A DNA stretch of 64,000 nucleotides, taken from the NCBI GenBank assembly GCA_002255905.1, contig NKIN01000003.1:409925-473924 (forward strand), in the 5' to 3' direction. The notes under the pieces were generated by a model. That model did not search any database, had not been told where the DNA came from, and saw nothing but the letters and a program-made list of their open reading frames with translations. The stretch comes from Burkholderiales bacterium PBB1 (GTDB lineage Bacteria; Pseudomonadota; Gammaproteobacteria; Burkholderiales; Burkholderiaceae_C). Position 1 is the first letter of the stretch. Every line of letters begins with the position of its first letter. Position numbers and translations under genes: made by a program. Below are positions 1-64,000 of the stretch, one piece after another.

Positions 1-481
1 GAGGGATGCGGACATGGTCTTCATCGAAATCTCCTTGAGAGGCCCGGCTGTGACACGCCGAGCAGTTGGACGCGCTCCTGATGGACGCTCGTTTCCAGGC
101 GTCGGTGGGTACCTCGTCGTGCTGGCGGAGGAACCAGGCAGAGCGTGTGATGCGGTCTTCGGGTGGCGCCGTCAGGCCGTGGCGCGTGCCCGCATTCCGG
201 CTCAGCCAGGTCGATATCTCCTTGGCCGTGGCAGCATCGAGCGAGGCATCGGTGCCGAAGTGGCGAGGCAGGTTGCTCATCAGCCGTTGCCACGATGCCG
301 CGGGCAGCAAGCCGGGTGGATAGGCGATGTGGCAGGCCGCGCACTCCTGCTGATAGGCCGGGGGCGCCGAGTTGACTGCGTAGCGCATGCCACCCTCGGC
401 CTGCGCGTTCGGCAGGCCGCTCAGTGCGGAGACCACCAGCAGCAGCGCTGCCATGATGCGTAGAGTGAACTGTCGGTGCAT
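1..481 (-). CDS. Diheme cytochrome c (DHC family), 3' end cut by window edge
   Basis: Reading leftward from the ATG at 481, the frame stays open to base 1 for 160 codons. The protein starts with a Sec signal peptide (hydrophobic core about residues 10-24, AQA-like cleavage near 28). It carries two c-type heme motifs, CAACH (47-51) and CSACH (140-144). The last visible residues, GDFDEDHVRIP, match the usual C-terminus of DHC proteins, so only a few residues seem to be missing. DHC is a periplasmic electron carrier known to donate electrons to SHP, whose gene lies 41 bp upstream on the same strand. A cytochrome b561-type membrane partner usually follows and would lie outside the window. The family call is strong; the physiological electron acceptor is not shown by the sequence. 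Confidence 0.85.
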   Translation of the reverse strand, partial: MHRQFTLRIMAALLLVVSALSGLPNAQAEGGMRYAVNSAPPAYQQECAACHIAYPPGLLPAASWQRLMSNLPRHFGTDASLDAATAKEISTWLSRNAGTRHGLTAPPEDRITRSAWFLRQHDEVPTDAWKRASIRSASNCSACHSRASQGDFDEDHVRIP

Positions 482-522
482 GTTGATCGGTCGAGACGGC
501 TGTTGAACATTGAGTGCGGCGG

Positions 523-930
523 TCAACGCTTCAGCGTCAGCAGCCAGCTGAGCACATCGGCCTTCTCGCCGGCCGTGCACTCGCGGCCCACGACGTCGTT
601 GCAGTTGCGGCGAAACCATTTCTCTGCCTTGGCCGGGTTCGTGAATCGCTCTGCATGCGCCGCTGGGGCCAGCGGCGCGATCACCTTGCCGGTCGAGGCG
701 TGCTTGCCTTCTTGCGTGGGTGTGATGCCGTGGCAAGACGAGCAACTCCACTCGCGGCCGTGCGGCCCGGTGAAGAAGGCCCGCCCGCGCTCGGGCGACG
801 CCGCCGCACCTGCCTGCGCGCTGTAGCCCGCCAGCAGTTCGGCCGGCGTGGCCGCTCTGGCGCCCGAGACCGCTGCAATTGCGCAGACGACCATGGCGAT
901 CAGATGTCGAGTTCCTGGGGTGGTGTTCAT
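523..930 (-). CDS. SHP-type monoheme cytochrome c (DUF1924)
   Basis: This is a 135-residue periplasmic cytochrome c. A signal peptide ends near ARA (24-26) and one heme motif, CSSCH, lies at 63-67. The C-terminal half holds an RRNCNDVVGREC stretch (108-118). In the Rhodobacter sphaeroides heme protein SHP, an asparagine in this region is the unusual sixth heme ligand with a disulfide close by. N109 or N111 with C110/C118 is consistent with that, but the exact ligand is inferred. SHP binds oxygen and small ligands and is reduced by the diheme DHC, here encoded directly downstream. The ATG at 930 is preferred over an upstream in-frame start because AGGGAAA sits just before it and the signal peptide begins there. 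Confidence 0.87.
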   Translation of the reverse strand: MNTTPGTRHLIAMVVCAIAAVSGARAATPAELLAGYSAQAGAAASPERGRAFFTGPHGREWSCSSCHGITPTQEGKHASTGKVIAPLAPAAHAERFTNPAKAEKWFRRNCNDVVGRECTAGEKADVLSWLLTLKR

Positions 931-1102
931 GGTGTTTCCCTGGCAGCCATGTTCAGGCGGCCGCCTTAGGGATTTCTTACCGCGGCACATGCCCTCTGCT
1001 CTCTGCCCGCTGATCAGGCAGCCCTCAGACTGCCGTTGCAGACTCGACAGGCGCTCCCTTCATCAACGGCACACTTGGACATCCCCTGTGAACCTGACAC
1101 CC

Positions 1103-2056
1103 ATGAGGCTTTCCACCTACACCGACGATTCAGAAGACTCACCCGCCCGCTTGAACGAGCGCGCGGCAGCTGCCTCGCGCAGCACCTGGGTGAGCGTGGC
1201 CGTCAACCTGCTGCTCTCCACCATCCAGATCGCGGTGGGCGTCATGTCGAAGTCGCAGGGCCTGATTGCCGATGGCATCCATTCGTTGTCCGATCTGGTG
1301 TCCGACTTCATCGTGCTGCTGGCCGGACATCACAGCCGCAAGGATGCTGACGATGAGCATCCGTATGGCCACCAGCGCTTCGAAACCGCCGCGTCGCTGG
1401 CCCTGGGCGCGCTGCTGCTGGCCGTTGGGGCGGGCATGTTGTGGTCGGCGGTGACCAAGCTCCAGTCGCCGGAGTCGGTGCCCACGGTGCACACCGTGGC
1501 GCTGTGGGTGGCTGGGGGTGCACTGGTGGCGAAGGAGGCGCTGTTTCGCTACATGCTGGCGGTGGCCAAGCGCGTCAAGTCGAGCATGCTGGTGGCCAAT
1601 GCCTGGCATGCGCGCTCGGATGCCGCATCGTCACTGGTGGTGGGTGTGGGCATCGTCGGCAACCTGGCGGGCTACCCGATCCTGGATCCGATCGCCGCAG
1701 CGATCGTGGGCTTCATGATCGTGCGCATGGGGTGGTCGTTCGGATGGGACGCCCTGCACGACCTGATGGACCGCGCGGTCGACGAACAGGAGGTCGAGGC
1801 GATCCGCCAGACGCTGGCCGACACCCCGGGCATCCGTGGCGTGCACGACTTGCGCACCCGCAAGATGGGCGACATGATCGTCGTCGATGCGCACATCGAG
1901 GTCGATGGGCAACTCACCGTCGAGGCCGGCCACGAGATCACGGTCGCCGCGCGGGATCGGGTCCTGCAGCGCCATCGGGTGCTCACACTGATGACGCACC
2001 TGGACCCGTGGCGCCGGCCGGATGCGAATCAACCGACGGTGTTGCCATCCCCCTGA
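1103..2056 (+). CDS. Cation diffusion facilitator family metal efflux transporter
   Basis: The 317-residue protein belongs to the CDF family of proton-driven divalent metal exporters (FieF/MamB-like) of the inner membrane. Visible features are the metal-site helix DGIHSLSDLVSD, the HPYGH loop, the second metal-site helix HARSDAASS, about six transmembrane segments, and a C-terminal cytoplasmic ferredoxin-like domain with HDLRTRKMGD. I chose the ATG of MRLSTYTDD; a GTG five codons upstream at 1088 is possible, and neither has a good Shine-Dalgarno sequence. Zn, Fe, Co or Ni could be the substrate and cannot be resolved here. Its last 28 bp overlap the end of the convergent DUF2007 gene. Confidence 0.9.
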   Translation: MRLSTYTDDSEDSPARLNERAAAASRSTWVSVAVNLLLSTIQIAVGVMSKSQGLIADGIHSLSDLVSDFIVLLAGHHSRKDADDEHPYGHQRFETAASLALGALLLAVGAGMLWSAVTKLQSPESVPTVHTVALWVAGGALVAKEALFRYMLAVAKRVKSSMLVANAWHARSDAASSLVVGVGIVGNLAGYPILDPIAAAIVGFMIVRMGWSFGWDALHDLMDRAVDEQEVEAIRQTLADTPGIRGVHDLRTRKMGDMIVVDAHIEVDGQLTVEAGHEITVAARDRVLQRHRVLTLMTHLDPWRRPDANQPTVLPSP

Positions 2057-2355
2057 GGCATCGCCGCGCCGCAGTTCCAGCATTGCTCGAACGGGCCGTC
2101 GATCAGCTCCCGGCAGTCGGTGCACCACCAATGCCGCGACACCGGCGCGCGCAGTTCGTCGAGCAACCGCTCGGCCCGCTCGAAATTGTCGGCATCGGTC
2201 AGCCACAGTTCGGGCAGCGCCTGATCGGGTGGCACCTGCCCCGCCAGGCTGCTGTTGTAGGCGCGCTGGATCGTCGTGGGCACGCCGGCGTGGCACAGCA
2301 TGTCAGCCCACAGCGTGGCGATGGCCAGATTCGGAGCGGTGGTCAGCCTTTTCAT
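2029..2355 (-). CDS. DUF2007 domain protein with C-terminal zinc ribbon
   Basis: The 108-residue protein opens with MKRLTTAPNLAIATLWADML, the typical start of a DUF2007 (PII-like fold, putative signal-transducing) domain. It ends with a zinc ribbon made of two CxxC pairs (WWCTDC and QCWNCG). The family's function is unknown and no ligand is established. The start at 2355 fits the family; the frame extends a further 17 codons upstream to an ATG at 2406, but that stretch looks unlike the family. The gene converges on and overlaps the end of the CDF transporter gene, so transcription of the two may interfere. Confidence 0.75.
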   Translation of the reverse strand: MKRLTTAPNLAIATLWADMLCHAGVPTTIQRAYNSSLAGQVPPDQALPELWLTDADNFERAERLLDELRAPVSRHWWCTDCRELIDGPFEQCWNCGAAMPQGDGNTVG

Positions 2356-2428
2356 GTGAAACACCCGGTCGTGTGATGGCAGCTGGCTTCGGGCACGATA
2401 GCGCACCTCACTTTTTCGGAGCCCTCAG

Positions 2429-3433
2429 ATGTCCGCTGCACCTGCGTGTACCACCCGCGCCATCCGCATCGATCAACCCGGCGGGCCGGAGGCCATGCGG
2501 CTGGTCGAGGTGCCGATCGGCGAGCCCGGGCCGGGTGAGATCCGCATACGCCACCAGGCCTGTGGCCTCAACTTCATCGATGTGTACCACCGCACGGCGC
2601 TGTATCCGCTGCCGCTGCCGGCCGGGCTGGGCATGGAAGGTGCCGGCGTCGTCGAGGCCGTGGGCGAGGGGGTGACCCACCTGCGCGCAGGCGATCGCGC
2701 CGCGTATGCCAGCACGCCGCCGGGCAGTTACTGCGAAGCGCGCGTCATGCCCGCCAAGTGCGTGGTCAAGCTGCCCGACGGTATCGATGTCGAGACCGCT
2801 GCGGCGATGATGCTCAAGGGCCTGACGGCGCAGTACCTGCTGAAAAAGACGCTGCCGCAGGGCGGTCTGCAGCCCGGCGACTTCATCCTGTTCCACGCCG
2901 CGGCAGGCGGGGTCGGTTTGATCGCCTGCCAGTGGGCGCGCGCACTCGGCTTGCAGTTGATCGGCACCGCCGGCAGCGACGAGAAGTGCGCGCTGGCGCT
3001 GCAAAACGGCGCCGTGCACGCGATCAACTACCGGCGCGAGGATTTCGTGGCCCGGGTGAAGGACATCACCGGCGGCCGCGGTGTGAAGGTGGTCTATGAC
3101 TCGGTGGGGCTCGACACCTTCGAGAAGTCGCTCGACGTGCTGCAGCCCTTTGGCCTGCTGGCCAATTTCGGCAACGCCTCGGGCAAGGCACCGCCGGTGG
3201 AGCTGGGCGTGCTGGCGGCCAAGGGGTCGTTGTACGTGACGCGGCCGACGCTGTTCACCCACATCGCCACGCGCGAGGCCACCCAGGCGATGGCCGACGA
3301 CCTGTTCGCGGTGGTTGCGAGTGGCGCGGTGAAGATCCCGGTGGAGCGCCGTTATGCGCTGGCCGATGCGGCGCAGGCCCACCGCGATCTGGAAGCCCGG
3401 CTGACGACGGGGTGCAGCATCCTGCTGCCCTGA
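2429..3433 (+). CDS. qorA: NADPH:quinone oxidoreductase (zeta-crystallin type)
   Basis: This is a 334-residue medium-chain dehydrogenase/reductase without the catalytic zinc ligands, closely patterned on E. coli QorA. Recognisable blocks are NFIDVYHRTALYP, LGMEGAGVVEAVGEGV, the NADPH-binding HAAAGGVGLIACQWARALG, NYRREDFVARVKDITGG and KGSLYVTRPTL. The enzyme reduces quinones with NADPH in the cytoplasm. The gene stands alone between the divergent DUF2007 gene and the convergent lspA. Length is normal for the family (about 325). The ATG at 2429 is the natural start, with only weak upstream purines. Confidence 0.93.
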   Translation: MSAAPACTTRAIRIDQPGGPEAMRLVEVPIGEPGPGEIRIRHQACGLNFIDVYHRTALYPLPLPAGLGMEGAGVVEAVGEGVTHLRAGDRAAYASTPPGSYCEARVMPAKCVVKLPDGIDVETAAAMMLKGLTAQYLLKKTLPQGGLQPGDFILFHAAAGGVGLIACQWARALGLQLIGTAGSDEKCALALQNGAVHAINYRREDFVARVKDITGGRGVKVVYDSVGLDTFEKSLDVLQPFGLLANFGNASGKAPPVELGVLAAKGSLYVTRPTLFTHIATREATQAMADDLFAVVASGAVKIPVERRYALADAAQAHRDLEARLTTGCSILLP

Positions 3434-3450
3434 GCCGGGTGCTGGCGGGT

Positions 3451-3963
3451 TCAGCCGCGGCGCACGCGCAGCACCTCGTCGACGATCAGCAGCACCGCGC
3501 CGACGGTGATCGCGCTGTCGGCGAGGTTGAAGCTGGGGAAGTAGCCCCCGTGGAACATCGGGGCCAGCCAATCCCAGTGGAACTGCAGGAAATCGATCAC
3601 GTGCCCGTGCAGCAGGCGGTCGATCACGTTACCCAGTGCACCGCCGAGGATCAGCGACAGTGCCAGACTGAACAGACGCTGCCCACCGTGGCTTTTCAAC
3701 ATCCAGACGATGGCCACGGTGGCCACCATCCCGAGTGCGACGAAGAACCAGCGCTGCCACCCGGAGGCGTCTGCCAGAAAGCTGAAGGCGGCGCCCGGGT
3801 TGTGCACCCGAACCAGGTTGAAGAACGAGGTGACGGTGTGGCTGTCACCGAGTTCGAAGCTGCCGATGATCAGCGTCTTGGTGATTTGATCCGACAAGAT
3901 GATCAGCAGCGCCAGGCCCAGCCAGGGGAGCAGGCTCGAGCCCGAAGCGTTCTTGGCGGCCAT
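3451..3963 (-). CDS. lspA: Lipoprotein signal peptidase (signal peptidase II)
   Basis: LspA cleaves signal peptides from diacylglyceryl-modified prolipoproteins in the inner membrane. The 170-residue product has four transmembrane segments, the NPGAAFS motif (55-61), and the catalytic aspartate pair in HVIDF (D124) and FNLAD (D149). The ATG at 3963 lies one base after the ileS stop codon, so the two genes are translationally coupled. An open frame continues upstream inside ileS, but an N-terminal extension would be unlike the family. ileS-lspA is a standard proteobacterial pair. Substrates in this window include the lipoprotein hemoglobin at 27.9 kb. Confidence 0.96.
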
Positions 3964-3964
3964 C

Positions 3965-6844
3965 TCAGGCCACGCGGCGGACTTCGCCGTCACCGTAGAG
4001 GTTGCTGGTGCAGCGGCCGCAGATCGTCGGATGGGCAGCGTCTTGGCCCACGTCGTCACGGTAGTGCCAGCAGCGCTCGCACTTCGGTGCTTTCGATGGC
4101 ACCACGCTGACCGCCAACTCGGGGCCAGCGTTCAAATGCGCCTCAGAGGTGATCGTGACGAACTTCAACCCGTCGGCCAGTGACACCAGCAGCGCATGAT
4201 CATCGGCACCCGCAGTGATCGCAATCGAAGCCTGCAGTGACGAGCCGAGCTGACCCGCGGCACGCACGGCTTCGATCTGCTTGTTGGCGAACTCGCGGAT
4301 CTCGCGGATGCGCGACCACTTTGCCAGCAGTGCGTCATCGGCCCAGGCCGCGGTGTCGCTGTAGGTCTCGATGAAGATCGACGACGACCGGCCCGGCGCG
4401 AAGATCGGCCAGGCCTCTTCGGCGGTGAAGCTGAGGAACGGCGCCATCCAGCGCAGCATCGCGTTCGTGATGTGCCAGAGCGCGGTCTGCGCACTGCGAC
4501 GTGCCAGGCTCTTCGGTGCCGTGGTGTACAGACGATCCTTCAGCACGTCGAGGTAGAACGCGCCGAGGTCCTCGCTGCAATAGACCTGCAGCTTGGCCAC
4601 CACCGGGTGGAACTCATACACCTCGTAGTGCGCCAGCACCTCGGCCTGGAACTGCGCCGCGCGGGCCAGGGCGTAGCGGTCGATCTCCAGCAGCTCCCCA
4701 AGCGGAACCGCATCCTTCGACACATCGAAGTCGCTGGTGTTTGCGAGCAGGAAGCGCAGCGTGTTGCGGATGCGCCTGTAGCCATCGACCACGCGCGCGA
4801 GGATCTTGTCGTCGATGTTCAGGTCGCCCGAGTAGTCGGTGCTGGCCACCCACAGCCGCACGATCTCGGCGCCCAGCTTGTCGCTGACCGACTGCGGTGC
4901 CACCACGTTGCCCAGCGACTTGCTCATCTTGCGGCCCTGGCCATCGGTGGCGAAGCCGTGCGTCAGCAGGCCCTTGTAGGGCGCGTGGTCTTCGATCGCG
5001 CAGGCGATCAGCAGCGACGAATGGAACCAGCCGCGGTGCTGGTCGTGGCCTTCGAGGTAGAGGTCGGCCTCGGGGCCCTCGGCCTGACCCGCACCTTGGT
5101 GCGAGCCCCGCAGCACGTGGTTGAAGGTGCTGCCCGAGTCGAACCACACATCGAGGATGTCGTTGCTCTTGGTGTAGTGCGCAGCGTCGTCGCCCAGCCA
5201 GTCGCGCGGATCGAGTTGCGACCACGCTTCGACGCCGCCTTGCTCGACCAGCGTGGCCGCGCGGTCCATCAGCGCCAGCGTGTCCGGGTGCAGTTCGCCG
5301 CTGTCCTGGTGCAGGAAGAACGGCAGCGGCACGCCCCAGTTGCGCTGGCGGCTGATGCACCAGTCGGGCCGGTTGGCGATCATGTCGCGCAGCCGGGCCC
5401 GGCCGTTCTCGGGGTAGAACGTGGTCGCGTCGATGGCAGCCAGCGCGCTCTGGCGCAGCGTCTGCGGCGCCGGGTCGGTGGCGAACACGCCGGCGGTGTC
5501 GGTGGTCGCCTCGTCCATGCGCACGAACCACTGCGCGGCGGCGCGGTAGATCACCGGTGTCTTGTGTCGCCAGCAGTGCGGGTAGCTGTGCTGGAAGGTG
5601 GCGGTGGCGAGCAGGCGACCCGCATCACGGAGCGCATCGATGATGACGGCGCAGGCCTTCCAGATGTGCTGCCCGCCGAACAACGGCAGGCCTGCGTCGT
5701 AGACCCCGCTGCCGGTGACCGGGTTCAGGATGGCGTCGATCGCCATGCCGTGCGCGACGCAGGACCGGAAGTCCTCCACGCCGTAGGCCGGTGCCGCATG
5801 CACGAGGCCGGTGCCGTCGTCGGCAGTGGCGTAGTCGGCGAGGTAGACGGGGCTCAGACGGTCGTAGCCCGCATCGACATGGGCGAGCGGGTGGCGGAAG
5901 TGGATGCCGTCGAGCTTCTCGCCCAGCGCGGTGGCGATCACGCTGCCTTGCACACCGTAGCGCTTCAGACTGTCTTCGACACGCGCCGAGGCCAGCAGCA
6001 GCAGGCCGCGTTCGGTGTCAACCAGGCTGTACTCGAGCGCCGGGTTCAGGTTCAGCGCCTGGTTGGCAGGGATGGTCCACGCGGTGGTGGTCCAGATCAC
6101 GGCGAACGCGTCCTTGGCCAGCGACGGCAGCCCGAATGCTGCGGCCAGCCGATCCGGCTCGGCGCACAGGAAGGCCACGTCCAGCGATTGCGAGCTCTTG
6201 TCGGCGTATTCGATCTCGAACTCGGCCAGTGACGAGCCACAGTCGAAGCACCAGTAGACGGGCTTCAAGCCCCGGTAGACGTAGCCGCGCTCCATCACGC
6301 GCTTCAGCGTGCGGATCTCGCCGGCCTCGTTGCCGAAGTCCATCGTGCGGTAGGGGTGCGCCCAGTCGGCCAGCACGCCCAGGCGCTTGAAGTCGGCCAT
6401 CTGCTGCGCGATCTGCTCGGTCGCATACGCACGGCTCTTGGCCTGTACCTCGGCGCGCGGCAGCTTGCGGCCGTGGGTCTTCTCGATCTGGTTCTCGATC
6501 GGCAAGCCGTGGCAATCCCAGCCGGGGACGTAGGTCGCGTCCAGGCCTTTCAGCTGGCGCGCCTTGACGATCATGTCCTTCAACACCTTGTTGACCGCGT
6601 GGCCGATGTGGATCTGGCCATTGGCATACGGCGGGCCATCGTGCAGCACGAACTTCGGCGCGCCACAACGGGCCTCGCGCAAGCGCTGGTAGGTGCCGGC
6701 GTCCTCCCACTGCTTGACCCAGGCTGGTTCACGCTTGGGCAGGTCGCCGCGCATCGGGAACGGCGTGTCCGGCAGGTTCAGCGTGGCACGCAGGCCCGAG
6801 GTGTCGGCACCCGGGGCGTTGGCAGAGGACTTTTCGGTGGACAT
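3965..6844 (-). CDS. ileS: Isoleucyl-tRNA synthetase
   Basis: This 959-residue class I aminoacyl-tRNA synthetase charges tRNA-Ile in the cytoplasm. It shows the HIGH-type motif [12 protein letters not shown] (71-82), the large CP1 editing domain, the KMSKS loop [10 protein letters not shown] near residue 636, the anticodon-binding domain, and a C-terminal zinc finger (CERCW...CGRC, about 921-946). Length and domain order match bacterial IleS of the E. coli type. It is the first gene of ileS-lspA. Unlike many proteobacteria, no ribF gene lies directly upstream, only a 361-bp non-coding stretch. No T-box leader is visible, as expected outside Firmicutes. Confidence 0.98.
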
Positions 6845-7205
6845 GCTGAGATCTCGACAGGTGGCATTCGCGCCATGCGCGGGGTCAACAGACAGGAGGG
6901 TGAGGCCGCCGGGACGGTGCCCAACGACCGGGCACTCATCTCGCCTGGCGGCAGCGGCAGTCGGCTCGCACGCCGGGCCGCAGCGTCAAATTCGATCGCG
7001 CGAGGTCTGCCGGTGCGTGGCGCCGTGCGCGTTGAACGCGAGGCGAGCAAGGAAGCGCAAATGCATGGGTGCATTCTACCGGCCGGGTCCTTGGCCTTTG
7101 CGCACAGCCTTGCATACAGAATACCGGGCGCGATCGAGGGTGCAGCAGCCGCCATGGCGGGACACTGCGCCCCGGCCGTGATCACAGCCACCACCTGACC
7201 TTGCC
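6845..7205. other. 361-bp intergenic region between divergent ileS and aspartoacylase-family gene
   Basis: No convincing gene is present. Short open frames here have no family resemblance and no ribosome-binding site. On the minus strand a TAGAAT element (forward ATTCTA, 7072-7077) could be a -10 box for ileS, although no good -35 is spaced from it. It would give a leader of about 220 nt. This is where ribF often sits in related genomes, and I could not see a ribF remnant. Confidence 0.5.
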
Positions 7206-8213
7206 ATGCCGAACGCCGAGCCCCTCAGCACCGCACCCTTCAACGTCGTCGGACTCCGGGCCGAGCACGCCGGGCCACGCCTGATCGTGCTGGGCGCGGT
7301 CCATGGCAACGAAGTCTGCGGGCCGCGCGCGATCGAGCGGGTGTGGGCCGAGTTCGGGGCCAAGCAGCTGACGCTGGTGCGTGGCAGCGTGTCGTTCGTG
7401 CCGATCACCAACCAGAAGGCCTACGAACTCGTGCGGCGCGAGGGGGATCGGAACCTCAACCGCAACCTCGGCCCGGTGGCACACCCGCAGGATTTCGAGG
7501 ACCGCGTCGCCAATGCGCTGTGTCCGTTGCTGGCGCAGCACGACGTGCTGATCGACCTGCATTCCTTCCACTCACCGGGTGAGCCGTTCGCGATGCTTGG
7601 CCCGACCAACAACGAAGGCACGCTCCAGCCCTTTGCGCTGGCCGCGCAGGAGGAGGCGTTGGCGGTGCGGCTGGGCCCACGGCGTCTGGTCGAAGGCTGG
7701 CTGGAAACCTATGCCGACGGCGTGGCAGCGCGCGTGCAGCGTGCCCAGCTGTCCGATGACCCGCGCAGTGCGCGGGCGAAGCTGCTCAACACCGATCCGC
7801 GCTATGGCATCGGCACCACCGAGTACATGCGCAGCGTCGGCGGCATGGCGATCACGCTGGAATGCGGCCAGCACGACGATCCGGCCGGGCCGGATGTGGC
7901 CTACCGGGCGATCATCCACACGCTCGCACATCTGCGCATGATCGACGTGCCAGCGCCCGCACCGCGCGGCGACATCGAGGTGCTGCGACTGCTCCACGTC
8001 ACCGATCGGCTGCATCCGGGCGACACCTTCGTCAAGCCCTGGGCCAGCTTCGATCCGGTGCAAGCGGGCGAGCCCATCGGCCACCGGCACGACGGCACCG
8101 TCGTCACCGCGCAGGGCGACGGCTACATCGTGTTCCCGAACACCAAGGCGCTGCCGGGCAACGAATGGTTTTATTTCGCGCGGCGCAGCGACCGTTCATT
8201 GAACCTTGGCTGA
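7206..8213 (+). CDS. Succinylglutamate desuccinylase/aspartoacylase family zinc hydrolase
   Basis: The 335-residue protein belongs to the AstE/AspA branch of the M14 carboxypeptidase-like zinc hydrolases. The first zinc motif is GAVHGNEVCGP (about residues 34-44) and the third ligand is in LIDLHSFHSP. ECGQHDDPAG lies toward the C-terminus, where the catalytic glutamate is expected. The family hydrolyses N-acylated amino acids such as succinylglutamate or N-acetylaspartate. There are no ast arginine-degradation genes next to it, so the substrate is unknown. The gene is followed after 57 bp by the ABC operon on the same strand and may be co-transcribed with it. Confidence 0.85.
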   Translation: MPNAEPLSTAPFNVVGLRAEHAGPRLIVLGAVHGNEVCGPRAIERVWAEFGAKQLTLVRGSVSFVPITNQKAYELVRREGDRNLNRNLGPVAHPQDFEDRVANALCPLLAQHDVLIDLHSFHSPGEPFAMLGPTNNEGTLQPFALAAQEEALAVRLGPRRLVEGWLETYADGVAARVQRAQLSDDPRSARAKLLNTDPRYGIGTTEYMRSVGGMAITLECGQHDDPAGPDVAYRAIIHTLAHLRMIDVPAPAPRGDIEVLRLLHVTDRLHPGDTFVKPWASFDPVQAGEPIGHRHDGTVVTAQGDGYIVFPNTKALPGNEWFYFARRSDRSLNLG

Positions 8214-8270
8214 GCGGGCTGCTCTCAACGAGGTGTCCGGCACCGGTCTTTCTGAATTGAAAGTTGTTGG

Positions 8271-8996
8271 GTGATTGAGGTTCAAGACCTGCGCTTCGCA
8301 TGGCCTGCGTCGTGGGGCCACGGCGCGGTGCCCGATTGCATTGTCATCGACAGGCTCACCATCGCGGCCGGCCGAACCGTGTTCCTGCACGGCCCGAGCG
8401 GTGGCGGCAAGAGCACGCTGCTCGGATTGATGGCGGGGGTCTTGCTGCCAAGTGCCGGTTCGGTGAGTCTGCTGGGCACCCGCTGGTCTGATCTGTCGGG
8501 CGCGCGACGCGACGCCTTTCGCGCCGATCACCTGGGCTACATCTTCCAGCAGTTCAATCTGCTGCCCTATCTCAGCGTGCTCGACAACGTGCTGCTGCCT
8601 TGCCGCTTCTCGGCCCTGCGCCGCGAGCGGGCCACGCTGGACGGTGGCGCTCCTGGCGCAGCGGCGCGTGACCTGCTTCAGCGGGTCGGTCTGGCAGAAG
8701 CGCTGTGGACGCGGCCCGCCTCCCAGTTGTCGGTCGGCCAGCAGCAGCGGGTGGCCGCGGCACGCGCGCTGATCGGCCGGCCCGAGGTGGTGATTGCCGA
8801 TGAGCCGACCTCGGCGCTCGACGCGGCCTTGCGCGATGGTTTCATGGACTTGCTGCTCGAGGCTTGCCGTTCGTCTGGTGGCACGCTGGTTTTCGTCAGC
8901 CACGACGAGCGCTTGGCAGCGCGCTTCGACGAACGGCTGTCGCTGTCGGACATCAACCGCGCCGCGTCATCCACCTCGGCCGAGGGCGCGGCATGA
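8271..8996 (+). CDS. ABC transporter ATP-binding protein (LolD/MacB-like)
   Basis: The 241-residue ATPase has Walker A GPSGGGKST (about 43-51), the Q-loop FQQFN, signature LSVGQQQRVAAARAL, Walker B VVIADEPTSALD and the H-loop FVSHDERLA. It is of the LolD/MacB type that pairs with FtsX-like permeases and usually does not import solutes. The start is a GTG at 8271, and the stop overlaps the permease start (ATGA), indicating translational coupling. With the next two genes it resembles Pseudomonas aeruginosa PA4064-PA4066, which rise under zinc limitation. That match is from memory of gene order and family, and the function is not established. Confidence 0.92.
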   Translation: MIEVQDLRFAWPASWGHGAVPDCIVIDRLTIAAGRTVFLHGPSGGGKSTLLGLMAGVLLPSAGSVSLLGTRWSDLSGARRDAFRADHLGYIFQQFNLLPYLSVLDNVLLPCRFSALRRERATLDGGAPGAAARDLLQRVGLAEALWTRPASQLSVGQQQRVAAARALIGRPEVVIADEPTSALDAALRDGFMDLLLEACRSSGGTLVFVSHDERLAARFDERLSLSDINRAASSTSAEGAA

Positions 8997-10267
8997 GCGC
9001 GCTGTTGACACTGGCCTGGCGCAGTGCCTGGAACCGCCGGGCGACGCTGTCGCTGGTGCTGTTGTCGGTCGCGCTGTCGACTTTCCTGCTGCTCGGCTTC
9101 GAGCAGGTGCGTACCGATGTGCGCGAGAACTTCTCGCAGTCGGTCAGCGGCACCGATCTCGTCGTCGGTGCGCGTACCGGCTCGGTTCAATTGATGCTGT
9201 ATGCGGTGTTCCGTGTGGGCAGTGCGACCAACAACATCCGCATGAGCAGCGTCGAGGCCATCGCGAAGCACCGCGCGGTGGCGTGGGTGGTGCCGCTGTC
9301 GCTGGGCGATACGCACAGAGGCTATGCGGTGCTCGGCACCACGGCCGATTACTTCAATCGCTTTCTGTACGGTGACCGCGAGCCGCTGGTTCTGGCGCAA
9401 GGCCGTGCGTTTGCCGATGGCATCGACGGCTTGTATGGCGCGGTGCTGGGTGCCGAGGTCGCCGATGCGCTTGGCTACCGGCTCGGGAGCAAGCTCACGC
9501 TGACGCACGGTGCAGGTGGCCTGCCCGGTGCCGAGCATGCCGACAAACCGTTCACCGTGGTCGGCATCCTGGCGCGCACCGGCACGCCAGTGGATCGCAC
9601 GGTGCACATCAGCCTGCAGTCGATGGAGGCGATCCACATCGACTGGGTCGGTGGTGCGCCGATGCCCGGTGTGTCGATCGCGCCCGACCAGGCGCGCAAG
9701 TTCGATCTGACACCGAAGGTGGTGACCGCAGCGCTGGTGGGCCTGAAAGGCCGGGCGGCGGTGTTCAATGTGCAACGCTTCGTGGCCGACTATGCCGACG
9801 AGCCCTTGATGGCGGTGCTGCCCGGCGTGGCGCTCGACGAACTCTGGGATGTGGTCGGCGTGGGTGAAAAAGCGCTGATCGGCATGTCGGCGATGGTGGG
9901 CGTGGTCAGCCTGGCAGGTCTGGTCGCGGTGGTGATGGCCGGTCTGAACGAACGGCGCCGTGAGCTGGCGGTGCTGCGCGCGGTGGGCGCCGCGCCACGC
10001 CATGTGCTGTTGTTGCTCGCCGGTGAAGGGCTGCTGATCACACTGTGTGGCGCGCTGCTGGGGGTGCTGAGCACCGGTCTCTTCATCGCACTGGCGGCGC
10101 CCTGGGTGCAGGCGCACTACGGCGTCAACCTGAAACTTTCCGCGCCCAGCGCTGCTCAATGGAGCCTGTTCGCGGCTGTGGTGGTGGCCGGAGCGGTGGC
10201 CAGCCTGATCCCGGCCTGGCGCGCGTATCGATGGTCCCTGGCCGATGGCCTGTCCCCGAGGGTGTGA
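8993..10267 (+). CDS. ABC transporter permease (FtsX/MacB type)
   Basis: The 424-residue inner-membrane permease has one N-terminal transmembrane helix (about 15-35), a large periplasmic MacB-PCD-like domain, and three C-terminal helices separated by the NERRRELAVLRAVGA coupling region (about 315-330). That is the FtsX/LolC/MacB topology. Such permeases act as mechanotransmission devices moving lipoproteins, peptides or envelope factors. The ATG at 8993 overlaps the ATPase stop codon. The adjacent DUF3299 gene starts 2 bp after this stop, so the three form one operon. The cargo is unknown. Confidence 0.9.
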   Translation: MSALLTLAWRSAWNRRATLSLVLLSVALSTFLLLGFEQVRTDVRENFSQSVSGTDLVVGARTGSVQLMLYAVFRVGSATNNIRMSSVEAIAKHRAVAWVVPLSLGDTHRGYAVLGTTADYFNRFLYGDREPLVLAQGRAFADGIDGLYGAVLGAEVADALGYRLGSKLTLTHGAGGLPGAEHADKPFTVVGILARTGTPVDRTVHISLQSMEAIHIDWVGGAPMPGVSIAPDQARKFDLTPKVVTAALVGLKGRAAVFNVQRFVADYADEPLMAVLPGVALDELWDVVGVGEKALIGMSAMVGVVSLAGLVAVVMAGLNERRRELAVLRAVGAAPRHVLLLLAGEGLLITLCGALLGVLSTGLFIALAAPWVQAHYGVNLKLSAPSAAQWSLFAAVVVAGAVASLIPAWRAYRWSLADGLSPRV

Positions 10268-10269
10268 AG

Positions 10270-10875
10270 ATGAAGATCGAACGGCGTGCAATGTGGTCGG
10301 CCATGGGTGCACTGGGCATCGGCCTGTGTGTCCTCGTTCCCTCCGCGGGTGCGGCCGCCACCTCGGCGAGCCAGCCGATCGGCGGCAGCGGTGTCAGCCA
10401 GCCGGTGGCAGCCGGCACGTTTCGCGAGATCAAGTGGGACGATCTGGTGCCCAAGGACTGGGATCCGCTCAAGCAGTTCAAGAGCATCAACTTCAGCCTG
10501 ATGAACGACAGCGATCCACGGGCCAACGAGATGCTCAAGCGCATGCGCGAGACCTGGGACAACGCGCCGACCAACAACGACATGGACGGCGCCTCGGTGC
10601 GCATCCCGGGCTACCTGGTGCCGCTGGAAGAAACCAAGGCGGGTTTGAAGGAGTTTCTGCTTGTGCCGTATTTCGGCGCCTGCATCCACACGCCGCCACC
10701 GCCTGCCAACCAGATCATCTACGTGAAGGCAGAGAAGCCGCCGAAGGGCTTCCACTCGATGGACACGGTGTGGGTCAGCGGTACGCTGAAAACGCTGCGC
10801 AGTGACAGCTACATGGGCGCCAGCGGTTATCGCATGGACGCGATGGTGGTCGAGCGCTACGTCGACCCCAAGTGA
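10270..10875 (+). CDS. DUF3299 exported protein of the ABC operon
   Basis: The 201-residue protein has a Sec signal peptide (about residues 8-30, ending GAAA). After it comes a DUF3299 domain with FREIKWDDLVPKDWDP, the hydrophobic core MDGASVRIPGYLVPLE, and the hallmark LVPYFGACIHTPPPPANQ with one conserved Cys and His. The domain is periplasmic, and its partner is likely the ABC permease encoded directly upstream. In Pseudomonas the equivalent gene belongs to a zinc-starvation operon that also encodes a DUF2796 protein, which is absent here. A metal-chaperone or envelope-maintenance role is an inference. The ATG was chosen because it begins the signal peptide and sits 2 bp after the permease stop. 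Confidence 0.85.
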   Translation: MKIERRAMWSAMGALGIGLCVLVPSAGAAATSASQPIGGSGVSQPVAAGTFREIKWDDLVPKDWDPLKQFKSINFSLMNDSDPRANEMLKRMRETWDNAPTNNDMDGASVRIPGYLVPLEETKAGLKEFLLVPYFGACIHTPPPPANQIIYVKAEKPPKGFHSMDTVWVSGTLKTLRSDSYMGASGYRMDAMVVERYVDPK

Positions 10876-10886
10876 AGCTCCGCAGT

Positions 10887-11933
10887 TCAGGCGTGGGTGA
10901 CGACGCGGTCCCGTCCGCTGTTCTTGGCGGCGTACAGCGCCGCATCGGCACGTGAAATCAGCGACGTGGCGTCGTCGTCCGGCTTCATCGCGGTGACGCC
11001 GCCCGAGATGGTCACGGTCAGCAGCACCTCTTGCGTCGTGCGGTTGCGGATCTTCATCGCCTTGGTCCGGCTGCGCACCGCTTCGGCCAACTGAACCGAC
11101 TTGTCGAGCGAGGTCTGGGGCAACAGCAGCGCGAACTCCTCACCGCCATAGCGCGCCGCAGCGTGGTTCGCGTCGGTCACTGCGGTGCGCAGGATCTCAC
11201 CCACAGCCTGGAGTACACGGTCACCCATCAGGTGGCCATGGGTGTCGTTGACCTTCTTGAAGTGATCGATGTCCAGCATCACCAGGCAGTGGCTGTGACC
11301 GTCGGCGGCTTGTTGCGACAACAGGGATTCGATCTTCCGTTCAAAGCCACGACGGTTCAGGATCCCCGTCATCGGGCACAACAGTGCTTCGCTGGTAGCG
11401 CGATCCAGATCGCTGCGCAGTCTGTTGATTTCTTCCTGGCTGGTCGAGACCTTTTGCTGCAATGCCTCGACCGAGCTCTTCATTTCGGCAGTGCCCGCGA
11501 TCACTTCTGTCAGGCGAGGGCGAAGCAGTTCAACGTCGCGAGATGCAAGCGCCTGATTCAGCCCGGTGAGTTGATCGCCGAACGCCCCGGCCTTATCGCC
11601 AGTCTGTGATGCCGTTTGAGCAACGCTGGCCAGCAGACGCTCCATCTCACCGCTGATCCGTGCCATCACTGCTTCATCGGCCGGTGCGATGTGCTTCTGG
11701 TACAGGGTGATGACCACGCTGTCATCCATTCCCTTGCCGCCAGCGAGCATCTCGTCCATCGCTGCGGTCAGCGCGGGGTTGATGCCAGCCACGTACTCGT
11801 ACCAGAGCGTGAAGGTCACGGGATTGAACGCGGCTTCGTGTTTCCCCATGTGTCCCAAAGCCAAGCGAAGCAACTCTGCGGTTCGGTCTTTCGGTTCTGA
11901 ATACCTCACGGGACAGCTTTCAATGACGGACAC
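10887..11933 (-). CDS. Diguanylate cyclase (GGDEF domain)
   Basis: The 348-residue soluble protein makes cyclic di-GMP from two GTP. The C-terminal GGDEF domain (about 182-348) has the metal-binding MLDIDHFKKVND (D221, D223) and the signature GGEEF (263-267), so it should be active. The RxxD inhibitory site expected five residues before the signature is absent (DANH instead). The N-terminal half has no recognised sensor. It is helical, with a likely coiled coil at about 150-180, and resembles the N-terminus of DgcA-type proteins of betaproteobacteria. The annotated start is GTG at 11933; GTG at 11909 is equally possible and fits the predicted promoter better. Confidence 0.9.
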   Translation of the reverse strand: MSVIESCPVRYSEPKDRTAELLRLALGHMGKHEAAFNPVTFTLWYEYVAGINPALTAAMDEMLAGGKGMDDSVVITLYQKHIAPADEAVMARISGEMERLLASVAQTASQTGDKAGAFGDQLTGLNQALASRDVELLRPRLTEVIAGTAEMKSSVEALQQKVSTSQEEINRLRSDLDRATSEALLCPMTGILNRRGFERKIESLLSQQAADGHSHCLVMLDIDHFKKVNDTHGHLMGDRVLQAVGEILRTAVTDANHAAARYGGEEFALLLPQTSLDKSVQLAEAVRSRTKAMKIRNRTTQEVLLTVTISGGVTAMKPDDDATSLISRADAALYAAKNSGRDRVVTHA

Positions 11934-11945
11934 ACAGGTGAAAAA

Positions 11946-11973
11946 ATTCTACGGTCAATTTTTTTCAATGCAA
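11946..11973 (-). promoter_or_regulatory. Predicted sigma-70 promoter of the diguanylate cyclase gene
   Basis: On the minus strand, TTGCAT (11968-11973) and TAGAAT (11946-11951) are separated by 16 bp in a notably A/T-rich stretch. Transcription would start near 11939, only about 6 nt before the GTG at 11933. That favours either an almost leaderless message or the downstream GTG at 11909. Confidence 0.45.
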
Positions 11974-12078
11974 TAGCGAGGGGCACGTCGCCACTGCGCC
12001 GCAGGGGCCCGGAGTCAGACGCCAGCGCGGTAGGACACTGGCACCACGCTCTGCGGCATGCGCGCTGACAATCTGCTC

Positions 12079-12513
12079 ATGTTCACACCTTCTCAGCACG
12101 ATGTGCGCCGATTTTTTTGCGAAGCACATGCCAAGTTTCGCGCGGGCATGCCCATGACTGCGCTGGAGATGGTCGCTGCAGACTGGATCGGCTTGCATCC
12201 GGAATACCACGCAGCGCTGGCCGATGTCGATCAGGCGCTGGCCGCTGTCTACGATGTAGATGCGGGTCGAGCCAATCCGTTCCTGCACCTGTCGATGCAC
12301 CTGTCGATCAGCGAGCAGTTCTCGATTGATCAGCCGCGCGGCATCAAGCAGGCCGTTGAGTTGCTGGCCGCTCGCCGAGGCTCGCTGCACGACGCGCATC
12401 ATGAGGTGATGGAGTGCCTGGGCGAGATGATGTGGACCTCGCAGCGCAGCGGTCTGCCACCGGATGGCGGGCAGTACATCGAGGCCGTCAGACGCCGAGC
12501 GACCCGCGACTGA
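12079..12513 (+). CDS. DUF1841 family protein
   Basis: The 144-residue protein starts MFTPSQHDVRRFFCEAHAKF, the usual opening of DUF1841, and keeps the family's ENPFLHLSMHLSISEQ-like core (here ANPFLHLSMHLSISEQ) and DAHHEVMECLGEMMW near the C-terminus. DUF1841 is widespread in beta- and gammaproteobacteria and has no known function. The His- and Glu-rich core suggests metal binding, but that is an inference. The ATG at 12079 was preferred over one seven codons upstream because it fits the family start. The gene stands alone on this strand and is followed by a strong hairpin. Confidence 0.85.
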   Translation: MFTPSQHDVRRFFCEAHAKFRAGMPMTALEMVAADWIGLHPEYHAALADVDQALAAVYDVDAGRANPFLHLSMHLSISEQFSIDQPRGIKQAVELLAARRGSLHDAHHEVMECLGEMMWTSQRSGLPPDGGQYIEAVRRRATRD

Positions 12514-12563
12514 ACGGCGGTTGACCCGAGTGCAGCGGTCGCGCCGTGCTCTGCGAATTCGCC

Positions 12564-12595
12564 CACCCGACCCCCGTGAATGAGGGGGTCGGGTG
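12564..12595. terminator. Perfect 12-bp inverted repeat, probable terminator after DUF1841
   Basis: CACCCGACCCCC (12564-12575) and GGGGGTCGGGTG (12584-12595) form a perfect 12-bp GC-rich stem with an 8-nt loop, 51 bp after the DUF1841 stop. No T-tract follows on either strand, so it may act as an mRNA-stabilising or Rho-assisted end rather than a classic intrinsic terminator. Confidence 0.5.
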
Positions 12596-12713
12596 TTGCG
12601 CTGAAAGCAACACATGTCGCTGTCAGGCCATCACCGGCGCGGTGCCCGGTGGGGTGCCCGGGCGTCCTGCGTTCAGTCGCGCTTCAGCAGTGCCGATCTA
12701 ACATCGAAGGTGA

Positions 12714-13403
12714 ATGAACCTTCGACCCATGACCGCGGGGCGTGACGCCACCTGGATTGCACTCGGCTTGCTGGCCTTGCTGGCGTGGGATGCATCCAGT
12801 CTCGACATGACGGTCGAGCGCTGGTTTGGCAACGCGCAGGGCTTCAGCTTGAAGAGCCATTGGCTCTTCTCGCAGGTGTTCCACGAAGGCGGGCGCTGGG
12901 TCAGTGCGGCGGCCATCGTCGTCGTCCTGATCCACGCGTTCAGGCCGTGGGGCTTTGCGGGCGCGATGAACCGGGCCACACGCATCTGGTGGCTGGCTGT
13001 CACGGTCATCTGTCTGTTGCTGATTCCCACCCTCAAGCAGCTCAGTGCGACCAGCTGTCCCTGGGATCTGGCCGAGTTCGGCCGCACGGCCCGGCATGTG
13101 TCGCACTGGGCTTTCGGCGTGAACGACGGCGGGCCTGGCCGCTGCTTTCCGTCGGGCCATGCATCAGCAGCCTTCAGCCTTTTCGCGGGCTGGTTCGCAC
13201 TGCGCCGCACTGCACCTCGTGCTGCCCGCTACTGGCTGGGCGGCGTGTGGTTCTTCGGCATGCTGTTCAGCGTCGCGCAGAGCATGCGCGGTGCGCATTT
13301 CCCGAGTCATTCGATGTGGACGGCCTGGGTGTGTTTCTCGACCAGTGCACTGCTGTGGCACGCCGCGCAACCGCTGCTCAGGCCATCAGACACCAGTCGC
13401 TGA
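12714..13403 (+). CDS. PAP2-family membrane phosphatase
   Basis: The 229-residue membrane protein carries the three PAP2 motifs in order: KQLSATSCPWD, RCFPSGHASAA (PSGH, about 142-145), and SMRGAHFPSHSMW with the catalytic histidine. It has about five or six transmembrane segments. PAP2 enzymes of this size dephosphorylate undecaprenyl pyrophosphate, lipid A or phosphatidylglycerol phosphate at the outer face of the inner membrane; the substrate is not decided by the sequence. The ATG at 12714 has GAAGG just upstream. It converges with panC, leaving 22 bp between the stops. Confidence 0.87.
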   Translation: MNLRPMTAGRDATWIALGLLALLAWDASSLDMTVERWFGNAQGFSLKSHWLFSQVFHEGGRWVSAAAIVVVLIHAFRPWGFAGAMNRATRIWWLAVTVICLLLIPTLKQLSATSCPWDLAEFGRTARHVSHWAFGVNDGGPGRCFPSGHASAAFSLFAGWFALRRTAPRAARYWLGGVWFFGMLFSVAQSMRGAHFPSHSMWTAWVCFSTSALLWHAAQPLLRPSDTSR

Positions 13404-13425
13404 CGCGTGCGGTCCGGGCGGTGAT

Positions 13426-14268
13426 TCAGACGTGGAATTCGATGTTGTCGATCAGGCGCGTGGCACCAAGCCGTGCGGCGCCGAGTGCCACCCACGCGCC
13501 TGCGCGGTCGTCGTCGCCGTTGGGTGAGCCCAGGTCGCACTGGCGGCGCACTGTCAGGTAGTCGGGTTGCCAGCCGCGGGCTGCCAGTGCCGCCAGCGCC
13601 TGCGTTTCCAGCAATTCCAGTGGCGCCACACCGTCGCCGAAGCGCTGGGCCAACGCACCCAGCGCCTGCGACAGCTCGATGGCCTGCGTGCGCTCGCCAG
13701 CGCTCAGGTAGCCGTTGCGAGACGACAGCGCCAGGCCATCGTCAGCGCGCGAGGTCTCGGCCGCTTCGATGACGATGGGCAGGGCGAACTGCCGCGTCAT
13801 CCTGCGGATCACCAGCAACTGCTGGTAGTCCTTCTTGCCGAACAAGGCGATTCGCGGCTGCACGGCGTTGAACAGCTTCATGACGACGGTGCTGACGCCG
13901 GTGAAAAAACCTGGCCGGAAGTGGCCCTCGAGGATGTCGGCCAGCGCTGGATCGGGGAGCACCTTGAACGTCTGTGGCTCGGGGTAGAGCTCGTGCTCGT
14001 CGGGTGCGAACACGATGTTGCAGCCGGCCGGCTGCAGCAGCTGGCAGTCGCGTTCCAGCGTGCGAGGGTAGCGATCGAAATCCTCGTGGGGTGCGAACTG
14101 CAGCCGGTTGACGAAGATGCTGACGACGACCGGCAGGCCGTGCAATGCCGCCTGCCGCACCAGTGCGAGATGCCCATCGTGCAGGTTGCCCATGGTCGGG
14201 ACGAAGGCGCAGGCGCCGGGCACCGGCAGTGCAGCACGCAGCGCGGCGATGGTGTGCACGACCAGCAT
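13426..14268 (-). CDS. panC: Pantoate-beta-alanine ligase (pantothenate synthetase)
   Basis: PanC joins pantoate and beta-alanine with ATP to give pantothenate, the last step to vitamin B5. The 280-residue protein has the nucleotide-binding [16 protein letters not shown] (HxGH-type, about 23-38), [13 protein letters not shown], the FGKKDYQQL motif and the [10 protein letters not shown] loop (KMSKS equivalent). Length is normal. It lies 14 bp after panB, in the same operon and in the usual panB-panC order. Confidence 0.96.
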
Positions 14269-14282
14269 GGTGTGGTGTCGGC

Positions 14283-15122
14283 TCAGAGGTAGCCGTGCAG
14301 CGCCGGGTCGGGAAAGCGGCGTGCCTTCACGTCGGCAACGTAGGTGCTGATCGCCGCATCGATCGAGGCCGAACCTTGCATGAAGTCGCGCACGAAGCGC
14401 GGCTGCTTGCCGTGTCCCAGGCCCAGCATGTCGTGCAGCACCAAGACCTGGCCTGAGCAGTCGGCACCGGCGCCGATGCCGATGGTCGGAATCGGCAGGC
14501 TCGCAGTGATGCTGGCAGCCACCGCGGAGGGCATGAGCTCCAGCACCAGCATGGCGGCACCGGCGTCGGCCAGCTGCTGCGCATGGCGCAGCAGTGTCGC
14601 GGCCGAGGCCTCGTCGCGGCCCTGGATGCGATAACCACCCAGCGCATGCACCGACTGCGGTGTCAGCCCCAGGTGTGCGCAGACCGGGATGCCGCGCTGG
14701 GTCAGGAAGTGCACCGTCTCCGGCGTCCAGCCACCACCTTCGAGCTTGACCATGTGCGCACCGGCCTGCATCAGCACCGTGGCGCTGGCCAGCGCCTGTG
14801 CCGGCGACTGCTGGTAGCTGCCGAAGGGCAGGTCGCCGATGATCCAGGCGCTGCGGTTGCCCTGCGCCACACAGCGCACGTGGTATGCCGTGTCAGCCAG
14901 CGTCACCGGCAAGGTGCTGCTCAGGCCCTGCAACACCATGCCGAAGGAGTCGCCGATCAACAGGCAGTCGACGCCGGCGCGGTCCAGCACACGGGCGAAT
15001 GCGGCGTCGTAGCAGGTCAGCACGCTGATGGGCTCGCCCGCCGCGTGCATCTCGCGCAGCCGGTGCAGCGTGATCGGCTTGCGCCCAGCCGGTGCGGTAT
15101 CAGGAGACGGGTGCACGCTCAT
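14283..15122 (-). CDS. panB: 3-methyl-2-oxobutanoate hydroxymethyltransferase
   Basis: PanB transfers a hydroxymethyl group from methylene-tetrahydrofolate to alpha-ketoisovalerate, the first step toward pantoate. The 279-residue TIM-barrel protein shows [28 protein letters not shown] (metal-binding Asp), [21 protein letters not shown] and [17 protein letters not shown]. It is preceded by bioB and followed by panC on the same strand with gaps of about 10-15 bp, so the three coenzyme genes are likely co-transcribed. Confidence 0.96.
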
Positions 15123-15132
15123 GGCGTTGTGC

Positions 15133-16143
15133 TCAAGCGGCCCTCATGCCCAAGGATTCCAGCAGCGCCTGATCGGCCGTCACATCCGGATTGCCAGTCA
15201 CCAGCAGCTTGTCGCCGTAGAAGATCGAGTTGGCCCCGGCCACGAAGCACAGCGCTTGCACCGCATCGCCCAGCGCTTGTCGGCCAGCCGACAGGCGCAC
15301 GCGAGTGCGCGGCATCGTGATGCGCGCCGCGGCGATCGTGCGCACGAACTCGAACGGATCGAGCGGGGACTGTTCTGCCAGCGGCGTGCCGGCCACCGGC
15401 ACCAGGTGGTTGATCGGTACCGACTCGGGATAGGGCTCCATGTTGGCCAGCTCGGCGATCAGTGCGGCGCGCTGCGTACGCGATTCACCCATGCCGACGA
15501 TGCCGCCGCAGCACACCTTGACGCCTGCGCCACGCACGCGTTGCAGCGTGTCGATGCGGTCCTCGAATTGACGCGTCTGCACGATGTCCGCGTACTTGTC
15601 TGGCGCGGTGTCGATGTTGTGGTTGTAGTAATCGAGGCCGGCGTCACGCAGCGCTTCGGCGTGGCCGTCGCCCAGCATGCCCAGAGTCGCGCAGGTTTCC
15701 AGACCCAGGTCCTTCACCGCGCTGATCAATTGGGCGACCTTCTCGATGTCACGGTCCTTCGGGCCGCGCCAGGCAGCACCCATGCAAAAGCGGGTGGCAC
15801 CGGCCGCCTGCGCTGCCCGCGCAGCGGCCAGCACGTCGTCGACCTTCATCAGCGCGGTCGCCTCGACGCCGGTGTCGTAGGCCGCCGACTGCGGGCAGTA
15901 CGAACAGTTTTCCGCGCAACCGCCCGTCTTGATCGACAGCAGCGTGGACAGCTGCACCTCGGACGGGTCGAAGTTCGCGCGGTGCACGGTCTGCGCCTGG
16001 TACAGCAGCTCGGTGAAGGGCAGTGCAAACAACGCTTCGATCTGCTCGACCTGCCAGCGTGGCGCGTCGGTGCGCGTTGCCTGGCCCGCGGCAGCGGGGC
16101 GTACGAGTTGGATGGGCGCTGATTGGATGGAGGCTGTGGACAT
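15133..16143 (-). CDS. bioB: Biotin synthase
   Basis: This 336-residue radical-SAM enzyme inserts sulfur into dethiobiotin. The radical cluster motif CAENCSYC gives C76, C80 and C83, followed by [24 protein letters not shown] and YYNHNIDT. Further conserved cysteines and an RVRLSAGR motif hold the auxiliary 2Fe-2S cluster. It sits 10 bp upstream of panB. Pairing of bioB with pan genes groups vitamin biosynthesis; no other bio genes are in the window, so the earlier pathway lies elsewhere. Confidence 0.97.
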
Positions 16144-16209
16144 GGTCAGATCTCGCTGGGATGCGGACGCAATGATGCGTCGGATCGGAAGGAAAGGGGT
16201 TGTTCGCTG

Positions 16210-17082
16210 TCAAACGGCCTGGTAGGCCAACCGCACGTAGATCGGAGCGTAGGCCTCGGCCTGGGTGATCTCCAGCAGGCATTCGCGCGCCAGTTCGAGC
16301 ATCGCGATGAACGTGACGACCAGCACCGGCTGGCCGCGGGTCACGTCGAACAGTTCATGGAATTCGACGAACTTTCGGCCCTGCAGGGCTCGCAGCACGA
16401 TGCTCATGTGTTCACGCACACTGAGTTGTTCACGGTTGATGGTGTGGTGCTGGTTCAAGCGGGCCCGCTTCATCACGTCGGCCCAGGCTGCCTGCAACTC
16501 CTCGGGGGCGACGTCGGGGAAGCGGGGCACCAGCGACTGTTCGATGTGCACCTGCGCGCGCAGGAAATCGCGGCCGATGACCGGCATGGCATCCAGGCGG
16601 GCTGCGGCCAGCTTCATCTGTTCGTACTCGACCAGCCGGCGCACCAGCTCGGCGCGCGGGTCCTCTGGCTCGGAGCCATCGGCGCTCTTCTTCGGCGGCA
16701 GCAGCATGCGCGACTTGATCTCGATCAGCATCGCGGCCATCAACAGGTATTCGCTGGCGAGCTCAAGGTTGGTCTTGCGAATCTGCTCGACGTAGGCGAG
16801 GTACTGGCGTGTCACATCGGCCAGCGGGATGTCGAGGATGTTGAAGTTCTGCCGACGGATCAGGTACAGCAGCAAGTCGAGTGGGCCCTCGAAGGCTTCG
16901 AGGAACAGCCGCAACGCGTCCGGCGGGATGTACAGATCGTGGGGTAACTTGAACAGCGGTTCGCCATACAGCCGCGCCACCGCCACGCTGTCGACCGCCA
17001 ACGGCGGTGCCTCCGCCGCCCCGTCGGCCATCAGGGCATGCAGTTCGGGGGGCTCCATCAGCGCGGGGCCAGGCAGGTTCAT
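16210..17082 (-). CDS. scpA: Segregation and condensation protein A
   Basis: ScpA is the kleisin that bridges SMC heads and recruits ScpB for chromosome compaction. The 290-residue protein has the SMC-head-binding N-terminal part with FEGPLDLLLYLIRRQNFNILDIPL (starting about residue 69), ELASEYLLMAAMLIEIKSRMLLP, and a C-terminal winged-helix region including FHELFDVTRGQPVLVVTF. The first 60 residues are variable and the exact start is uncertain; the ATG at 17082 is the longest sensible choice. scpB is not adjacent. DUF3460 lies 28 bp upstream on the same strand. Confidence 0.93.
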   Translation of the reverse strand: MNLPGPALMEPPELHALMADGAAEAPPLAVDSVAVARLYGEPLFKLPHDLYIPPDALRLFLEAFEGPLDLLLYLIRRQNFNILDIPLADVTRQYLAYVEQIRKTNLELASEYLLMAAMLIEIKSRMLLPPKKSADGSEPEDPRAELVRRLVEYEQMKLAAARLDAMPVIGRDFLRAQVHIEQSLVPRFPDVAPEELQAAWADVMKRARLNQHHTINREQLSVREHMSIVLRALQGRKFVEFHELFDVTRGQPVLVVTFIAMLELARECLLEITQAEAYAPIYVRLAYQAV

Positions 17083-17110
17083 GGGCGAGAGGTTGCCTGC
17101 TTACCGCGCC

Positions 17111-17314
17111 TCACTTCGGCCCGGTCTGGTAAACATAAGGCTTCTGCGGCACACGCGATTCAGCCGCGTCGGCCTGGGCGTCGCGGTCCACCCGCTTGTC
17201 CCACAGCAGGGCGCGTCCGGCACGCTGCTCGCTTTCAAGTGTGGGCTTCTGAGCCTTCAGCGATTCGATGAAGGTGGTCACGTCCGACTTGTAGGGCTTC
17301 CAGAACAGTGGCAT
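17111..17314 (-). CDS. DUF3460 family small protein
   Basis: The 67-residue protein begins with a run of DUF3460-type residues (FWKPYKSDVTTFI), continues with LESEQRAGRALLWDK, and ends VPQKPYVYQ. This is the complete pattern of a short family found almost only in betaproteobacteria. No function is known. There is no signal peptide or membrane segment. It precedes scpA and probably shares its transcript, an association common in Burkholderiales. Confidence 0.85.
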   Translation of the reverse strand: MPLFWKPYKSDVTTFIESLKAQKPTLESEQRAGRALLWDKRVDRDAQADAAESRVPQKPYVYQTGPK

Positions 17315-17460
17315 GGCGTGGCAAGGCGCGAAGCAAACGGGAAAACCCGGAGTTTACCGGGGCATGCGCCCAGGAGGCAGGGGGTCCCGTTGTTGCAACC
17401 CGGCGTTTCCCTGAACGTCAATTCATCAAATCAGCCGGGGGTGACTGTCACCATCGCGTC

Positions 17461-19035
17461 ATGAAAGAAGTCGAGCTGAAGTTCCAGGTGCCGTCCGCGG
17501 CCCGCAAGGCGGTCGAAAGTGCGGTCGCCGGGCCGCAGGCGGTGCGGCGCATCCATTTGCGGGCCGCCTATTTCGACACCCCGGCCGGTGCGCTGGCTGC
17601 GGCCGGGCTGGCGCTGCGGCTGCGCAAGGAGGGCCGTGCCTGGGTGCAGACCTTGAAGGGTTTGCTTCCGGAAGGCGGCGGCATGACCCGCGCCGAGCAC
17701 AACGTGCTGCGCGCCGAGACCGGCGCGGCGGTGCCTGCCATCGATCCGCAGCTGCATGCCGGCACCGCCGTGGGCGCGGCCTTGTCGAAAGTGCTGGAAG
17801 ACGCGGACGGCGCGCTGGCCGTCGTGATCAGCACCGACATCTGGCGGCGTGCCCGCACCGTGCGGGTTACCGGCGGTCTGATCGAGCTGGCCTTCGATGT
17901 CGGCCGAATCACGTCTTGCGCCACAGTGCCGCCGCGGCAACTGCCGGTGTGCGAACTCGAGATCGAACTGAAGCGCGGCCACCCGCAAGCCGTGGTGGCC
18001 ACCGCGCAGCGCTGGGTGGCGCGCCACGGCCTCTGGCTGGACACCCGCAGCAAGGCCGAGCTCGGACACCTGCTGTCGCGCGACGATGCGATGGCCCAGG
18101 CGCGCCGCGCTGGCGAAGTGACCCTGTCGAAGTCCATGACACCGGCCGCGGCGCTGCAAGCCGTGCTTCGATCCTGTCTGCAGCAGACCAGCGTCAACGC
18201 CAGCCAGATCGCCAGTGGCCGCCACGTGCCGGAGCACATCCATCAGCTGCGCGTCGGCCTGCGGCGGCTGCGCACCGCACTGCAGTTCTTTGATGGCGCG
18301 CAGCTCGCCGAGGCCATCGACGCACCAATTCGGGAGCAGCTCGCCAGCGATGCCGCCGAGCTGTTTCGCCAGTTGGGCCAGGCGCGGGATCGCGAGGCCG
18401 TGGCCGAGCCGCTGGCCATCGAGTTGGCCCGCGCCTTGGCTGCGGTGGGCCTGTCAGGTGAGCCACCGGCGCTGTCGGCGTTCGGCACCGAGGTCGATCC
18501 GACCGTGGCGGTGCGGCAGGGGGTGGCACAGCGCCTGATGTTGACCCTGATGTCTCAGCTGCAGCGCGACAGCGCGGCAGCTGCGCCCGCGTTGCCAACG
18601 GCTGATGCCGCGAGCTCCGAGCCGCTGCGCCAGCGGCTCGCCCAGCGGCTCACCCGTTGGCATCGCCAGGTGATGACCGATGCGCAAGCCTTCGACACGC
18701 TCGACGACGAGGGTCGGCATCGGTTGCGCAAGCGCATCAAGCGCCTGCGCTACGCGGTCGAGTTTGCCGCGAGCCTGTTCGACGCGCGTGGCGTGCGCCG
18801 CTACCTGAAGGTGTTGCGCGCCTTGCAGGAACGGCTGGGCACGGTCAACGACGTGGCCGTTGGCATTGCGCTGTACTCGGCGGCACTGCCGGGCGATGAA
18901 CGGGCCCTGTTCGCGCTGGGGTGGCTGGCGTCGCAGCGCGAGCGTGCGCTGGCCGCCTGCAAGCCCGAACTGAAGCGCTTTGTCGAGCTGAAGCGCTTCT
19001 GGCGCAAGCGTGGCGACCCCACCGGGGCGAAATGA
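17461..19035 (+). CDS. CYTH and CHAD domain protein
   Basis: The 524-residue protein combines a CYTH triphosphate-tunnel domain (about 1-200) with a helical CHAD domain (about 225-520). The CYTH part shows the signature EVELKF at residues 3-8 and charged tunnel strands such as LRLRKEGRAWVQTLKG. The CHAD part shows HIHQLRVGLRRLRTAL and HRLRKRIKRLRYAVEF, the conserved histidine and arginine patches. CYTH enzymes hydrolyse inorganic triphosphate or related compounds; CHAD binds polyphosphate and can target granules. The fusion is known and likely acts in polyphosphate metabolism. The ATG at 17461 was chosen because the CYTH motif starts there; there is no ppk nearby. Confidence 0.93.
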   Translation: MKEVELKFQVPSAARKAVESAVAGPQAVRRIHLRAAYFDTPAGALAAAGLALRLRKEGRAWVQTLKGLLPEGGGMTRAEHNVLRAETGAAVPAIDPQLHAGTAVGAALSKVLEDADGALAVVISTDIWRRARTVRVTGGLIELAFDVGRITSCATVPPRQLPVCELEIELKRGHPQAVVATAQRWVARHGLWLDTRSKAELGHLLSRDDAMAQARRAGEVTLSKSMTPAAALQAVLRSCLQQTSVNASQIASGRHVPEHIHQLRVGLRRLRTALQFFDGAQLAEAIDAPIREQLASDAAELFRQLGQARDREAVAEPLAIELARALAAVGLSGEPPALSAFGTEVDPTVAVRQGVAQRLMLTLMSQLQRDSAAAAPALPTADAASSEPLRQRLAQRLTRWHRQVMTDAQAFDTLDDEGRHRLRKRIKRLRYAVEFAASLFDARGVRRYLKVLRALQERLGTVNDVAVGIALYSAALPGDERALFALGWLASQRERALAACKPELKRFVELKRFWRKRGDPTGAK

Positions 19036-19121
19036 GGCGACCCGCCCCAGCGCCAGCAACTGGCGATCGCGCAGCCGGGCCGATGACAATCGGTGTCTGA
19101 TTCGCTCGGGAGATAAGTCGC

Positions 19122-20090
19122 ATGCGCATGGATCCTCAGAAGTCGGTGCTGGTCACCGGAGGGGCCGGTTTTTTGGGGTCGTTCTTGTGCGAGCAGTTGC
19201 TCGAGCGTGGGCACGAGGTGCTTTGCGTCGACAACTTCTTCACCGGAGGAAAACGCAACATCGAGCACCTGCTGGACCACCCGCGGTTCGAGCTGATGCG
19301 CCACGACGTCACCTTTCCACTGTATGTCGAGGTCGAACAGATCTTCAACTTCGCCTGCCCAGCTTCACCGGTGCATTACCAGTACAACCCGGCCCAGACG
19401 ACCAAGACCAGCGTGCACGGTGCGATCAACATGCTGGGCCTGGCCAAGCGCACCGGGGCCACCATCCTGCAGGCCTCGACCAGCGAGGTCTATGGTGATC
19501 CCCAGGTTCACCCGCAGCGTGAGGACTACTGGGGCCACGTCAACCCGATCGGCCCGCGGGCCTGTTACGACGAGGGCAAGCGTTGCGCCGAGACGCTGTT
19601 CTTCGACTACCGGCGGCAGCACCAGCTGAAGATCAAGGTGATGCGCATCTTCAACACCTACGGGCCGCGGATGCATCCCGATGACGGTCGTGTCGTGTCG
19701 AACTTCATCACCCAGGCGCTGCGGGGGCAGCCGATCACGCTGTATGGCCAGGGTGATCAGACCCGCTCGTTCTGCTACCGCGATGACCTGATCGAAGGAT
19801 GTCTGCGCCTGATGGCGACCCCCGACGACGTGACGGGCCCGGTCAACATCGGCAACCCGCAGGAGACCACCATCCGGGCGCTTGCCGAGCTGATCCTCGA
19901 GCTGACCGGCTCTGCGTCACCGCTGGTCTATCGGCCCCTGCCGCAGGACGACCCGATGCAACGCTGTCCCGACATCACGCTCGCGCGCGAGCTGCTCGGC
20001 TGGGAGCCGACCATCGAGCTGAAGACCGGGTTGATGCGCACCATCGAGTACTTCGATGCAACGCTCGCCGGTCGTGCACAGCAGCCCTGA
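19122..20090 (+). CDS. uxs: UDP-glucuronate decarboxylase (UDP-xylose synthase)
   Basis: This 322-residue short-chain dehydrogenase converts UDP-glucuronate to UDP-xylose. Features are the NAD-binding [19 protein letters not shown] (start about residue 9), [28 protein letters not shown], the catalytic serine in [10 protein letters not shown], the YxxxK pair in [10 protein letters not shown], and [18 protein letters not shown]. It is soluble and lacks the ArnA formyltransferase domain. UDP-xylose would feed exopolysaccharide or lipopolysaccharide, but no glycosyltransferases are adjacent. GGGAG nine bases before the ATG at 19122 supports the start. Two small hairpins, CGCCAG/CTGGCG (19051-19065) and CCGAT/ATCGG, lie just upstream. 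Confidence 0.94.
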
Positions 20091-20132
20091 CAGGCTTCTC
20101 GGCAACACCCACACCGATCGCACCGCGGGGGA

Positions 20133-22229
20133 TCACCGCACGCGCATGCCCGGTGTGGCCCCGGGCCCGGGCTCCAGCACATACACACCGGGGTGGGCCT
20201 TGCCGTCGGCGTGGCTGGCGGCCAGCACCATGCCTTCGCTGATGCCGAACTTCATCTTGCGCGGCGCCAGGTTGGCCACCAGCACAGTGAGCTTGCCGAT
20301 CAGGTCGGCGGGCTGGTAGGCCCCCTTGATGCCGCTGAACACGTTGCGGGTGCGCGGCTGACCGGAGGCGTCGACCTCGCCCACGTCGAGCGTCAACCGC
20401 AGCAGCTTGTCCGAGCCTTCGACCTGTTCGCAGTTCACGATCTTGGCGATGCGCAGGTCGATCTTGGCGAAGTCGTCGATGACTATGCTCTCGGCGATCG
20501 CCTCGCCGCCCGGCTTGGGCGGCTCGATCACCGCGGGGGCAGGGGGTTCGAACAAGGCATCGAGCATCTTCGGATCGACGCGCTGCATCAGGTGCTTGTA
20601 GTCACCGATGGTGTGTGCACCGAGCGCGCGGTGCGCATCGGCGGAAACCAGCGGCGCGACGTTCAGGAAAGCCTCGACCTGCGCACTCAGCGCAGGCAGC
20701 ACCGGCTTCAGGTAGATCGTCAGCAGCCGGAACGCTTCGATGCAGACGGTGCACACATCGTGCAGCACCGTGTCCTGGCCTTCCTTCTTGGCCAGTTCCC
20801 ACGGCTTGTTCTGATCGACGTATTCATTCACCCGGTCGGCCAGCAGCATGATCTCGCGCAGCGCCTTGCCGTATTCACGTTCGTCGTACAGCCGCTCGAT
20901 GTCGGCGTGGCCGCTGCGCAGGTGGTCGAGCAGCACGCGGCCCTCGACGCCGACGTCCGACGACAGCCTGCCGGCAAAGCGCTTGCTCAGAAAGCCGGCC
21001 GCGCGGCTCGCGATGTTGATGTACTTGCCGACCAGGTCGCTGTTGACCCGCGCGACGAAGTCGTCGGGGTTGAAGTCGACGTCCTCGACCTTGCTGCTCA
21101 GCTTGGTCGCGATGTAGTAGCGCAGCCACTCGGCGTTCATGCCGAGTTCGAGGTACCTCAGCGGCGAGATGCCAGTGCCGCGGCTCTTGCTCATCTTCTC
21201 GCCGCTCACCGTGATGAAGCCGTGCGCGTAGACGCGGTCAGGTACCTTGCGGCCCGAGAACTTCAGCATCGCCGGCCAGAACAGCGTGTGGAAGTAGGTG
21301 ATGTCCTTGCCGATGAAGTGGATCTGCTCGACCGCCGGGTCGGCGATGAACTCATCGAAGGGGCGCAGCTCGCCGCGCGCCTTCGCCTTGCCCTGATCGA
21401 AGTAGCTCTTCAGCGACGCCAGATAGCCCACCGGCGCATCGAGCCATACATAGAAGTACTTGCCCGGCGCGTCGGGAATCTCGATGCCGAAGTAAGGCGC
21501 GTCGCGGCTGATGTCCCAGTCGCTCAGGCCACCCTGGCCGTCCTCGTCCTTCGTGAACCATTCGCGGATCTTGTTGGCGACTTCGCTTTGCAGCCGCTCG
21601 CCGCCGGTCCAGGATTCCAGGAATTCGACGCAGCGTGGGTCGCTCAGCTTGAAGAAGTAGTGCTCGCTGCTCTTCATCACCGGCGTGGCACCGCTCAAGG
21701 TCGAGTACGGGTTCTTCAGGTCGGTCGGCGCGTAGACCGCGCTGCACACCTCGCAGCTGTCGCCGTACTGGTCTTTCGCACCGCACTTCGGACACTCGCC
21801 CTTGATGTAGCGGTCGGGCAGGAACATGCCTTTCACCGGGTCGTAGAACTGCTCGATCGTCTTGGTGGCGATCAGCGAGCCGTCGCTGCGATCCCGCAGC
21901 TTGCGGTAGATGTCCTGCGCGAGCGCGGTGTTGTCGGGCGAATCGGTCGAGTGCCAGTGGTCGAAGGCGATGTGGAAGCCGTCGAGGTACTGCTGGCGGC
22001 CGGCGGCGATCTCGGCCACGAACTGCTGCGGCGTCTTGCCGGCCTTCTCGGCAGCAATCATGATCGGCGCGCCGTGGGCATCGTCGGCGCCCACGAAGTG
22101 CACTTCGTGGCCCTGCATCCGCTGGTGCCGTACCCAGATGTCGGCCTGGATGTACTCCATCATGTGCCCGATGTGAAAGGGCGCGTTGGCGTAGGGCAGG
22201 GCGGTGGTGACGAACAGCTTGCGGGTCAT
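20133..22229 (-). CDS. metG: Methionyl-tRNA synthetase
   Basis: The 698-residue dimer-type MetRS charges tRNA-Met. It has the HIGH region [19 protein letters not shown] (about 13-31), a four-cysteine zinc knuckle CPKCG...CEVC (about 146-162), the KMSKS loop [11 protein letters not shown] (about 342), an anticodon-binding helical domain, and a C-terminal tRNA-binding EMAP-type domain (about 585-698) with [21 protein letters not shown]-like residues. The ATG at 22229 is preferred over a TTG five codons upstream. It is divergent from apbC across 182 bp, as in many proteobacteria. A perfect palindrome occupies its presumed leader. Confidence 0.97.
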
Positions 22230-22252
22230 GGGAGCACAGGTCAATCGGCCCC

Positions 22253-22273
22253 GCCGTCGTGGCGCACGACGGC
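22253..22273. repeat. 21-bp perfect palindrome in the metG leader
   Basis: GCCGTCGTG (22253-22261) and CACGACGGC (22265-22273) are exact inverted copies around a 3-bp centre, 24 bp before the metG ATG and downstream of its likely -10 box. It could be a protein operator or an RNA hairpin in the metG leader; no regulator is identified. Confidence 0.6.
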
Positions 22274-22288
22274 TTCGGGCAGCCGCAG

Positions 22289-22294
22289 ATTCTA
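22289..22294 (-). promoter_or_regulatory. Candidate -10 box for metG
   Basis: The minus-strand hexamer is TAGAAT, a common betaproteobacterial -10 sequence, placed about 60 bp before the metG ATG. No convincing -35 is visible 16-18 bp further upstream, so this is tentative. Confidence 0.35.
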
Positions 22295-22324
22295 GGGTGC
22301 GGGCCTGCTCCCGGCGCCTGCTCC

Positions 22325-22353
22325 CCGACAGGCTGCAGCCCCTGCGCTAGACT
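22325..22353 (+). promoter_or_regulatory. Candidate promoter of apbC
   Basis: CCGACA (22325-22330) and TAGACT (22348-22353) are spaced by 17 bp, giving a start near 22360 and a leader of about 50 nt before the apbC ATG. The -35 box is weak. Confidence 0.4.
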
Positions 22354-22411
22354 GCCGCCGCCCTGGCGGTGCTGCGCTGCCGCACGGCCCATTCCCCTGC
22401 CTGGAACCGCC

Positions 22412-23503
22412 ATGTCCGCCACCGAAACTGCACTCCTCGACGCCCTGAAGTCGGTGGTCGATCCGAACACCGGCCGTGACTTCGTCAGCACCAAGCTGCT
22501 GAAGAACCTGCGCATCGACGGTGGCGACGTGACGTTCGAGGTCGAACTCGGTTACCCGGCGAAGAGCCAGTTTCCCGCGCTGCGGTCAGCGCTGGTGGCT
22601 GCCGCCCAGACCGTGGCCGGCGTCCACGACGTCAGCATCCATCTCAGCAGCAAGATCGTCGCGCATGCGGTGCAGCGCGGTGTACAGCTGTTGCCCAAGG
22701 TGAAGAACATCGTCGCCGTGGCGTCGGGCAAAGGCGGCGTCGGCAAGAGCACCACTGCCGTGAACCTGGCGCTGGCGCTGGCGGCCGAAGGCGCGCGCGT
22801 CGGCATATTGGATGCCGACATCTACGGCCCCAGCCAGCCGATGATGATGGGCCTCGAGGGGCGACCCGAATCGGCCGATGGCAAGACCATGGAGCCGCTG
22901 CAGAACCACGGCGTGCAGGTGATGTCGATCGGCTTCCTGGTCGAGGCCGACAGCCCGATGGTCTGGCGCGGCCCGATGGCCACCCAGGCACTCGACCAGT
23001 TGCTGCGGCAGACGAACTGGGGCGACCTCGACTACCTGATCGTCGACATGCCGCCCGGCACCGGCGACATCCAGCTCTCGCTGTCTCAGAAGGTGCCGCT
23101 GACTGGCGCGGTGATCGTCACCACGCCGCAGGACATCGCACTGCTGGACGCGAAAAAGGGCATCCGGATGTTCGAGAAGGTCGGCGTGCCGATCCTCGGC
23201 ATCGTCGAGAACATGGCGGTGCACGTGTGCGAAAAGTGCGGCCACGTCGAGCACATCTTCGGCGAAGACGGCGGTAAGCACCTGGCGGCCGACTACAAGA
23301 TGGACTACCTCGGCGCGCTGCCCCTGAATCTGAGCATCCGCGTGCAGGCCGACAGCGGCCGTCCGAGCGTGGTGGCCGAGCCCGAGGGCGAGATCGCCGC
23401 CCTGTACAAGGCGGTGGCCCGCCAGGTGGCGGTGAAGATTGCCGAGCGCGCCAAGGACTTCTCGGCCAAGTTCCCGTCGATCACGATTTCCAAGGACACT
23501 TGA
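22412..23503 (+). CDS. apbC: Iron-sulfur cluster carrier protein ApbC (Mrp)
   Basis: The 363-residue protein has an N-terminal MIP18-like domain (about 1-85) and a C-terminal ParA/Mrp-type P-loop ATPase. The deviant Walker A is GKGGVGKST (about 107-115), and the cluster-binding CxxC is C273/C276 (CEKCGH). ApbC/Mrp proteins bind and transfer 4Fe-4S clusters to apoproteins in the cytoplasm. The ATG at 22412 opens the MIP18 domain; upstream in-frame codons look non-coding. DUF4399 follows after 41 bp. Confidence 0.96.
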   Translation: MSATETALLDALKSVVDPNTGRDFVSTKLLKNLRIDGGDVTFEVELGYPAKSQFPALRSALVAAAQTVAGVHDVSIHLSSKIVAHAVQRGVQLLPKVKNIVAVASGKGGVGKSTTAVNLALALAAEGARVGILDADIYGPSQPMMMGLEGRPESADGKTMEPLQNHGVQVMSIGFLVEADSPMVWRGPMATQALDQLLRQTNWGDLDYLIVDMPPGTGDIQLSLSQKVPLTGAVIVTTPQDIALLDAKKGIRMFEKVGVPILGIVENMAVHVCEKCGHVEHIFGEDGGKHLAADYKMDYLGALPLNLSIRVQADSGRPSVVAEPEGEIAALYKAVARQVAVKIAERAKDFSAKFPSITISKDT

Positions 23504-23544
23504 CCGTTGTCGTCGCTCGTTGACCTTTCGAAGGAGACACTCCC

Positions 23545-23967
23545 ATGTTCAAGCGCATCCTCTCGACCGCTGCCATCTTCATGGCCATCACCAGCACCGC
23601 CTTTGCAGCCGACGGCAACCAGCCGCCTGCGGCGGCGCAAGGTGTCTACATCGTGGCACCCGCCGATGGCGCCACCGTCAGCAGCCCGTTCAAGGTGCAG
23701 TTCGGCATCAAGGGCATGACCGTTGCCCCGGCTGGCACGGTCACCGAGGGCACCGGGCACTACCACCTGCTGATCAACACCACCGTGATCCCGAAAGGCG
23801 ATGTGATCCCGGCCGATGAGAAGCACCTGCACTTCGGCAAGGGTCAGACCGAAACCGAGCTGAAGCTCGAACCGGGCACCTACAAGCTGACGGTGCTGTT
23901 CGCCGACGGCCTGCACAAGTCGTACGGCGACGGCATGAGTGCGAGCATCAACGTCACCGTCAAGTAA
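23545..23967 (+). CDS. DUF4399 periplasmic protein
   Basis: The 140-residue exported protein has a signal peptide ending AFAA (about 19-22). A single DUF4399 domain follows, with YIVAPADGATVSSPFKVQFG, HYHLLINT and HLHFGKGQTE, motifs rich in histidine. It ends with an immunoglobulin-like strand pattern (LTVLFADGLHKSYGDGMSASI). The function is unknown; the histidine pairs hint at copper or other metal binding, which is an inference. AAGGAGACA upstream of the ATG is a strong ribosome-binding site. It may be co-transcribed with apbC. Confidence 0.88.
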   Translation: MFKRILSTAAIFMAITSTAFAADGNQPPAAAQGVYIVAPADGATVSSPFKVQFGIKGMTVAPAGTVTEGTGHYHLLINTTVIPKGDVIPADEKHLHFGKGQTETELKLEPGTYKLTVLFADGLHKSYGDGMSASINVTVK

Positions 23968-24006
23968 CGGCGTGCAGGGGTCGCGGCCCTGCGCGGCGGA
24001 TTCCGG

Positions 24007-25440
24007 ATGAGCCTCCGGCCCTGGCTGCGCGAGGGTGCCCGCACCCTCTTTTTCCGGCCTCCGCATACCGCTGCGCTGCACGCCCGCCCCAGCACGGTGT
24101 TGCTGCTGCTGGCGCTGATGCTGGGCATCGTCATCAGCGTGCAGCGGCTGGCCATCGACGGGCCGGCCCGGTTCGATCCGAGTGCCATCCACAGCGGATG
24201 GCTGGCCTCGCTGTTGGCGCTGGGTACCTGCTGGATCCTCGTTCGCGGCCGCGAGGACTCTGCAGCGTTGCCCGAGGGCCCCTCCGTCGCGACGCTGTTC
24301 TCGCTGCTGCTGGCGCAGCAACTGCTGCTGTCGATGCTGCTGGGCCTGGTGTACCTCGCTGCGATGTTCTGGGTGCCGGTGTCCGACGCCGTCGATGTGG
24401 TTCTGGATCGGGTGTGGCTGACCGCCCTGCTGTGGTCCGCGCTGGCGGCGCTGGTGTTGCTGTGGCGCGAGGCTCCTCGGCGCGCTGTGCTCCATGCGGC
24501 GATCGTCGTCTACGGAGTGCTGAGCGTCGTTCTCCAGCTGGTGACACCCGAGGCGCGATTCTGGATCGCACCCGCCGATGCCTCCGCCGACGCATTCGAG
24601 GAGCGTGGCTCACAGGACGACTCCGACGGCCGCGGCGGCGCTGAGTCGCTGGCGCTGAGCCAGGAGTCGATCGAAGCGCAGGCGCGCACCTTGCCCATCG
24701 CACTCGGCGCACTGACCCCCGGCAGGCCGGGGGTGGTCGAGCTGTACGCGATCACCTTCGCGCCCTATGCCGACGAAGACGTGTTCAGCCGCGAGGTCAC
24801 CTTGGTGAGCGAGCTGATGCGCAACCGCTTCGACGCACGGCAACGCGTCGTGCAGTTGCAGAACCACGCACGCAGCGTCGCCGATTTGCCGTGGGCCACG
24901 TCGTTGAACCTGCACCGCGCGATCCAGCGCATGGCCGCAGTGATGAATCGCGACGAGGACATCCTGTTCATTCACCTGACCTCGCACGGTGCGCGCGATG
25001 GCCGGCTCGCCGCCAGCTTCGAGCCGCTCGCGCTCGATTCGGTCACGCCCCAGCAGCTGAACACCTGGCTTGATGAAGCCGGCGTGCGCTACCGGGTGCT
25101 CTCGATCTCGGCCTGCTACTCGGGTTCGTGGATTGCGCCGCTGTCCGGCCCGGGCACCCTGGTGATGACGGCTGCGGATGCCGACCACACGTCCTACGGT
25201 TGTGGCAGCCTGTCGTCGCTCACCTTTTTCGGCCGAGCGATGTACGACGAACAGCTGCGCCGTACGCATTCATTCGAAGAGGCATTTGCCGCGGTGCGCC
25301 CGGTGATCGAGCAGCGCGAAAAGGAGGCTGGCAAGACCGACGGCTACTCGAACCCGCAGATCGCCGTCGGCGAGTCCATCCGCGCTTCGCTGGGCCAATT
25401 GCAGCAGCGGCTCGATGCGATGCCAGTGTCGGCGCGCTGA
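24007..25440 (+). CDS. Membrane-anchored C13 (legumain-like) cysteine peptidase
   Basis: The 477-residue protein has five predicted transmembrane helices in its first 200 residues. A soluble peptidase C13-type domain follows (about 240-450). The catalytic dyad is visible: His327 in HLTSHGARDG and Cys370 in SISACYSGSW, in the caspase/legumain clan arrangement (hydrophobic strand before each). The motif TAADADHTSYGCG follows the cysteine. Bacterial C13 proteins of this form are annotated but uncharacterised. The acidic linker at about 195-215 separates membrane and enzyme parts. The start at 24007 gives a short basic N-terminus. Neighbours (DUF4399, dcd) do not reveal the substrate. Confidence 0.87.
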   Translation: MSLRPWLREGARTLFFRPPHTAALHARPSTVLLLLALMLGIVISVQRLAIDGPARFDPSAIHSGWLASLLALGTCWILVRGREDSAALPEGPSVATLFSLLLAQQLLLSMLLGLVYLAAMFWVPVSDAVDVVLDRVWLTALLWSALAALVLLWREAPRRAVLHAAIVVYGVLSVVLQLVTPEARFWIAPADASADAFEERGSQDDSDGRGGAESLALSQESIEAQARTLPIALGALTPGRPGVVELYAITFAPYADEDVFSREVTLVSELMRNRFDARQRVVQLQNHARSVADLPWATSLNLHRAIQRMAAVMNRDEDILFIHLTSHGARDGRLAASFEPLALDSVTPQQLNTWLDEAGVRYRVLSISACYSGSWIAPLSGPGTLVMTAADADHTSYGCGSLSSLTFFGRAMYDEQLRRTHSFEEAFAAVRPVIEQREKEAGKTDGYSNPQIAVGESIRASLGQLQQRLDAMPVSAR

Positions 25441-25479
25441 CGTGCCGACGCCCTACCCGTTACCTCGCCACGCGCTTTC

Positions 25480-25485
25480 TACAAT
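25480..25485 (+). promoter_or_regulatory. Candidate -10 box for dcd
   Basis: TACAAT lies 60 bp before the dcd ATG, preceded by an only weakly matching -35 region. The expected transcription start is near 25492. Confidence 0.4.
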
Positions 25486-25544
25486 CGGGGCGCCGCTGGC
25501 ACGGCGAATTTCAACCTTTCACGGGCACCGCGACGGTGTGACGC

Positions 25545-26114
25545 ATGAGCATCAAGAGCGACAAGTGGATCCGCCGCATGGCCGAGACAACCGGGATGAT
25601 CGAGCCGTTCGAGCCCGGGCAGGTGCGCCACGCGGCAGATGGCCAGAAGATCGTGAGCTACGGCACCAGCAGCTATGGCTACGACATCCGTTGTGCGCCT
25701 GAATTCAAGGTGTTCACCAACATCTACAGCACCGTGGTCGACCCGAAGAACTTCGACGAGAAGAGCTTCGTCGACATCGAGAGCGATGTCTGCATCATCC
25801 CGCCCAACAGCTTTGCGCTGGCGCGCACAGTGGAGTACTTCCGCATTCCGCGCAACGTGCTCACGATCTGTTTGGGCAAGAGCACCTATGCACGCTGCGG
25901 GATCATCGTCAACGTCACGCCCTTCGAGCCCGAGTGGGAAGGCTATGTGACGCTGGAGTTCAGCAACACCACGCCGCTGCCGGCCAAGATCTACGCGGGC
26001 GAAGGCTGCGCGCAGGTGCTGTTCTTCGAAAGCGACGAGGTCTGCGAGACCAGCTACAAGGACCGCGGCGGCAAGTACCAGGGCCAAAAGGGCGTGACCT
26101 TGCCGAAGACCTGA
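25545..26114 (+). CDS. dcd: dCTP deaminase
   Basis: Dcd converts dCTP to dUTP, feeding dTMP synthesis. The 189-residue protein matches the family end to end: [83 protein letters not shown] and the C-terminal [13 protein letters not shown] lid. The catalytic glutamate lies in the EFSNTTPLP region. The gene appears monocistronic. Confidence 0.97.
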
Positions 26115-26236
26115 CTCGCGCCTGAAGCGCACCTGAACTGCGCGACAAAGCAGCTGCACTTCCCACGATCTTCCAAGCGCATGCGCGCCAAGATGCCTGC
26201 ATGCGCCGGCTTCGCATCGGCGCAGGAGATCATGAA

Positions 26237-26497
26237 ATGCACGCTGAACGGAGTACCCCATGCGCCACACCCGCGACGGTGTTGGCCATGCCCATCCTGG
26301 TGATGGCCCGCTTTCGCCGGCTCATGCGGTACGAAGGCCACGATGTCGACCTCGCGCGCATGTGCATCGACGCCGACTATGCCTACCGCTGCCTGGCCGC
26401 AGCTCACACCAGCAACGATGAGCGCCTGCGCCGCATCGCGCTGGAACTGTTCGAAACCTACCAGCGCAACGCAGCGGCCGAGTCCGTTCTGCACTGA
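26237..26497 (+). CDS. Small hypothetical protein
   Basis: The 86-residue protein is unrecognised. The first 35 residues are weakly hydrophobic. The remainder ([20 protein letters not shown], then a predicted amphipathic helix ending [11 protein letters not shown]) looks like a genuine soluble helical protein, with acidic and arginine residues distributed as in coding DNA. GGAGA about nine bases upstream of the ATG at 26237 supports translation; another in-frame ATG 12 codons upstream lacks one. It lies between dcd and the zinc peptidase on the same strand. Confidence 0.5.
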
Positions 26498-26547
26498 AGC
26501 CACAATGCGCCTCAGACGCCCGGCACAGGCAGGGCAGGGGGCGCAGC

Positions 26548-27423
26548 ATGAAATGGGAAGGCAACCGGCAGAGTGACAACGTCGAGGATGCGCGCTCCGG
26601 CGGCGGAGGCTTCCGCGTGGGCGGCGGGCGCGGCATCGGCATCGGCTCGATCGTCATCGCGCTGCTGGGCGGCTGGATCTTCGGCATCAATCCGCTGACG
26701 ATCCTGGGCGTGCTCGACGGCGGCTCGGGCGGGCTGGCGCCCCAGGTGCAGCAAGCGCCGGCCGCCAGGCCACCGGCCAACGACAAGCAGGCCGCGTTCG
26801 TGGCCACCGTGCTGGCCGATACCGAAGACGTGTGGAAGGCGCAGTTTGCGCGGGCTGGCTCGGTTTACGAAGACCCGAAGCTGCGCCTGTTTCGCGGTCA
26901 GGAGCCCACCGCGTGCGGGCAGGGCGACGCCGCCATGGGCCCGTTCTACTGCCCTGGCGACCGCAAGGTCTACATCGACCTGGCCTTCTTCGACACACTG
27001 TCGCAGCGCCTGGGCTCGCCCGGCGATTTCGCGCAGGCCTATGTGATCGCACACGAGGTCGGCCACCACGTGCAGAACCTGCTGGGCGTGACCGACAAGG
27101 TCGATGCGATGCGCGGGCGCGTCAGCGAGGCCGAACAGAACGCATTGAGCGTGCGCGTCGAGCTGCAGGCCGACTGCCTCGCCGGCGTGTGGGCACACGA
27201 TTCGCAGAAGAGCAAAGGCTGGCTGGACAACGGTGACATCGAGGAAGCGCTGAACGCCGCCAGCCACATCGGCGACGACACGCTGCAACGCCAGGCGCGC
27301 GGCACCGTGGTGCCCGAGAGCTTCACCCACGGCACCAGCGCCCAGCGCATGCGTTGGTTCCAGCGTGGGTTGCAGGGCGGCAGCGTGCCGCAGTGCAACA
27401 CGTTCGACGCGAAATCGCTGTAG
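26548..27423 (+). CDS. ypfJ: YpfJ-type neutral zinc metallopeptidase
   Basis: The 291-residue protein has an N-terminal cytoplasmic stretch starting [14 protein letters not shown] and one transmembrane helix (about 33-53). A proline/alanine linker and a zinc-peptidase domain with HEVGHH (H169, E170, H173) follow. Further conserved parts are [15 protein letters not shown]-like residues (here [15 protein letters not shown]), [13 protein letters not shown] (third ligand region) and [13 protein letters not shown]. This is the complete YpfJ/KPN_02809 family pattern. The domain probably faces the periplasm. Its substrate is unknown. Confidence 0.92.
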
Positions 27424-27574
27424 CGCTGGGCGGGGTATCTCGGCCGGCCGGCTCGATCGTCCTCATCCTGGGCGCGGCATCCCTCCGAGGTGTCAGGGCA
27501 ATCAGCCACGTCGTTCACTCCCCCACTACATTACTGCCCGAAACCGCGCAGGCGAGGTCGTACAGGAGGAGACC

Positions 27575-27871
27575 ATGTTGTCGACGATCACCACCGAACA
27601 GCTGCTGGCCGCTCGCATCGATGAGCTGCGCCACTGCACCTGGAACGACAGCCGCCACATCTGCCAGCAGATCGAGGAAGACGCCCGCGGCAAGACGTGG
27701 CTGCTGCTCGATGAACACACCTACGCCACCATCTACGACGGCAAGGCGGGGCCTGCGGTGTTGTCGTTCTTCCACGACGAGGAGGCGAGCCTGGTGTTCA
27801 GCGATCACGCCGAGGCGGTGCTCGACGGCTACGAGGTGCCTGTCGACGCGCTGCGCGACGTGGTGGGCTGA
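27575..27871 (+). CDS. Small hypothetical protein with strong ribosome-binding site
   Basis: The 98-residue protein is not recognised. It is acidic (multiple D/E runs such as QQIEEDARG and FFHDEEASLVFSDHAEAV), with no signal peptide or membrane segment. Predicted structure alternates helix and short strands, with one C-terminal VPVDALRDVVG helix. AGGAGGAGA directly before the ATG at 27575 is close to the ideal Shine-Dalgarno, so it is probably well translated. It stands alone, converging with the hemoglobin gene. Confidence 0.6.
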   Translation: MLSTITTEQLLAARIDELRHCTWNDSRHICQQIEEDARGKTWLLLDEHTYATIYDGKAGPAVLSFFHDEEASLVFSDHAEAVLDGYEVPVDALRDVVG

Positions 27872-27927
27872 CGCTCTGGATCAGCAGGATCCGGGCGGCA
27901 AGATGCCGCGGTCCTACGCGTCGCAGC

Positions 27928-28452
27928 TCAGGGGGTGTTGACGATGTCGCGGTGCATCGGCGCGAGCTGCGCCAGCAGCCGGTTCTGCGTGCGGTAGCCG
28001 ACGCCCTGTGCGTCCAGCGACTGCTGCAGCACCTCGACGGTGGCATTGAAGGTGGCCTTGTTGATGTCCATGGCGCTGTGCACCTTGCGCATGTCGTGCT
28101 TGGCCTGTTTGCACGGTCCGCCCGACACCTCGCAGAACTGGATCACCAGTCGCTCCTGGTACTGCTTGGCGTCGATGTCTCGAAAGTAGGGGCCGAGCTG
28201 CGGGTTGGCCAGCAGTCGATGGTGAAATTCGGCGGCGATCTTCACCAACCCATCGTGTCCACCGAGCGCCTGGTACAGCGAGTCATCGGCTGGCACCACG
28301 GGGATGTAGGTGTCCACGATCGCAGGCGGGCGCTGCGGCGCATCGGCGGCGCTCGCGGCCCCGCAGGCTGCCAGTCCGTACATCACCGTCGCAAGCAGTC
28401 TCTTGCCCGCCAGCGCCTTCAACGCAGCCGCGCACTTCGATGCAGGTGTCAT
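27928..28452 (-). CDS. Lipoprotein group 1 truncated hemoglobin
   Basis: The 174-residue protein has a lipoprotein signal ending in the lipobox LAAC (27-30), so it should be lipid-anchored outside the cytoplasm. The rest is a truncated globin (about 57-172). It has LYQALGGHDGLVKIAAEF (helices A-B), PYF with the CD1 phenylalanine (F90), FCEVSGGPC, and the proximal histidine H125 in KVHSAMDI. At the B10 position, where trHbN has tyrosine, there is histidine (EFHH, H77). GGGGAGA precedes the ATG at 28452; a start ten codons upstream would weaken the signal. It is co-oriented with the DUF3034 gene, 26 bp apart. Oxygen, NO or peroxide chemistry is possible. Confidence 0.87.
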   Translation of the reverse strand: MTPASKCAAALKALAGKRLLATVMYGLAACGAASAADAPQRPPAIVDTYIPVVPADDSLYQALGGHDGLVKIAAEFHHRLLANPQLGPYFRDIDAKQYQERLVIQFCEVSGGPCKQAKHDMRKVHSAMDINKATFNATVEVLQQSLDAQGVGYRTQNRLLAQLAPMHRDIVNTP

Positions 28453-28478
28453 GTCATCTCCCCCGGTGTTCAGTCGAT

Positions 28479-29456
28479 TCAATAGGACAGCTGTGCCGAC
28501 ATGTACGCCCCGCTCTGGCGCTTGGGCGTCAGCGCTGGCACGATGTGGCCGAGGTCGACATAGGCCAGCGTCAGCGAGAAGTTCTTGCAGGGTGTCCAGG
28601 CGATGAAGGCGTCCTTCCAGTCGTCCTCGTGCAGGCCATTGCCGAACGCCACGCGGTTCAGGTTGTCAGGCTTCATGCGGTATTCGATGCCGATCGCCAG
28701 GTCCTTGCGCAGGGCCAGCGCGAGCGACATTTCAGCTTGCATGCGGTAGTTGTCCTGTCGGCTGCTGCCGAAGCCGAGCAGCCCGTTCTGGTTGGCACGT
28801 GTGGCACGCAGCGTGGTGTTGACCAGCACGCTCTGCGCGAGGAACAGCTTGGTGGCGCTGGCGTAGAAATCGGTCCCGCGCGTGTGCGCGCCGAGCGAGC
28901 GCAGCACCGGCTTGAAGCGGCCCGAGTCCAGGTCCTTGTACTCGATGCCCAGGGCGATTTGCGGCATGAGGTTGTCGCTGTCGAGCACCGCATCGCCAGC
29001 CACGCGCAGCTTCAGGCCCACGATGGTTTGCCGCAGCTTCAGGCCGGGAAAGCCCAGTGTTGCGATCGATTGACCGGTGTCGAACTCCTGGCGCGCCAGC
29101 GATGCCTCGAGCCGGTCGCCCCAGCCCACGGCCACACCGTAGACGTTGAGGGCATAGTCTTGCACGACGGTGCGTGTGAAGAAGGCGCTGGTGCCGATGC
29201 CGCCGTCGGTGGCGTAGCCACCAGTCACGGCCCATGGTGTCAGGCCGCCTCCGGCTGCGCCGTCGATGCTGCTGACACCCGAGGTCAGCAGCAGCTTGCC
29301 TTGGCGGCCCGGCACCGGTTGCGGTGGTTGCGGGACTGACGCAGCGGGTTCGGCGGTCCTGGCGCCCGCGTCAGGGACGGGCTGAGCAAGCACTGCTGCA
29401 CTGTGCAGCAGCGCGACCAACGACGGGACAAGGGCAAGATACGTCGATCTGACCAT
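28479..29456 (-). CDS. DUF3034 outer-membrane protein
   Basis: The 325-residue protein has a Sec signal (ending VLAQ, about 25), a proline/alanine linker, and a DUF3034 domain beginning GKLLLTSGVSSIDGAAGGGL. Alternating polar and aromatic strands follow to a terminal Tyr (SAQLSY), the pattern of an outer-membrane beta-barrel. The family is confined mostly to betaproteobacteria and has no proven role. The hemoglobin lipoprotein follows on the same transcript, suggesting that this barrel and the hemoglobin work together at the envelope, which is an inference. No TonB box is visible. Confidence 0.88.
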   Translation of the reverse strand: MVRSTYLALVPSLVALLHSAAVLAQPVPDAGARTAEPAASVPQPPQPVPGRQGKLLLTSGVSSIDGAAGGGLTPWAVTGGYATDGGIGTSAFFTRTVVQDYALNVYGVAVGWGDRLEASLARQEFDTGQSIATLGFPGLKLRQTIVGLKLRVAGDAVLDSDNLMPQIALGIEYKDLDSGRFKPVLRSLGAHTRGTDFYASATKLFLAQSVLVNTTLRATRANQNGLLGFGSSRQDNYRMQAEMSLALALRKDLAIGIEYRMKPDNLNRVAFGNGLHEDDWKDAFIAWTPCKNFSLTLAYVDLGHIVPALTPKRQSGAYMSAQLSY

Positions 29457-29546
29457 GGTTCGATGACGGGCTGAGGTGCGCCAGTGGTGAATTCCAAGAT
29501 CACCGGCGCCAGAGAAACCTCATTGGCAGGTAGTTACCCGCATTGT

Positions 29547-30758
29547 TCAAACCGTGCCGTCGTTTGAAGCGCTGAAGAAAGGCAGATCGACCTGCCTTTT
29601 GTGTGCGATGGGCGCAGGGGTCGGCACCGACAAGAGGGCAACGCTGGGCACCAGGCCTGTCGCGCGCACGCCGATCAGCCGCAGCCGCCGAGACAGGTCC
29701 ACGCGCTTCAGGCAGGAGCCCGCGGCCCGACGGATGGCCCGCGCATCGGCAATCGGCGTGGGCAGCGTCACGTCGCGCGACACCCGTTTGAAGTCGTCGA
29801 AGCGCAGTTTGATGCCGAGCGTCTGCGCAGCGTAGCCCTTGCGTTGCAGATCACTCGCCAGCCGCTCGCACAGCCGGGTGAACAGCCCGGACAGCGTGTT
29901 GCGGTCGTGCACTGCGTGCAGGTCGCGCTCGAAGGTGGTCTCGCGGCTGATGGATTTCGGCTCGCTGTGGGTGACGAGGTCACGCTCGTCACGGCCGTGT
30001 GCGGCCGCGTGCAGCCAGGCGCCGTAGCTGCGCCCGAAGTGCGCGATCAGCCATGGCGGATCTGCCGCAGCCACGTCGCCGATGGTGTGCAGGCCGACGC
30101 CCGCCAGCTTCTCGGCCGCCTTCGGCCCGATGCCGTTGACCTTTCGCGCGGCCAGCGGCCAGATGCGCGTGGTGAGATCGGCCTCGGTGAGCAACGTGAG
30201 CCCATCGGGTTTGTCGAGTTCGGAGCCGATCTTGGCCAGCAGCTTGTTCGGTGCCACCGCGATCGAGCAGCGCAGGCCCGTGGCGTCGTACACCGCATCC
30301 TTCAGTGCACGCGCTGCCGATGCGCCGGCATCCTGCTGGGCACCCGGCACCTCGCTGAGGTCGATGTAGATCTCGTCGATGCCACGGTCTTCGATCTGCG
30401 GGGCGATGCGTTGCACCGCCTCCTTGAAACGGCGCGAATAGAGTCGGTACTCATCGAAGTCGACTGGCAGCAGCACGGCGTCGGGTGCGAGCCGCGCGGC
30501 CTTCATCAGGCCCATCGCCGAATGCACACCGAGGGCGCGGGCTTCGTAGGTGCAGGTGGTGACGACGCCGCGGCCGACATAGTGGCGCAGCGTGGCATAG
30601 CGGCGGGTGCCATCGGGCTGCAGGGCGGGCTGCCGATCCCGCCCGCCGCCGATCACCACCGCGTGCCCGCGCAGATCGGGATAGCGCAGCAGTTCGACCG
30701 ACGCGTAGAAGGCGTCCATGTCGAGGTGGGCGATGAGGCGACGTGGCGCAGCCGGCAT
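29547..30758 (-). CDS. dinB: DNA polymerase IV (Y family)
   Basis: This 403-residue translesion polymerase has the catalytic IAHLDMDAFYASVELLRYP (about 9-27), GIDEIYIDLSEV with the second metal carboxylates, SIAVAPNKLLAKIGSELDKPDG, the helix-hairpin-helix VNGIGPKAAEKLAGVG and the little-finger domain. The C-terminus carries a sliding-clamp-binding motif QVDLPFF (389-395). Length is slightly greater than E. coli DinB (351). The clamp motif codons also form an 8-bp hairpin in DNA. It is monocistronic; no SOS box was identified upstream. Confidence 0.96.
   Translation of the reverse strand: MPAAPRRLIAHLDMDAFYASVELLRYPDLRGHAVVIGGGRDRQPALQPDGTRRYATLRHYVGRGVVTTCTYEARALGVHSAMGLMKAARLAPDAVLLPVDFDEYRLYSRRFKEAVQRIAPQIEDRGIDEIYIDLSEVPGAQQDAGASAARALKDAVYDATGLRCSIAVAPNKLLAKIGSELDKPDGLTLLTEADLTTRIWPLAARKVNGIGPKAAEKLAGVGLHTIGDVAAADPPWLIAHFGRSYGAWLHAAAHGRDERDLVTHSEPKSISRETTFERDLHAVHDRNTLSGLFTRLCERLASDLQRKGYAAQTLGIKLRFDDFKRVSRDVTLPTPIADARAIRRAAGSCLKRVDLSRRLRLIGVRATGLVPSVALLSVPTPAPIAHKRQVDLPFFSASNDGTV
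29578..29599. repeat. 8-bp inverted repeat within the dinB 3' end
   Basis: AAAGGCAG (29578-29585) and CTGCCTTT (29592-29599) form a perfect stem with a 6-nt loop, exactly over the codons for the clamp-binding motif. On the minus strand the stem is followed by CTTC-type pyrimidines, so it may partly act as an end-of-message signal. Confidence 0.45.
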
Positions 30759-30836
30759 GCCGGTGATTTTGATCGGCCTGCGCGCGCATCGGCTCCGGGC
30801 AGGACCATCGCATTGCCGGTAAGGTACGGTGCTGAC

Positions 30837-31829
30837 ATGCGACCCACAGCCTTGCCCCCCGACTCGACGATGCCCCCCACACCCCCGGCCACGTGGTCAC
30901 GGCGCGCGCTGCTGGCCGGTTTGTCGCGTACCGGCTGTGCCGCGCTGATGCTGGGCGCATGGCATGGTGCTCGCTCGGCCGAGCGAGCGGTGGCCAGCGC
31001 GCAGCCCGACGTCGAGACGCTGCGCATCCTGCGCTCGCGCATCGAGCTGCAGTTCGCACCCGGTTTCAGCCCCGCCCTGCAAGCAGCGGCGCGCAAGTGG
31101 GCGATCACGTCGGCCGACGCGGTGGCGCGTTATTTCGGGCGATTCCCGGTACCGAAGGTCGAGCTGTTGCTGGTCCCCGAGGAGGGCAGTGGCGTGCGCA
31201 CCGGTGTGACCTATGCCGAACCGTCGCTGCTGATGCGCATCCGCCTCGGCCGTGACACCACCGAGGCGCAATTCGCCGACGACTGGGTGCTGGTCCACGA
31301 GATGGTGCACCTGGCCATTCCACGCATTCCGCGCGCGCAGAACTGGCTGCACGAAGGTGTGGCCACTTATGTCGAAAGCGTGGCGCGCGCTCGCGTCGGG
31401 CTGGTCGGTGCCGAGACGGTGTGGCGCGAGTGGGCCAAGGCGATGCCTCAGGGTCAGCCACAGGCCGGCGACGCAGGGCTCGACCATACCCCGACCTGGG
31501 GTCGCACTTACTGGGGCGGTGCGATGTTCTGTCTGCTGGCCGACGTGGAACTGCTCAAGCGCAGCCAGTTGCGCACCGGGCTGCAGCAGGCCCTGCAAGG
31601 TGTGTTGGCCGCGGGTGGGCAGTACGGTGTGCCATGGACGGTGGAGCGCATTCTCGCCACGGCCGATGCGGCCGTGGGCCAGACGGTGCTGACCGAGCTG
31701 TACGGCCGCATGAAGGACTCGGCCGAGCCGGTGGACCTGGCTGGCCTGTGGCGGGACCTCGGCACCGCCGGTGGAACGCTGAACGACAACGCGCCGCTGG
31801 CCAATGTGCGCCGTGCGATCCTGGCCTGA
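30837..31829 (+). CDS. Tat-type exported gluzincin metallopeptidase
   Basis: The 330-residue protein has a twin-arginine-like signal (SRRALLAGLSRTG, hydrophobic to about residue 42) and a zinc-peptidase core. HEMVH gives H154, E155 and H158, and WLHEGVATYVE gives the third ligand E173, the gluzincin (M1/M61-like) arrangement. No N- or C-terminal accessory domains are evident, so it is a compact member. Its role is unknown; mature substrates would be periplasmic. The ATG at 30837 was chosen over one eleven codons downstream because AAGG lies upstream. It is divergent from dinB with 78 bp between the starts. Confidence 0.78.
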   Translation: MRPTALPPDSTMPPTPPATWSRRALLAGLSRTGCAALMLGAWHGARSAERAVASAQPDVETLRILRSRIELQFAPGFSPALQAAARKWAITSADAVARYFGRFPVPKVELLLVPEEGSGVRTGVTYAEPSLLMRIRLGRDTTEAQFADDWVLVHEMVHLAIPRIPRAQNWLHEGVATYVESVARARVGLVGAETVWREWAKAMPQGQPQAGDAGLDHTPTWGRTYWGGAMFCLLADVELLKRSQLRTGLQQALQGVLAAGGQYGVPWTVERILATADAAVGQTVLTELYGRMKDSAEPVDLAGLWRDLGTAGGTLNDNAPLANVRRAILA

Positions 31830-31870
31830 AACGGACCACCGATGGACTTCATTCTCGACGGAGCATCACC

Positions 31871-32590
31871 GTGATCGATCTCTACTACTGGACCACGCCC
31901 AACGGGCACAAGATCACCCTGTGCCTGGAAGAACTGGCGCTGCCCTACCGCATCGTGCCGGTGAACATCGGACGCGGCGAGCAGTTCCAGCCCAACTTCC
32001 TGCGGATTGCGCCGAACAACCGCATCCCGGCCATCGTTGACAGCGCACCGGCAGACGGTGGCGAGCCGCTGTCGGTATTCGAGTCCGGTGCGATCCTGCT
32101 CTACCTGGCCGAGAAGACGCAACGTCTCATTCCGCAAGACCTGCGCGGTCGCCAACTGGTGTTGCAGTGGCTGTTCTGGCAGATGGGGGGGCTCGGACCG
32201 ATGGCCGGACAGAACCACCATTTCGGTCAGTACGCGCCGGAGAAACTGCCGTACGCGATCGACCGGTATGTGAAGGAAACCGCGCGCCTATATGCGGTGC
32301 TCGACCGGCATCTGGGTGACATGGCGCGCGCGGGCCACTACTTCATCGCAGGCGAGTATTCGATCGCCGACATCGCCTGCTACCCCTGGGTGGTGCCACA
32401 TGAGCGGCAGCAGCAGAAGCTGAGCGACTTCACGCACCTCGCTGCGTGGTTCGAGCGCATCCGCAGCCGGCCGAGCACCGAGCGGGCGTATGCCCGAGCG
32501 CATGAGGTCAACGCCGTACCGGTGGTCGATGACACCTCGCGCAAGGTGCTGTTCGGCCAGGACGCGTCAACCATCAGGCCGGCACCCTGA
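31871..32590 (+). CDS. yfcG: Nu-class glutathione S-transferase (YfcG-like disulfide reductase)
   Basis: The 239-residue protein starts IDLYYWTTPNGHKITLCLEE, nearly the YfcG opening, with the TPN motif that replaces the catalytic Ser/Cys/Tyr of other GSTs. It continues FLRIAPNNRIPAIVD, FESGAILLYLAEK, and an all-helical C-terminal domain with LQWLFWQMGGLGPMAGQNHHF. YfcG/YghU proteins reduce disulfides with two glutathiones. The start is a GTG at 31871 with GGAG seven bases upstream. It follows the metallopeptidase after 41 bp and may be co-transcribed. Confidence 0.93.
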   Translation: MIDLYYWTTPNGHKITLCLEELALPYRIVPVNIGRGEQFQPNFLRIAPNNRIPAIVDSAPADGGEPLSVFESGAILLYLAEKTQRLIPQDLRGRQLVLQWLFWQMGGLGPMAGQNHHFGQYAPEKLPYAIDRYVKETARLYAVLDRHLGDMARAGHYFIAGEYSIADIACYPWVVPHERQQQKLSDFTHLAAWFERIRSRPSTERAYARAHEVNAVPVVDDTSRKVLFGQDASTIRPAP

Positions 32591-32596
32591 CGGCCA

Positions 32597-33595
32597 TCAG
32601 GTTCCCGGTTTGACATCTGCCTTGCGGATACGCACCGCAGCCGGCTTCTTCGGCACCGGAGGTGCGGCGGGTTCAGCAGGCGCTGGCGAAGCACCCAAAG
32701 CGGCCGCCAGTGCGGCCTCTGGCGTCGGGCCGGCTTCCTCTGTGCCCACGGGGGGCGATCCTGGCGTGGCAGATGCGGCCTCGGCCTTGATCACCTTGGT
32801 GTACGGCGCCAAGGTCTGCACCAACTGACCATAGATCTTCGGGTTGCCGGCGACCACTTCGCGTTGGTACAGGAAATCGGCGTCGCCGGTGAAGTTGCCG
32901 ATCAGTCCGCCCGCCTCGGTGATCATCAGCGAGCCCGCGGCGATGTCCCAGGGACTGAGGCCGGTCTCGAAGAAGCCGTCGTAATAGCCGGCGGCCACGT
33001 AGCAGAGGTCGAGTGCTGCCGCGCCGGGGCGGCGCAGCCCGGCGCAGTTCTGCATCACCGCTTCGAACATCTGCACATAGCGCTTGAAGTTGTCGCCCTT
33101 GCGGAACGGGAAGCCGGTGCCGATCAGCGAGTCCGACATCCGGATGCGCTTTGAAACGCGCAGCCGCTTGTCGTTGAGGAACGCACCACGCCCCTTCGAG
33201 GCATAGAACAGGTCGTTGCGCGAGGGGTCGTAGACCACGGCCTGTTGCACCTGGCCCTTGAAGGCCAGCGCGATCGAGACCGCGTAAACGGGAAAGCCGT
33301 GGATGAAATTGGTGGTGCCGTCGAGTGGATCGATGATCCACAGGTAGTCGCTGTCCTTGGCACCGTGTTCGCGCCCCGATTCCTCGGCCAGGATGCCGTG
33401 GCCCGGGTAGGCTGCGAGCAGCACTTCGATGATCGCCCGCTCGGCCGCCTGATCGACTTCGGTCACGAAGTCGTTCGGAGCCTTGCTGCTGATGCGCAGC
33501 AGATCGACGTCCATCGAGGCCCGGTTGATCAGCGCGCCCGCTGTTCTGGCCGCCTTGATGGCGATGTTGAGCATGGGGTGGAGCGCTTGCGACAT
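32597..33595 (-). CDS. suhB: Inositol-1-monophosphatase SuhB with long C-terminal tail
   Basis: The 332-residue protein has a standard SuhB core (about 1-265): [26 protein letters not shown], the metal-binding [14 protein letters not shown], and [17 protein letters not shown]. After it comes an unusual tail of about 60 residues rich in Ala, Pro and Glu, ending with [18 protein letters not shown], basic and low-complexity. E. coli SuhB is about 267 residues and, besides inositol-phosphate cleavage, joins ribosomal-RNA antitermination complexes. The tail is not needed for the enzyme and may mediate binding. The ATG at 33595 follows AAGG. Confidence 0.93.
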
Positions 33596-33683
33596 GGGGC
33601 AACCTTTGGGGGCGGGGTTCGGACTGGCGGGGACAAAGAGCAGATCGGCTGTGCAGGTTCGCTGGGGCGGCCCGGCAACTTCC

Positions 33684-33689
33684 GATAAT
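33684..33689 (+). promoter_or_regulatory. Candidate -10 box for trmJ
   Basis: GATAAT lies 22 bp before the trmJ ATG in the 115-bp divergent suhB/trmJ spacer. No strong -35 is spaced correctly, so the call is tentative. Confidence 0.35.
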
Positions 33690-33710
33690 CGAGATTTTAG
33701 CGGGCCCCCC

Positions 33711-34457
33711 ATGCAAACCCTGGATTCGCGGTCGCCGCCGACCGCCGACGCGACCCGCTTCGTGCTGCTGCACACCAGCCACCCTGGCAACGTTGGCTCG
33801 ACCGCACGCGCGATGAAAGTGATGGGTTTTTCAGACCTGGTGCTCGTCTCACCTCGCTATTCGAACGTCAAGGGCAAGGCCGATGCGATCTCTCTGGCCA
33901 GCGGCGCGCTCGATGTGCTGGACGGCGCGCGTGTCGTCGACACGCTGACCGAGGCGCTGGACGGCGTCAGCTTTGCCTGTGCGACAGCGATGACGCCCCG
34001 CGACTTCGGGCCGCCCACCCATGCGCCGCGCGATCTGTTTGCCACGCTGGCGCAGCAGCCGCATCGCGTGGCGTTCGTCTTCGGATCGGAGCGCTACGGT
34101 ATGAGCAACGACGAGGTGTACCAATGCCATGCCTGCCTGAGCATCCCCACCGCGCCGGGTTATGGCTCGCTGAATCTGGCGCAAGCCGTACAACTGATCG
34201 CCTACGACTGGCGGCAGGCGCTGGGGGGCTTTCCGGTCGCCTCACGCACCCCCGATCCGGCTTTGGCCGACGCGGTGGCGGTGCAGGGCGCGATTGAGCA
34301 TTGGCGGCAGGTTCTGATCGACATCGACTTTCTGAACCCGCAGTCACCGCAGAAGTTGATGCCGCGGCTGAACCAGGCTTTGAACCGCCTGCAGGTCACC
34401 GACGAGGAGATCCACTTGCTGAGGGGCATCGCAAAAGCCGTGCAAAAGCGCACATGA
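33711..34457 (+). CDS. trmJ: tRNA (cytidine/uridine-2'-O-)-methyltransferase TrmJ
   Basis: This 248-residue SPOUT (TrmH-family) methyltransferase 2'-O-methylates position 32 of certain tRNAs. It has [24 protein letters not shown] (about 17-40) and the SAM-binding knot residues [33 protein letters not shown]. Length fits E. coli TrmJ (246). It is divergent from suhB, a gene order also seen elsewhere in proteobacteria. A further gene, often cysE, follows in relatives; here a PEP-CTERM gene intervenes before cysE. Confidence 0.95.
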
Positions 34458-34535
34458 ATATCAAAAGTCTGGATTGAAGACCCGCACTCGCGGGGTGGGC
34501 GGGCTCTGAAGCGATCCCTAGGATCAGCCCGTGTA

Positions 34536-34554
34536 TCGAGCTCAGTGAGCTCGA
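34536..34554. repeat. 19-bp perfect palindrome upstream of the PEP-CTERM gene
   Basis: TCGAGCTCA (34536-34544) and TGAGCTCGA (34546-34554) are exact inverted copies with one central base, 30 bp before the PEP-CTERM ATG. A quasi-palindrome GATCCCTAGGATC lies about 20 bp further upstream and a CCCGC/GCGGG hairpin at 34481-34494. It is likely an operator or a hairpin in the leader. Confidence 0.6.
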
Positions 34555-34584
34555 AGAACCCCATTGAATCGTCCAGGACCCCTC

Positions 34585-35238
34585 ATGTCACCCATCAAAG
34601 CCGTTGCAACCGCTGCGATTCTTCTCGTAGCAGCGCAGGCCCATGCGCTCTCGTTCACGGTAACCGGTGGTGCGGTTTCGACAGTGGAGGGAGTTGCTAC
34701 TGACACCTTCGACTCCAGCGCGACGATTTCGTTGAATCGCACAGCCGGAGCGTTTTTCTCGGCAAGTGTGAGTGGCGTGAGTGCCAAACCTCCTGGCTCG
34801 ACGGGGCAGTGGTGGTCGATTGGTGCGTCAGGAAATCAGGATGGCCCGGGCATCGTTCACTTGGAGAATCCTGCGGCGTACTACGGCTTCCTTTGGGGCT
34901 CTCCGGATTCGTACAACACGGTCTCATTTCTACACGGCGGTGCACTGGTGAAGTCGTTCACCGGACTCGATGTGTTTCGTCTGGCTGACGGGAATCAAGG
35001 TGCATTGGCTGGTGGTCAGTATGTGAATTTCTGGGCGGGTGAAGGCGAGCACTTTGACGAGGTCCGATTCGTTTCTGGTGGAAACGCTTTCGAGACGGAC
35101 AACCACGCGGTGTTCCCACCGCTCAGAATCCAGATCGACAATTTCGCGCCACCAGTTCCGGAACCAGAAACCTATCTGCTGATGCTTGCAGGCTTTTGCG
35201 CCATCGGCTTCATGGCCCGCAATCGCCGGCGCGACTGA
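34585..35238 (+). CDS. PEP-CTERM exosortase-dependent surface protein
   Basis: The 217-residue protein has a Sec signal (ending AHA, about 22) and a secreted domain with [17 protein letters not shown] and [14 protein letters not shown], like the Npun_F0296 exosortase family. The C-terminal sorting signal is [11 protein letters not shown], then a hydrophobic helix and the basic stop NRRRD. Such proteins are cleaved at PEP by an exosortase and exported to the surface, often with exopolysaccharide. No exosortase or PrsK/PrsR genes are in this window. Its base composition looks visibly more A/T-rich than its neighbours, and it interrupts trmJ-cysE, suggesting recent arrival. The ATG at 34585 is chosen. 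Confidence 0.88.
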
Positions 35239-35254
35239 TATTCGCTCCCTCCGC

Positions 35255-35280
35255 AAAAGGCCCCGTTCGGGGCCTTTTTT
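35255..35280 (+). terminator. Intrinsic terminator of the PEP-CTERM gene
   Basis: AAAAGGCCCC, loop GTTC, GGGGCCTTTTTT: a perfect 6-bp GC stem with A- and T-tracts, 16 bp after the stop codon. This is a classic Rho-independent terminator. Confidence 0.9.
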
Positions 35281-35317
35281 GCGCCTGCTGCGCGCAGCGC
35301 GGCGGCGGGCGTGCGGC

Positions 35318-35323
35318 TAGACT
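35318..35323 (+). promoter_or_regulatory. Candidate -10 box for cysE
   Basis: TAGACT lies 26 bp before the cysE ATG, directly after the terminator. There is no clear -35. Confidence 0.3.
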
Positions 35324-35348
35324 GGCTGCCGGCCACCACGCACAAACC

Positions 35349-36128
35349 ATGTTCCAGCGCCTCCGCGAAGACATCGCCTGCATCCTCGAACGCGACCCTG
35401 CTGCGCGCAGTTCGTGGGAAGTCTTGACCTGCTACCCCGGGCTGCACGCGCTGGTGCTGCACCGCCTGGCTCACGGACTCTGGCAGCGCGGCTGGCTCTG
35501 GCTGGGGCGCTTCATTTCGCATCTGGGGCGATTTGTGTCCGGTATCGAGATTCACCCCGGCGCCCGGATCGGTCGGCGTGTCTTCATCGACCACGGCATG
35601 GGCGTCGTGATCGGCGAGACGGCCGAGATCGGTGACGACTGCACCATCTACCAGGGCGTCACACTCGGGGGCACCTCGCTGGCCAAAGGCGCCAAGCGGC
35701 ACCCGACCCTGGGGCGCGGTGTGATCGTCGGGGCCAATTCACAGGTGCTGGGTGGCTTCACCGTGGGCGACAACGCCCGAGTGGGCTCGAACGCCGTCGT
35801 GTTGAAGCCGGTGCCGACAGGGGCGACTGCGGTCGGAAACCCGGCGCGCATCATCGATGCGCAGGCGGATGCCGCGCGGGAGGCGACGGCTGCCAAGATG
35901 GGCTTTTCGGCGTACGGCATCACGCAGGGCGACGACCCGGTGGCGCAGGCAATGAAGGGCCTGATTGACCACGCGGCCACGCAGGAGCACCAGATCACAC
36001 TGCTCTGGCAAGCGATCGAGACGCTGTCGGCGCGACAGGGCGAGTCGGCCAAGGCCGGCTGCGTGCCACCCGAAGCCCAGACGACCGACCAGTTCGATGC
36101 CGCCGCGCTGACGCAGCTTGTCAAGTAG
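35349..36128 (+). CDS. cysE: Serine O-acetyltransferase
   Basis: CysE acetylates serine with acetyl-CoA, the first step of cysteine synthesis. The 259-residue protein begins with an SATase N-terminal helical domain and continues in a left-handed beta-helix: [55 protein letters not shown], and [24 protein letters not shown]. The C-terminal 60 residues are longer than in epsilon-like forms and helical. The ATG at 35349 lacks a good Shine-Dalgarno. It converges with mog, leaving six bases between the stop codons. Confidence 0.95.
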
Positions 36129-36134
36129 CTGGGT

Positions 36135-36740
36135 TCAGGCAGAGGGCGAGCGCAGTGCCGACTTGGGCCGGAACGCTTTGCAGATCACCGGATCGGTTTC
36201 GAGGTAGGGCCCGCCGAGCAGGTCGATGCAGTACGGCACCGCGGCAAAGATGCCGGGCACGGCTGGCGTGGCGGTGGGCAACCCTTCCAGCGTTTCTGCA
36301 ATCGATTTCGGTTGGCCCGGCAGGTTGATGATCAGCGCCTGGCCGCGGATGACTGCGACCTGACGCGACAAAATCGCGGTGGGCACGAAATGCAGGCTGA
36401 TGCTGCGCATCTGCTCGCCGAAGCCCGGCATCACCTTGTGCGCGATGGCCAGCGTGGCCTCCGGGGTCACGTCGCGCGGCGCGGGGCCGGTGCCGCCCGT
36501 GGTCAGCACCAGGTGGCAACCCGCGTCGTCGACCAACTCGCACAACATGGCGCTGATGCCAGCCTGGTCGTCGGGAATCAGCCGTGTTTCCCACTGCACC
36601 GGGTTGAGTACCGCGCGTGCCAGCCAGTCCTTCAATGCGGGCACGCCCTTGTCTTCGTAGACGCCCGCGGACGCGCGATCACTGATGGACACGATGCCGA
36701 TGCGCACCGTGTCCAGGACGGGAGATGCTGGTGCGTTCAT
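36135..36740 (-). CDS. mog: Molybdopterin adenylyltransferase
   Basis: Mog activates molybdopterin with ATP to MPT-AMP before metal insertion by MoeA. The 201-residue protein has IGIVSISDRASAGVYEDKG (about 13-31), LVLTTGGTGPAPRDVTPEA and INLPGQPKSIAETL, the MoCF-biosynthesis-domain landmarks. The ATG at 36740 begins the domain; a longer upstream frame runs into darP. It follows darP after 19 bp on the same strand, as in other Burkholderiales. Confidence 0.95.
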   Translation of the reverse strand: MNAPASPVLDTVRIGIVSISDRASAGVYEDKGVPALKDWLARAVLNPVQWETRLIPDDQAGISAMLCELVDDAGCHLVLTTGGTGPAPRDVTPEATLAIAHKVMPGFGEQMRSISLHFVPTAILSRQVAVIRGQALIINLPGQPKSIAETLEGLPTATPAVPGIFAAVPYCIDLLGGPYLETDPVICKAFRPKSALRSPSA

Positions 36741-36759
36741 GCAACGTGGGCGTCGCAGG

Positions 36760-37317
36760 TCAGCTGACGTCGGTGGCCGGCGAGGGTGGGAACTGCCGAA
36801 TGAACTTGAACAACTCGCGAAAGGCCTTGCCGCTGCGCTGTTCAGGCTGAACCGAGGCATCCTTGCGCGCAGCGCGGATGAGGCTGCGCAGCTGCTGCAC
36901 GTCGGCCTGCGGGCGCTCGGCGGTCCAGGCGGTCAGTGCATCGTCGCTGGCGATCAGCTCGGCGCGCCAGCGTTCGGCATCGTGCAGTGCCAGCGCGTCC
37001 TTGGCGTGGCCGAGTTGCAACGCTGCAACCGCCTCCCTCAACGGTTCGGGGTCGGTACGCCGCATCAGCTTGCCGATGTACTGCATCTGGCGCCGGCGAC
37101 CTTCGTGGGTCTTGGTGCTTCGGTACTGGCGGATCGCGTCGAGCAGGATCTCGTCCATCGGCAGGTCGACCAAGCGGTTGTCCGGCATCTCGACCAATGC
37201 CTGGCCGAGGTCCTGCAGATCATGCGAGTCCTTCTTGCGCCTCGTCTTGCTGGGGCGCGTCAGCCAGGCCGGGATCGGCTCGGCATCGGCATGGTCGCGG
37301 GGGTCGTTCGATGGCAT
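36760..37317 (-). CDS. darP: Ribosome-associated protein DarP (YjgA, DUF615)
   Basis: The 185-residue protein has PSKTRRKKDSHDLQDLGQALV (about 20-40) and the DUF615 core DNRLVDLPMDEILLDAIRQYRSTKTHEGRRRQMQYIGKLMR-like run (about 45-85). It is a small helical factor that joins late 50S subunit assembly, in the E. coli YjgA/DarP family. The ATG at 37317 matches the family length. It is divergent from pmbA, a conserved arrangement. Confidence 0.93.
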   Translation of the reverse strand: MPSNDPRDHADAEPIPAWLTRPSKTRRKKDSHDLQDLGQALVEMPDNRLVDLPMDEILLDAIRQYRSTKTHEGRRRQMQYIGKLMRRTDPEPLREAVAALQLGHAKDALALHDAERWRAELIASDDALTAWTAERPQADVQQLRSLIRAARKDASVQPEQRSGKAFRELFKFIRQFPPSPATDVS

Positions 37318-37502
37318 GGGTCGGCTGTCAGGGCAGGGCACAGGGCGAAGCGCAGAATGCGCTCGCCGCTCAAAAGCCGCTCGGTATCATAGCCACGCGG
37401 GCGTCCAGCACGGCGGCACGCGATGCCGCTCTGGCGCGACAACCTCCCGATCCATTGTTCCGAGTGCAGCTTGCGCCGCACACCAACCGACGTACCCCAT
37501 CC

Positions 37503-38900
37503 ATGCCGTCAAAGACCTCGCCGTCATCCGCGTCCACCGGCTTTGCCTATGCCCGTGCCGACTTCCAGCAATTGGTCGATGACGCGCTGAAGTTCGCCGC
37601 CGAGATCGGTGCCAGCGATGCCAGTGCCGAGGTGTCCGAGGGCGTGGGCCTGTCGGTGTCGGTGCGCAAGGGCGAGATCGAGAACGTCGAGCGCAACCGC
37701 GACAAGTCGATCAGCGTGTCGGTCTACATCGGCCAACGGCGTGGCAACGCGAGCACGTCCGACTTCTCTCGCGCTGCGCTCGAGCAGACGGTTCGTGCGG
37801 CGCACGACATCGCCCGGTTCACTGCCGCCGATCCGGCCGCCGGGCTGCCGGATGCTGCCGATCTGGCCCTGGGCGAGGCTGCCACCCGCGATCTCGATCT
37901 GTTTCACCCCTGGGCCATTGATGCCGCGGGCGCTGCCGAAATCGCGCAACGTTGCGAGCGGGCCGCCTTGACGCTGGATCCGCGTATCACCAATTCAGAG
38001 GGTGCCGGCGTGTCGGCGCAGCAGTCGCATTTCTTCGCCGGCAACAGCCGCGGATTTCGTGGTGGTTATGCCAGTTCACGGCATTCGCTGTCAGTAGCGC
38101 CGATCGCCTCGCTGCCGGGCCGCCGCGGCGACGACATGCAGCGCGATGCCTGGTACAGCTCCATGCGCTCGGCCGATGAGCTGGCGTCACCGGAAGCAGT
38201 CGGGCGCTACGCCGCTGAACGCGCGCTGTCGCGACTGAAATCGCGCAAGGTCAAGACCTGCGTGGTGCCGGTGCTGTTCGAATCGACCATCGCCGCCGGC
38301 TTGCTCGGCGCTTATGTGCAGGCCACGAGCGGCGGGGCGCTGTACCGCAAGTCGAGCTTCTTGCTCGACAGCCTGGGCCAGCGCGTGCTCGCCAAGCACA
38401 TCGACATCCATGAAGACCCGCACCAGCCGCGCGGCAAGGCCAGCGCGCCGTTCGACGACGAAGGTGTGGTGACCCGTGCGCGCGACGTCGTCAAGGGCGG
38501 CGTGGCCCAGGGCTATTTCCTCTCGAGCTATTCGGCACGCAAGCTCGGCATGCGGACGACCGGACATGCCGGCGGATCGCAGAACCTGACGCTTACCAGT
38601 CGCCTGACCCGACCCGAAGACGATCTGGCAGCGATGCTGCGCAAGCTCGATCGTGGCCTGTTCGTCATCGAACTGATGGGGCAGGGCGTCAACCCCGTCA
38701 CCGGTGATTACTCGCGCGGGGCAGCCGGTTTCTGGGTCGAGCGCGGCCGCATCGTGCATCCCGTCAACGAGATCACCATCGCGGGCAACCTGAAGCAGAT
38801 GTTCAAGGGCATCGTCGCCGTCGGTGCCGACGCCTACACCACCGGTGGAAAGACCATCGGTTCGGTGCTGGTCGATTCGATGAAGATCGCCGGCAGCTGA
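37503..38900 (+). CDS. pmbA: Metalloprotease PmbA (TldE)
   Basis: The 465-residue protein is one half of the TldD/TldE heterodimer that trims peptides such as microcin B17 and helps CcdA turnover. It contains VSVRKGEIENVERNRDKSISVSVYIGQRRGNAST-type residues (about 55-85), NSEGAGVSAQQS, and the C-terminal LMGQGVNPVTGDYSRGAAGFWVERG. The TldE half lacks the HExxxH of TldD, as expected. The tldD gene is not in the window. It is divergent from darP; 186 bp separate the starts. Confidence 0.96.
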   Translation: MPSKTSPSSASTGFAYARADFQQLVDDALKFAAEIGASDASAEVSEGVGLSVSVRKGEIENVERNRDKSISVSVYIGQRRGNASTSDFSRAALEQTVRAAHDIARFTAADPAAGLPDAADLALGEAATRDLDLFHPWAIDAAGAAEIAQRCERAALTLDPRITNSEGAGVSAQQSHFFAGNSRGFRGGYASSRHSLSVAPIASLPGRRGDDMQRDAWYSSMRSADELASPEAVGRYAAERALSRLKSRKVKTCVVPVLFESTIAAGLLGAYVQATSGGALYRKSSFLLDSLGQRVLAKHIDIHEDPHQPRGKASAPFDDEGVVTRARDVVKGGVAQGYFLSSYSARKLGMRTTGHAGGSQNLTLTSRLTRPEDDLAAMLRKLDRGLFVIELMGQGVNPVTGDYSRGAAGFWVERGRIVHPVNEITIAGNLKQMFKGIVAVGADAYTTGGKTIGSVLVDSMKIAGS

Positions 38901-38938
38901 TCCAGCCTCGCCTCAACTCTTTCTCACTGAGAGCCTGC

Positions 38939-40021
38939 GTGCAACGTCGTCGATTCATCCATCACAGCGGGCTGGCCGGCGTGTTGGCTGCTGGCGCGGC
39001 TCCGGCCATGGTCCACGCTCAGTCCAACCTGCGGTGGCGTCTGGCATCGAGCTTCCCGAAATCGCTGGACACCATCTACGGCGGGGCCGAACTGTTCGCG
39101 AAGAAGGTCGGCGAAATGAGTGGCGGCAAGTTCCAGATCAGCGTCCATCCCGCTGGTGAGCTGCTGCCGCCATTCGGTGTGGTTGATGGGGTGCAGGCGG
39201 GCACGGTCGAGATGGCCCACACCGTGCCGTACTACTACTTTGGCAAGGACGAGACCTTTGCCATCGGTGCTGCCATTCCCTTCGGTCTGAATTCGCGCCA
39301 GATGTCTGCCTGGACCTTTCAGGGCAACGGCCTGAAGCTGATGCGCGAGTTCTACGCGAAGTACAACATCATCAATTTCCCGGGCGGCAACACCGGCGTG
39401 CAGATGGGGGGCTGGTATCGCAAGGAGATCAAGTCACTCGCCGACATGAAGGGCCTGAAGATGCGCATCGGCGGCTTTGCAGGCCGCGTCATCGAGCGCA
39501 TGGGTGCGGTGTCGCAGAACATCCCCGGCGGTGAGGTGTACCAGGCCCTGGAAAAGGGGACGATCGATGCGGCCGAATGGATCGGCCCGTACGACGACGA
39601 GAAGTTCGGCTTCTACAAGGTGGCACCGAATTACTACTACCCGGGCTGGTGGGAAGGCGGTCCGCAGATCGACTTCTTCATCAACACCCAGGCCTACGCG
39701 AAGCTGTCGGCCGAGTACAAGGCCATGATCGAAGCGGCCGCGGCGGTGGCCCACATCGACATGCAGGCCCGCTACGACGCAAAAAACCCGGCGGCGCTCA
39801 AGACGCTGGTGAAGGCAGGCGTCAAGGTGCTGCCGTTCCCGAAGCCGGTGCTCGACGAAGCGTTCAAGCAATCGATGCAGCTGTACGACGAGCTGAGTGC
39901 GAAGAACCCGAACTGGAAGAAGGTGTACGAAGACTATTCGGCCTTCCGCCGCGAACAGAACCTGTGGTTCCGTTTCGCCGAATCCAGCTTTGATCGCTAC
40001 ATGCAAAGCGTCAAGCTCTGA
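38939..40021 (+). CDS. TRAP transporter solute-binding protein (DctP/TakP-like)
   Basis: The 360-residue periplasmic binding protein starts at a GTG with a twin-arginine signal (QRRRFIHHSG, about 1-28). It has the DctP-family features WRLASSFPKSLDTIYGGAE, MKGLKMRIGGFAGRVIERMG with the conserved ligand arginine, and WIGPYDDEKFGFYKVAPNYYYPGWWEGG, which resembles TakP-type binders of alpha-keto or related carboxylates. The substrate is an inference. Unlike usual TRAP operons, the permease genes face it on the other strand. Confidence 0.92.
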   Translation: MQRRRFIHHSGLAGVLAAGAAPAMVHAQSNLRWRLASSFPKSLDTIYGGAELFAKKVGEMSGGKFQISVHPAGELLPPFGVVDGVQAGTVEMAHTVPYYYFGKDETFAIGAAIPFGLNSRQMSAWTFQGNGLKLMREFYAKYNIINFPGGNTGVQMGGWYRKEIKSLADMKGLKMRIGGFAGRVIERMGAVSQNIPGGEVYQALEKGTIDAAEWIGPYDDEKFGFYKVAPNYYYPGWWEGGPQIDFFINTQAYAKLSAEYKAMIEAAAAVAHIDMQARYDAKNPAALKTLVKAGVKVLPFPKPVLDEAFKQSMQLYDELSAKNPNWKKVYEDYSAFRREQNLWFRFAESSFDRYMQSVKL

Positions 40022-40132
40022 GAGGCCGCGAATCTTTCTGCTGCGCGTGGTGATCTCGCATTTCCGGTGCTCACCGTGCGCAGGTACGGCTCCGCGCCTC
40101 AATGCGACCCCAGCCCGCTCGCGACGAAATCT

Positions 40133-41725
40133 TCACGGCCTCTCGGGTTGGTTCGATCGCGCCTTGCGGTCGGCCTCGACGGACTCCTGCAGCGCCTTCA
40201 GCGGGTCTTCGTCGGCGGCAATCGGGTCGTGCGATGCCGCGGCGCTGGCTGCATCCGCGGCGTCCAGTGCGTTCTGATCGGTCTGCATCTGCTGCAGCAC
40301 AGCGTCGGCGTCGATGCGGTTGATTTCCTTGTCGCCGCGTGACACGAGTTGCGGAAACGCGATGATCAGTGCCACCATCGTCAGCTGGATCAGCACAAAG
40401 GGAATCGCACCGCGGTAGATCTGTCCGATGGTGACCGGCGCCATGCGCTGACCGGTCACTGCATCGGTGTATTCGCGCTCAGGCGCAACGCTGCGCAGGT
40501 AGAACAGCGCGAAGCCGAATGGCGGGTGCATGAACGAGGTCTGCATGTTCACTGCCAGCAACACGCCGAACCACACCAGGTCGATGCCCAGCGCAGCGGC
40601 CACCGGCGCCAGCAACGGCACCACGATGAAGGCCAGTTCGAAGAAGTCGAGGAAGAACGCCAGCACGAAGATCAGCACGTTGACCACGATCAGGAAGCCC
40701 AGCGCCCCCCCGGGCAGCCCGGTCAGCAGGTGCTCCACCCACTTCGGCCCGTCGACTGCCTGAAACGCCAGACTGAACACCGTCGAGCCGATCAGGATGA
40801 ACAGCACGAAGCACGACAGCCGCGCTGTGCTGTCCATGGCCTGGCGCAGCAGCGTCATGTCGAGCCGGCGCCGCAGGATCGCCATGATCAAGGCGCCGAC
40901 CGCGCCCATCGCCCCGCCTTCGGTGGGCGTGGCGATGCCGAGCAAAATCGTGCCCAGCACCAGGAAGATCAGCGTCAGCGGTGGGACCAGCACCAGCGCG
41001 ACGCGCCCGTAAAGCTGCGCCTGTGAACGCCAGCCCGAGTCCATCGGTTGCCCGCCCAGCGTGCGCGCTGAAGCGGGCATCGCAGGCACCCACTCGGGGC
41101 GCACGAGGCTGACGACCAGCACGTAGGCAAAGTACAAACCCGTCAGCAGCATGGCCGGGCCGAATGCGCCGTGGTAGAGATCGCCCACGCTCTGCCCGAG
41201 CTGGTCGGCGAGCACGATCAGCACCAGTGACGGCGGAATGATCTGCGCCAGCGTCCCCGAGGCGGCGATCACGCCGCTGGCTATACGCCGGTCATAGCCA
41301 TAGCGCAACATGATGGGCAGCGAGATCAGGCCCATCGAGATCACCGAGGCTGCGACCACGCCGGTGGTGGCAGCGAGCATCGCGCCGACGAAGATCACCG
41401 CATAGGCGAGGCCCCCGCGGATCGGACCGAACAGCTGGCCGATGGTGTCCAGCAGGTCCTCGGCCATGCCCGAGCGCTCGAGGATCAGCCCCATGAAGGT
41501 GAAGAACGGGATCGCCAGCAGAGTGTCGTTCTGCATGATGCCGACGATGCGCAGTGGCAGCGCCTGCATCAGTGATGCCGGCAGCAAGCCCAGTTCGATC
41601 CCGACCAGCGAATAGAACAGCCCGCAGGCGCCCAGCGAGAACGCCACCGGATAGCCCACCAGCAAGAAGATCACCAGCGAGCCGAACATCAGCGGCGCGA
41701 TGTTGGCGGCGATCAGCTCGTGCAT
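40133..41725 (-). CDS. dctM: TRAP transporter large permease DctM
   Basis: The 530-residue inner-membrane protein has about 12 transmembrane segments in the DctM pattern: YPVAFSLGACGLFYSLVG, PFFTFMGLILERSGMAEDLL, GVVAASVISMGLISLPIML, ASGTLAQIIPPSLVLIVLAD and PTEGGAMGAVGALI. It ends with a hydrophilic tail of about 65 residues rich in Ala and Asp, longer than in typical members (about 430 total). The ATG overlaps the dctQ stop codon by one base, so translation is coupled. It converges with the solute-binding gene. Confidence 0.94.
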   Translation of the reverse strand: MHELIAANIAPLMFGSLVIFLLVGYPVAFSLGACGLFYSLVGIELGLLPASLMQALPLRIVGIMQNDTLLAIPFFTFMGLILERSGMAEDLLDTIGQLFGPIRGGLAYAVIFVGAMLAATTGVVAASVISMGLISLPIMLRYGYDRRIASGVIAASGTLAQIIPPSLVLIVLADQLGQSVGDLYHGAFGPAMLLTGLYFAYVLVVSLVRPEWVPAMPASARTLGGQPMDSGWRSQAQLYGRVALVLVPPLTLIFLVLGTILLGIATPTEGGAMGAVGALIMAILRRRLDMTLLRQAMDSTARLSCFVLFILIGSTVFSLAFQAVDGPKWVEHLLTGLPGGALGFLIVVNVLIFVLAFFLDFFELAFIVVPLLAPVAAALGIDLVWFGVLLAVNMQTSFMHPPFGFALFYLRSVAPEREYTDAVTGQRMAPVTIGQIYRGAIPFVLIQLTMVALIIAFPQLVSRGDKEINRIDADAVLQQMQTDQNALDAADAASAAASHDPIAADEDPLKALQESVEADRKARSNQPERP

Positions 41726-42282
41726 CAGCGGGTGTCCTTGTCGGTGGCGGTGGCCTCCTGGCCTGCAGAAGGATCTGCAATCAGGCCACGCAGCCAGGCC
41801 CACCGCTTGATCAACTCAGACAGGCCCTGCAAGCCCAGCAGCGCAAAGCCCAGTGGCATCAGCGCGAGCACTGGCCAGCGGATCAGGCCACCGGCGTTGC
41901 TCGACATCTCTCCAGACGTGTACGCGCGCGCCACGAGCGGCCACGACAGCGAGATCACCATCACGACGAGCGGCAGCAGAAAGCACAGCACGCCGAAGAT
42001 ATCGATCCAGGCCTGCGTGCGCTTGGACCAGCGCGCCGACAACACATCGATGCGCACATGCGCCTGGCGGCGCAGCGTGTCCCCAGCCACCAGCAGGAAG
42101 ACCGCCGCGAAGAGGTACCACTGGATTTCCAGGAAGGCGTTCGAGCTCGTGTTGAGGAGCTTGCGCACCACCGCATTGCCGGCGCTGATCAGCACCGCAG
42201 CCAGCACCAGCCAGGCCACCCAGCGCCCGACGGCTGCGTTCAGCCGATCGATCAGGCGCGACAGCTTCAGCAGGTTCAGCAC
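41725..42282 (-). CDS. dctQ: TRAP transporter small permease DctQ
   Basis: The 185-residue membrane protein has four predicted transmembrane helices and the DctQ family pattern GRWVAWLVLAAVLISAGNAVVRKLLN and FLEIQWYLFAAVFLLVAG with RRQAHVRIDVL. It couples to DctM and supports substrate handover from the binding protein. It is the first gene of the minus-strand pair and lies 10 bp downstream of the TIGR01244 gene, so it may be transcribed with it. Confidence 0.92.
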   Translation of the reverse strand: MLNLLKLSRLIDRLNAAVGRWVAWLVLAAVLISAGNAVVRKLLNTSSNAFLEIQWYLFAAVFLLVAGDTLRRQAHVRIDVLSARWSKRTQAWIDIFGVLCFLLPLVVMVISLSWPLVARAYTSGEMSSNAGGLIRWPVLALMPLGFALLGLQGLSELIKRWAWLRGLIADPSAGQEATATDKDTR

Positions 42283-42292
42283 CAGACTCGAA

Positions 42293-42637
42293 TCAGGCCG
42301 ATGTGGCGGCCTGGAACAGCTTGCCCGAGCGGGTGCCAGTGCGGCAGAACGCCAGGATGGGCTGGGGCAGGGTGTCGATCAGTTCGCGGAACTTCGCGAT
42401 TTCTTCGGGGCTCTGGTAGCCCGGCGCGACCGGCAGGTGCCGGTAAGTCAGTCCGGCGGCTAAGGCGGCGGCTTCGATCGCCGCGCTGGTGGGCTGATCG
42501 GCGCCACCTTCGCGGTCAGGCCGGTTGTTGATGACGCTCTTGAAGCCCGCCTGCGCGACCAGCGCCATTGCCGAGGGTTCGAGCTGAGGTGCGGCACTGA
42601 TGTGGGCGCTCAGGGGTTGCAGGGGTGGCAGGCTCAT
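42293..42637 (-). CDS. TIGR01244 family protein (dual-specificity phosphatase-like)
   Basis: The 114-residue protein has the Blh/TIGR01244 fold: ISAAPQLEPSAMALVAQAGFKSVINNRPDREG (about 14-45) and a Cys-based P-loop FCRTGTRSGKLF, like tyrosine phosphatases or sulfurtransferases. In other bacteria it lies fused to or beside a persulfide dioxygenase-like beta-lactamase; neither is present here. AAGGAG seven bases before the ATG at 42637 fixes the start. It precedes dctQM on the same strand. Confidence 0.85.
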   Translation of the reverse strand: MSLPPLQPLSAHISAAPQLEPSAMALVAQAGFKSVINNRPDREGGADQPTSAAIEAAALAAGLTYRHLPVAPGYQSPEEIAKFRELIDTLPQPILAFCRTGTRSGKLFQAATSA

Positions 42638-42663
42638 CAACGGACTCCTTGCGGGTTGGAAAT

Positions 42664-43110
42664 TCAGCGGGCCAGGGCCTGCTTGACGGCCGCAGACACC
42701 AGACCCATGTCCGCTTTCCCGGCCAGCTTGGTCTTGACTGCGGCCATCACCTTGCCCATGTCGCCGGGGCCGGTGGCGCCCGTTTCTGCGACGATGGCCT
42801 GCACTTGCGCAGTGATCTCTTCGGCGCTGAGGCGCTGAGGCAGATAGCCGTCAAGCACCTGCAACTCGGCCGTTTCCTTGTCGACCAGATCGGTGCGTCC
42901 CGCGCTGCTGAACTGCGCGATCGAGTCCTTGCGCTGCTTGATGAGCTTGTCGATGATGGAGACGATGGCTGCGTCATCCAGAACGATGCGCTCATCGACC
43001 TCGCGCTGCTTGCAGGCGGCCAGCAGCCCGCGTATGGTCAACAGCCGGGGTGCGTCCTTGGCACGCATGGCGTTCTTCATGTCCTCGGTGATCTGGTCTT
43101 TCAGGCTCAT
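42664..43110 (-). CDS. yqeY: GatB/YqeY domain protein
   Basis: The 148-residue protein is a stand-alone YqeY, related to the tail domain of amidotransferase GatB. It shows LKDQITEDMKNAMRAKDAPRLLTIRGLLAACKQREV (about 2-38) and a helical C-terminal half with MGKVMAAVKTKLAGKADM. It probably aids tRNA-linked processes. It lies directly downstream of rpsU on the same strand; in many genomes the trio rpsU-yqeY-dnaG is conserved, but no dnaG follows here. Confidence 0.93.
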   Translation of the reverse strand: MSLKDQITEDMKNAMRAKDAPRLLTIRGLLAACKQREVDERIVLDDAAIVSIIDKLIKQRKDSIAQFSSAGRTDLVDKETAELQVLDGYLPQRLSAEEITAQVQAIVAETGATGPGDMGKVMAAVKTKLAGKADMGLVSAAVKQALAR

Positions 43111-43162
43111 GGTGGGCGCGTCCGTGGGGTGTTGATCGTGCGGGAAATTCCGCCGTGCAATG

Positions 43163-43188
43163 AAAAAGCCCGCGAAGTGCGGGCCTTT
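43163..43188 (-). terminator. Intrinsic terminator after rpsU
   Basis: On the minus strand AAAGGCCCGC, loop ACTTC, GCGGGCTTTTT forms a 6-bp GC stem with a T-tract, 20 bp after the rpsU stop. It separates rpsU from yqeY at least partly. Confidence 0.88.
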
Positions 43189-43207
43189 CGGTGGCGCGAG
43201 AAGGCTG

Positions 43208-43420
43208 TCAGAACAGCTTTTTCGGCAGCTGCATGCTGCGAACGCGCTTGAAGTGGCGCTTCACCGCGGCGGCCTTCTTGCGCTTGCGCTCAGCGGTGGG
43301 TTTCTCGTAGAACTCGCGTGCCCGCAGATCGGTCAGCAGGCCGAGTTTCTCGATGGTGCGCTTGAAGCGGCGCAGCGCCACGTCGAATGGCTCGTTTTCT
43401 TTCACGCGAATCGTAGTCAT
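43208..43420 (-). CDS. rpsU: 30S ribosomal protein S21
   Basis: The 70-residue basic protein [20 protein letters not shown]...KKLF matches S21 in full length. It sits near the anti-Shine-Dalgarno end of 16S rRNA and helps initiation. The ATG at 43420 was chosen because upstream codons lack similarity. The gene has its own strong promoter and terminator, so it can be expressed alone. Confidence 0.97.
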
Positions 43421-43542
43421 GTATCGATTGAATCCAGATTGAGTGTGCTTGGGGCGGGAGGCTCGACATCGAAACGGAAGGTCCGGACTTTCGAGTCGCG
43501 CGAGCAAACCACCGCGAAGCGTATTTGCCAGCAAAGCGCGAG

Positions 43543-43571
43543 ATTATAGACAGGCATCCCGCCGCTGGCAA
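43543..43571 (-). promoter_or_regulatory. Sigma-70 promoter of rpsU
   Basis: Minus-strand TTGCCA (43566-43571), 17-bp spacer, and a perfect TATAAT (43543-43548). Transcription would start near 43536, giving a leader of about 115 nt before the rpsU ATG. It is the best promoter match in the window. Confidence 0.78.
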
Positions 43572-43582
43572 CCTCGTCGATT

Positions 43583-44815
43583 TCAGGCAGTCGGCGGGTC
43601 GCTTGGCGCCGACAGCGCACCGGCACAGGCGGCGGCGCTCGCCCAGGCCCACTGGAAGTTGTAACCCCCCAGCCAGCCGGTCACATCGACCACCTCACCG
43701 ATGAAATGCAGGCCCGCTACCCGCTTGCTTTCCAGGGTGGTTGAACTGAGCTCGCGGGTGTCGACGCCGCCGGCCGTCACCTCGGCCTTGCGGTAGCCCT
43801 CGGTGCCGTTGGGTACGAGCCGCCACTGCTTCAGGCTGGTGGCGAGCGCTGCCAGGTCGCGGTCACGCAGGTCGGGCAGGGGGCGATCCACGATCTCGGG
43901 CTGGGTCTGCAACCACGTGTCGGCCAGCCGACGCGGGAGCCATTCGGCCAGCTCGTTGGACAGTTTGCGGCGGGAGGTCGCCTTGGCCGCGGTCAGCGCG
44001 TGTTGCAGGTCGTGCTGCGGGACGAGATCCAGCGTGAGCGGTGTACCAGGGCGCCAGTAGCTTGATATCTGCAGCACAGCCGGGCCGCTCAGGCCCCGAT
44101 GGGTGAACAGCAGGTCTTCGGTGAACCGACCACCGCTCGCGTCACGGCCTTTGGTGCTGCCGGTGGACACGACGGCTTCAAGCGACAGTCCGGCCAGCGA
44201 CACAAAAGGTTGCCAAGTGTTCGCATCGAAGGTCAAGGGCACCAGGGCCGGTCGTGTTTCGACGACCTTGTGGCCGAACTGCCGTGCCAGCCGGTGGCCG
44301 AAATCGGTGGCGCCGATCTTGGGAATCGACAGCCCCCCCGTTGCGACGATCAGGCGTGCGCTGCGCACCGTGCCGCGGTCGGTGGAGATCTCGAAACCAT
44401 TGGCGTCGTGGACAACCGTGTGCACCGCGCACGGCTGCCAGCGTGTCACTGCCCCGGTCTCGCACTCGCGCAGAAGCATCGCGATGATGTCTTCGCTGGA
44501 CTGGTCGCAGAACAGCTGGCCCTTGTGCTTCTCGTGGAAGGGGATGCGGTGGCGTTGCAGCAGCCCGATGAAATCCTGCGGCGTGTAGCGGGCCAGCGCC
44601 GAGCGGCAGAACGCCGGGTTGGCCGACAGAAACTGGGCCGGCGTGGTGTCGCGGTTGGTGAAATTGCAGCGACCGCCACCGGAGATTCGGATCTTTTCAG
44701 CCACCCGCTCGGCATGGTCGATCAGCAGGACCTTGAGACCGCGCTGGCCTGCGATCGCTGCGCAGTGCAGCCCCGCAGCGCCGGCACCGATGATCACTGC
44801 GTCGACGGGCTGCAT
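43583..44815 (-). CDS. HI0933/BaiN-family FAD oxidoreductase
   Basis: The 410-residue flavoprotein has the FAD-binding VDAVIIGAGAAGLHCAAIAGQRG (about 4-26), the family hallmark EKIRISGGGRCNFTNRD, VATGGLSIPKIGATDFGHRLA, and the C-terminal VAGLHFIGEVVDVTGWLGGYNFQWAWASA. The family is widespread and mostly uncharacterised; a related member acts in bile-acid dehydroxylation, so substrate cannot be assigned. It lies 25 bp downstream of the ppsR stop on the same strand. Confidence 0.93.
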   Translation of the reverse strand: MQPVDAVIIGAGAAGLHCAAIAGQRGLKVLLIDHAERVAEKIRISGGGRCNFTNRDTTPAQFLSANPAFCRSALARYTPQDFIGLLQRHRIPFHEKHKGQLFCDQSSEDIIAMLLRECETGAVTRWQPCAVHTVVHDANGFEISTDRGTVRSARLIVATGGLSIPKIGATDFGHRLARQFGHKVVETRPALVPLTFDANTWQPFVSLAGLSLEAVVSTGSTKGRDASGGRFTEDLLFTHRGLSGPAVLQISSYWRPGTPLTLDLVPQHDLQHALTAAKATSRRKLSNELAEWLPRRLADTWLQTQPEIVDRPLPDLRDRDLAALATSLKQWRLVPNGTEGYRKAEVTAGGVDTRELSSTTLESKRVAGLHFIGEVVDVTGWLGGYNFQWAWASAAACAGALSAPSDPPTA

Positions 44816-44840
44816 CGGCCCGGATGATACGGGCCGGGTG

Positions 44841-45662
44841 TCAGTACATCAGCCGGTCCGGCCGGATGTCGCGCAGGATGGTGGTGGCAATTTCCTCGAT
44901 CGATTTGTGCGTCGACGACAGCCAGGCGATGCCCGCCTTGCGCATCATCGTCTCAGCGGCGCGCACTTCGTAGCGGCAGTTCTCGAGCGAGGCGTACTTG
45001 CTGTCGGGGCGTCGCTCGGTGCGGATCTGGCTCAGGCGCACCGGATCGATGGTAAGACCGAAGCATTTCTTCTTGTAGGGTTCCAGGGCTGGCGGGATGT
45101 GGCCCCGGTCGAAATCCTCGGGAATCAGCGGGCAGTTGGCGGCCTTGATGCCGTGCTGCATCGCCAGGTACAGCGAAGTCGGCGTCTTGCCGCTGCGGCT
45201 GACGCCGACCAGGATCACGTCGGCCGACTGCAGGTTCTTCGACGACTGGCCATCGTCATGGGCAAGCGAGAAATTGATCGCCTCGATGCGGTTGGTGTAT
45301 TCCTGGCTCTTGGATACATCGGAGAAGCGGCCCACCCGGTGGTTGGACTTGACGCCGAATTCCGCCTCGAGCGGCTCGATGAAGGTGTTGAACAGATCGA
45401 GCACCAGACCGGCGCAGTTTTCCCTGACGATCGCCTGCACCGCCGGGTCGATCAGCGTGACAAAGACGATGGGCTTGTTGCCTTCGATTTCGGCCGCGTG
45501 GTTGATTTCGCGCATCACCTGGTGGGCCTTGTCGATGGTGTCGATGAAGGGCCTGCGCACATGGTGTGCCCGGATCGAGAACTGGTTCAGGATCGAGTTG
45601 CCAAAGGTTTCGGCCGTGATGCCGGTGCCGTCGGAGACGAAAAAGACTGTGCGGTTCGACAT
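44841..45662 (-). CDS. ppsR: Phosphoenolpyruvate synthase regulatory protein (kinase/pyrophosphorylase)
   Basis: This bifunctional DUF299-family enzyme phosphorylates PpsA with ADP to switch it off and dephosphorylates it with phosphate. The 273-residue protein has TVFFVSDGTGITAETFGNSIL (about 4-24), a P-loop GVSRSGKTPTSLYLA (about 152-166), and ENCRYEVRAAETMMRKAGI. It is divergent from its target ppsA, the typical arrangement in proteobacteria. Confidence 0.96.
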   Translation of the reverse strand: MSNRTVFFVSDGTGITAETFGNSILNQFSIRAHHVRRPFIDTIDKAHQVMREINHAAEIEGNKPIVFVTLIDPAVQAIVRENCAGLVLDLFNTFIEPLEAEFGVKSNHRVGRFSDVSKSQEYTNRIEAINFSLAHDDGQSSKNLQSADVILVGVSRSGKTPTSLYLAMQHGIKAANCPLIPEDFDRGHIPPALEPYKKKCFGLTIDPVRLSQIRTERRPDSKYASLENCRYEVRAAETMMRKAGIAWLSSTHKSIEEIATTILRDIRPDRLMY

Positions 45663-45882
45663 GGAGCTCAGGCTCTCGGAGGGGTAACCGACCGGATCAT
45701 AGGGATTTCAACCGTAAACTCGCGGCTAATTTCGACGCCATGTTCTTGCCGCTCCACCACCCACTGCAACCCGCCGTCGCATCACATGCGCGCGGATGCG
45801 GGTGGTCGCCCTCGAAGCCTTGCTCGGGCCCGGCACATGACACGCAGGTCGCACCGGTTTTCTCACATCACGGAGCTCTTCC

Positions 45883-48291
45883 ATGTCAACCCAGAACCTG
45901 GCGACCGCCCTGGTCGTACCGTTTGAACAATTAAGAATGACCGACGTCGAGTCGGTGGGCGGCAAGAACGCCTCGCTCGGCGAAATGATCAGCCAGCTCG
46001 CAGCCACCGGTGTGCGGGTGCCTGGCGGGTTCGCGACCACCGCTCACGCGTTCCGACGCTTTCTGGCCCACAACGGGCTGGCCGCACGGATCGAGCAACG
46101 TCTGGCCACACTCAACACCGATGACGTCCGCGCGCTCGGCGAAGCCGGTGCACAGATCCGCCAGTGGATCGAGGAAACGCCGTTTCCAGACGACCTCGAT
46201 CAGGCGATCCGCAGCCACTTCGAGGCCATGACTGCGGGCAACCCTGGCGCGTCGTTCGCGGTGCGTTCCTCGGCCACCGCCGAAGACCTGCCGGACGCCA
46301 GCTTTGCGGGCCAGCAGGAAACCTTTTTGAACGTGGTGGGCATCGACGAGGTGCTCCACAAGATGAAGGAGGTGTTCGCCTCCCTCTACAACGACCGTGC
46401 CATCAGCTACCGCGTGCACAAGGGCTTCGCCCATGCCGAAGTCGCGTTGTCGGCCGGCGTGCAGCGCATGGTGCGCTCCGACCTCGGCTCGGCCGGCGTC
46501 ATGTTCACCATCGACACCGAAAGTGGTTTCAAGGACGTGGTGTTCATCACCTCCAGCTACGGCCTCGGTGAAACCGTTGTGCAGGGCGCGGTGAACCCGG
46601 ACGAGTTCTACGTCCACAAGCCCACGCTGCGGGCTGGCAAGCAGGCCATCATCCGCCGCAACCTGGGCTCGAAACTGATCAAGATGGAATTCGCGAGCGC
46701 CGCCGATCGCGCCGCCTCGGGCAAGCTGGTGGCCACGGTGGACACCGCGCCCGAGCAACGCAACCGCTATTCGCTCACCGATGCCGACGTGGCCGAACTG
46801 GCGCAGTACGCGTTGATCATCGAGCAGCACTACGGCCGTCCGATGGACATCGAGTGGGGCAAGGACGGTGGCGACGGCAAGCTCTACATCCTGCAGGCGC
46901 GGCCTGAAACCGTGAAGAGCCAGTCCGAAGGCAAGGTCGAGCAGCGCTACAAACTGAAGTCGACCGGCGCCGTGCTGGCCGAAGGCCGTGCGATCGGCCA
47001 GAAGATCGGTACCGGCCCGGTGCGCATCGTGCACAGCCTGGCCGACATGGACACGGTGCAGCCCGGTGACATCCTGGTGGCCGACATGACCGATCCGAAC
47101 TGGGAGCCGGTGATGAAGCGCGCCAGCGCGATCGTCACGAACCGGGGCGGGCGCACCTGCCACGCGGCCATCATCGCCCGCGAACTCGGCGTGCCGGCCG
47201 TGGTTGGCTGTGGCGATGCCACCAGCACCCTGAAAGACGGCGCCCTGGTGACGGTGGCATGTTCTGAAGGCGACACCGGCTACGTCTACGACGGCCTTCT
47301 GGAAACCGAGATCAGCGATGTGGTGCGCGGCGAACTGCCGTACTGTCCGGTCAAGATCATGATGAATGTGGGCAATCCGCAGCTCGCGTTCGACTTCGCG
47401 CAGATGCCCAACGGCGGTGTCGGTCTGGCGCGGCTCGAGTTCATCATCAACAACAACATCGGCGTCCACCCCAAGGCGATCCTCGACTATCCGAACATCG
47501 ACCTCGACCTGAAGAAGGCCGTCGAGTCGGTGGCGCGTGGCCATGCGTCGCCACGGGCGTTCTATGTCGACAAGCTGGTCGAAGGCGTCGCCACCATCGC
47601 AGCGGCCTTCTGGCCGAAGCCGGTGATCGTGCGTCTCTCCGACTTCAAGAGCAACGAGTACCGCAAGCTGATCGGTGGCTCGCGCTACGAGCCGGAAGAA
47701 GAGAACCCGATGCTCGGGTTCCGCGGCGCGTCGCGGTACATCAGCGATGAGTTCGGCGAAGCCTTCGCGATGGAATGCGAGGCGCTCAAGCGCGTGCGCA
47801 ATGACATGGGCCTGCGCAACGTCGAGATCATGATCCCGTTCGTGCGCACGTTGGGCCAGGCTCAGCGCGTCACCGAGATGCTGGCCGCACACGGCCTGAA
47901 GCGCGCGAGCCAGGGCGGGACCGACGAATTGCGCGTGATCATGATGTGCGAGGTTCCAAGCAACGCGATCCTGGCCGAGCAGTTCCTCGAATACTTCGAT
48001 GGCATGTCGATCGGTTCGAACGACCTGACACAGCTCACGCTGGGCCTGGACCGCGACTCCGGCATGGAACTGCTGGCACGCGATTTCGACGAACGCGATC
48101 CAGCCGTGAAGGCCATGATCTCGCGCGCCATCGCTGCCTGCCGCGCGGTGGGAAAGTACGTCGGCATCTGCGGCCAGGGCCCGAGCGATCACCCCGACTT
48201 TGCCGACTGGCTGGCGGCCGAAGGCATCGTGTCGATCTCGCTGAACCCCGACACGGTCGTCGAGACCTGGCAACGGTTGGCGAAGGGCTGA
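45883..48291 (+). CDS. ppsA: Phosphoenolpyruvate synthase
   Basis: PpsA makes PEP from pyruvate and ATP for gluconeogenesis. The 802-residue protein has the N-terminal pyruvate-phosphate-dikinase nucleotide domain ([16 protein letters not shown]-like [22 protein letters not shown]), the phospho-histidine domain with [12 protein letters not shown] (His427), and the C-terminal PEP/pyruvate-binding barrel with [26 protein letters not shown] and [15 protein letters not shown] lies upstream of the ATG. The divergent ppsR regulates the nearby threonine residue. A hairpin overlaps its stop codon. Confidence 0.98.
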
Positions 48292-48299
48292 CGCCCTTC
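48282..48299. terminator. Hairpin spanning the convergent ppsA and mobA ends
   Basis: GAAGGGC (48282-48288), loop TGAC, GCCCTTC (48293-48299): perfect 7-bp stem covering the ppsA stop codon and touching the mobA stop. No T-tract follows, so it may be a bidirectional message end rather than a classic terminator. Confidence 0.45.
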
Positions 48300-48981
48300 A
48301 GCCGAGGCCGTCGACCTGGGGACCATCTTCCCGGGCGACGGCCTGATTGACACCCGGCGGAGCCTCTGGTGCTTGCAGCCGCTGCAGCTCCTGCGCGGTG
48401 TTGGCGTTGGTGAAGTCGGCGGCGTCATCGAACACGACAGTGGCGCAGCGTTGCAACGCCAGCCAGCGCTCCACCTGCCGCTGGCCGCTTGCGATGAAGT
48501 CGAGCAGGCTGTTCTTCAGATCGACGGCCATCAGGCAGAACACGGGCTGCAGTTGCACGCCTGCAGCTTCGTGAGACGCGGCCACCGCGATGGGTGCATC
48601 CTGCGTCGTCAACCCCGCCGCCAGCCGCGTGGCCAGATCGATCGGAAAGTTCGGTGCGTCGCAGGGCACGGTGAGCAGGTACGGCGTTGTGCAATGCTCA
48701 AGCCCCGCCAGAAAACCTGCGAGCGGTCCGGGGTGGTCGGCCATCGCGTCAGGCCACACCGGCACGCCGAATGTCGCGTAGATGTCGAGGTGGCGGTTGG
48801 CGCTGATCATCAGCGCCCCCACCTGAGGCCGCAGTCGTTGCATCGCATGCAGCGCGAGCGGCATGCCCAGGTGGTTCTGCAAGCCCTTGTCGAGCCCGCC
48901 CATCCGGCTCCCCCGACCACCGGCCAGGACGACGCCGGTGATGTGTTCACGCGCGATCGCGGTCTCGCGCGGGCAGGCCAC
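48298..48981 (-). CDS. mobA: Molybdenum cofactor guanylyltransferase
   Basis: MobA attaches GMP to molybdopterin for DMSO-reductase-family enzymes. The 227-residue protein has the nucleotidyltransferase signature [16 protein letters not shown] (19-34), [15 protein letters not shown], and [10 protein letters not shown]. The start is set at a GTG at 48981, one base after the moaA stop, with GGGGG in its ribosome-binding region; ATG codons further upstream lie inside moaA. It is coupled to moaA. Confidence 0.93.
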
Positions 48982-48982
48982 G

Positions 48983-50110
48983 TCAGCCCCCGATGTAATG
49001 CATTTCGACGCGCCTGGGCCCAGCGCCATCCATGGCTTTCGCAGCGTCAGAACCCGTGGCCCGCAACTCCGAATACCGATCCTCCCGTTGCTGCCATACC
49101 AGGCCGATCGCACTGGCGATCTCCAGGTCGCTCGCCCCACCGCGCAGCAGCGCGCGCAGGTCGTGGCCGTGGGTGCCGAACAGGCACAGGAAGAGCTTGC
49201 CTTCGGTGGAGAGCCGAGCGCGGTTGCAATCGCGGCAGAACGCCTGGGTGACGCTCGAGATCACGCCGATCTCGCCGGCACCATCCTGGTATCGCCAGCG
49301 CCGTGCGGTCTCGCCGCGCTCGCTCGGTTCCAGTTGTTCCAGAGGGTGAACGCCGTGAATCTGCGCGACCACTTCGGCCGACGGCAGCACCTCGTCCATG
49401 CGCCAGCCGTTGGTGGCGCCGACATCCATGTATTCGATGAAACGCAGTGCCACCTGGGTGTGCCTGAAGTGCGCCGCCATCGGCAGGATCTCGTGGTCGT
49501 TGGTGCCGCGCTTGACGACCATGTTGACCTTGATCGACCCGAGGCCCGCGCGCTCGGCGGCCTCGATGCCTGCAAGCACATCGGCGACCGGGAAGTCCAC
49601 GTCGTTCATGCGCCGGAACACCGCATCGTCGAGCGCATCGAGGCTGACAGTGATGCGCTGCAGGCCCGCATCGCGCAGGAGTTGCGCCTTCTTCGCCAGC
49701 AGCGAGGCGTTGGTGGTCAGTGTCAGATCCACCGCCCGGCCCTCGGGGGTTCGCAACTCGCTCAACATGCCCACCAGCTGCTCGATGCCCTTGCGCAGCA
49801 GCGGTTCGCCGCCGGTGAGCCGGATCTTGTGCACGCCATGGGCAACGAACAGCCGTGCCAGCCGTGTGATCTCTTCGAAGCTCAGCAGCGAGGTCTGCGG
49901 CAGGAACTCGTACTGCGGCGTGAACACCGCCTTGGGCATGCAGTAGCTGCAGCGGAAATTGCAGCGATCGGTGACTGAAATTCGCAGATCGCGCATGGGC
50001 CGCGCCAGTGCATCATTCAGCGATCCCGTCGGCGCAGCCAAGGCGGCCGGGATGAGCGGCACCGCCGACGCATAGCGGTGATCGGCGAGCGGGATCACTT
50101 TGTCAACCAT
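48983..50110 (-). CDS. moaA: GTP 3',8-cyclase (molybdenum cofactor biosynthesis protein A)
   Basis: MoaA converts GTP to 3',8-cyclo-GTP, the first Moco step. The 375-residue radical-SAM protein has CNFRCSYC (C50, C54, C57), [14 protein letters not shown]-like residues (here [13 protein letters not shown]), the second cluster in [21 protein letters not shown], and a C-terminal diglycine (HYIGG). [12 protein letters not shown] was taken as the start; an ATG 14 codons upstream directly touches the NlpC stop and is possible. It is coupled to mobA. Confidence 0.95.
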
Positions 50111-50152
50111 CGGCGAATTGTGAACGCTGGCCGCGTGCGGCAGCTCGGGCAT

Positions 50153-50869
50153 TCAGCGCGGATTGGTCCCGGTCTGTGCCTCGGCCTTGGGGAGCAGATC
50201 GACTGCAGGCCCGGCCCGCCGGGCGCCGTTGTAGCGCTGGCTCCAGTAGGCATAGCGCATGTCGTCGACACGCACCGCACCGCCGGTGGCTGGCGAGTGG
50301 ATGAACTTGCCATCACCCACGTAGATGCCCACGTGCGAGAAGGTGCGCCGCATCGTGTTGAAGAACACCAGATCCCCCGGGCGCAGATCGTCGCGCCCCA
50401 CCTGGGTCAGGCCGGCGGCGTTCGCTTGTTGATCGGCGCGCCGTGGCAGCACCAGGCCGAGACTCATCTCGAAGATGTGGCGGGTGAAGCCGCTGCAGTC
50501 GAAGCCGGTGGCTTCGGTCGAGCCGCCGCGCCGGTACGGCACGCCGAGGAAGTTCATGGCGGTCAGCACCATGTCGGAGGCGCCGTCCCGCACCCTGTCT
50601 CGCACCTGCTGAACCAGTGTGGGTGGGGCGCTGCCCATGCTGGCCGCATCGGCGGGCAACAGGCCACGCTCTATCAGCAGCCGTGTCACGGCATCGGGGG
50701 TGCTGTCGGGGGCCGTGGTGGGAGGTGCATCGGGTGCGGAACCCGGTGCGGCCGTTGCCAGCGGTGCCCCGATAAGGGCCACGGCGGCGAGAGCCACGGC
50801 CACCATTTCCCGGCACCCCACCCGCGCGCGCTGCGGGGTTGGTGGGTTCGCGGCGCGCGATTTCGGCAT
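50153..50869 (-). CDS. NlpC/P60 peptidoglycan peptidase
   Basis: The 238-residue exported protein has a signal (hydrophobic about 22-42), a low-complexity linker rich in Ala and Pro, and a C-terminal NlpC/P60 domain with the Cys-His-His triad: Cys125 in FDCSGFTRH, His in FSHVGIYVG, and His in KFIHSPATGG. It should cleave peptide cross-bridges of the cell wall. It sits immediately upstream of moaA on the same strand, with no functional link apparent. The ATG at 50869 begins the signal peptide. Confidence 0.9.
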   Translation of the reverse strand: MPKSRAANPPTPQRARVGCREMVAVALAAVALIGAPLATAAPGSAPDAPPTTAPDSTPDAVTRLLIERGLLPADAASMGSAPPTLVQQVRDRVRDGASDMVLTAMNFLGVPYRRGGSTEATGFDCSGFTRHIFEMSLGLVLPRRADQQANAAGLTQVGRDDLRPGDLVFFNTMRRTFSHVGIYVGDGKFIHSPATGGAVRVDDMRYAYWSQRYNGARRAGPAVDLLPKAEAQTGTNPR

Positions 50870-51008
50870 GCGGCGCAGGATAGGCGAGGCATCGGGGAGC
50901 GTCAAATGTGGTTCTGGCGCAAGGCGGGTGCACCTTGTCAGACACCAGACAGCCATCTGCGCGATGCTCACGCCCGCCTGTTGTGCACCACGAACCTCAA
51001 GGACTCCC

Positions 51009-51989
51009 ATGTTCAATGCCCTGCTGCTTGAGAAATCCGAGGCCGGTTTCACGGCCTCGGTGAAGCCGGTCGATGACGCCCAGCTGCCCGAGGGCGACGT
51101 CCTGGCGGCCATTTCCCATTCCACGCTGAACTACAAGGACGGCTTGGCGATCACCCAGCGCGGACCGGTGGTGCGCAGCTGGCCGATGGTGGCCGGCATT
51201 GACGGTGCAGGCACGGTGCTGGAGAGCAGCCACCCCAATTGGAAGCCGGGCGACCGCTTCATCCACAACGGCTGGGGCCTGGGCGAAACGCGCTGGGGCT
51301 GTCTGGCCGAACGGGCGCGACTGAAGGGCGATTGGCTCGTCCGGCTGCCCGCGGCCTTCACGCCCCGTCAGGCGATGGCGCTCGGCACCGCCGGCTACAC
51401 CGCGATGCTGTGCGTGCTGGCGCTCGAACGCCATGGCGTGAAGCCAGGTGATGGCGAGGTGCTGGTGACCGGCGCCACGGGCGGCGTTGGCAGCGTGGCG
51501 ACGATGCTGCTGGCGAAGGCCGGCCACACCGTGGTGGCCGCCACTGGCAAGGCCTCCGAGGCCGACTACCTGAAGAAGCTGGGTGCTTCCACCGTGATCG
51601 ATCGCGCCGAGCTGTCCGCACCCGGCAAGCCCTTGCAGAAGGAGCGTTGGGCGGCGGCGGTCGATGCGGTCGGCAGCCACACGCTGGCCAATGCCCTGGC
51701 GCAGACCCGTTACAACGGCGTGGTGGCAGCCTGCGGGCTGGCGCAGGGTGCCGACCTGCCGGCGACGGTCATGCCGTTCATCCTGCGCGGCGTGACGCTG
51801 GCCGGCGTCGAGAGCGTCGTGGTGCCGCTGCCCTTGCGCGAGCAGGCCTGGGCCCGGCTGGCGCGCGACATCGATCTGAGCCTGCTGGAATCGATGGTCG
51901 AGGACATCACGCTGGCCGACTGCGTAGCCCGCGCGACAAACTTGATCGACGGCAAGGTGCGCGGCCGGCTGGTCGTCAACATCGCCTGA
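51009..51989 (+). CDS. acuI: Acrylyl-CoA reductase (NADPH)
   Basis: This 326-residue medium-chain reductase strongly resembles AcuI/YhdH: STLNYKDGLAITQRGPVVRSWPMVAGID (about 38-65), FIHNGWGLGETRWGCLAERARLKGDWLVRLPAAFTPRQAMALGTAGYTAMLC-type blocks, and VLVTGATGGVGSVA. It reduces acrylyl-CoA to propionyl-CoA, protecting against acrylate toxicity and serving 3-hydroxypropionate or DMSP routes. Propionate-CoA ligase is encoded 64 bp downstream. Confidence 0.92.
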   Translation: MFNALLLEKSEAGFTASVKPVDDAQLPEGDVLAAISHSTLNYKDGLAITQRGPVVRSWPMVAGIDGAGTVLESSHPNWKPGDRFIHNGWGLGETRWGCLAERARLKGDWLVRLPAAFTPRQAMALGTAGYTAMLCVLALERHGVKPGDGEVLVTGATGGVGSVATMLLAKAGHTVVAATGKASEADYLKKLGASTVIDRAELSAPGKPLQKERWAAAVDAVGSHTLANALAQTRYNGVVAACGLAQGADLPATVMPFILRGVTLAGVESVVVPLPLREQAWARLARDIDLSLLESMVEDITLADCVARATNLIDGKVRGRLVVNIA

Positions 51990-52053
51990 TCGCCCACCGG
52001 GCGCCGGGCCGAAGAGCCCGCCCCGATCCACCGGACACCCATCGGAGACACCC

Positions 52054-53949
52054 ATGACCCGCTACGCCGACTTTCACCAGCGCTCGCTCACCGACCGCGA
52101 CGCTTTCTGGGCCGAGCAGGCCGCACTGATCGACTGGCACCGGCCGTTTGATCAGGTCTGCGACCACAGCAACCCGCCATTCGCCCGCTGGTTCGTCGGC
52201 GGCCAGACCAATCTGTGCCACAACGCGGTCGACCGGCACCTGGCCACGCGAGCCGACCAGGCAGCGCTGATCTGCGTGTCTACCGAAACCGACACCGAGC
52301 GCACTTACACCTACCGCGAACTGCATGCCGAGGTGCAGCGCATGGCGGCCATCCTGCTCTCGCTGGGTGTCACCCAGGGCGACCGGGTGCTGATCTACAT
52401 GCCGATGGTGGCGCAGGCGGTGTTCGCGATGCTGGCCTGTGTGCGCATCGGTGCCATCCACTCGGTGGTGTTCGGCGGTTTCGCCAGCGGCAGCCTTGCG
52501 AGCCGCATCGACGACGCCCAGCCGACGGTGATCGTCAGCGCCGACGCTGGCAGCCGTTCGGGCAAGGTTCTGCCCTACAAGCCGTTGCTCGACGAAGCGA
52601 TCCGGCTGGCGGCACACCAGCCGCAGAAGGTGCTGCTGATCGATCGCGGGCTGAGTCCGATGGAACTCGTCGCGGGGCGTGATGTGTCCTACGAAGCGCT
52701 GCGCGAGCAACACCTGTCAGCTGCCGTGCCTTGCACCTGGGTCGACTCCACTCACCCCAGCTACACGCTCTACACCAGCGGCACCACCGGCAAGCCCAAG
52801 GGGGTGCAGCGCGACACCGGGGGCTACGCGGTCGCCATGGCGGCCAGCATGAAGCACATCTACTGCGCCCACCCGGGCGAGACCTTCTTCAGCGGCAGCG
52901 ACATCGGCTGGGTGGTTGGCCACAGCTACATCGTCTACGCGCCGTTGATCAATGGCATGGCCACCATCTTGTATGAAGGCCTGCCGACGCGGCCCGATGC
53001 CGGCATCTGGTGGCACCTGGTCGAGAAGTACCGCGTCTCGGTGATGTTCAGCTCGCCGACCGCGATCCGTGTGCTGAAGAAGGCCGACCCCAAGTATCTT
53101 TCGCAGTACGACCTGTCGTCACTGCGCGCGCTGTTCCTGGCCGGTGAGCCGCTGGACGAGCCGACCGCCGCGTGGATCTCGCAGGCGCTGGGCAAGCCTG
53201 TGATCGATAACTACTGGCAGACCGAAACCGGCTGGCCGATTCTCACCATCGCCCATGGCGTCGAGCCCGCGCCGTCGAAGCTGGGCAGCCCGGGATTTGC
53301 GATGTACGGCTATGCCGTCAAGGTGATCGACGAGCAGACCGGGAAAGAGCTGACCGAGCCGAACCAGAAGGGCATGCTGGTCATCGACGGGCCGCTGCCG
53401 CCAGGATGCATGCAGACCATCTGGCGCGACGATGAGCGCTTCGTCAAGACCTACTGGAGCGGTGAGCCCGGGAAGCTGGTCTACAGCACCTTCGACTGGG
53501 GCGTGCGCGACGCCGATGGTTACTACTTCATCCTGGGCCGCACCGACGACGTGATCAATGTGGCCGGCCACCGCCTGGGCACGCGCGAAATCGAGGAGAG
53601 CATCTCCAGCCACCCGGCCGTGGCGGAGGTCGCGGTGGTGGGGGTCGCCGATGCGCTGAAAGGGCAGGTGGCAATGGCGTTCGTCGTGCTGAAGGATGCC
53701 TCGAAGGCGGCCGCAGCGGCCGATGCCAGTCGCCTCGAAGCCGAGATGATGAAGGTCGTCGACACCCAGCTCGGCGCGCTGGCCCGCCCGGCCCGCGTCC
53801 GCTTCGTCACGGCCTTGCCCAAGACCCGCTCGGGCAAGCTCTTGCGTCGTGCGATCCAGGCGGTGTGCGAGCAACGCGATCCGGGTGACCTGACGACAAT
53901 CGACGATCCTGGCTCGTTGCAGCAGATCAAGGACACGCTGCTGGGTTGA
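52054..53949 (+). CDS. prpE: Propionate-CoA ligase
   Basis: This 631-residue acyl-adenylate-forming enzyme activates propionate with ATP and CoA. It has SYTLYTSGTTGKPKGVQRDTGG (P-loop, about 232-253), FFSGSDIGWVVGHSYIVYAPL, ETGWPILTIAHG near the middle, GRTDDVINVAGHRLGTREIEE, and the acetylatable lysine loop PKTRSGKLLRRAI. The QRDTGG and WQTETGWP choices fit PrpE rather than Acs. GGAGA lies before the ATG. It is likely co-transcribed with acuI, and both products give propionyl-CoA. Confidence 0.94.
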   Translation: MTRYADFHQRSLTDRDAFWAEQAALIDWHRPFDQVCDHSNPPFARWFVGGQTNLCHNAVDRHLATRADQAALICVSTETDTERTYTYRELHAEVQRMAAILLSLGVTQGDRVLIYMPMVAQAVFAMLACVRIGAIHSVVFGGFASGSLASRIDDAQPTVIVSADAGSRSGKVLPYKPLLDEAIRLAAHQPQKVLLIDRGLSPMELVAGRDVSYEALREQHLSAAVPCTWVDSTHPSYTLYTSGTTGKPKGVQRDTGGYAVAMAASMKHIYCAHPGETFFSGSDIGWVVGHSYIVYAPLINGMATILYEGLPTRPDAGIWWHLVEKYRVSVMFSSPTAIRVLKKADPKYLSQYDLSSLRALFLAGEPLDEPTAAWISQALGKPVIDNYWQTETGWPILTIAHGVEPAPSKLGSPGFAMYGYAVKVIDEQTGKELTEPNQKGMLVIDGPLPPGCMQTIWRDDERFVKTYWSGEPGKLVYSTFDWGVRDADGYYFILGRTDDVINVAGHRLGTREIEESISSHPAVAEVAVVGVADALKGQVAMAFVVLKDASKAAAAADASRLEAEMMKVVDTQLGALARPARVRFVTALPKTRSGKLLRRAIQAVCEQRDPGDLTTIDDPGSLQQIKDTLLG

Positions 53950-54066
53950 TCGATCCCCACGCGCGCGCGGCGCGTTCGTCCCCCGAACGGTGTCCGCGCT
54001 CGGAGGGATGGGCGGACGCATCCGCGATGAACAGACTGGCGGCTTCACCACCACGGAGCCGATGCC

Positions 54067-54951
54067 ATGCCTTCGTTCAACCTTCCTTGCTCCCGCCGCC
54101 GGGCGCTGGCCGCCGTGGCCCTGGCCTGGCCAGCCACGCGCGGCCTGGCCCGGCCCCGTGCCCACGCCACTGCTGAAGCCCCGAGGCTCGCGCTGTTGTC
54201 GGAAGCACGCCCTGACATCGACCCCCGCGGCCACCTCGTCAGTGAAAAGCTCGACGGCGTGCGCGCCCTCTGGGACGGTGGCCAGTTGCGCTTGCGCAGT
54301 GGACGCGTCGCTTCTGCGCCCGATTGGTTCACCGCGGCTCTGCCGCCGGTCGCACTGGACGGCGAACTGTGGGGCGGGAGAGCAAGCTTCGATGCGGTGT
54401 CCGGCACAGTGCGCAGGGCCACGCCGGACGATGCCGGCTGGCGTGCATTGCGGCTGATGGTGTTCGATCTGCCCGGCGCGGTGGGCGACTTTGCTGCCCG
54501 TGCCGCACGCATCGCCGCGATGGCGGCTGCGTCGCGTTCTGCGGCCTGGGCGGCCGTCGAGCAGCTTCGGATTCCGGATCGTGCTGCGCTCCAGCAGCGG
54601 CTCGAGCAGGTGGTGCGAGGCGGCGGTGAAGGGCTGGTGCTCCATCGCGCAGATGCATCGTGGTCACCGGGGCGCAGCGGCGCACTGTGGAAGCTCAAGC
54701 CTTTGCAGGATGCCGAAGCGCAGGTGCTGGCGCATGAGCCGGGCCGTGGGCGCCTCGCCGGCGCGATGGGCGCCTTGCGGGTGCGCACCGCAGGCGGCGT
54801 CGAGTTTCGCATCGGCACCGGTTTCACCGATGCCGAGCGGCGTGACCCGCCGCCCGTGGGCAGTTGGATCAGCTACACCCACCGCGGCATGACAGCGACG
54901 GGCCTGCCGCGTTTCGCGAGCTACTGGCGCCCGCACAACGCTGCGCTGTAG
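54067..54951 (+). CDS. ligE: ATP-dependent DNA ligase, LigE type, exported
   Basis: The 294-residue minimal DNA ligase has all nucleotidyltransferase motifs: motif I SEKLDGVRA (catalytic K61), ALDGELW (III), GEGLVLHR (IV), LWKLKP (V), and an OB-fold C-terminus. It starts with SRRRALAAVALAWPATRGLA, a signal with twin arginines and a hydrophobic core, ending near AHA, so it is probably exported. LigE ligases of Proteobacteria are known to be periplasmic and tied to DNA uptake or extracellular DNA. There are no competence genes beside it. Confidence 0.89.
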   Translation: MPSFNLPCSRRRALAAVALAWPATRGLARPRAHATAEAPRLALLSEARPDIDPRGHLVSEKLDGVRALWDGGQLRLRSGRVASAPDWFTAALPPVALDGELWGGRASFDAVSGTVRRATPDDAGWRALRLMVFDLPGAVGDFAARAARIAAMAAASRSAAWAAVEQLRIPDRAALQQRLEQVVRGGGEGLVLHRADASWSPGRSGALWKLKPLQDAEAQVLAHEPGRGRLAGAMGALRVRTAGGVEFRIGTGFTDAERRDPPPVGSWISYTHRGMTATGLPRFASYWRPHNAAL

Positions 54952-54964
54952 CGCACAGCGCCGG

Positions 54965-56641
54965 TCAGAGCACCTCGCTGGCGAAGTCGGCCAGACGTGA
55001 ACGCTCGCCACGCGCCAGCGTCACATGGCCGCTGTGTGGCCAGCCCTTGAAGCGATCAACGGCGTAGGTGAGACCCGAGCTGCCTTCGGTCAGGTAGGGC
55101 GTGTCGATCTGAGCCAGGTTGCCCAGGCAAACGATCTTGGTGCCCGGGCCGGCGCGCGTGATCAGCGTCTTCATCTGCTTGGGCGTCAGGTTCTGAGCCT
55201 CGTCGATGATGACGAACTTGTTCAGGAAGGTGCGGCCACGCATGAAGTTCAGGCTCTTGATCTTGATCTTGCTGCGCACCAGGTCGTTGGTGGCGGCGCG
55301 GCCCCATTCGCCTGCGGCACCGTCGGTCTTGGACAGCACTTCGAGGTTGTCGTCGAGCGCGCCCATCCACGGGCCCATCTTTTCCTCCTCGGTGCCGGGC
55401 AAAAAGCCGATGTCTTCACCCACCGGCACCGTCACGCGGGTGACGATGATCTCGGTGTAGCGGCGGTCGTCCATCACCTGGGAAAGGCCGGCGGCCAAGG
55501 TCATCAGTGTCTTGCCGGTGCCTGCAGTGCCCGTCAGCGTGATGAAGTCGCAGTCCGGGTCCATCAACAGATTGAGCGCGAAGTTCTGCTCGCGGTTGCG
55601 TGCTGTCACGCCCCACACCGCGTTCTTGGCGTGGGTGTACTCGCGCAGCGTGCGCAGCACCGCCGTCTTGCCGGTGATTTCGGTCACCTTGGCGTGCAGC
55701 GGCGCAGCGCCCGGGGCTTCAAGGTAGACGAACTGGTTGATCAGCAGCGCCGGCACCAGCGGGCCGCTGATGCGGTAGTAGGTGAAACCGCCCTGGTTCC
55801 AGCTTTCCATGGTCTTGCCATGGCGGTCCCAGAAATCAGCCGGCAGCTGAAGCACGCCGGTGTACAGCAGGTCACCATCTTCCAGCGTCTTGTCGTTGAA
55901 GTAATCCTCTGCCGGCAGACCGAGCGCACGCGCCTTGATGCGCATGTTGATGTCTTTCGACACCAGCACCACTTCTCGACCAGGTTGCTGGTCACGCAGC
56001 GCCTGCACCACGCCGAGGATCTGGTTGTCCGCCTTGCCCTGGGGCAAGCCGGCCGGCAAGGTCACATTGACGAGGTGGGTCTGGAAGAACAGCTTGCCTG
56101 CAGCTTCACGGTGCCCGGTCTGCGCCAGCGGCAAGCCTTCGCCCAAGCCATCGGCCGAGCCCTGAGCCTTGCGCGAATTCATGTTCGCAGCCAGTGCATC
56201 GAGATCACGGCTGACCTGGCGCGCGTTGCGGGCCACCTCGGTCATGCCTTTCTTGTGATCGTCGAGCTCCTCGAGCGTGATCATCGGCAGATAGACGTCG
56301 TGCTCGTCGAAACGGAACAGGCTCATCGGGTCGTGCATCAGCACGTTGGTGTCCAGCACGAACAGCTTGGCCGGGCCCGTGCCGCGCGGCTTTGCGGGGC
56401 GTGGCTTGGGTTCCGGGCGCTTGCTGATGATGGGCGCCACGACAGCCGCAGAGACGGGTGGCGAAGTGCGCGCCGGCGTGAGCGCGGCAGGATCGTAGAG
56501 GTTCAGTTCCGCAGGCGCCGAAGCCTCGGTTTCGGCTCGGGTGCGCGAGGACCGCTTCGCCGGCTTGGCGGCAGCCTGGGACTCGAAATCAGCGACGGAC
56601 AACAAGGAGGCACGTTTGACAGGCGGCTTGGGCAGGGGCAT
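54965..56641 (-). CDS. PhoH-family ATPase with N-terminal PIN domain
   Basis: The 558-residue protein has a PIN ribonuclease domain (about 92-240; LFVLDTNVLMHDP, with further acidic residues in VLVSKDINMRIKARALG) and a C-terminal PhoH ATPase (about 345-555; Walker A GTAGTGKT near 371, FVIIDEAQNLTPKQMKTLITRAG). This is the PhoH2/YlaK type, combining RNA cleavage and unwinding. The first 90 residues are basic and low-complexity. The ATG at 56641 was taken over one further upstream. bcp lies upstream on the same strand behind a terminator. Confidence 0.93.
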   Translation of the reverse strand: MPLPKPPVKRASLLSVADFESQAAAKPAKRSSRTRAETEASAPAELNLYDPAALTPARTSPPVSAAVVAPIISKRPEPKPRPAKPRGTGPAKLFVLDTNVLMHDPMSLFRFDEHDVYLPMITLEELDDHKKGMTEVARNARQVSRDLDALAANMNSRKAQGSADGLGEGLPLAQTGHREAAGKLFFQTHLVNVTLPAGLPQGKADNQILGVVQALRDQQPGREVVLVSKDINMRIKARALGLPAEDYFNDKTLEDGDLLYTGVLQLPADFWDRHGKTMESWNQGGFTYYRISGPLVPALLINQFVYLEAPGAAPLHAKVTEITGKTAVLRTLREYTHAKNAVWGVTARNREQNFALNLLMDPDCDFITLTGTAGTGKTLMTLAAGLSQVMDDRRYTEIIVTRVTVPVGEDIGFLPGTEEEKMGPWMGALDDNLEVLSKTDGAAGEWGRAATNDLVRSKIKIKSLNFMRGRTFLNKFVIIDEAQNLTPKQMKTLITRAGPGTKIVCLGNLAQIDTPYLTEGSSGLTYAVDRFKGWPHSGHVTLARGERSRLADFASEVL

Positions 56642-56686
56642 GGGGCGGCAACGTGTGGAGTGAATTGACAGCGTATCGGAAAACAA

Positions 56687-56716
56687 AAAAGCCGCACAGG
56701 ATGGTGTGCGGCTTTT
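56687..56716 (-). terminator. Intrinsic terminator after bcp
   Basis: Minus strand: GCCGCAC, loop, GTGCGGC followed by TTTTTTGTTTT. The stem lies 22 bp after the bcp stop. The A-tract on the other side makes it work best in the minus direction. Confidence 0.88.
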
Positions 56717-56734
56717 GTCGAAGCGAGGGGCAGA

Positions 56735-57211
56735 TCAGACTTGCTCTCTCAGCGCCTGGGCGGCGGCCAGCACCTCCTCGACGTGGCCAGCAACTTTCAA
56801 GCCGCGCCATTCGCCCCGCAGTACGCCCGCACCATCGATCAGGAACGTGCTGCGCTCGATGCCCTTGACCTTCTTGCCATACATGATCTTGTTCTTGACC
56901 ACGCCAAACATGTGGCACAGCTTTTCTTCCGTGTCGGCGATCAGGTCGAATGGCAGTTCCAGGTTTTGCTTGAACTTCTCGTGCGAGGCCATGTTGTCGC
57001 GCGAAACGCCGAACACCACTGCGTCGGCGGCCACGAATTCCTTGTGGAAGTCACGGAACTGCATCGCCTCGGTGGTGCACCCGGGTGTGTTGTCTTTCGG
57101 ATAGAAGTACAACACCACTGTCCGCCCGGCGTAGGCCTGCGGCGTGAACTTCACTCCGCTGGTGGCGAGCGCTTCAAAGTCCGGAAGGGGTTTGTTGAGG
57201 GCTGGCGTCAT
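56735..57211 (-). CDS. bcp: Thioredoxin-dependent peroxiredoxin (BCP/PrxQ)
   Basis: The 158-residue peroxiredoxin reduces hydroperoxides. The peroxidatic cysteine is C45 in PKDNTPGCTTEA. The resolving cysteine usual at position 50 is replaced by methionine (AMQF); only C99 (LCHMFGV) remains, so a 1-Cys or other-resolver mechanism is likely. FYPKDNTPGCT and FLIDGAGVLRGEW fit the family. The ATG at 57211 begins the conserved region. It has its own -10 box and terminator. Confidence 0.94.
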   Translation of the reverse strand: MTPALNKPLPDFEALATSGVKFTPQAYAGRTVVLYFYPKDNTPGCTTEAMQFRDFHKEFVAADAVVFGVSRDNMASHEKFKQNLELPFDLIADTEEKLCHMFGVVKNKIMYGKKVKGIERSTFLIDGAGVLRGEWRGLKVAGHVEEVLAAAQALREQV

Positions 57212-57254
57212 GGGAAGGATGGGGGTGTTGCGGCGTCGCGGCGCGTAGCCCTCA

Positions 57255-57260
57255 ATTATA
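57255..57260 (-). promoter_or_regulatory. -10 box for bcp
   Basis: A perfect TATAAT on the minus strand, about 44 bp upstream of the bcp ATG. A matching -35 is not evident in the G/C-rich sequence beyond it. Confidence 0.5.
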
Positions 57261-57306
57261 GGGGGGGGCGCTCGCGCACCGGATGCGCGCGATGGTGGGC
57301 AGTGCT

Positions 57307-57681
57307 TCAGTGCTCGAACAGCAATGCCGCCAGCACAGCGCGGCCCTCGGACAGCAGCACGTTGTAGGTGCGGCACGCGGCAGCCGTGTCCATGGTCTCC
57401 ACGCCGATGCGACGGTCGATCAATGGGCGCAGCACGCTGGCAGCAGGGAAGCGCAGGCGCGCCCCGCTGCCGAAGATCACCAGTTCCGGTGCGTGCTCGG
57501 CCAGTGCCCCGAAATGCTCGGCCTGCAGGTCGTCGAAACGGGACACCGGCCATGCCGCGACCCGGCCTGTCCACGGCACCACCACGCTGTGTATGTGCTG
57601 CACGCCATTGACCAGCACGCCATCGGGCCCATGGCGTGCAATGGCATTGGTTCCTTCGATCCGTTCGGCGTGCAGTTTCAA
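57307..57681 (-). CDS. Mth938-like (DUF498) domain protein
   Basis: The 124-residue protein is a whole Mth938-like domain: MKLHAERIEG, VLVNGVQHIHSVVV, LVIFGSGARLRFP, and GVETMDTAAACRTYNVLLSEGR. The mitochondrial relative NDUFAF3 helps complex I assembly; the bacterial role is unknown. It is divergent from alaA, an order seen in Burkholderiales. Confidence 0.88.
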   Translation of the reverse strand: MKLHAERIEGTNAIARHGPDGVLVNGVQHIHSVVVPWTGRVAAWPVSRFDDLQAEHFGALAEHAPELVIFGSGARLRFPAASVLRPLIDRRIGVETMDTAAACRTYNVLLSEGRAVLAALLFEH

Positions 57682-57702
57682 GGCGACCTCGGGTGATCAC
57701 TG

Positions 57703-57720
57703 AGCCTAAAATTGTAGGCT
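57703..57720. promoter_or_regulatory. Overlapping divergent -10 boxes inside an inverted repeat
   Basis: AGCCTA (57703-57708) and TAGGCT (57715-57720) flank six bases. Within it, TAAAAT (57707-57712, plus strand, toward alaA) and TACAAT (57711-57716 complement, toward the Mth938-like gene) overlap. A single factor could control both directions. Confidence 0.45.
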
Positions 57721-57754
57721 TCGCGCCCTGTCGGCGTGGTGCTGGAGCCCCGCT

Positions 57755-58981
57755 TTGAAAGCTGTTGCCAAGTCGAGCAAGCTCGCCAATGTCTGCTACG
57801 ACATCCGTGGTCCGGTGCTCGACAAGGCCCGGCAGATGGAGGAGGACGGGCAGAAGATCATCAAGTTGAACATCGGCAACCTGGCGGTGTTCGGGCTGGA
57901 GCCGCCTGACGAGATCGTGCAGGACATGATCCGCAACCTGCCCAACAGCGCCGGTTACACCGACAGCAAGGGCCTGTTTGCGCCCCGCAAGGCGGTGGTG
58001 CATTACTCGCAGGAAAAGCGCATCCAGGGTGTGATGGTCGACGACGTCTACCTGGGCAACGGCGCCTCCGAACTCATCACGATGAGCATGAACGGCCTGC
58101 TCAACACGGGCGACGAGGTGCTGGTGCCAGCACCCGATTACCCGCTGTGGACCGCCTCCGTCGCGCTGTCCGGGGGCACGCCGGTGCACTACCTCTGCGA
58201 CGAGCAATCCGGCTGGTATCCCGACATCGCCGACATCCGCCGCAAGATCACGCCGAACACCAAGGCGATCGTCGTCATCAACCCGAACAATCCGACGGGC
58301 GCGTTGTATCCGGAGAGTGTGCTGCGCGAAATCGTCGAGGTGGCGCGCCAGCACCAGCTGATCGTCTTTGCCGACGAGATCTACGACAAGACCCTGTACG
58401 ACGGCGAGACGCACACCAGCATCGCCTCGCTGGCCGACGACGTGCTGTTCGTCACCTACAACGGCCTGTCCAAGAACTACCGCTCGTGTGGCTACCGCGC
58501 TGGCTGGATGGTGGTCTCGGGCGCGAAAGCCCATGCACGCGACTACATCGAGGGGCTGAACATGCTGGCCTCGATGCGGTTGTGCTCGAACACACCGGGC
58601 CAACTGGCCATCCAGACCGCGCTCGGCGGCTACCAGAGCATCAAGGACCTGGTCGCACCGGGCGGGCGTTTGTGCCGTCAGCGCGATCTGGCCTACGAAC
58701 TGCTGAGCCAGATCCCGGGCGTGAGCGTCGTCAAGCCCAAGGCCGCGCTGTACATGTTCCCGAAGCTCGACCCGAAGATCTACCCGATCCAGGACGATCA
58801 GCAGTTTGCCTACGACCTGCTGGCCACCGAAAAGGTGCTGATCGTGCAGGGTACCGGTTTCAACTGGCCGAATCCGGATCACTTCCGGCTGGTGTTCCTG
58901 CCCAACAGCGACGACCTGACCGAGGCCATCGGGCGCATCGCCCGCTTCCTCGATCAGTACCGCAAGCGCTACGCGCTGTGA
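57755..58981 (+). CDS. alaA: Alanine (glutamate-pyruvate) aminotransferase AlaA
   Basis: The 408-residue PLP enzyme resembles E. coli AlaA (YfbQ): SSKLANVCYDIRGPVL (about 6-21), IGNGASEL-like residues (YLGNGASELI), PAPDYPLWTASVALSGG, INPNNPTGALYP, and FADEIYDKTLYDGE with the Schiff-base lysine in YNGLSKNYRSCGYRAGW. It interconverts pyruvate and alanine with glutamate. The start is a TTG at 57755 with GGAG seven bases upstream. hom follows after 70 bp. Confidence 0.93.
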   Translation: MKAVAKSSKLANVCYDIRGPVLDKARQMEEDGQKIIKLNIGNLAVFGLEPPDEIVQDMIRNLPNSAGYTDSKGLFAPRKAVVHYSQEKRIQGVMVDDVYLGNGASELITMSMNGLLNTGDEVLVPAPDYPLWTASVALSGGTPVHYLCDEQSGWYPDIADIRRKITPNTKAIVVINPNNPTGALYPESVLREIVEVARQHQLIVFADEIYDKTLYDGETHTSIASLADDVLFVTYNGLSKNYRSCGYRAGWMVVSGAKAHARDYIEGLNMLASMRLCSNTPGQLAIQTALGGYQSIKDLVAPGGRLCRQRDLAYELLSQIPGVSVVKPKAALYMFPKLDPKIYPIQDDQQFAYDLLATEKVLIVQGTGFNWPNPDHFRLVFLPNSDDLTEAIGRIARFLDQYRKRYAL

Positions 58982-58987
58982 TGGCCG

Positions 58988-59013
58988 GTCAGCGGCCGTC
59001 CCTGACGTTTTTT
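58988..59013 (+). terminator. Weak terminator-like hairpin after alaA
   Basis: GTCAG, 9-nt loop, CTGAC then GTTTTTT: a short stem with a real T-tract between alaA and hom. It could attenuate rather than stop transcription into hom. Confidence 0.4.
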
Positions 59014-59051
59014 CTTTCCACGACGAGCACTGGCCCGAACGGGCATTCAAG

Positions 59052-60377
59052 ATGACACCGATACGAGTTGGCCTTATGGGCATCGGCACCGTGGGCAGCG
59101 GCACCTTCCATGTGTTGCGCCGCAACCAAACGGAGATCACCCGCCGCGCGGGACGCGGGATCGAGATCACGATGGTGGCCGACCTCGACACCGCGCGGGC
59201 GAAGGCGGTGGTCGGCGACAGCGTGCGCGTGGTGGCCGATGCGCGCGAGGTGATTGCGAGCCCTGACATCGACATCGTGGTCGAGCTGATCGGCGGCTAC
59301 GGCATCGCCCGCACGCTGGTGCTCGAAGCCATTGCGGCCGGCAAGCATGTGGTCACCGCCAACAAGGCGCTGCTGGCCGTGCACGGCACCGAGATCTTCG
59401 CCGCGGCGCGTGACAAGGGCGTGGTCGTCGCGTTCGAAGCGGCGGTGGCCGGTGGCATTCCGATCATCAAGGCGCTGCGCGAAGGGCTGACCGCCAACCG
59501 CATCCAGTGGATCGCCGGGATCATCAACGGCACCACCAATTTCATCCTGTCTGAGATGCGCGCCAAGGGCCTGGACTTCGGCGTGGTGCTGAAGCAGGCA
59601 CAGGCACTCGGCTATGCCGAAGCCGACCCGACCTTCGACATCGAAGGCGTCGATGCGGCCCACAAGCTGACGCTGATGAGCGCAATCGCCTTCGGCATCC
59701 CGGTCCAGTTCGACAAGGCCCATGTCGAGGGCATCACGACACTGGCCGCCGCCGACATCGCCTATGCCGAGCACCTGGGCTACCGCATCAAGCTGCTGGG
59801 CATCACCAAGCAAACCGACGCCGGCATCGAACTGCGCGTGCACCCGACGCTGGTGCCCGCCAAGCGCTTGATCGCGAACGTCGAGGGCGCAATGAATGCG
59901 GTGATGGTGCAAGGCGATGCGGTGGGCAGCACCCTGTACTACGGCAAGGGCGCCGGCTCGGAGCCGACCGCCTCGGCGGTGATCGCCGACCTGGTCGACA
60001 TCACCCGATTGCACACCGCCGACCCGCACCACCGCGTGCCGCACCTGGCGTTCCAACACGATGCGCTGAGCGCCACGCCGATCCTGGCGATGGACGCGAC
60101 CGTCACCGCCTACTACCTGCGCCTCCAGGTCACCGACGAAGCCGGCGTGCTGGCGCGCATCGCCGGCATCCTGGCCGAGAACCGCATCTCGATCGACGCG
60201 CTGCTGCAGCGGCCGAACGATGGTGGCGCGGTGGACAACAGCCAAGCCCGCACCGACGTGATCATCCTGACGCACGACACCGTCGAAGGCGAGATGAACC
60301 GCGCGATCGCGCAGATGCAGGCGCTGCCCACCGTGCTGGCGCCCATCGTGCGCATCCGCAAGGAAGAGTTGTCCTGA
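59052..60377 (+). CDS. hom: Homoserine dehydrogenase
   Basis: Hom reduces aspartate semialdehyde to homoserine. The 441-residue protein has NAD(P)-binding LMGIGTVGSGTFHVLRR (about 9-25), VVTANKALLA, the catalytic KTLREGLTAN-like region (IKALREGLTANRIQWIAGIINGTTNF-type), and a C-terminal ACT domain (about 350-430; VTDEAGVLARIAGILAENRISIDALLQ) for threonine feedback. It lies between alaA and a small membrane gene, leading into thrC. Confidence 0.96.
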   Translation: MTPIRVGLMGIGTVGSGTFHVLRRNQTEITRRAGRGIEITMVADLDTARAKAVVGDSVRVVADAREVIASPDIDIVVELIGGYGIARTLVLEAIAAGKHVVTANKALLAVHGTEIFAAARDKGVVVAFEAAVAGGIPIIKALREGLTANRIQWIAGIINGTTNFILSEMRAKGLDFGVVLKQAQALGYAEADPTFDIEGVDAAHKLTLMSAIAFGIPVQFDKAHVEGITTLAAADIAYAEHLGYRIKLLGITKQTDAGIELRVHPTLVPAKRLIANVEGAMNAVMVQGDAVGSTLYYGKGAGSEPTASAVIADLVDITRLHTADPHHRVPHLAFQHDALSATPILAMDATVTAYYLRLQVTDEAGVLARIAGILAENRISIDALLQRPNDGGAVDNSQARTDVIILTHDTVEGEMNRAIAQMQALPTVLAPIVRIRKEELS

Positions 60378-60692
60378 GTGCCGACGCTGGTCATCGCGCT
60401 GACGCTGGTGTCACTGGTCCGCCTGGGCCATCTCGGCTACAAGCCGTGGGAGCTGGCGCTACTGCTCGCGCTGATCGCTGGCGTGGTGCTGTGGGGCTCG
60501 TTGACGCTGTCGCAGTGGCTGCTCAACATCGGGTTGACCTACGCCGCCGTCACCACCTGGCTGTGGGGCCTGCAAGCCACCGACCACATCGGCGGTCAGG
60601 CGCTGCACTGGCTGCTGCTGATCAGCGGCTTCGTGCTGCTGGTCGGCTCGCGGCTCTACTTGGACATGATCGTTTACGGCATCGACTTCTAG
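60378..60692 (+). CDS. Small membrane protein in the hom-thrC operon
   Basis: The 104-residue protein starts at a GTG touching the hom stop codon and has three to four hydrophobic segments (about 3-15, 24-41, 44-68 and 76-95). No family is recognised. Its position between hom and thrC with no extra spacing suggests a genuine member of the operon. A role in amino-acid export or regulation would be a guess. Confidence 0.6.
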   Translation: MPTLVIALTLVSLVRLGHLGYKPWELALLLALIAGVVLWGSLTLSQWLLNIGLTYAAVTTWLWGLQATDHIGGQALHWLLLISGFVLLVGSRLYLDMIVYGIDF

Positions 60693-60723
60693 TGCGCCTG
60701 CACCGACCGATGCGGAGCCTCTG

Positions 60724-62154
60724 ATGAACTACCTCAGCACCCGCGGCGACCGCACCCCGCGCGGCTTTTCCGACATCCTGCTCGAAGGCTTGGCGCCCGA
60801 TGGTGGCCTGTACCTGCCCGAGTCGTACCCGCAGGTCGATGGCGCCACGCTCACGCGTTGGCGTGGCCTGAGCTATGCCGACCTCGCGTTCGAGATCCTG
60901 TCGTTGTACATCACCGACATCCCGGCCGACGACCTGCGCGCGCTGGTGCGCAAGACCTACACGCCAGTTGTCTTCGGCACGCACGAGATCACACCGCTGA
61001 AGCCGCTGGACCGCGCCTCCAATGACCAGGGCAGCACCGATGTGGTCCTGCAGGCACTGTCCAACGGCCCGACGCTCGCCTTCAAGGACATGGCGATGCA
61101 GTTGCTCGGCAACCTGTTCGAGTACGAACTCGCGCGCCGTGGTGCATCGCTGAACATCCTCGGCGCCACCTCGGGCGACACCGGCAGCGCGGCCGAGTAC
61201 GCGATGCGCGGCAAGCGGGGGATCACCGTATTCATGCTCAGCCCGAACGGCCGGATGAGCCCGTTCCAGCAGGCGCAGATGTTCAGCCTGCAGGACGCCA
61301 ACATCCACAACATCGCCATCGATGGCGTGTTCGACGACTGCCAGGACATCGTCAAGGCGGTGTCGAACGACCTGGAATTCAAGCGCCAATACCGCATCGG
61401 CACCGTCAACTCGATCAACTGGGCGCGGCTGCTGGCGCAGATCGTCTACTACTTCGCCGGGTACTTTCAAGCCACGCGATCGAATGATCAGCAGGTCAGC
61501 TTCGCGGTGCCATCGGGCAACTTCGGCAACATCTGCGCCGGCCACGTCGCGCGGATGATGGGCCTGCCGATCCGGCGCCTGGTGCTGGCCACCAACGAGA
61601 ACAACGTGCTCGACGAGTTCTTCCGCACCGGCACCTACCGCGTGCGCGGCAGCGCCGAGACGCATGAGACCTCGAGCCCGTCGATGGACATCTCGAAGGC
61701 CAGCAACTTCGAGCGTTTCGTGTTCGACCTGCTGGGCCGCGATGCGGCGCGCACGAAGCAGCTGTTCAAGACCGAAGTCGAGCAGCACGGCTCGTTCACC
61801 GTCAGTGCCGACGAGTTTGCCCACATCGCCAGCTTCGGCTTCGTCTCGGGCACCAGCACCCACGCGGATCGCCTCGCCACGATCCGCGATACGTACCAGC
61901 GCTTCGGCGTGGTCATCGACACCCACACCGCCGATGGCCTGAAGGTGGCGCGTGAGCACCTCGATCCCGGCGTGCCGATGCTGGTGCTGGAGACCGCCTT
62001 GCCCGCCAAGTTCGCCGAGACCATCGTCGAAGCCATCGGTGTGCAGCCCGACCGGCCCGCCGCGATGCGTGGCATCGAAGACCTGCCCAAGCGCTTCGTC
62101 GTGATGCCGGTAGACACGCAGGCGGTGAAGGCCTACCTCAGCGCCCACGTCTGA
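60724..62154 (+). CDS. thrC: Threonine synthase
   Basis: ThrC converts O-phosphohomoserine to threonine. The 476-residue PLP enzyme has MNYLSTRGDRTPRGFSDILLEGLAPDGGLY (about 1-30), the PLP lysine K121 in LAFKDMAMQLLG, GATSGDTGSAAEYAM, and PSGNFGNICAGHVARMMGLP. It is of the longer type-1 family found in proteobacteria. moeA follows after 6 bp, so threonine and Moco genes share the transcript. Confidence 0.97.
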   Translation: MNYLSTRGDRTPRGFSDILLEGLAPDGGLYLPESYPQVDGATLTRWRGLSYADLAFEILSLYITDIPADDLRALVRKTYTPVVFGTHEITPLKPLDRASNDQGSTDVVLQALSNGPTLAFKDMAMQLLGNLFEYELARRGASLNILGATSGDTGSAAEYAMRGKRGITVFMLSPNGRMSPFQQAQMFSLQDANIHNIAIDGVFDDCQDIVKAVSNDLEFKRQYRIGTVNSINWARLLAQIVYYFAGYFQATRSNDQQVSFAVPSGNFGNICAGHVARMMGLPIRRLVLATNENNVLDEFFRTGTYRVRGSAETHETSSPSMDISKASNFERFVFDLLGRDAARTKQLFKTEVEQHGSFTVSADEFAHIASFGFVSGTSTHADRLATIRDTYQRFGVVIDTHTADGLKVAREHLDPGVPMLVLETALPAKFAETIVEAIGVQPDRPAAMRGIEDLPKRFVVMPVDTQAVKAYLSAHV

Positions 62155-62160
62155 CGGACC

Positions 62161-63456
62161 ATGAGTCAACCGTCCCCCACGCCGACACCAGCGCGCCCGC
62201 CGCTGATGAGCCTGGACGATGCACTGGCCAGGTTGACGCAGGCGGTTCGGCCCTTCGACGTCGCACAGGCGCTGCAGCTCTCGACCTTCGACGCCCTCGG
62301 GCGCGTGCTGGCGGCCGATGTCCGATCCCTGGTCGATGTGCCGCCGGCCGACAACTCGGCGATGGACGGCTACGCGATGCGCTGCGCCGACGTGCCCGCG
62401 GCCGGCACCACGTTGCCCGTCAGCCAGCGCGTTCCGGCCGGCGTGGTCGGCGACCCGCTCGTGCCCGGCACCGCTGCGCGCATCTTCACCGGGGCTCAGG
62501 TGCCGCTGGGCGCCGACGCGGTGGTGATGCAGGAGCAATGCACCGCGGTCAGTGACGCCACCGCGGGGGGCTCGGTGCGCGTCGATACGGTGCCGCGCCC
62601 TGGGCTCGCGATCCGCCGCCGCGGTGAAGACGTGTGCGCCGGTTCGGTCGTGCTGCCGGCCGGCACGCGGCTCACGCCGCAGGCGCTCGGCCTGGCGGCC
62701 TCGGCTGGTGCGGCCACCCTCACCGTCGCTCGCCGGCCGCGCGTGGCGCTGTTTTCCACCGGTGACGAGCTGGTGATGCCCGGCGAGGTGGCACCCGGGC
62801 AGATGAAGCCCGGCGCCATCTACAACTCGAACCGGTACACCCTGCGCGCGCTGATCCAGGCGCTCGGCTGCGAATGCACCGACCTCGGCATCGTGCCCGA
62901 CCGGCTCGACGCCACCCGCGAGGCGCTGCGCCGCGCTGCACAACAGCACGACCTGATCGTCACCAGTGGCGGCGTGTCGGTCGGCGAGGAAGACCACGTC
63001 AAGCCCGCCGTCGAGGCCGAAGGCCGGCTCGACCTGTGGCAGATGTCGATGAAGCCGGGCAAGCCGCTCGCGTTCGGTGTAGTGCGGCGCAGTGCGGATT
63101 CGGCCGAGCAGGCTCAGGCGTACTTCATCGGCCTGCCCGGCAACCCGGTGTCGAGCTTCGTCACCTTCTTTCTGGTCGTGCGGCCGGTGTTGCTGCATCT
63201 TCAGGGCGCGATCGACTGGCAGGTGCGCCCCACGCCGATGCGCGCCGATTTCGACTGGCCGCGCGCCGACAAGCGCCGCGAGTTCCTGCGCGTGCGCCGC
63301 AATGCCACCGGCGGCCTCGACCTGTACCCGAACCAGGGCTCCGGTGTGCTGACCTCGGCGGTGTGGGGCGATGGCGTCGTCGACAACCCCGCAGGCCAGA
63401 TCATCCGAGCGGGCGACACGGTCCACTACCTGCCGTTTGCGGAGCTGCTGTCGTGA
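62161..63456 (+). CDS. moeA: Molybdopterin molybdotransferase
   Basis: MoeA inserts molybdate into adenylylated molybdopterin made by Mog. The 431-residue protein has VPPADNSAMDGYAMRC (about 60-75), IFTGAQVPLGADAVVMQE, FSTGDELVMPG, and the MoCF domain VTSGGVSVGEEDHVKPAVE, FIGLPGNPVSSFVTF. The stop overlaps the moaD start (GTGA). Confidence 0.96.
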   Translation: MSQPSPTPTPARPPLMSLDDALARLTQAVRPFDVAQALQLSTFDALGRVLAADVRSLVDVPPADNSAMDGYAMRCADVPAAGTTLPVSQRVPAGVVGDPLVPGTAARIFTGAQVPLGADAVVMQEQCTAVSDATAGGSVRVDTVPRPGLAIRRRGEDVCAGSVVLPAGTRLTPQALGLAASAGAATLTVARRPRVALFSTGDELVMPGEVAPGQMKPGAIYNSNRYTLRALIQALGCECTDLGIVPDRLDATREALRRAAQQHDLIVTSGGVSVGEEDHVKPAVEAEGRLDLWQMSMKPGKPLAFGVVRRSADSAEQAQAYFIGLPGNPVSSFVTFFLVVRPVLLHLQGAIDWQVRPTPMRADFDWPRADKRREFLRVRRNATGGLDLYPNQGSGVLTSAVWGDGVVDNPAGQIIRAGDTVHYLPFAELLS

Positions 63457-63704
63457 AGATCCAGGTGCGCTATTTCGCATCGATCCGCGAAGCGCTGGGG
63501 GCAGGGGAGACGATCGAGGTGCGTGCCGGCGCGACGGTCGGCGAGGTGCGCGATCAGCTGATCGCCTCGAGCCCAGCGCACACCAGCGCACTGACGCGCA
63601 GTAAGGCGCTGCGGTGTGCGCTGAACCAGGCGCTGTGTGACGAGTCGACGGGGGTCACCGACGGAGCTGAAATGGCGTTTTTCCCGCCGGTCACGGGGGG
63701 CTGA
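63453..63704 (+). CDS. moaD: Molybdopterin synthase small subunit
   Basis: The 83-residue ubiquitin-like protein ends in a GG dipeptide (PPVTGG), the site of thiocarboxylation that donates sulfur to precursor Z. The GTG at 63453 overlaps the moeA stop. It has VKIQVRYFASIREALG and AEMAFFPPVTGG. moaE follows after 5 bp. Confidence 0.95.
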   Translation: MKIQVRYFASIREALGAGETIEVRAGATVGEVRDQLIASSPAHTSALTRSKALRCALNQALCDESTGVTDGAEMAFFPPVTGG

Positions 63705-63709
63705 TCGCG

Positions 63710-64000
63710 ATGACCGTCAGCATCCAGACCGCCGACTTCGATCTCAGCACCGAGGTCGCTGCCTTGCGCGCGGCCGATCCCGGCGTCGGCGCGGTGGCGT
63801 CGTTTGTCGGCTGTGTGCGCGACCGCAATGACGGTCTCGGGGTCAGCGCGATGGAACTGGAGCACTACCCCGGCATGACCGAGAAGTCGATCGACGCAAT
63901 GATCGACGCCGCCCGCCAGCGCTTCGACATTCGCGGTGTGCGCGTGATCCATCGGGTGGGCCGGCTGAAGCCACAGGACCAGATCGTGCTGGTGGCGGTG
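63710..64000 (+). CDS. moaE: Molybdopterin synthase large subunit, cut by the window edge
   Basis: The first 97 codons of MoaE are present: VSIQTADFDLSTEVAALRA, GAVASFVGCVRDRNDG, MELEHYPGMTEKSI and HRVGRLKPQDQIVLVAV. MoaE, with MoaD, sulfurates the precursor to molybdopterin. The catalytic lysine region lies beyond base 64000. The ATG at 63710 sits five bases after moaD. Confidence 0.94.
   Translation, partial: MTVSIQTADFDLSTEVAALRAADPGVGAVASFVGCVRDRNDGLGVSAMELEHYPGMTEKSIDAMIDAARQRFDIRGVRVIHRVGRLKPQDQIVLVAV

Follow-up and report, generated by a model that had tools for sequence, protein, structure and literature searches.

What might a truncated hemoglobin with an export signal do beside a putative outer-membrane barrel? 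This question is raised by two neighboring genes in the 64,000-nucleotide stretch of Burkholderiales bacterium PBB1 DNA analyzed here (the window), both on the reverse strand. The first (positions 28479 to 29456) encodes a DUF3034 protein of 325 amino acids including a signal peptide, which matches Pfam PF11231 with 323 bits against a cut-off of 25, and the second (27928 to 28452, ATG at 28452) encodes a globin of 174 amino acids. As originally predicted, the globin gene follows after 26 bp; this spacer (28453 to 28478) carries a Shine-Dalgarno sequence, namely, a good GGGGGAG just 5' of the globin ATG, and both genes are probably read as one transcript. The gene dinB (29547 to 30758, reverse strand), assigned to DNA polymerase IV by its IMS domains, lies 90 bp upstream of the DUF3034 gene, and this gene order recurs in several close relatives (L122, L123, L126, L136, and L142). 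Between the globin gene and a Zn-peptidase gene is an ORF of 98 amino acids (27575 to 27868, forward strand) that has no Pfam or NCBIfam match.

The pair is not peculiar to the window. (i) In an order-level sample of 250 genomes, 34 of which contained DUF3034, we examined 30 loci, including that of the window, and a globin gene adjoined DUF3034 at 28 of them; the two genes diverge in some lineages, whereas in others the globin gene follows DUF3034 on the same strand. The exceptions were one genome (G038) in which the globin is present and unlinked to DUF3034 and one genus (g43), in which five genomes have a divergent DUF3034 and lack such a globin. (ii) In a sample of 398 Pseudomonadota genomes, of which 39 contained DUF3034, a same-strand globin gene lay immediately downstream of DUF3034 at all 28 new loci. 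(iii) The pairing was repeated in 77 of 80 named loci, a set gathered with the DUF3034 alignment and therefore biased toward close relatives; named carriers include Roseateles, Piscinibacter, Hydrogenophaga, Acidovorax, Polaromonas, Rhodoferax, Massilia, Lysobacter, and Rhodanobacter. Because the adjacency recurs at these frequencies, it is not due to chance, and the pairing proposed in the original prediction stands. When a profile built from 56 globins was used to search the phylum-level genomes, the scores split cleanly, with 41 genomes at 121 bits or more and the next match at 91 bits. Globins above this gap were found in 39 of the 39 genomes with DUF3034 vs 2 of the 359 others (Fisher P = 5e-52, a value that ignores relatedness). 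The latter two (G557 and G398) were the only ones among the 398 genomes with the globin and no DUF3034; a DUF3034 match beside the G398 globin was rejected as an antisense ORF artifact.

Several further arrangements were observed. The globins of G557 and G398 (L213 and L214) have the Cys pair described below and are exported, with lipoprotein-like N termini. Two genomes (G152 and G209) contain two DUF3034-globin pairs apiece, and Curvibacter lanceolatus has two diverged pairs in one species (L180 and L189). Genomes of the family f79 (e.g., G304, at 5908 to 6750 of L218), which are small-genome Pseudomonadota, have tandem truncated globin genes, the second of which encodes a hydrophobic N terminus.

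The window globin is of the group 1 type, as had been claimed. It matches Pfam Bac_globin (PF01152; E = 6.5e-12, 46.1 bits against a cut-off of 21), and its AlphaFold2 model (pLDDT 93.5) has the group 1 truncated hemoglobin fold, as seen from its match to 8tls_A (Z 19.9, 1.5 Å over 116 residues). A gapless phmmer alignment with Mycobacterium tuberculosis HbN places F76 on PheB9 (F32) and H77 (28222 to 28224) on TyrB10 (Y33), which agrees with the assignment of H77 to B10 in the original prediction. TyrB10 and GlnE11 are central to oxygen binding by HbN; the window globin has H77 and L102 in their place. We then surveyed 133 DUF3034-linked globins, among which a species may have been counted in more than one sample. 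The proximal heme ligand HisF8 (H125 in the window globin, 28078 to 28080) and PheCD1 (F90, 28183 to 28185) were invariant (133/133), which argues for retained heme binding. Tyr was found at B10 in none of the 133, so that the claim of an altered B10 holds across the relatives. The position was occupied by Val (58), Met (29), Leu (25), Ile (13), and Ala (3), with Phe, Lys, His, and Arg once each and one X. His was thus private to the window genome (1/133); the closest relative (L122) has Arg and another locus (L135) Lys, and we discarded the idea that this His is the decisive functional feature. E11 was always apolar (Leu, Ile, Phe, or Val), and E14, which is Phe in HbN, was Gln in 117 globins and His in 10. 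As judged from these alignments, TyrB10 was lost across the family, whose apolar B10/E7/E11 pocket accompanies the retained HisF8 and PheCD1, and the polar E14 may, according to the ungapped alignment, be the main distal polar group. Two Cys residues, C107 (E16; 28132 to 28134) and C114 (28111 to 28113) in the window globin, were kept in 132 of the 133 and would form a disulfide in a protein that is presumably heme loaded. The globin tree has many weak forks and did not prove a single clade for the DUF3034-linked globins. Compared with the group 1 hemoglobins HbN and those of Paramecium caudatum and Shewanella benthica, the window-type globins share the 2/2 fold (Z 18 to 20), HisF8, and PheCD1 and are of similar length, but they are exported, lack TyrB10 and GlnE11, and have the two conserved Cys residues, Gln or sometimes His at E14, and the linkage to DUF3034.

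Export of the globin from the cytoplasm is well supported by the N-terminal sequences. Signal sequences, called by inspection and a simple heuristic rather than by SignalP, occur throughout the DUF3034-linked family, so that the cytoplasmic location expected for HbN-like group 1 globins was not found. By the same heuristic, betaproteobacterial members mostly have signal peptidase I sites and gammaproteobacterial members mostly lipoboxes such as LSAC. In the window globin, comparison with the N termini of relatives assigns residues 1 to 35 to the signal sequence (28348 to 28452). The export signal and the letters LAAC (residues 27 to 30, 28363 to 28374) of the original prediction are there, but lipid anchoring does not extend to the betaproteobacterial homologues in general. 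A signal peptidase I site, ASA/AD (residues 33 to 37), follows LAAC five residues further on, so that the window globin is at most a putative lipoprotein. The globin of the nearest relative has LALC, which is not a lipobox, together with the signal peptidase I-type sequence CGATPA/DE.

The DUF3034 protein is predicted to be an outer-membrane beta-barrel on the basis of its signal peptide, closed amphipathic barrel, and porin-like structural matches, which is consistent with the claim of an exported globin beside such a barrel. Its AlphaFold2 model (pLDDT 87) is a 12-strand barrel in which a segment of about 37 residues, which may be a plug, precedes the first long strand. The model resembles FapF (Z 19.7), KdgM (18.2), and the COG4313 channel (4rl8; 17.9), and the 12-strand barrel is shared with these and with the porin NanC, but sequence identity is only 7 to 14%; a sequence search of solved structures gave only marginal, short matches (Ika8/Ika4, E = 0.012). 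The shared barrel fold does not specify the function of DUF3034. We know of no globin partner of the COG4313 channel, KdgM/NanC, or FapF.

Regulation provides an indirect indication of function. One recurrent set of neighbors comprises genes for an ECF sigma factor, an RskA- or ChrR-like anti-sigma factor (mostly the former, only sometimes the latter), Ferritin_2, and DUF3455. At the sigma-linked loci, TGAATCC-N16-CGTA was common to the regions upstream of DUF3034, and the motif was present in 47 of 86 regions upstream of DUF3034 vs 0.2 in shuffled sequences. In 1.72 Mb of DUF3034 loci, TG(A/C)ATCC-N15-17-CGTA had 130 sites vs 1 for the reversed pattern, of which 51 preceded DUF3034 (in 111 pooled loci), 22 Ferritin_2, and 17 the ECF sigma gene itself; sites ahead of Ferritin_2/DUF4439 and sigma genes were seen in loci from L033 to L201. 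These data suggest an ECF regulon in Burkholderiales, of which we found no description, that comprises the DUF3034-globin pair, a ferritin-like gene, and the ECF sigma gene. The ECF11 consensus TGATCC-N16-CGTA marks oxidative-stress regulons of Pseudomonas syringae and Shewanella oneidensis, and in the latter an ECF11-type RpoE2 operon includes the periplasmic peroxidase gene pgpD and the ferrochelatase gene hemH2 (PMC5507510, PMC4336711). The likeness to ECF11 and to the RpoE2-ChrR singlet-oxygen regulons is one of promoter only: the ATCC-N16-CGTA core is shared, but DUF3034 loci have TGAATCC or TGCATCC rather than TGATCC (a Piscinibacter locus, L136, has the exact TGATCC-N16-CGTA before DUF3034), the anti-sigma factor is usually RskA-like, and the sites precede DUF3034-globin and Ferritin_2. 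No match to the motif was found upstream of DUF3034 in the window, and 26 of 28 phylum-level loci lack it (2/28 have it); as far as these upstream regions indicate, oxidative-stress control is therefore a lineage trait and not universal. Elsewhere in the window genome (contig C15, about 320 kb; L211), not linked to the DUF3034-globin pair, ECF sigma and RskA genes adjoin a DUF3455 gene and resemble the regulators found next to such pairs in other genomes; the sigma factor is 55% identical to one DUF3034-linked sigma factor. This locus also lacks a motif match, and ECF control of the window copy was rejected.

The best explanation, to which we assign a probability of about 35%, is a co-transcribed gene pair for an envelope heme protein and a channel that would handle oxidants. 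The DUF3034 protein would form the channel in the outer membrane. The globin, Sec exported and probably stiffened by its disulfide, would bind heme through HisF8, with the apolar distal pocket in place of the TyrB10/GlnE11 oxygen clamp, and would reside in the periplasm or, in gammaproteobacteria, be lipid anchored. It would use its heme to scavenge reactive small molecules or hydroperoxides or to act on them as a peroxidase. The barrel, which may contact it physically, would let substrate or product cross the outer membrane or would keep the globin at that membrane. Control of the module in many Burkholderiales would lie with an ECF sigma factor that acts through an oxidative-stress-like promoter; the window copy, now behind dinB, seems to have escaped this control. 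Antioxidant chemistry would be the best-supported guess, from the promoter in relatives and a precedent in Bacillus subtilis, in which the cell-surface group II truncated globin YjbI removes protein hydroperoxides in a manner dependent on Tyr63 near the heme (PMC9536834). YjbI thus also works outside the cytoplasm with a demonstrated antioxidant role, but it belongs to another group, and its need for Tyr63 counts against the antioxidant reading for globins without a distal Tyr at B10, as does the missing promoter at the window and most phylum-level loci. To our knowledge, YjbI has no barrel partner. Truncated globin domains outside the cytoplasm also occur in lPHCtX of cable bacteria, a proposed terminal oxidase, but these are fused to periplasmic multiheme cytochromes, and no link to DUF3034 is made in that report (PMC11976967). 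A literature search, mostly of papers open without subscription, returned no comparable truncated hemoglobin that is periplasmic or a lipoprotein and no description of the pair, with DUF3034 named in only two papers, once in each, in line with the original statement that the pair has no described role.

An alternative that we consider unlikely is an envelope gas or redox sensor, in which the globin would bind NO, CO, or O2 without stabilization and signal through the barrel or a neighboring signaling protein. An apolar distal pocket suits the sensing of fast-exchanging ligands, and signaling genes do recur beside the pair, both the ECF sigma/anti-sigma genes and, in a second set of neighbors seen in one group of lineages (at L036, L037, L042, L049, L053, and L063), a gene for a dCache_3-HAMP-GGDEF-EAL protein together with one for a secreted protein weakly similar to cupredoxin/CarboxypepD_reg. 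Which signaling neighbors occur, however, depends on the lineage, and none flanks the window pair, which itself has no transmitter domain; pairs that have the promoter look like targets of the ECF system rather than its input. Handling of heme or porphyrin, with the globin taking up an excess and the barrel expelling or importing it so that the photosensitizer load falls, appears more doubtful still. Globins normally keep their heme tightly, no TonB-type receptor or heme ABC transporter was recognized among the recurrent neighbors, and the barrel is small, with 12 strands and possibly a plug. In favor are the position of an outer-membrane channel next to a heme-binding fold and the presence of hemH2 with pgpD in the S. 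oneidensis operon (PMC4336711).

The original prediction also considered NO handling, and an exported version of trHbN acting as a periplasmic NO dioxygenase or scavenger would fit the group 1 fold, for which the nearest proteins are HbN and the group 1 globin of S. benthica. We regard it as improbable, however, given the family-wide absence of TyrB10 and GlnE11 and the distribution of nitrite reductases: strong cytochrome cd1 matches (E below 1e-90) were found in 5 of 39 carriers vs 46 of 359 noncarriers, and copper nitrite reductase exceeded the cut-off in 3 of 39 vs 52 of 359, so that neither enzyme is commoner in carriers in this comparison, which is uncorrected for phylogeny. Neither is encoded in the window genome, and a link to denitrification was rejected. 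Equally improbable is that the globin chiefly supports the structure or assembly of the barrel, with heme chemistry secondary, since HisF8 and PheCD1 are invariant and each gene occurs without the other (the divergent DUF3034 of one genus, the globin of two genomes), even though a normally scoring DUF3034 almost never occurs in a genome without such a globin and the two Cys residues suggest a rigid periplasmic protein.

Among these readings we favor that of an envelope heme protein and channel that would handle oxidants, for which the ECF promoter in relatives gives indirect support. A fuller version, offered tentatively, is that of a new outer-membrane heme module: a globin facing the periplasm, its distal pocket purely apolar, would gate or feed the channel and clear oxidants or oxidized molecules from the envelope, as an ECF output in Burkholderiales. 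DUF3034 would gain a first functional handle, as it is seemingly found almost only with a heme protein, and the truncated hemoglobins, mostly discussed as intracellular O2/NO proteins, would gain an exported family without the oxygen clamp. The Burkholderiales promoter predicts what turns the module on, and the module would thus be testable with one knockout and one reporter.
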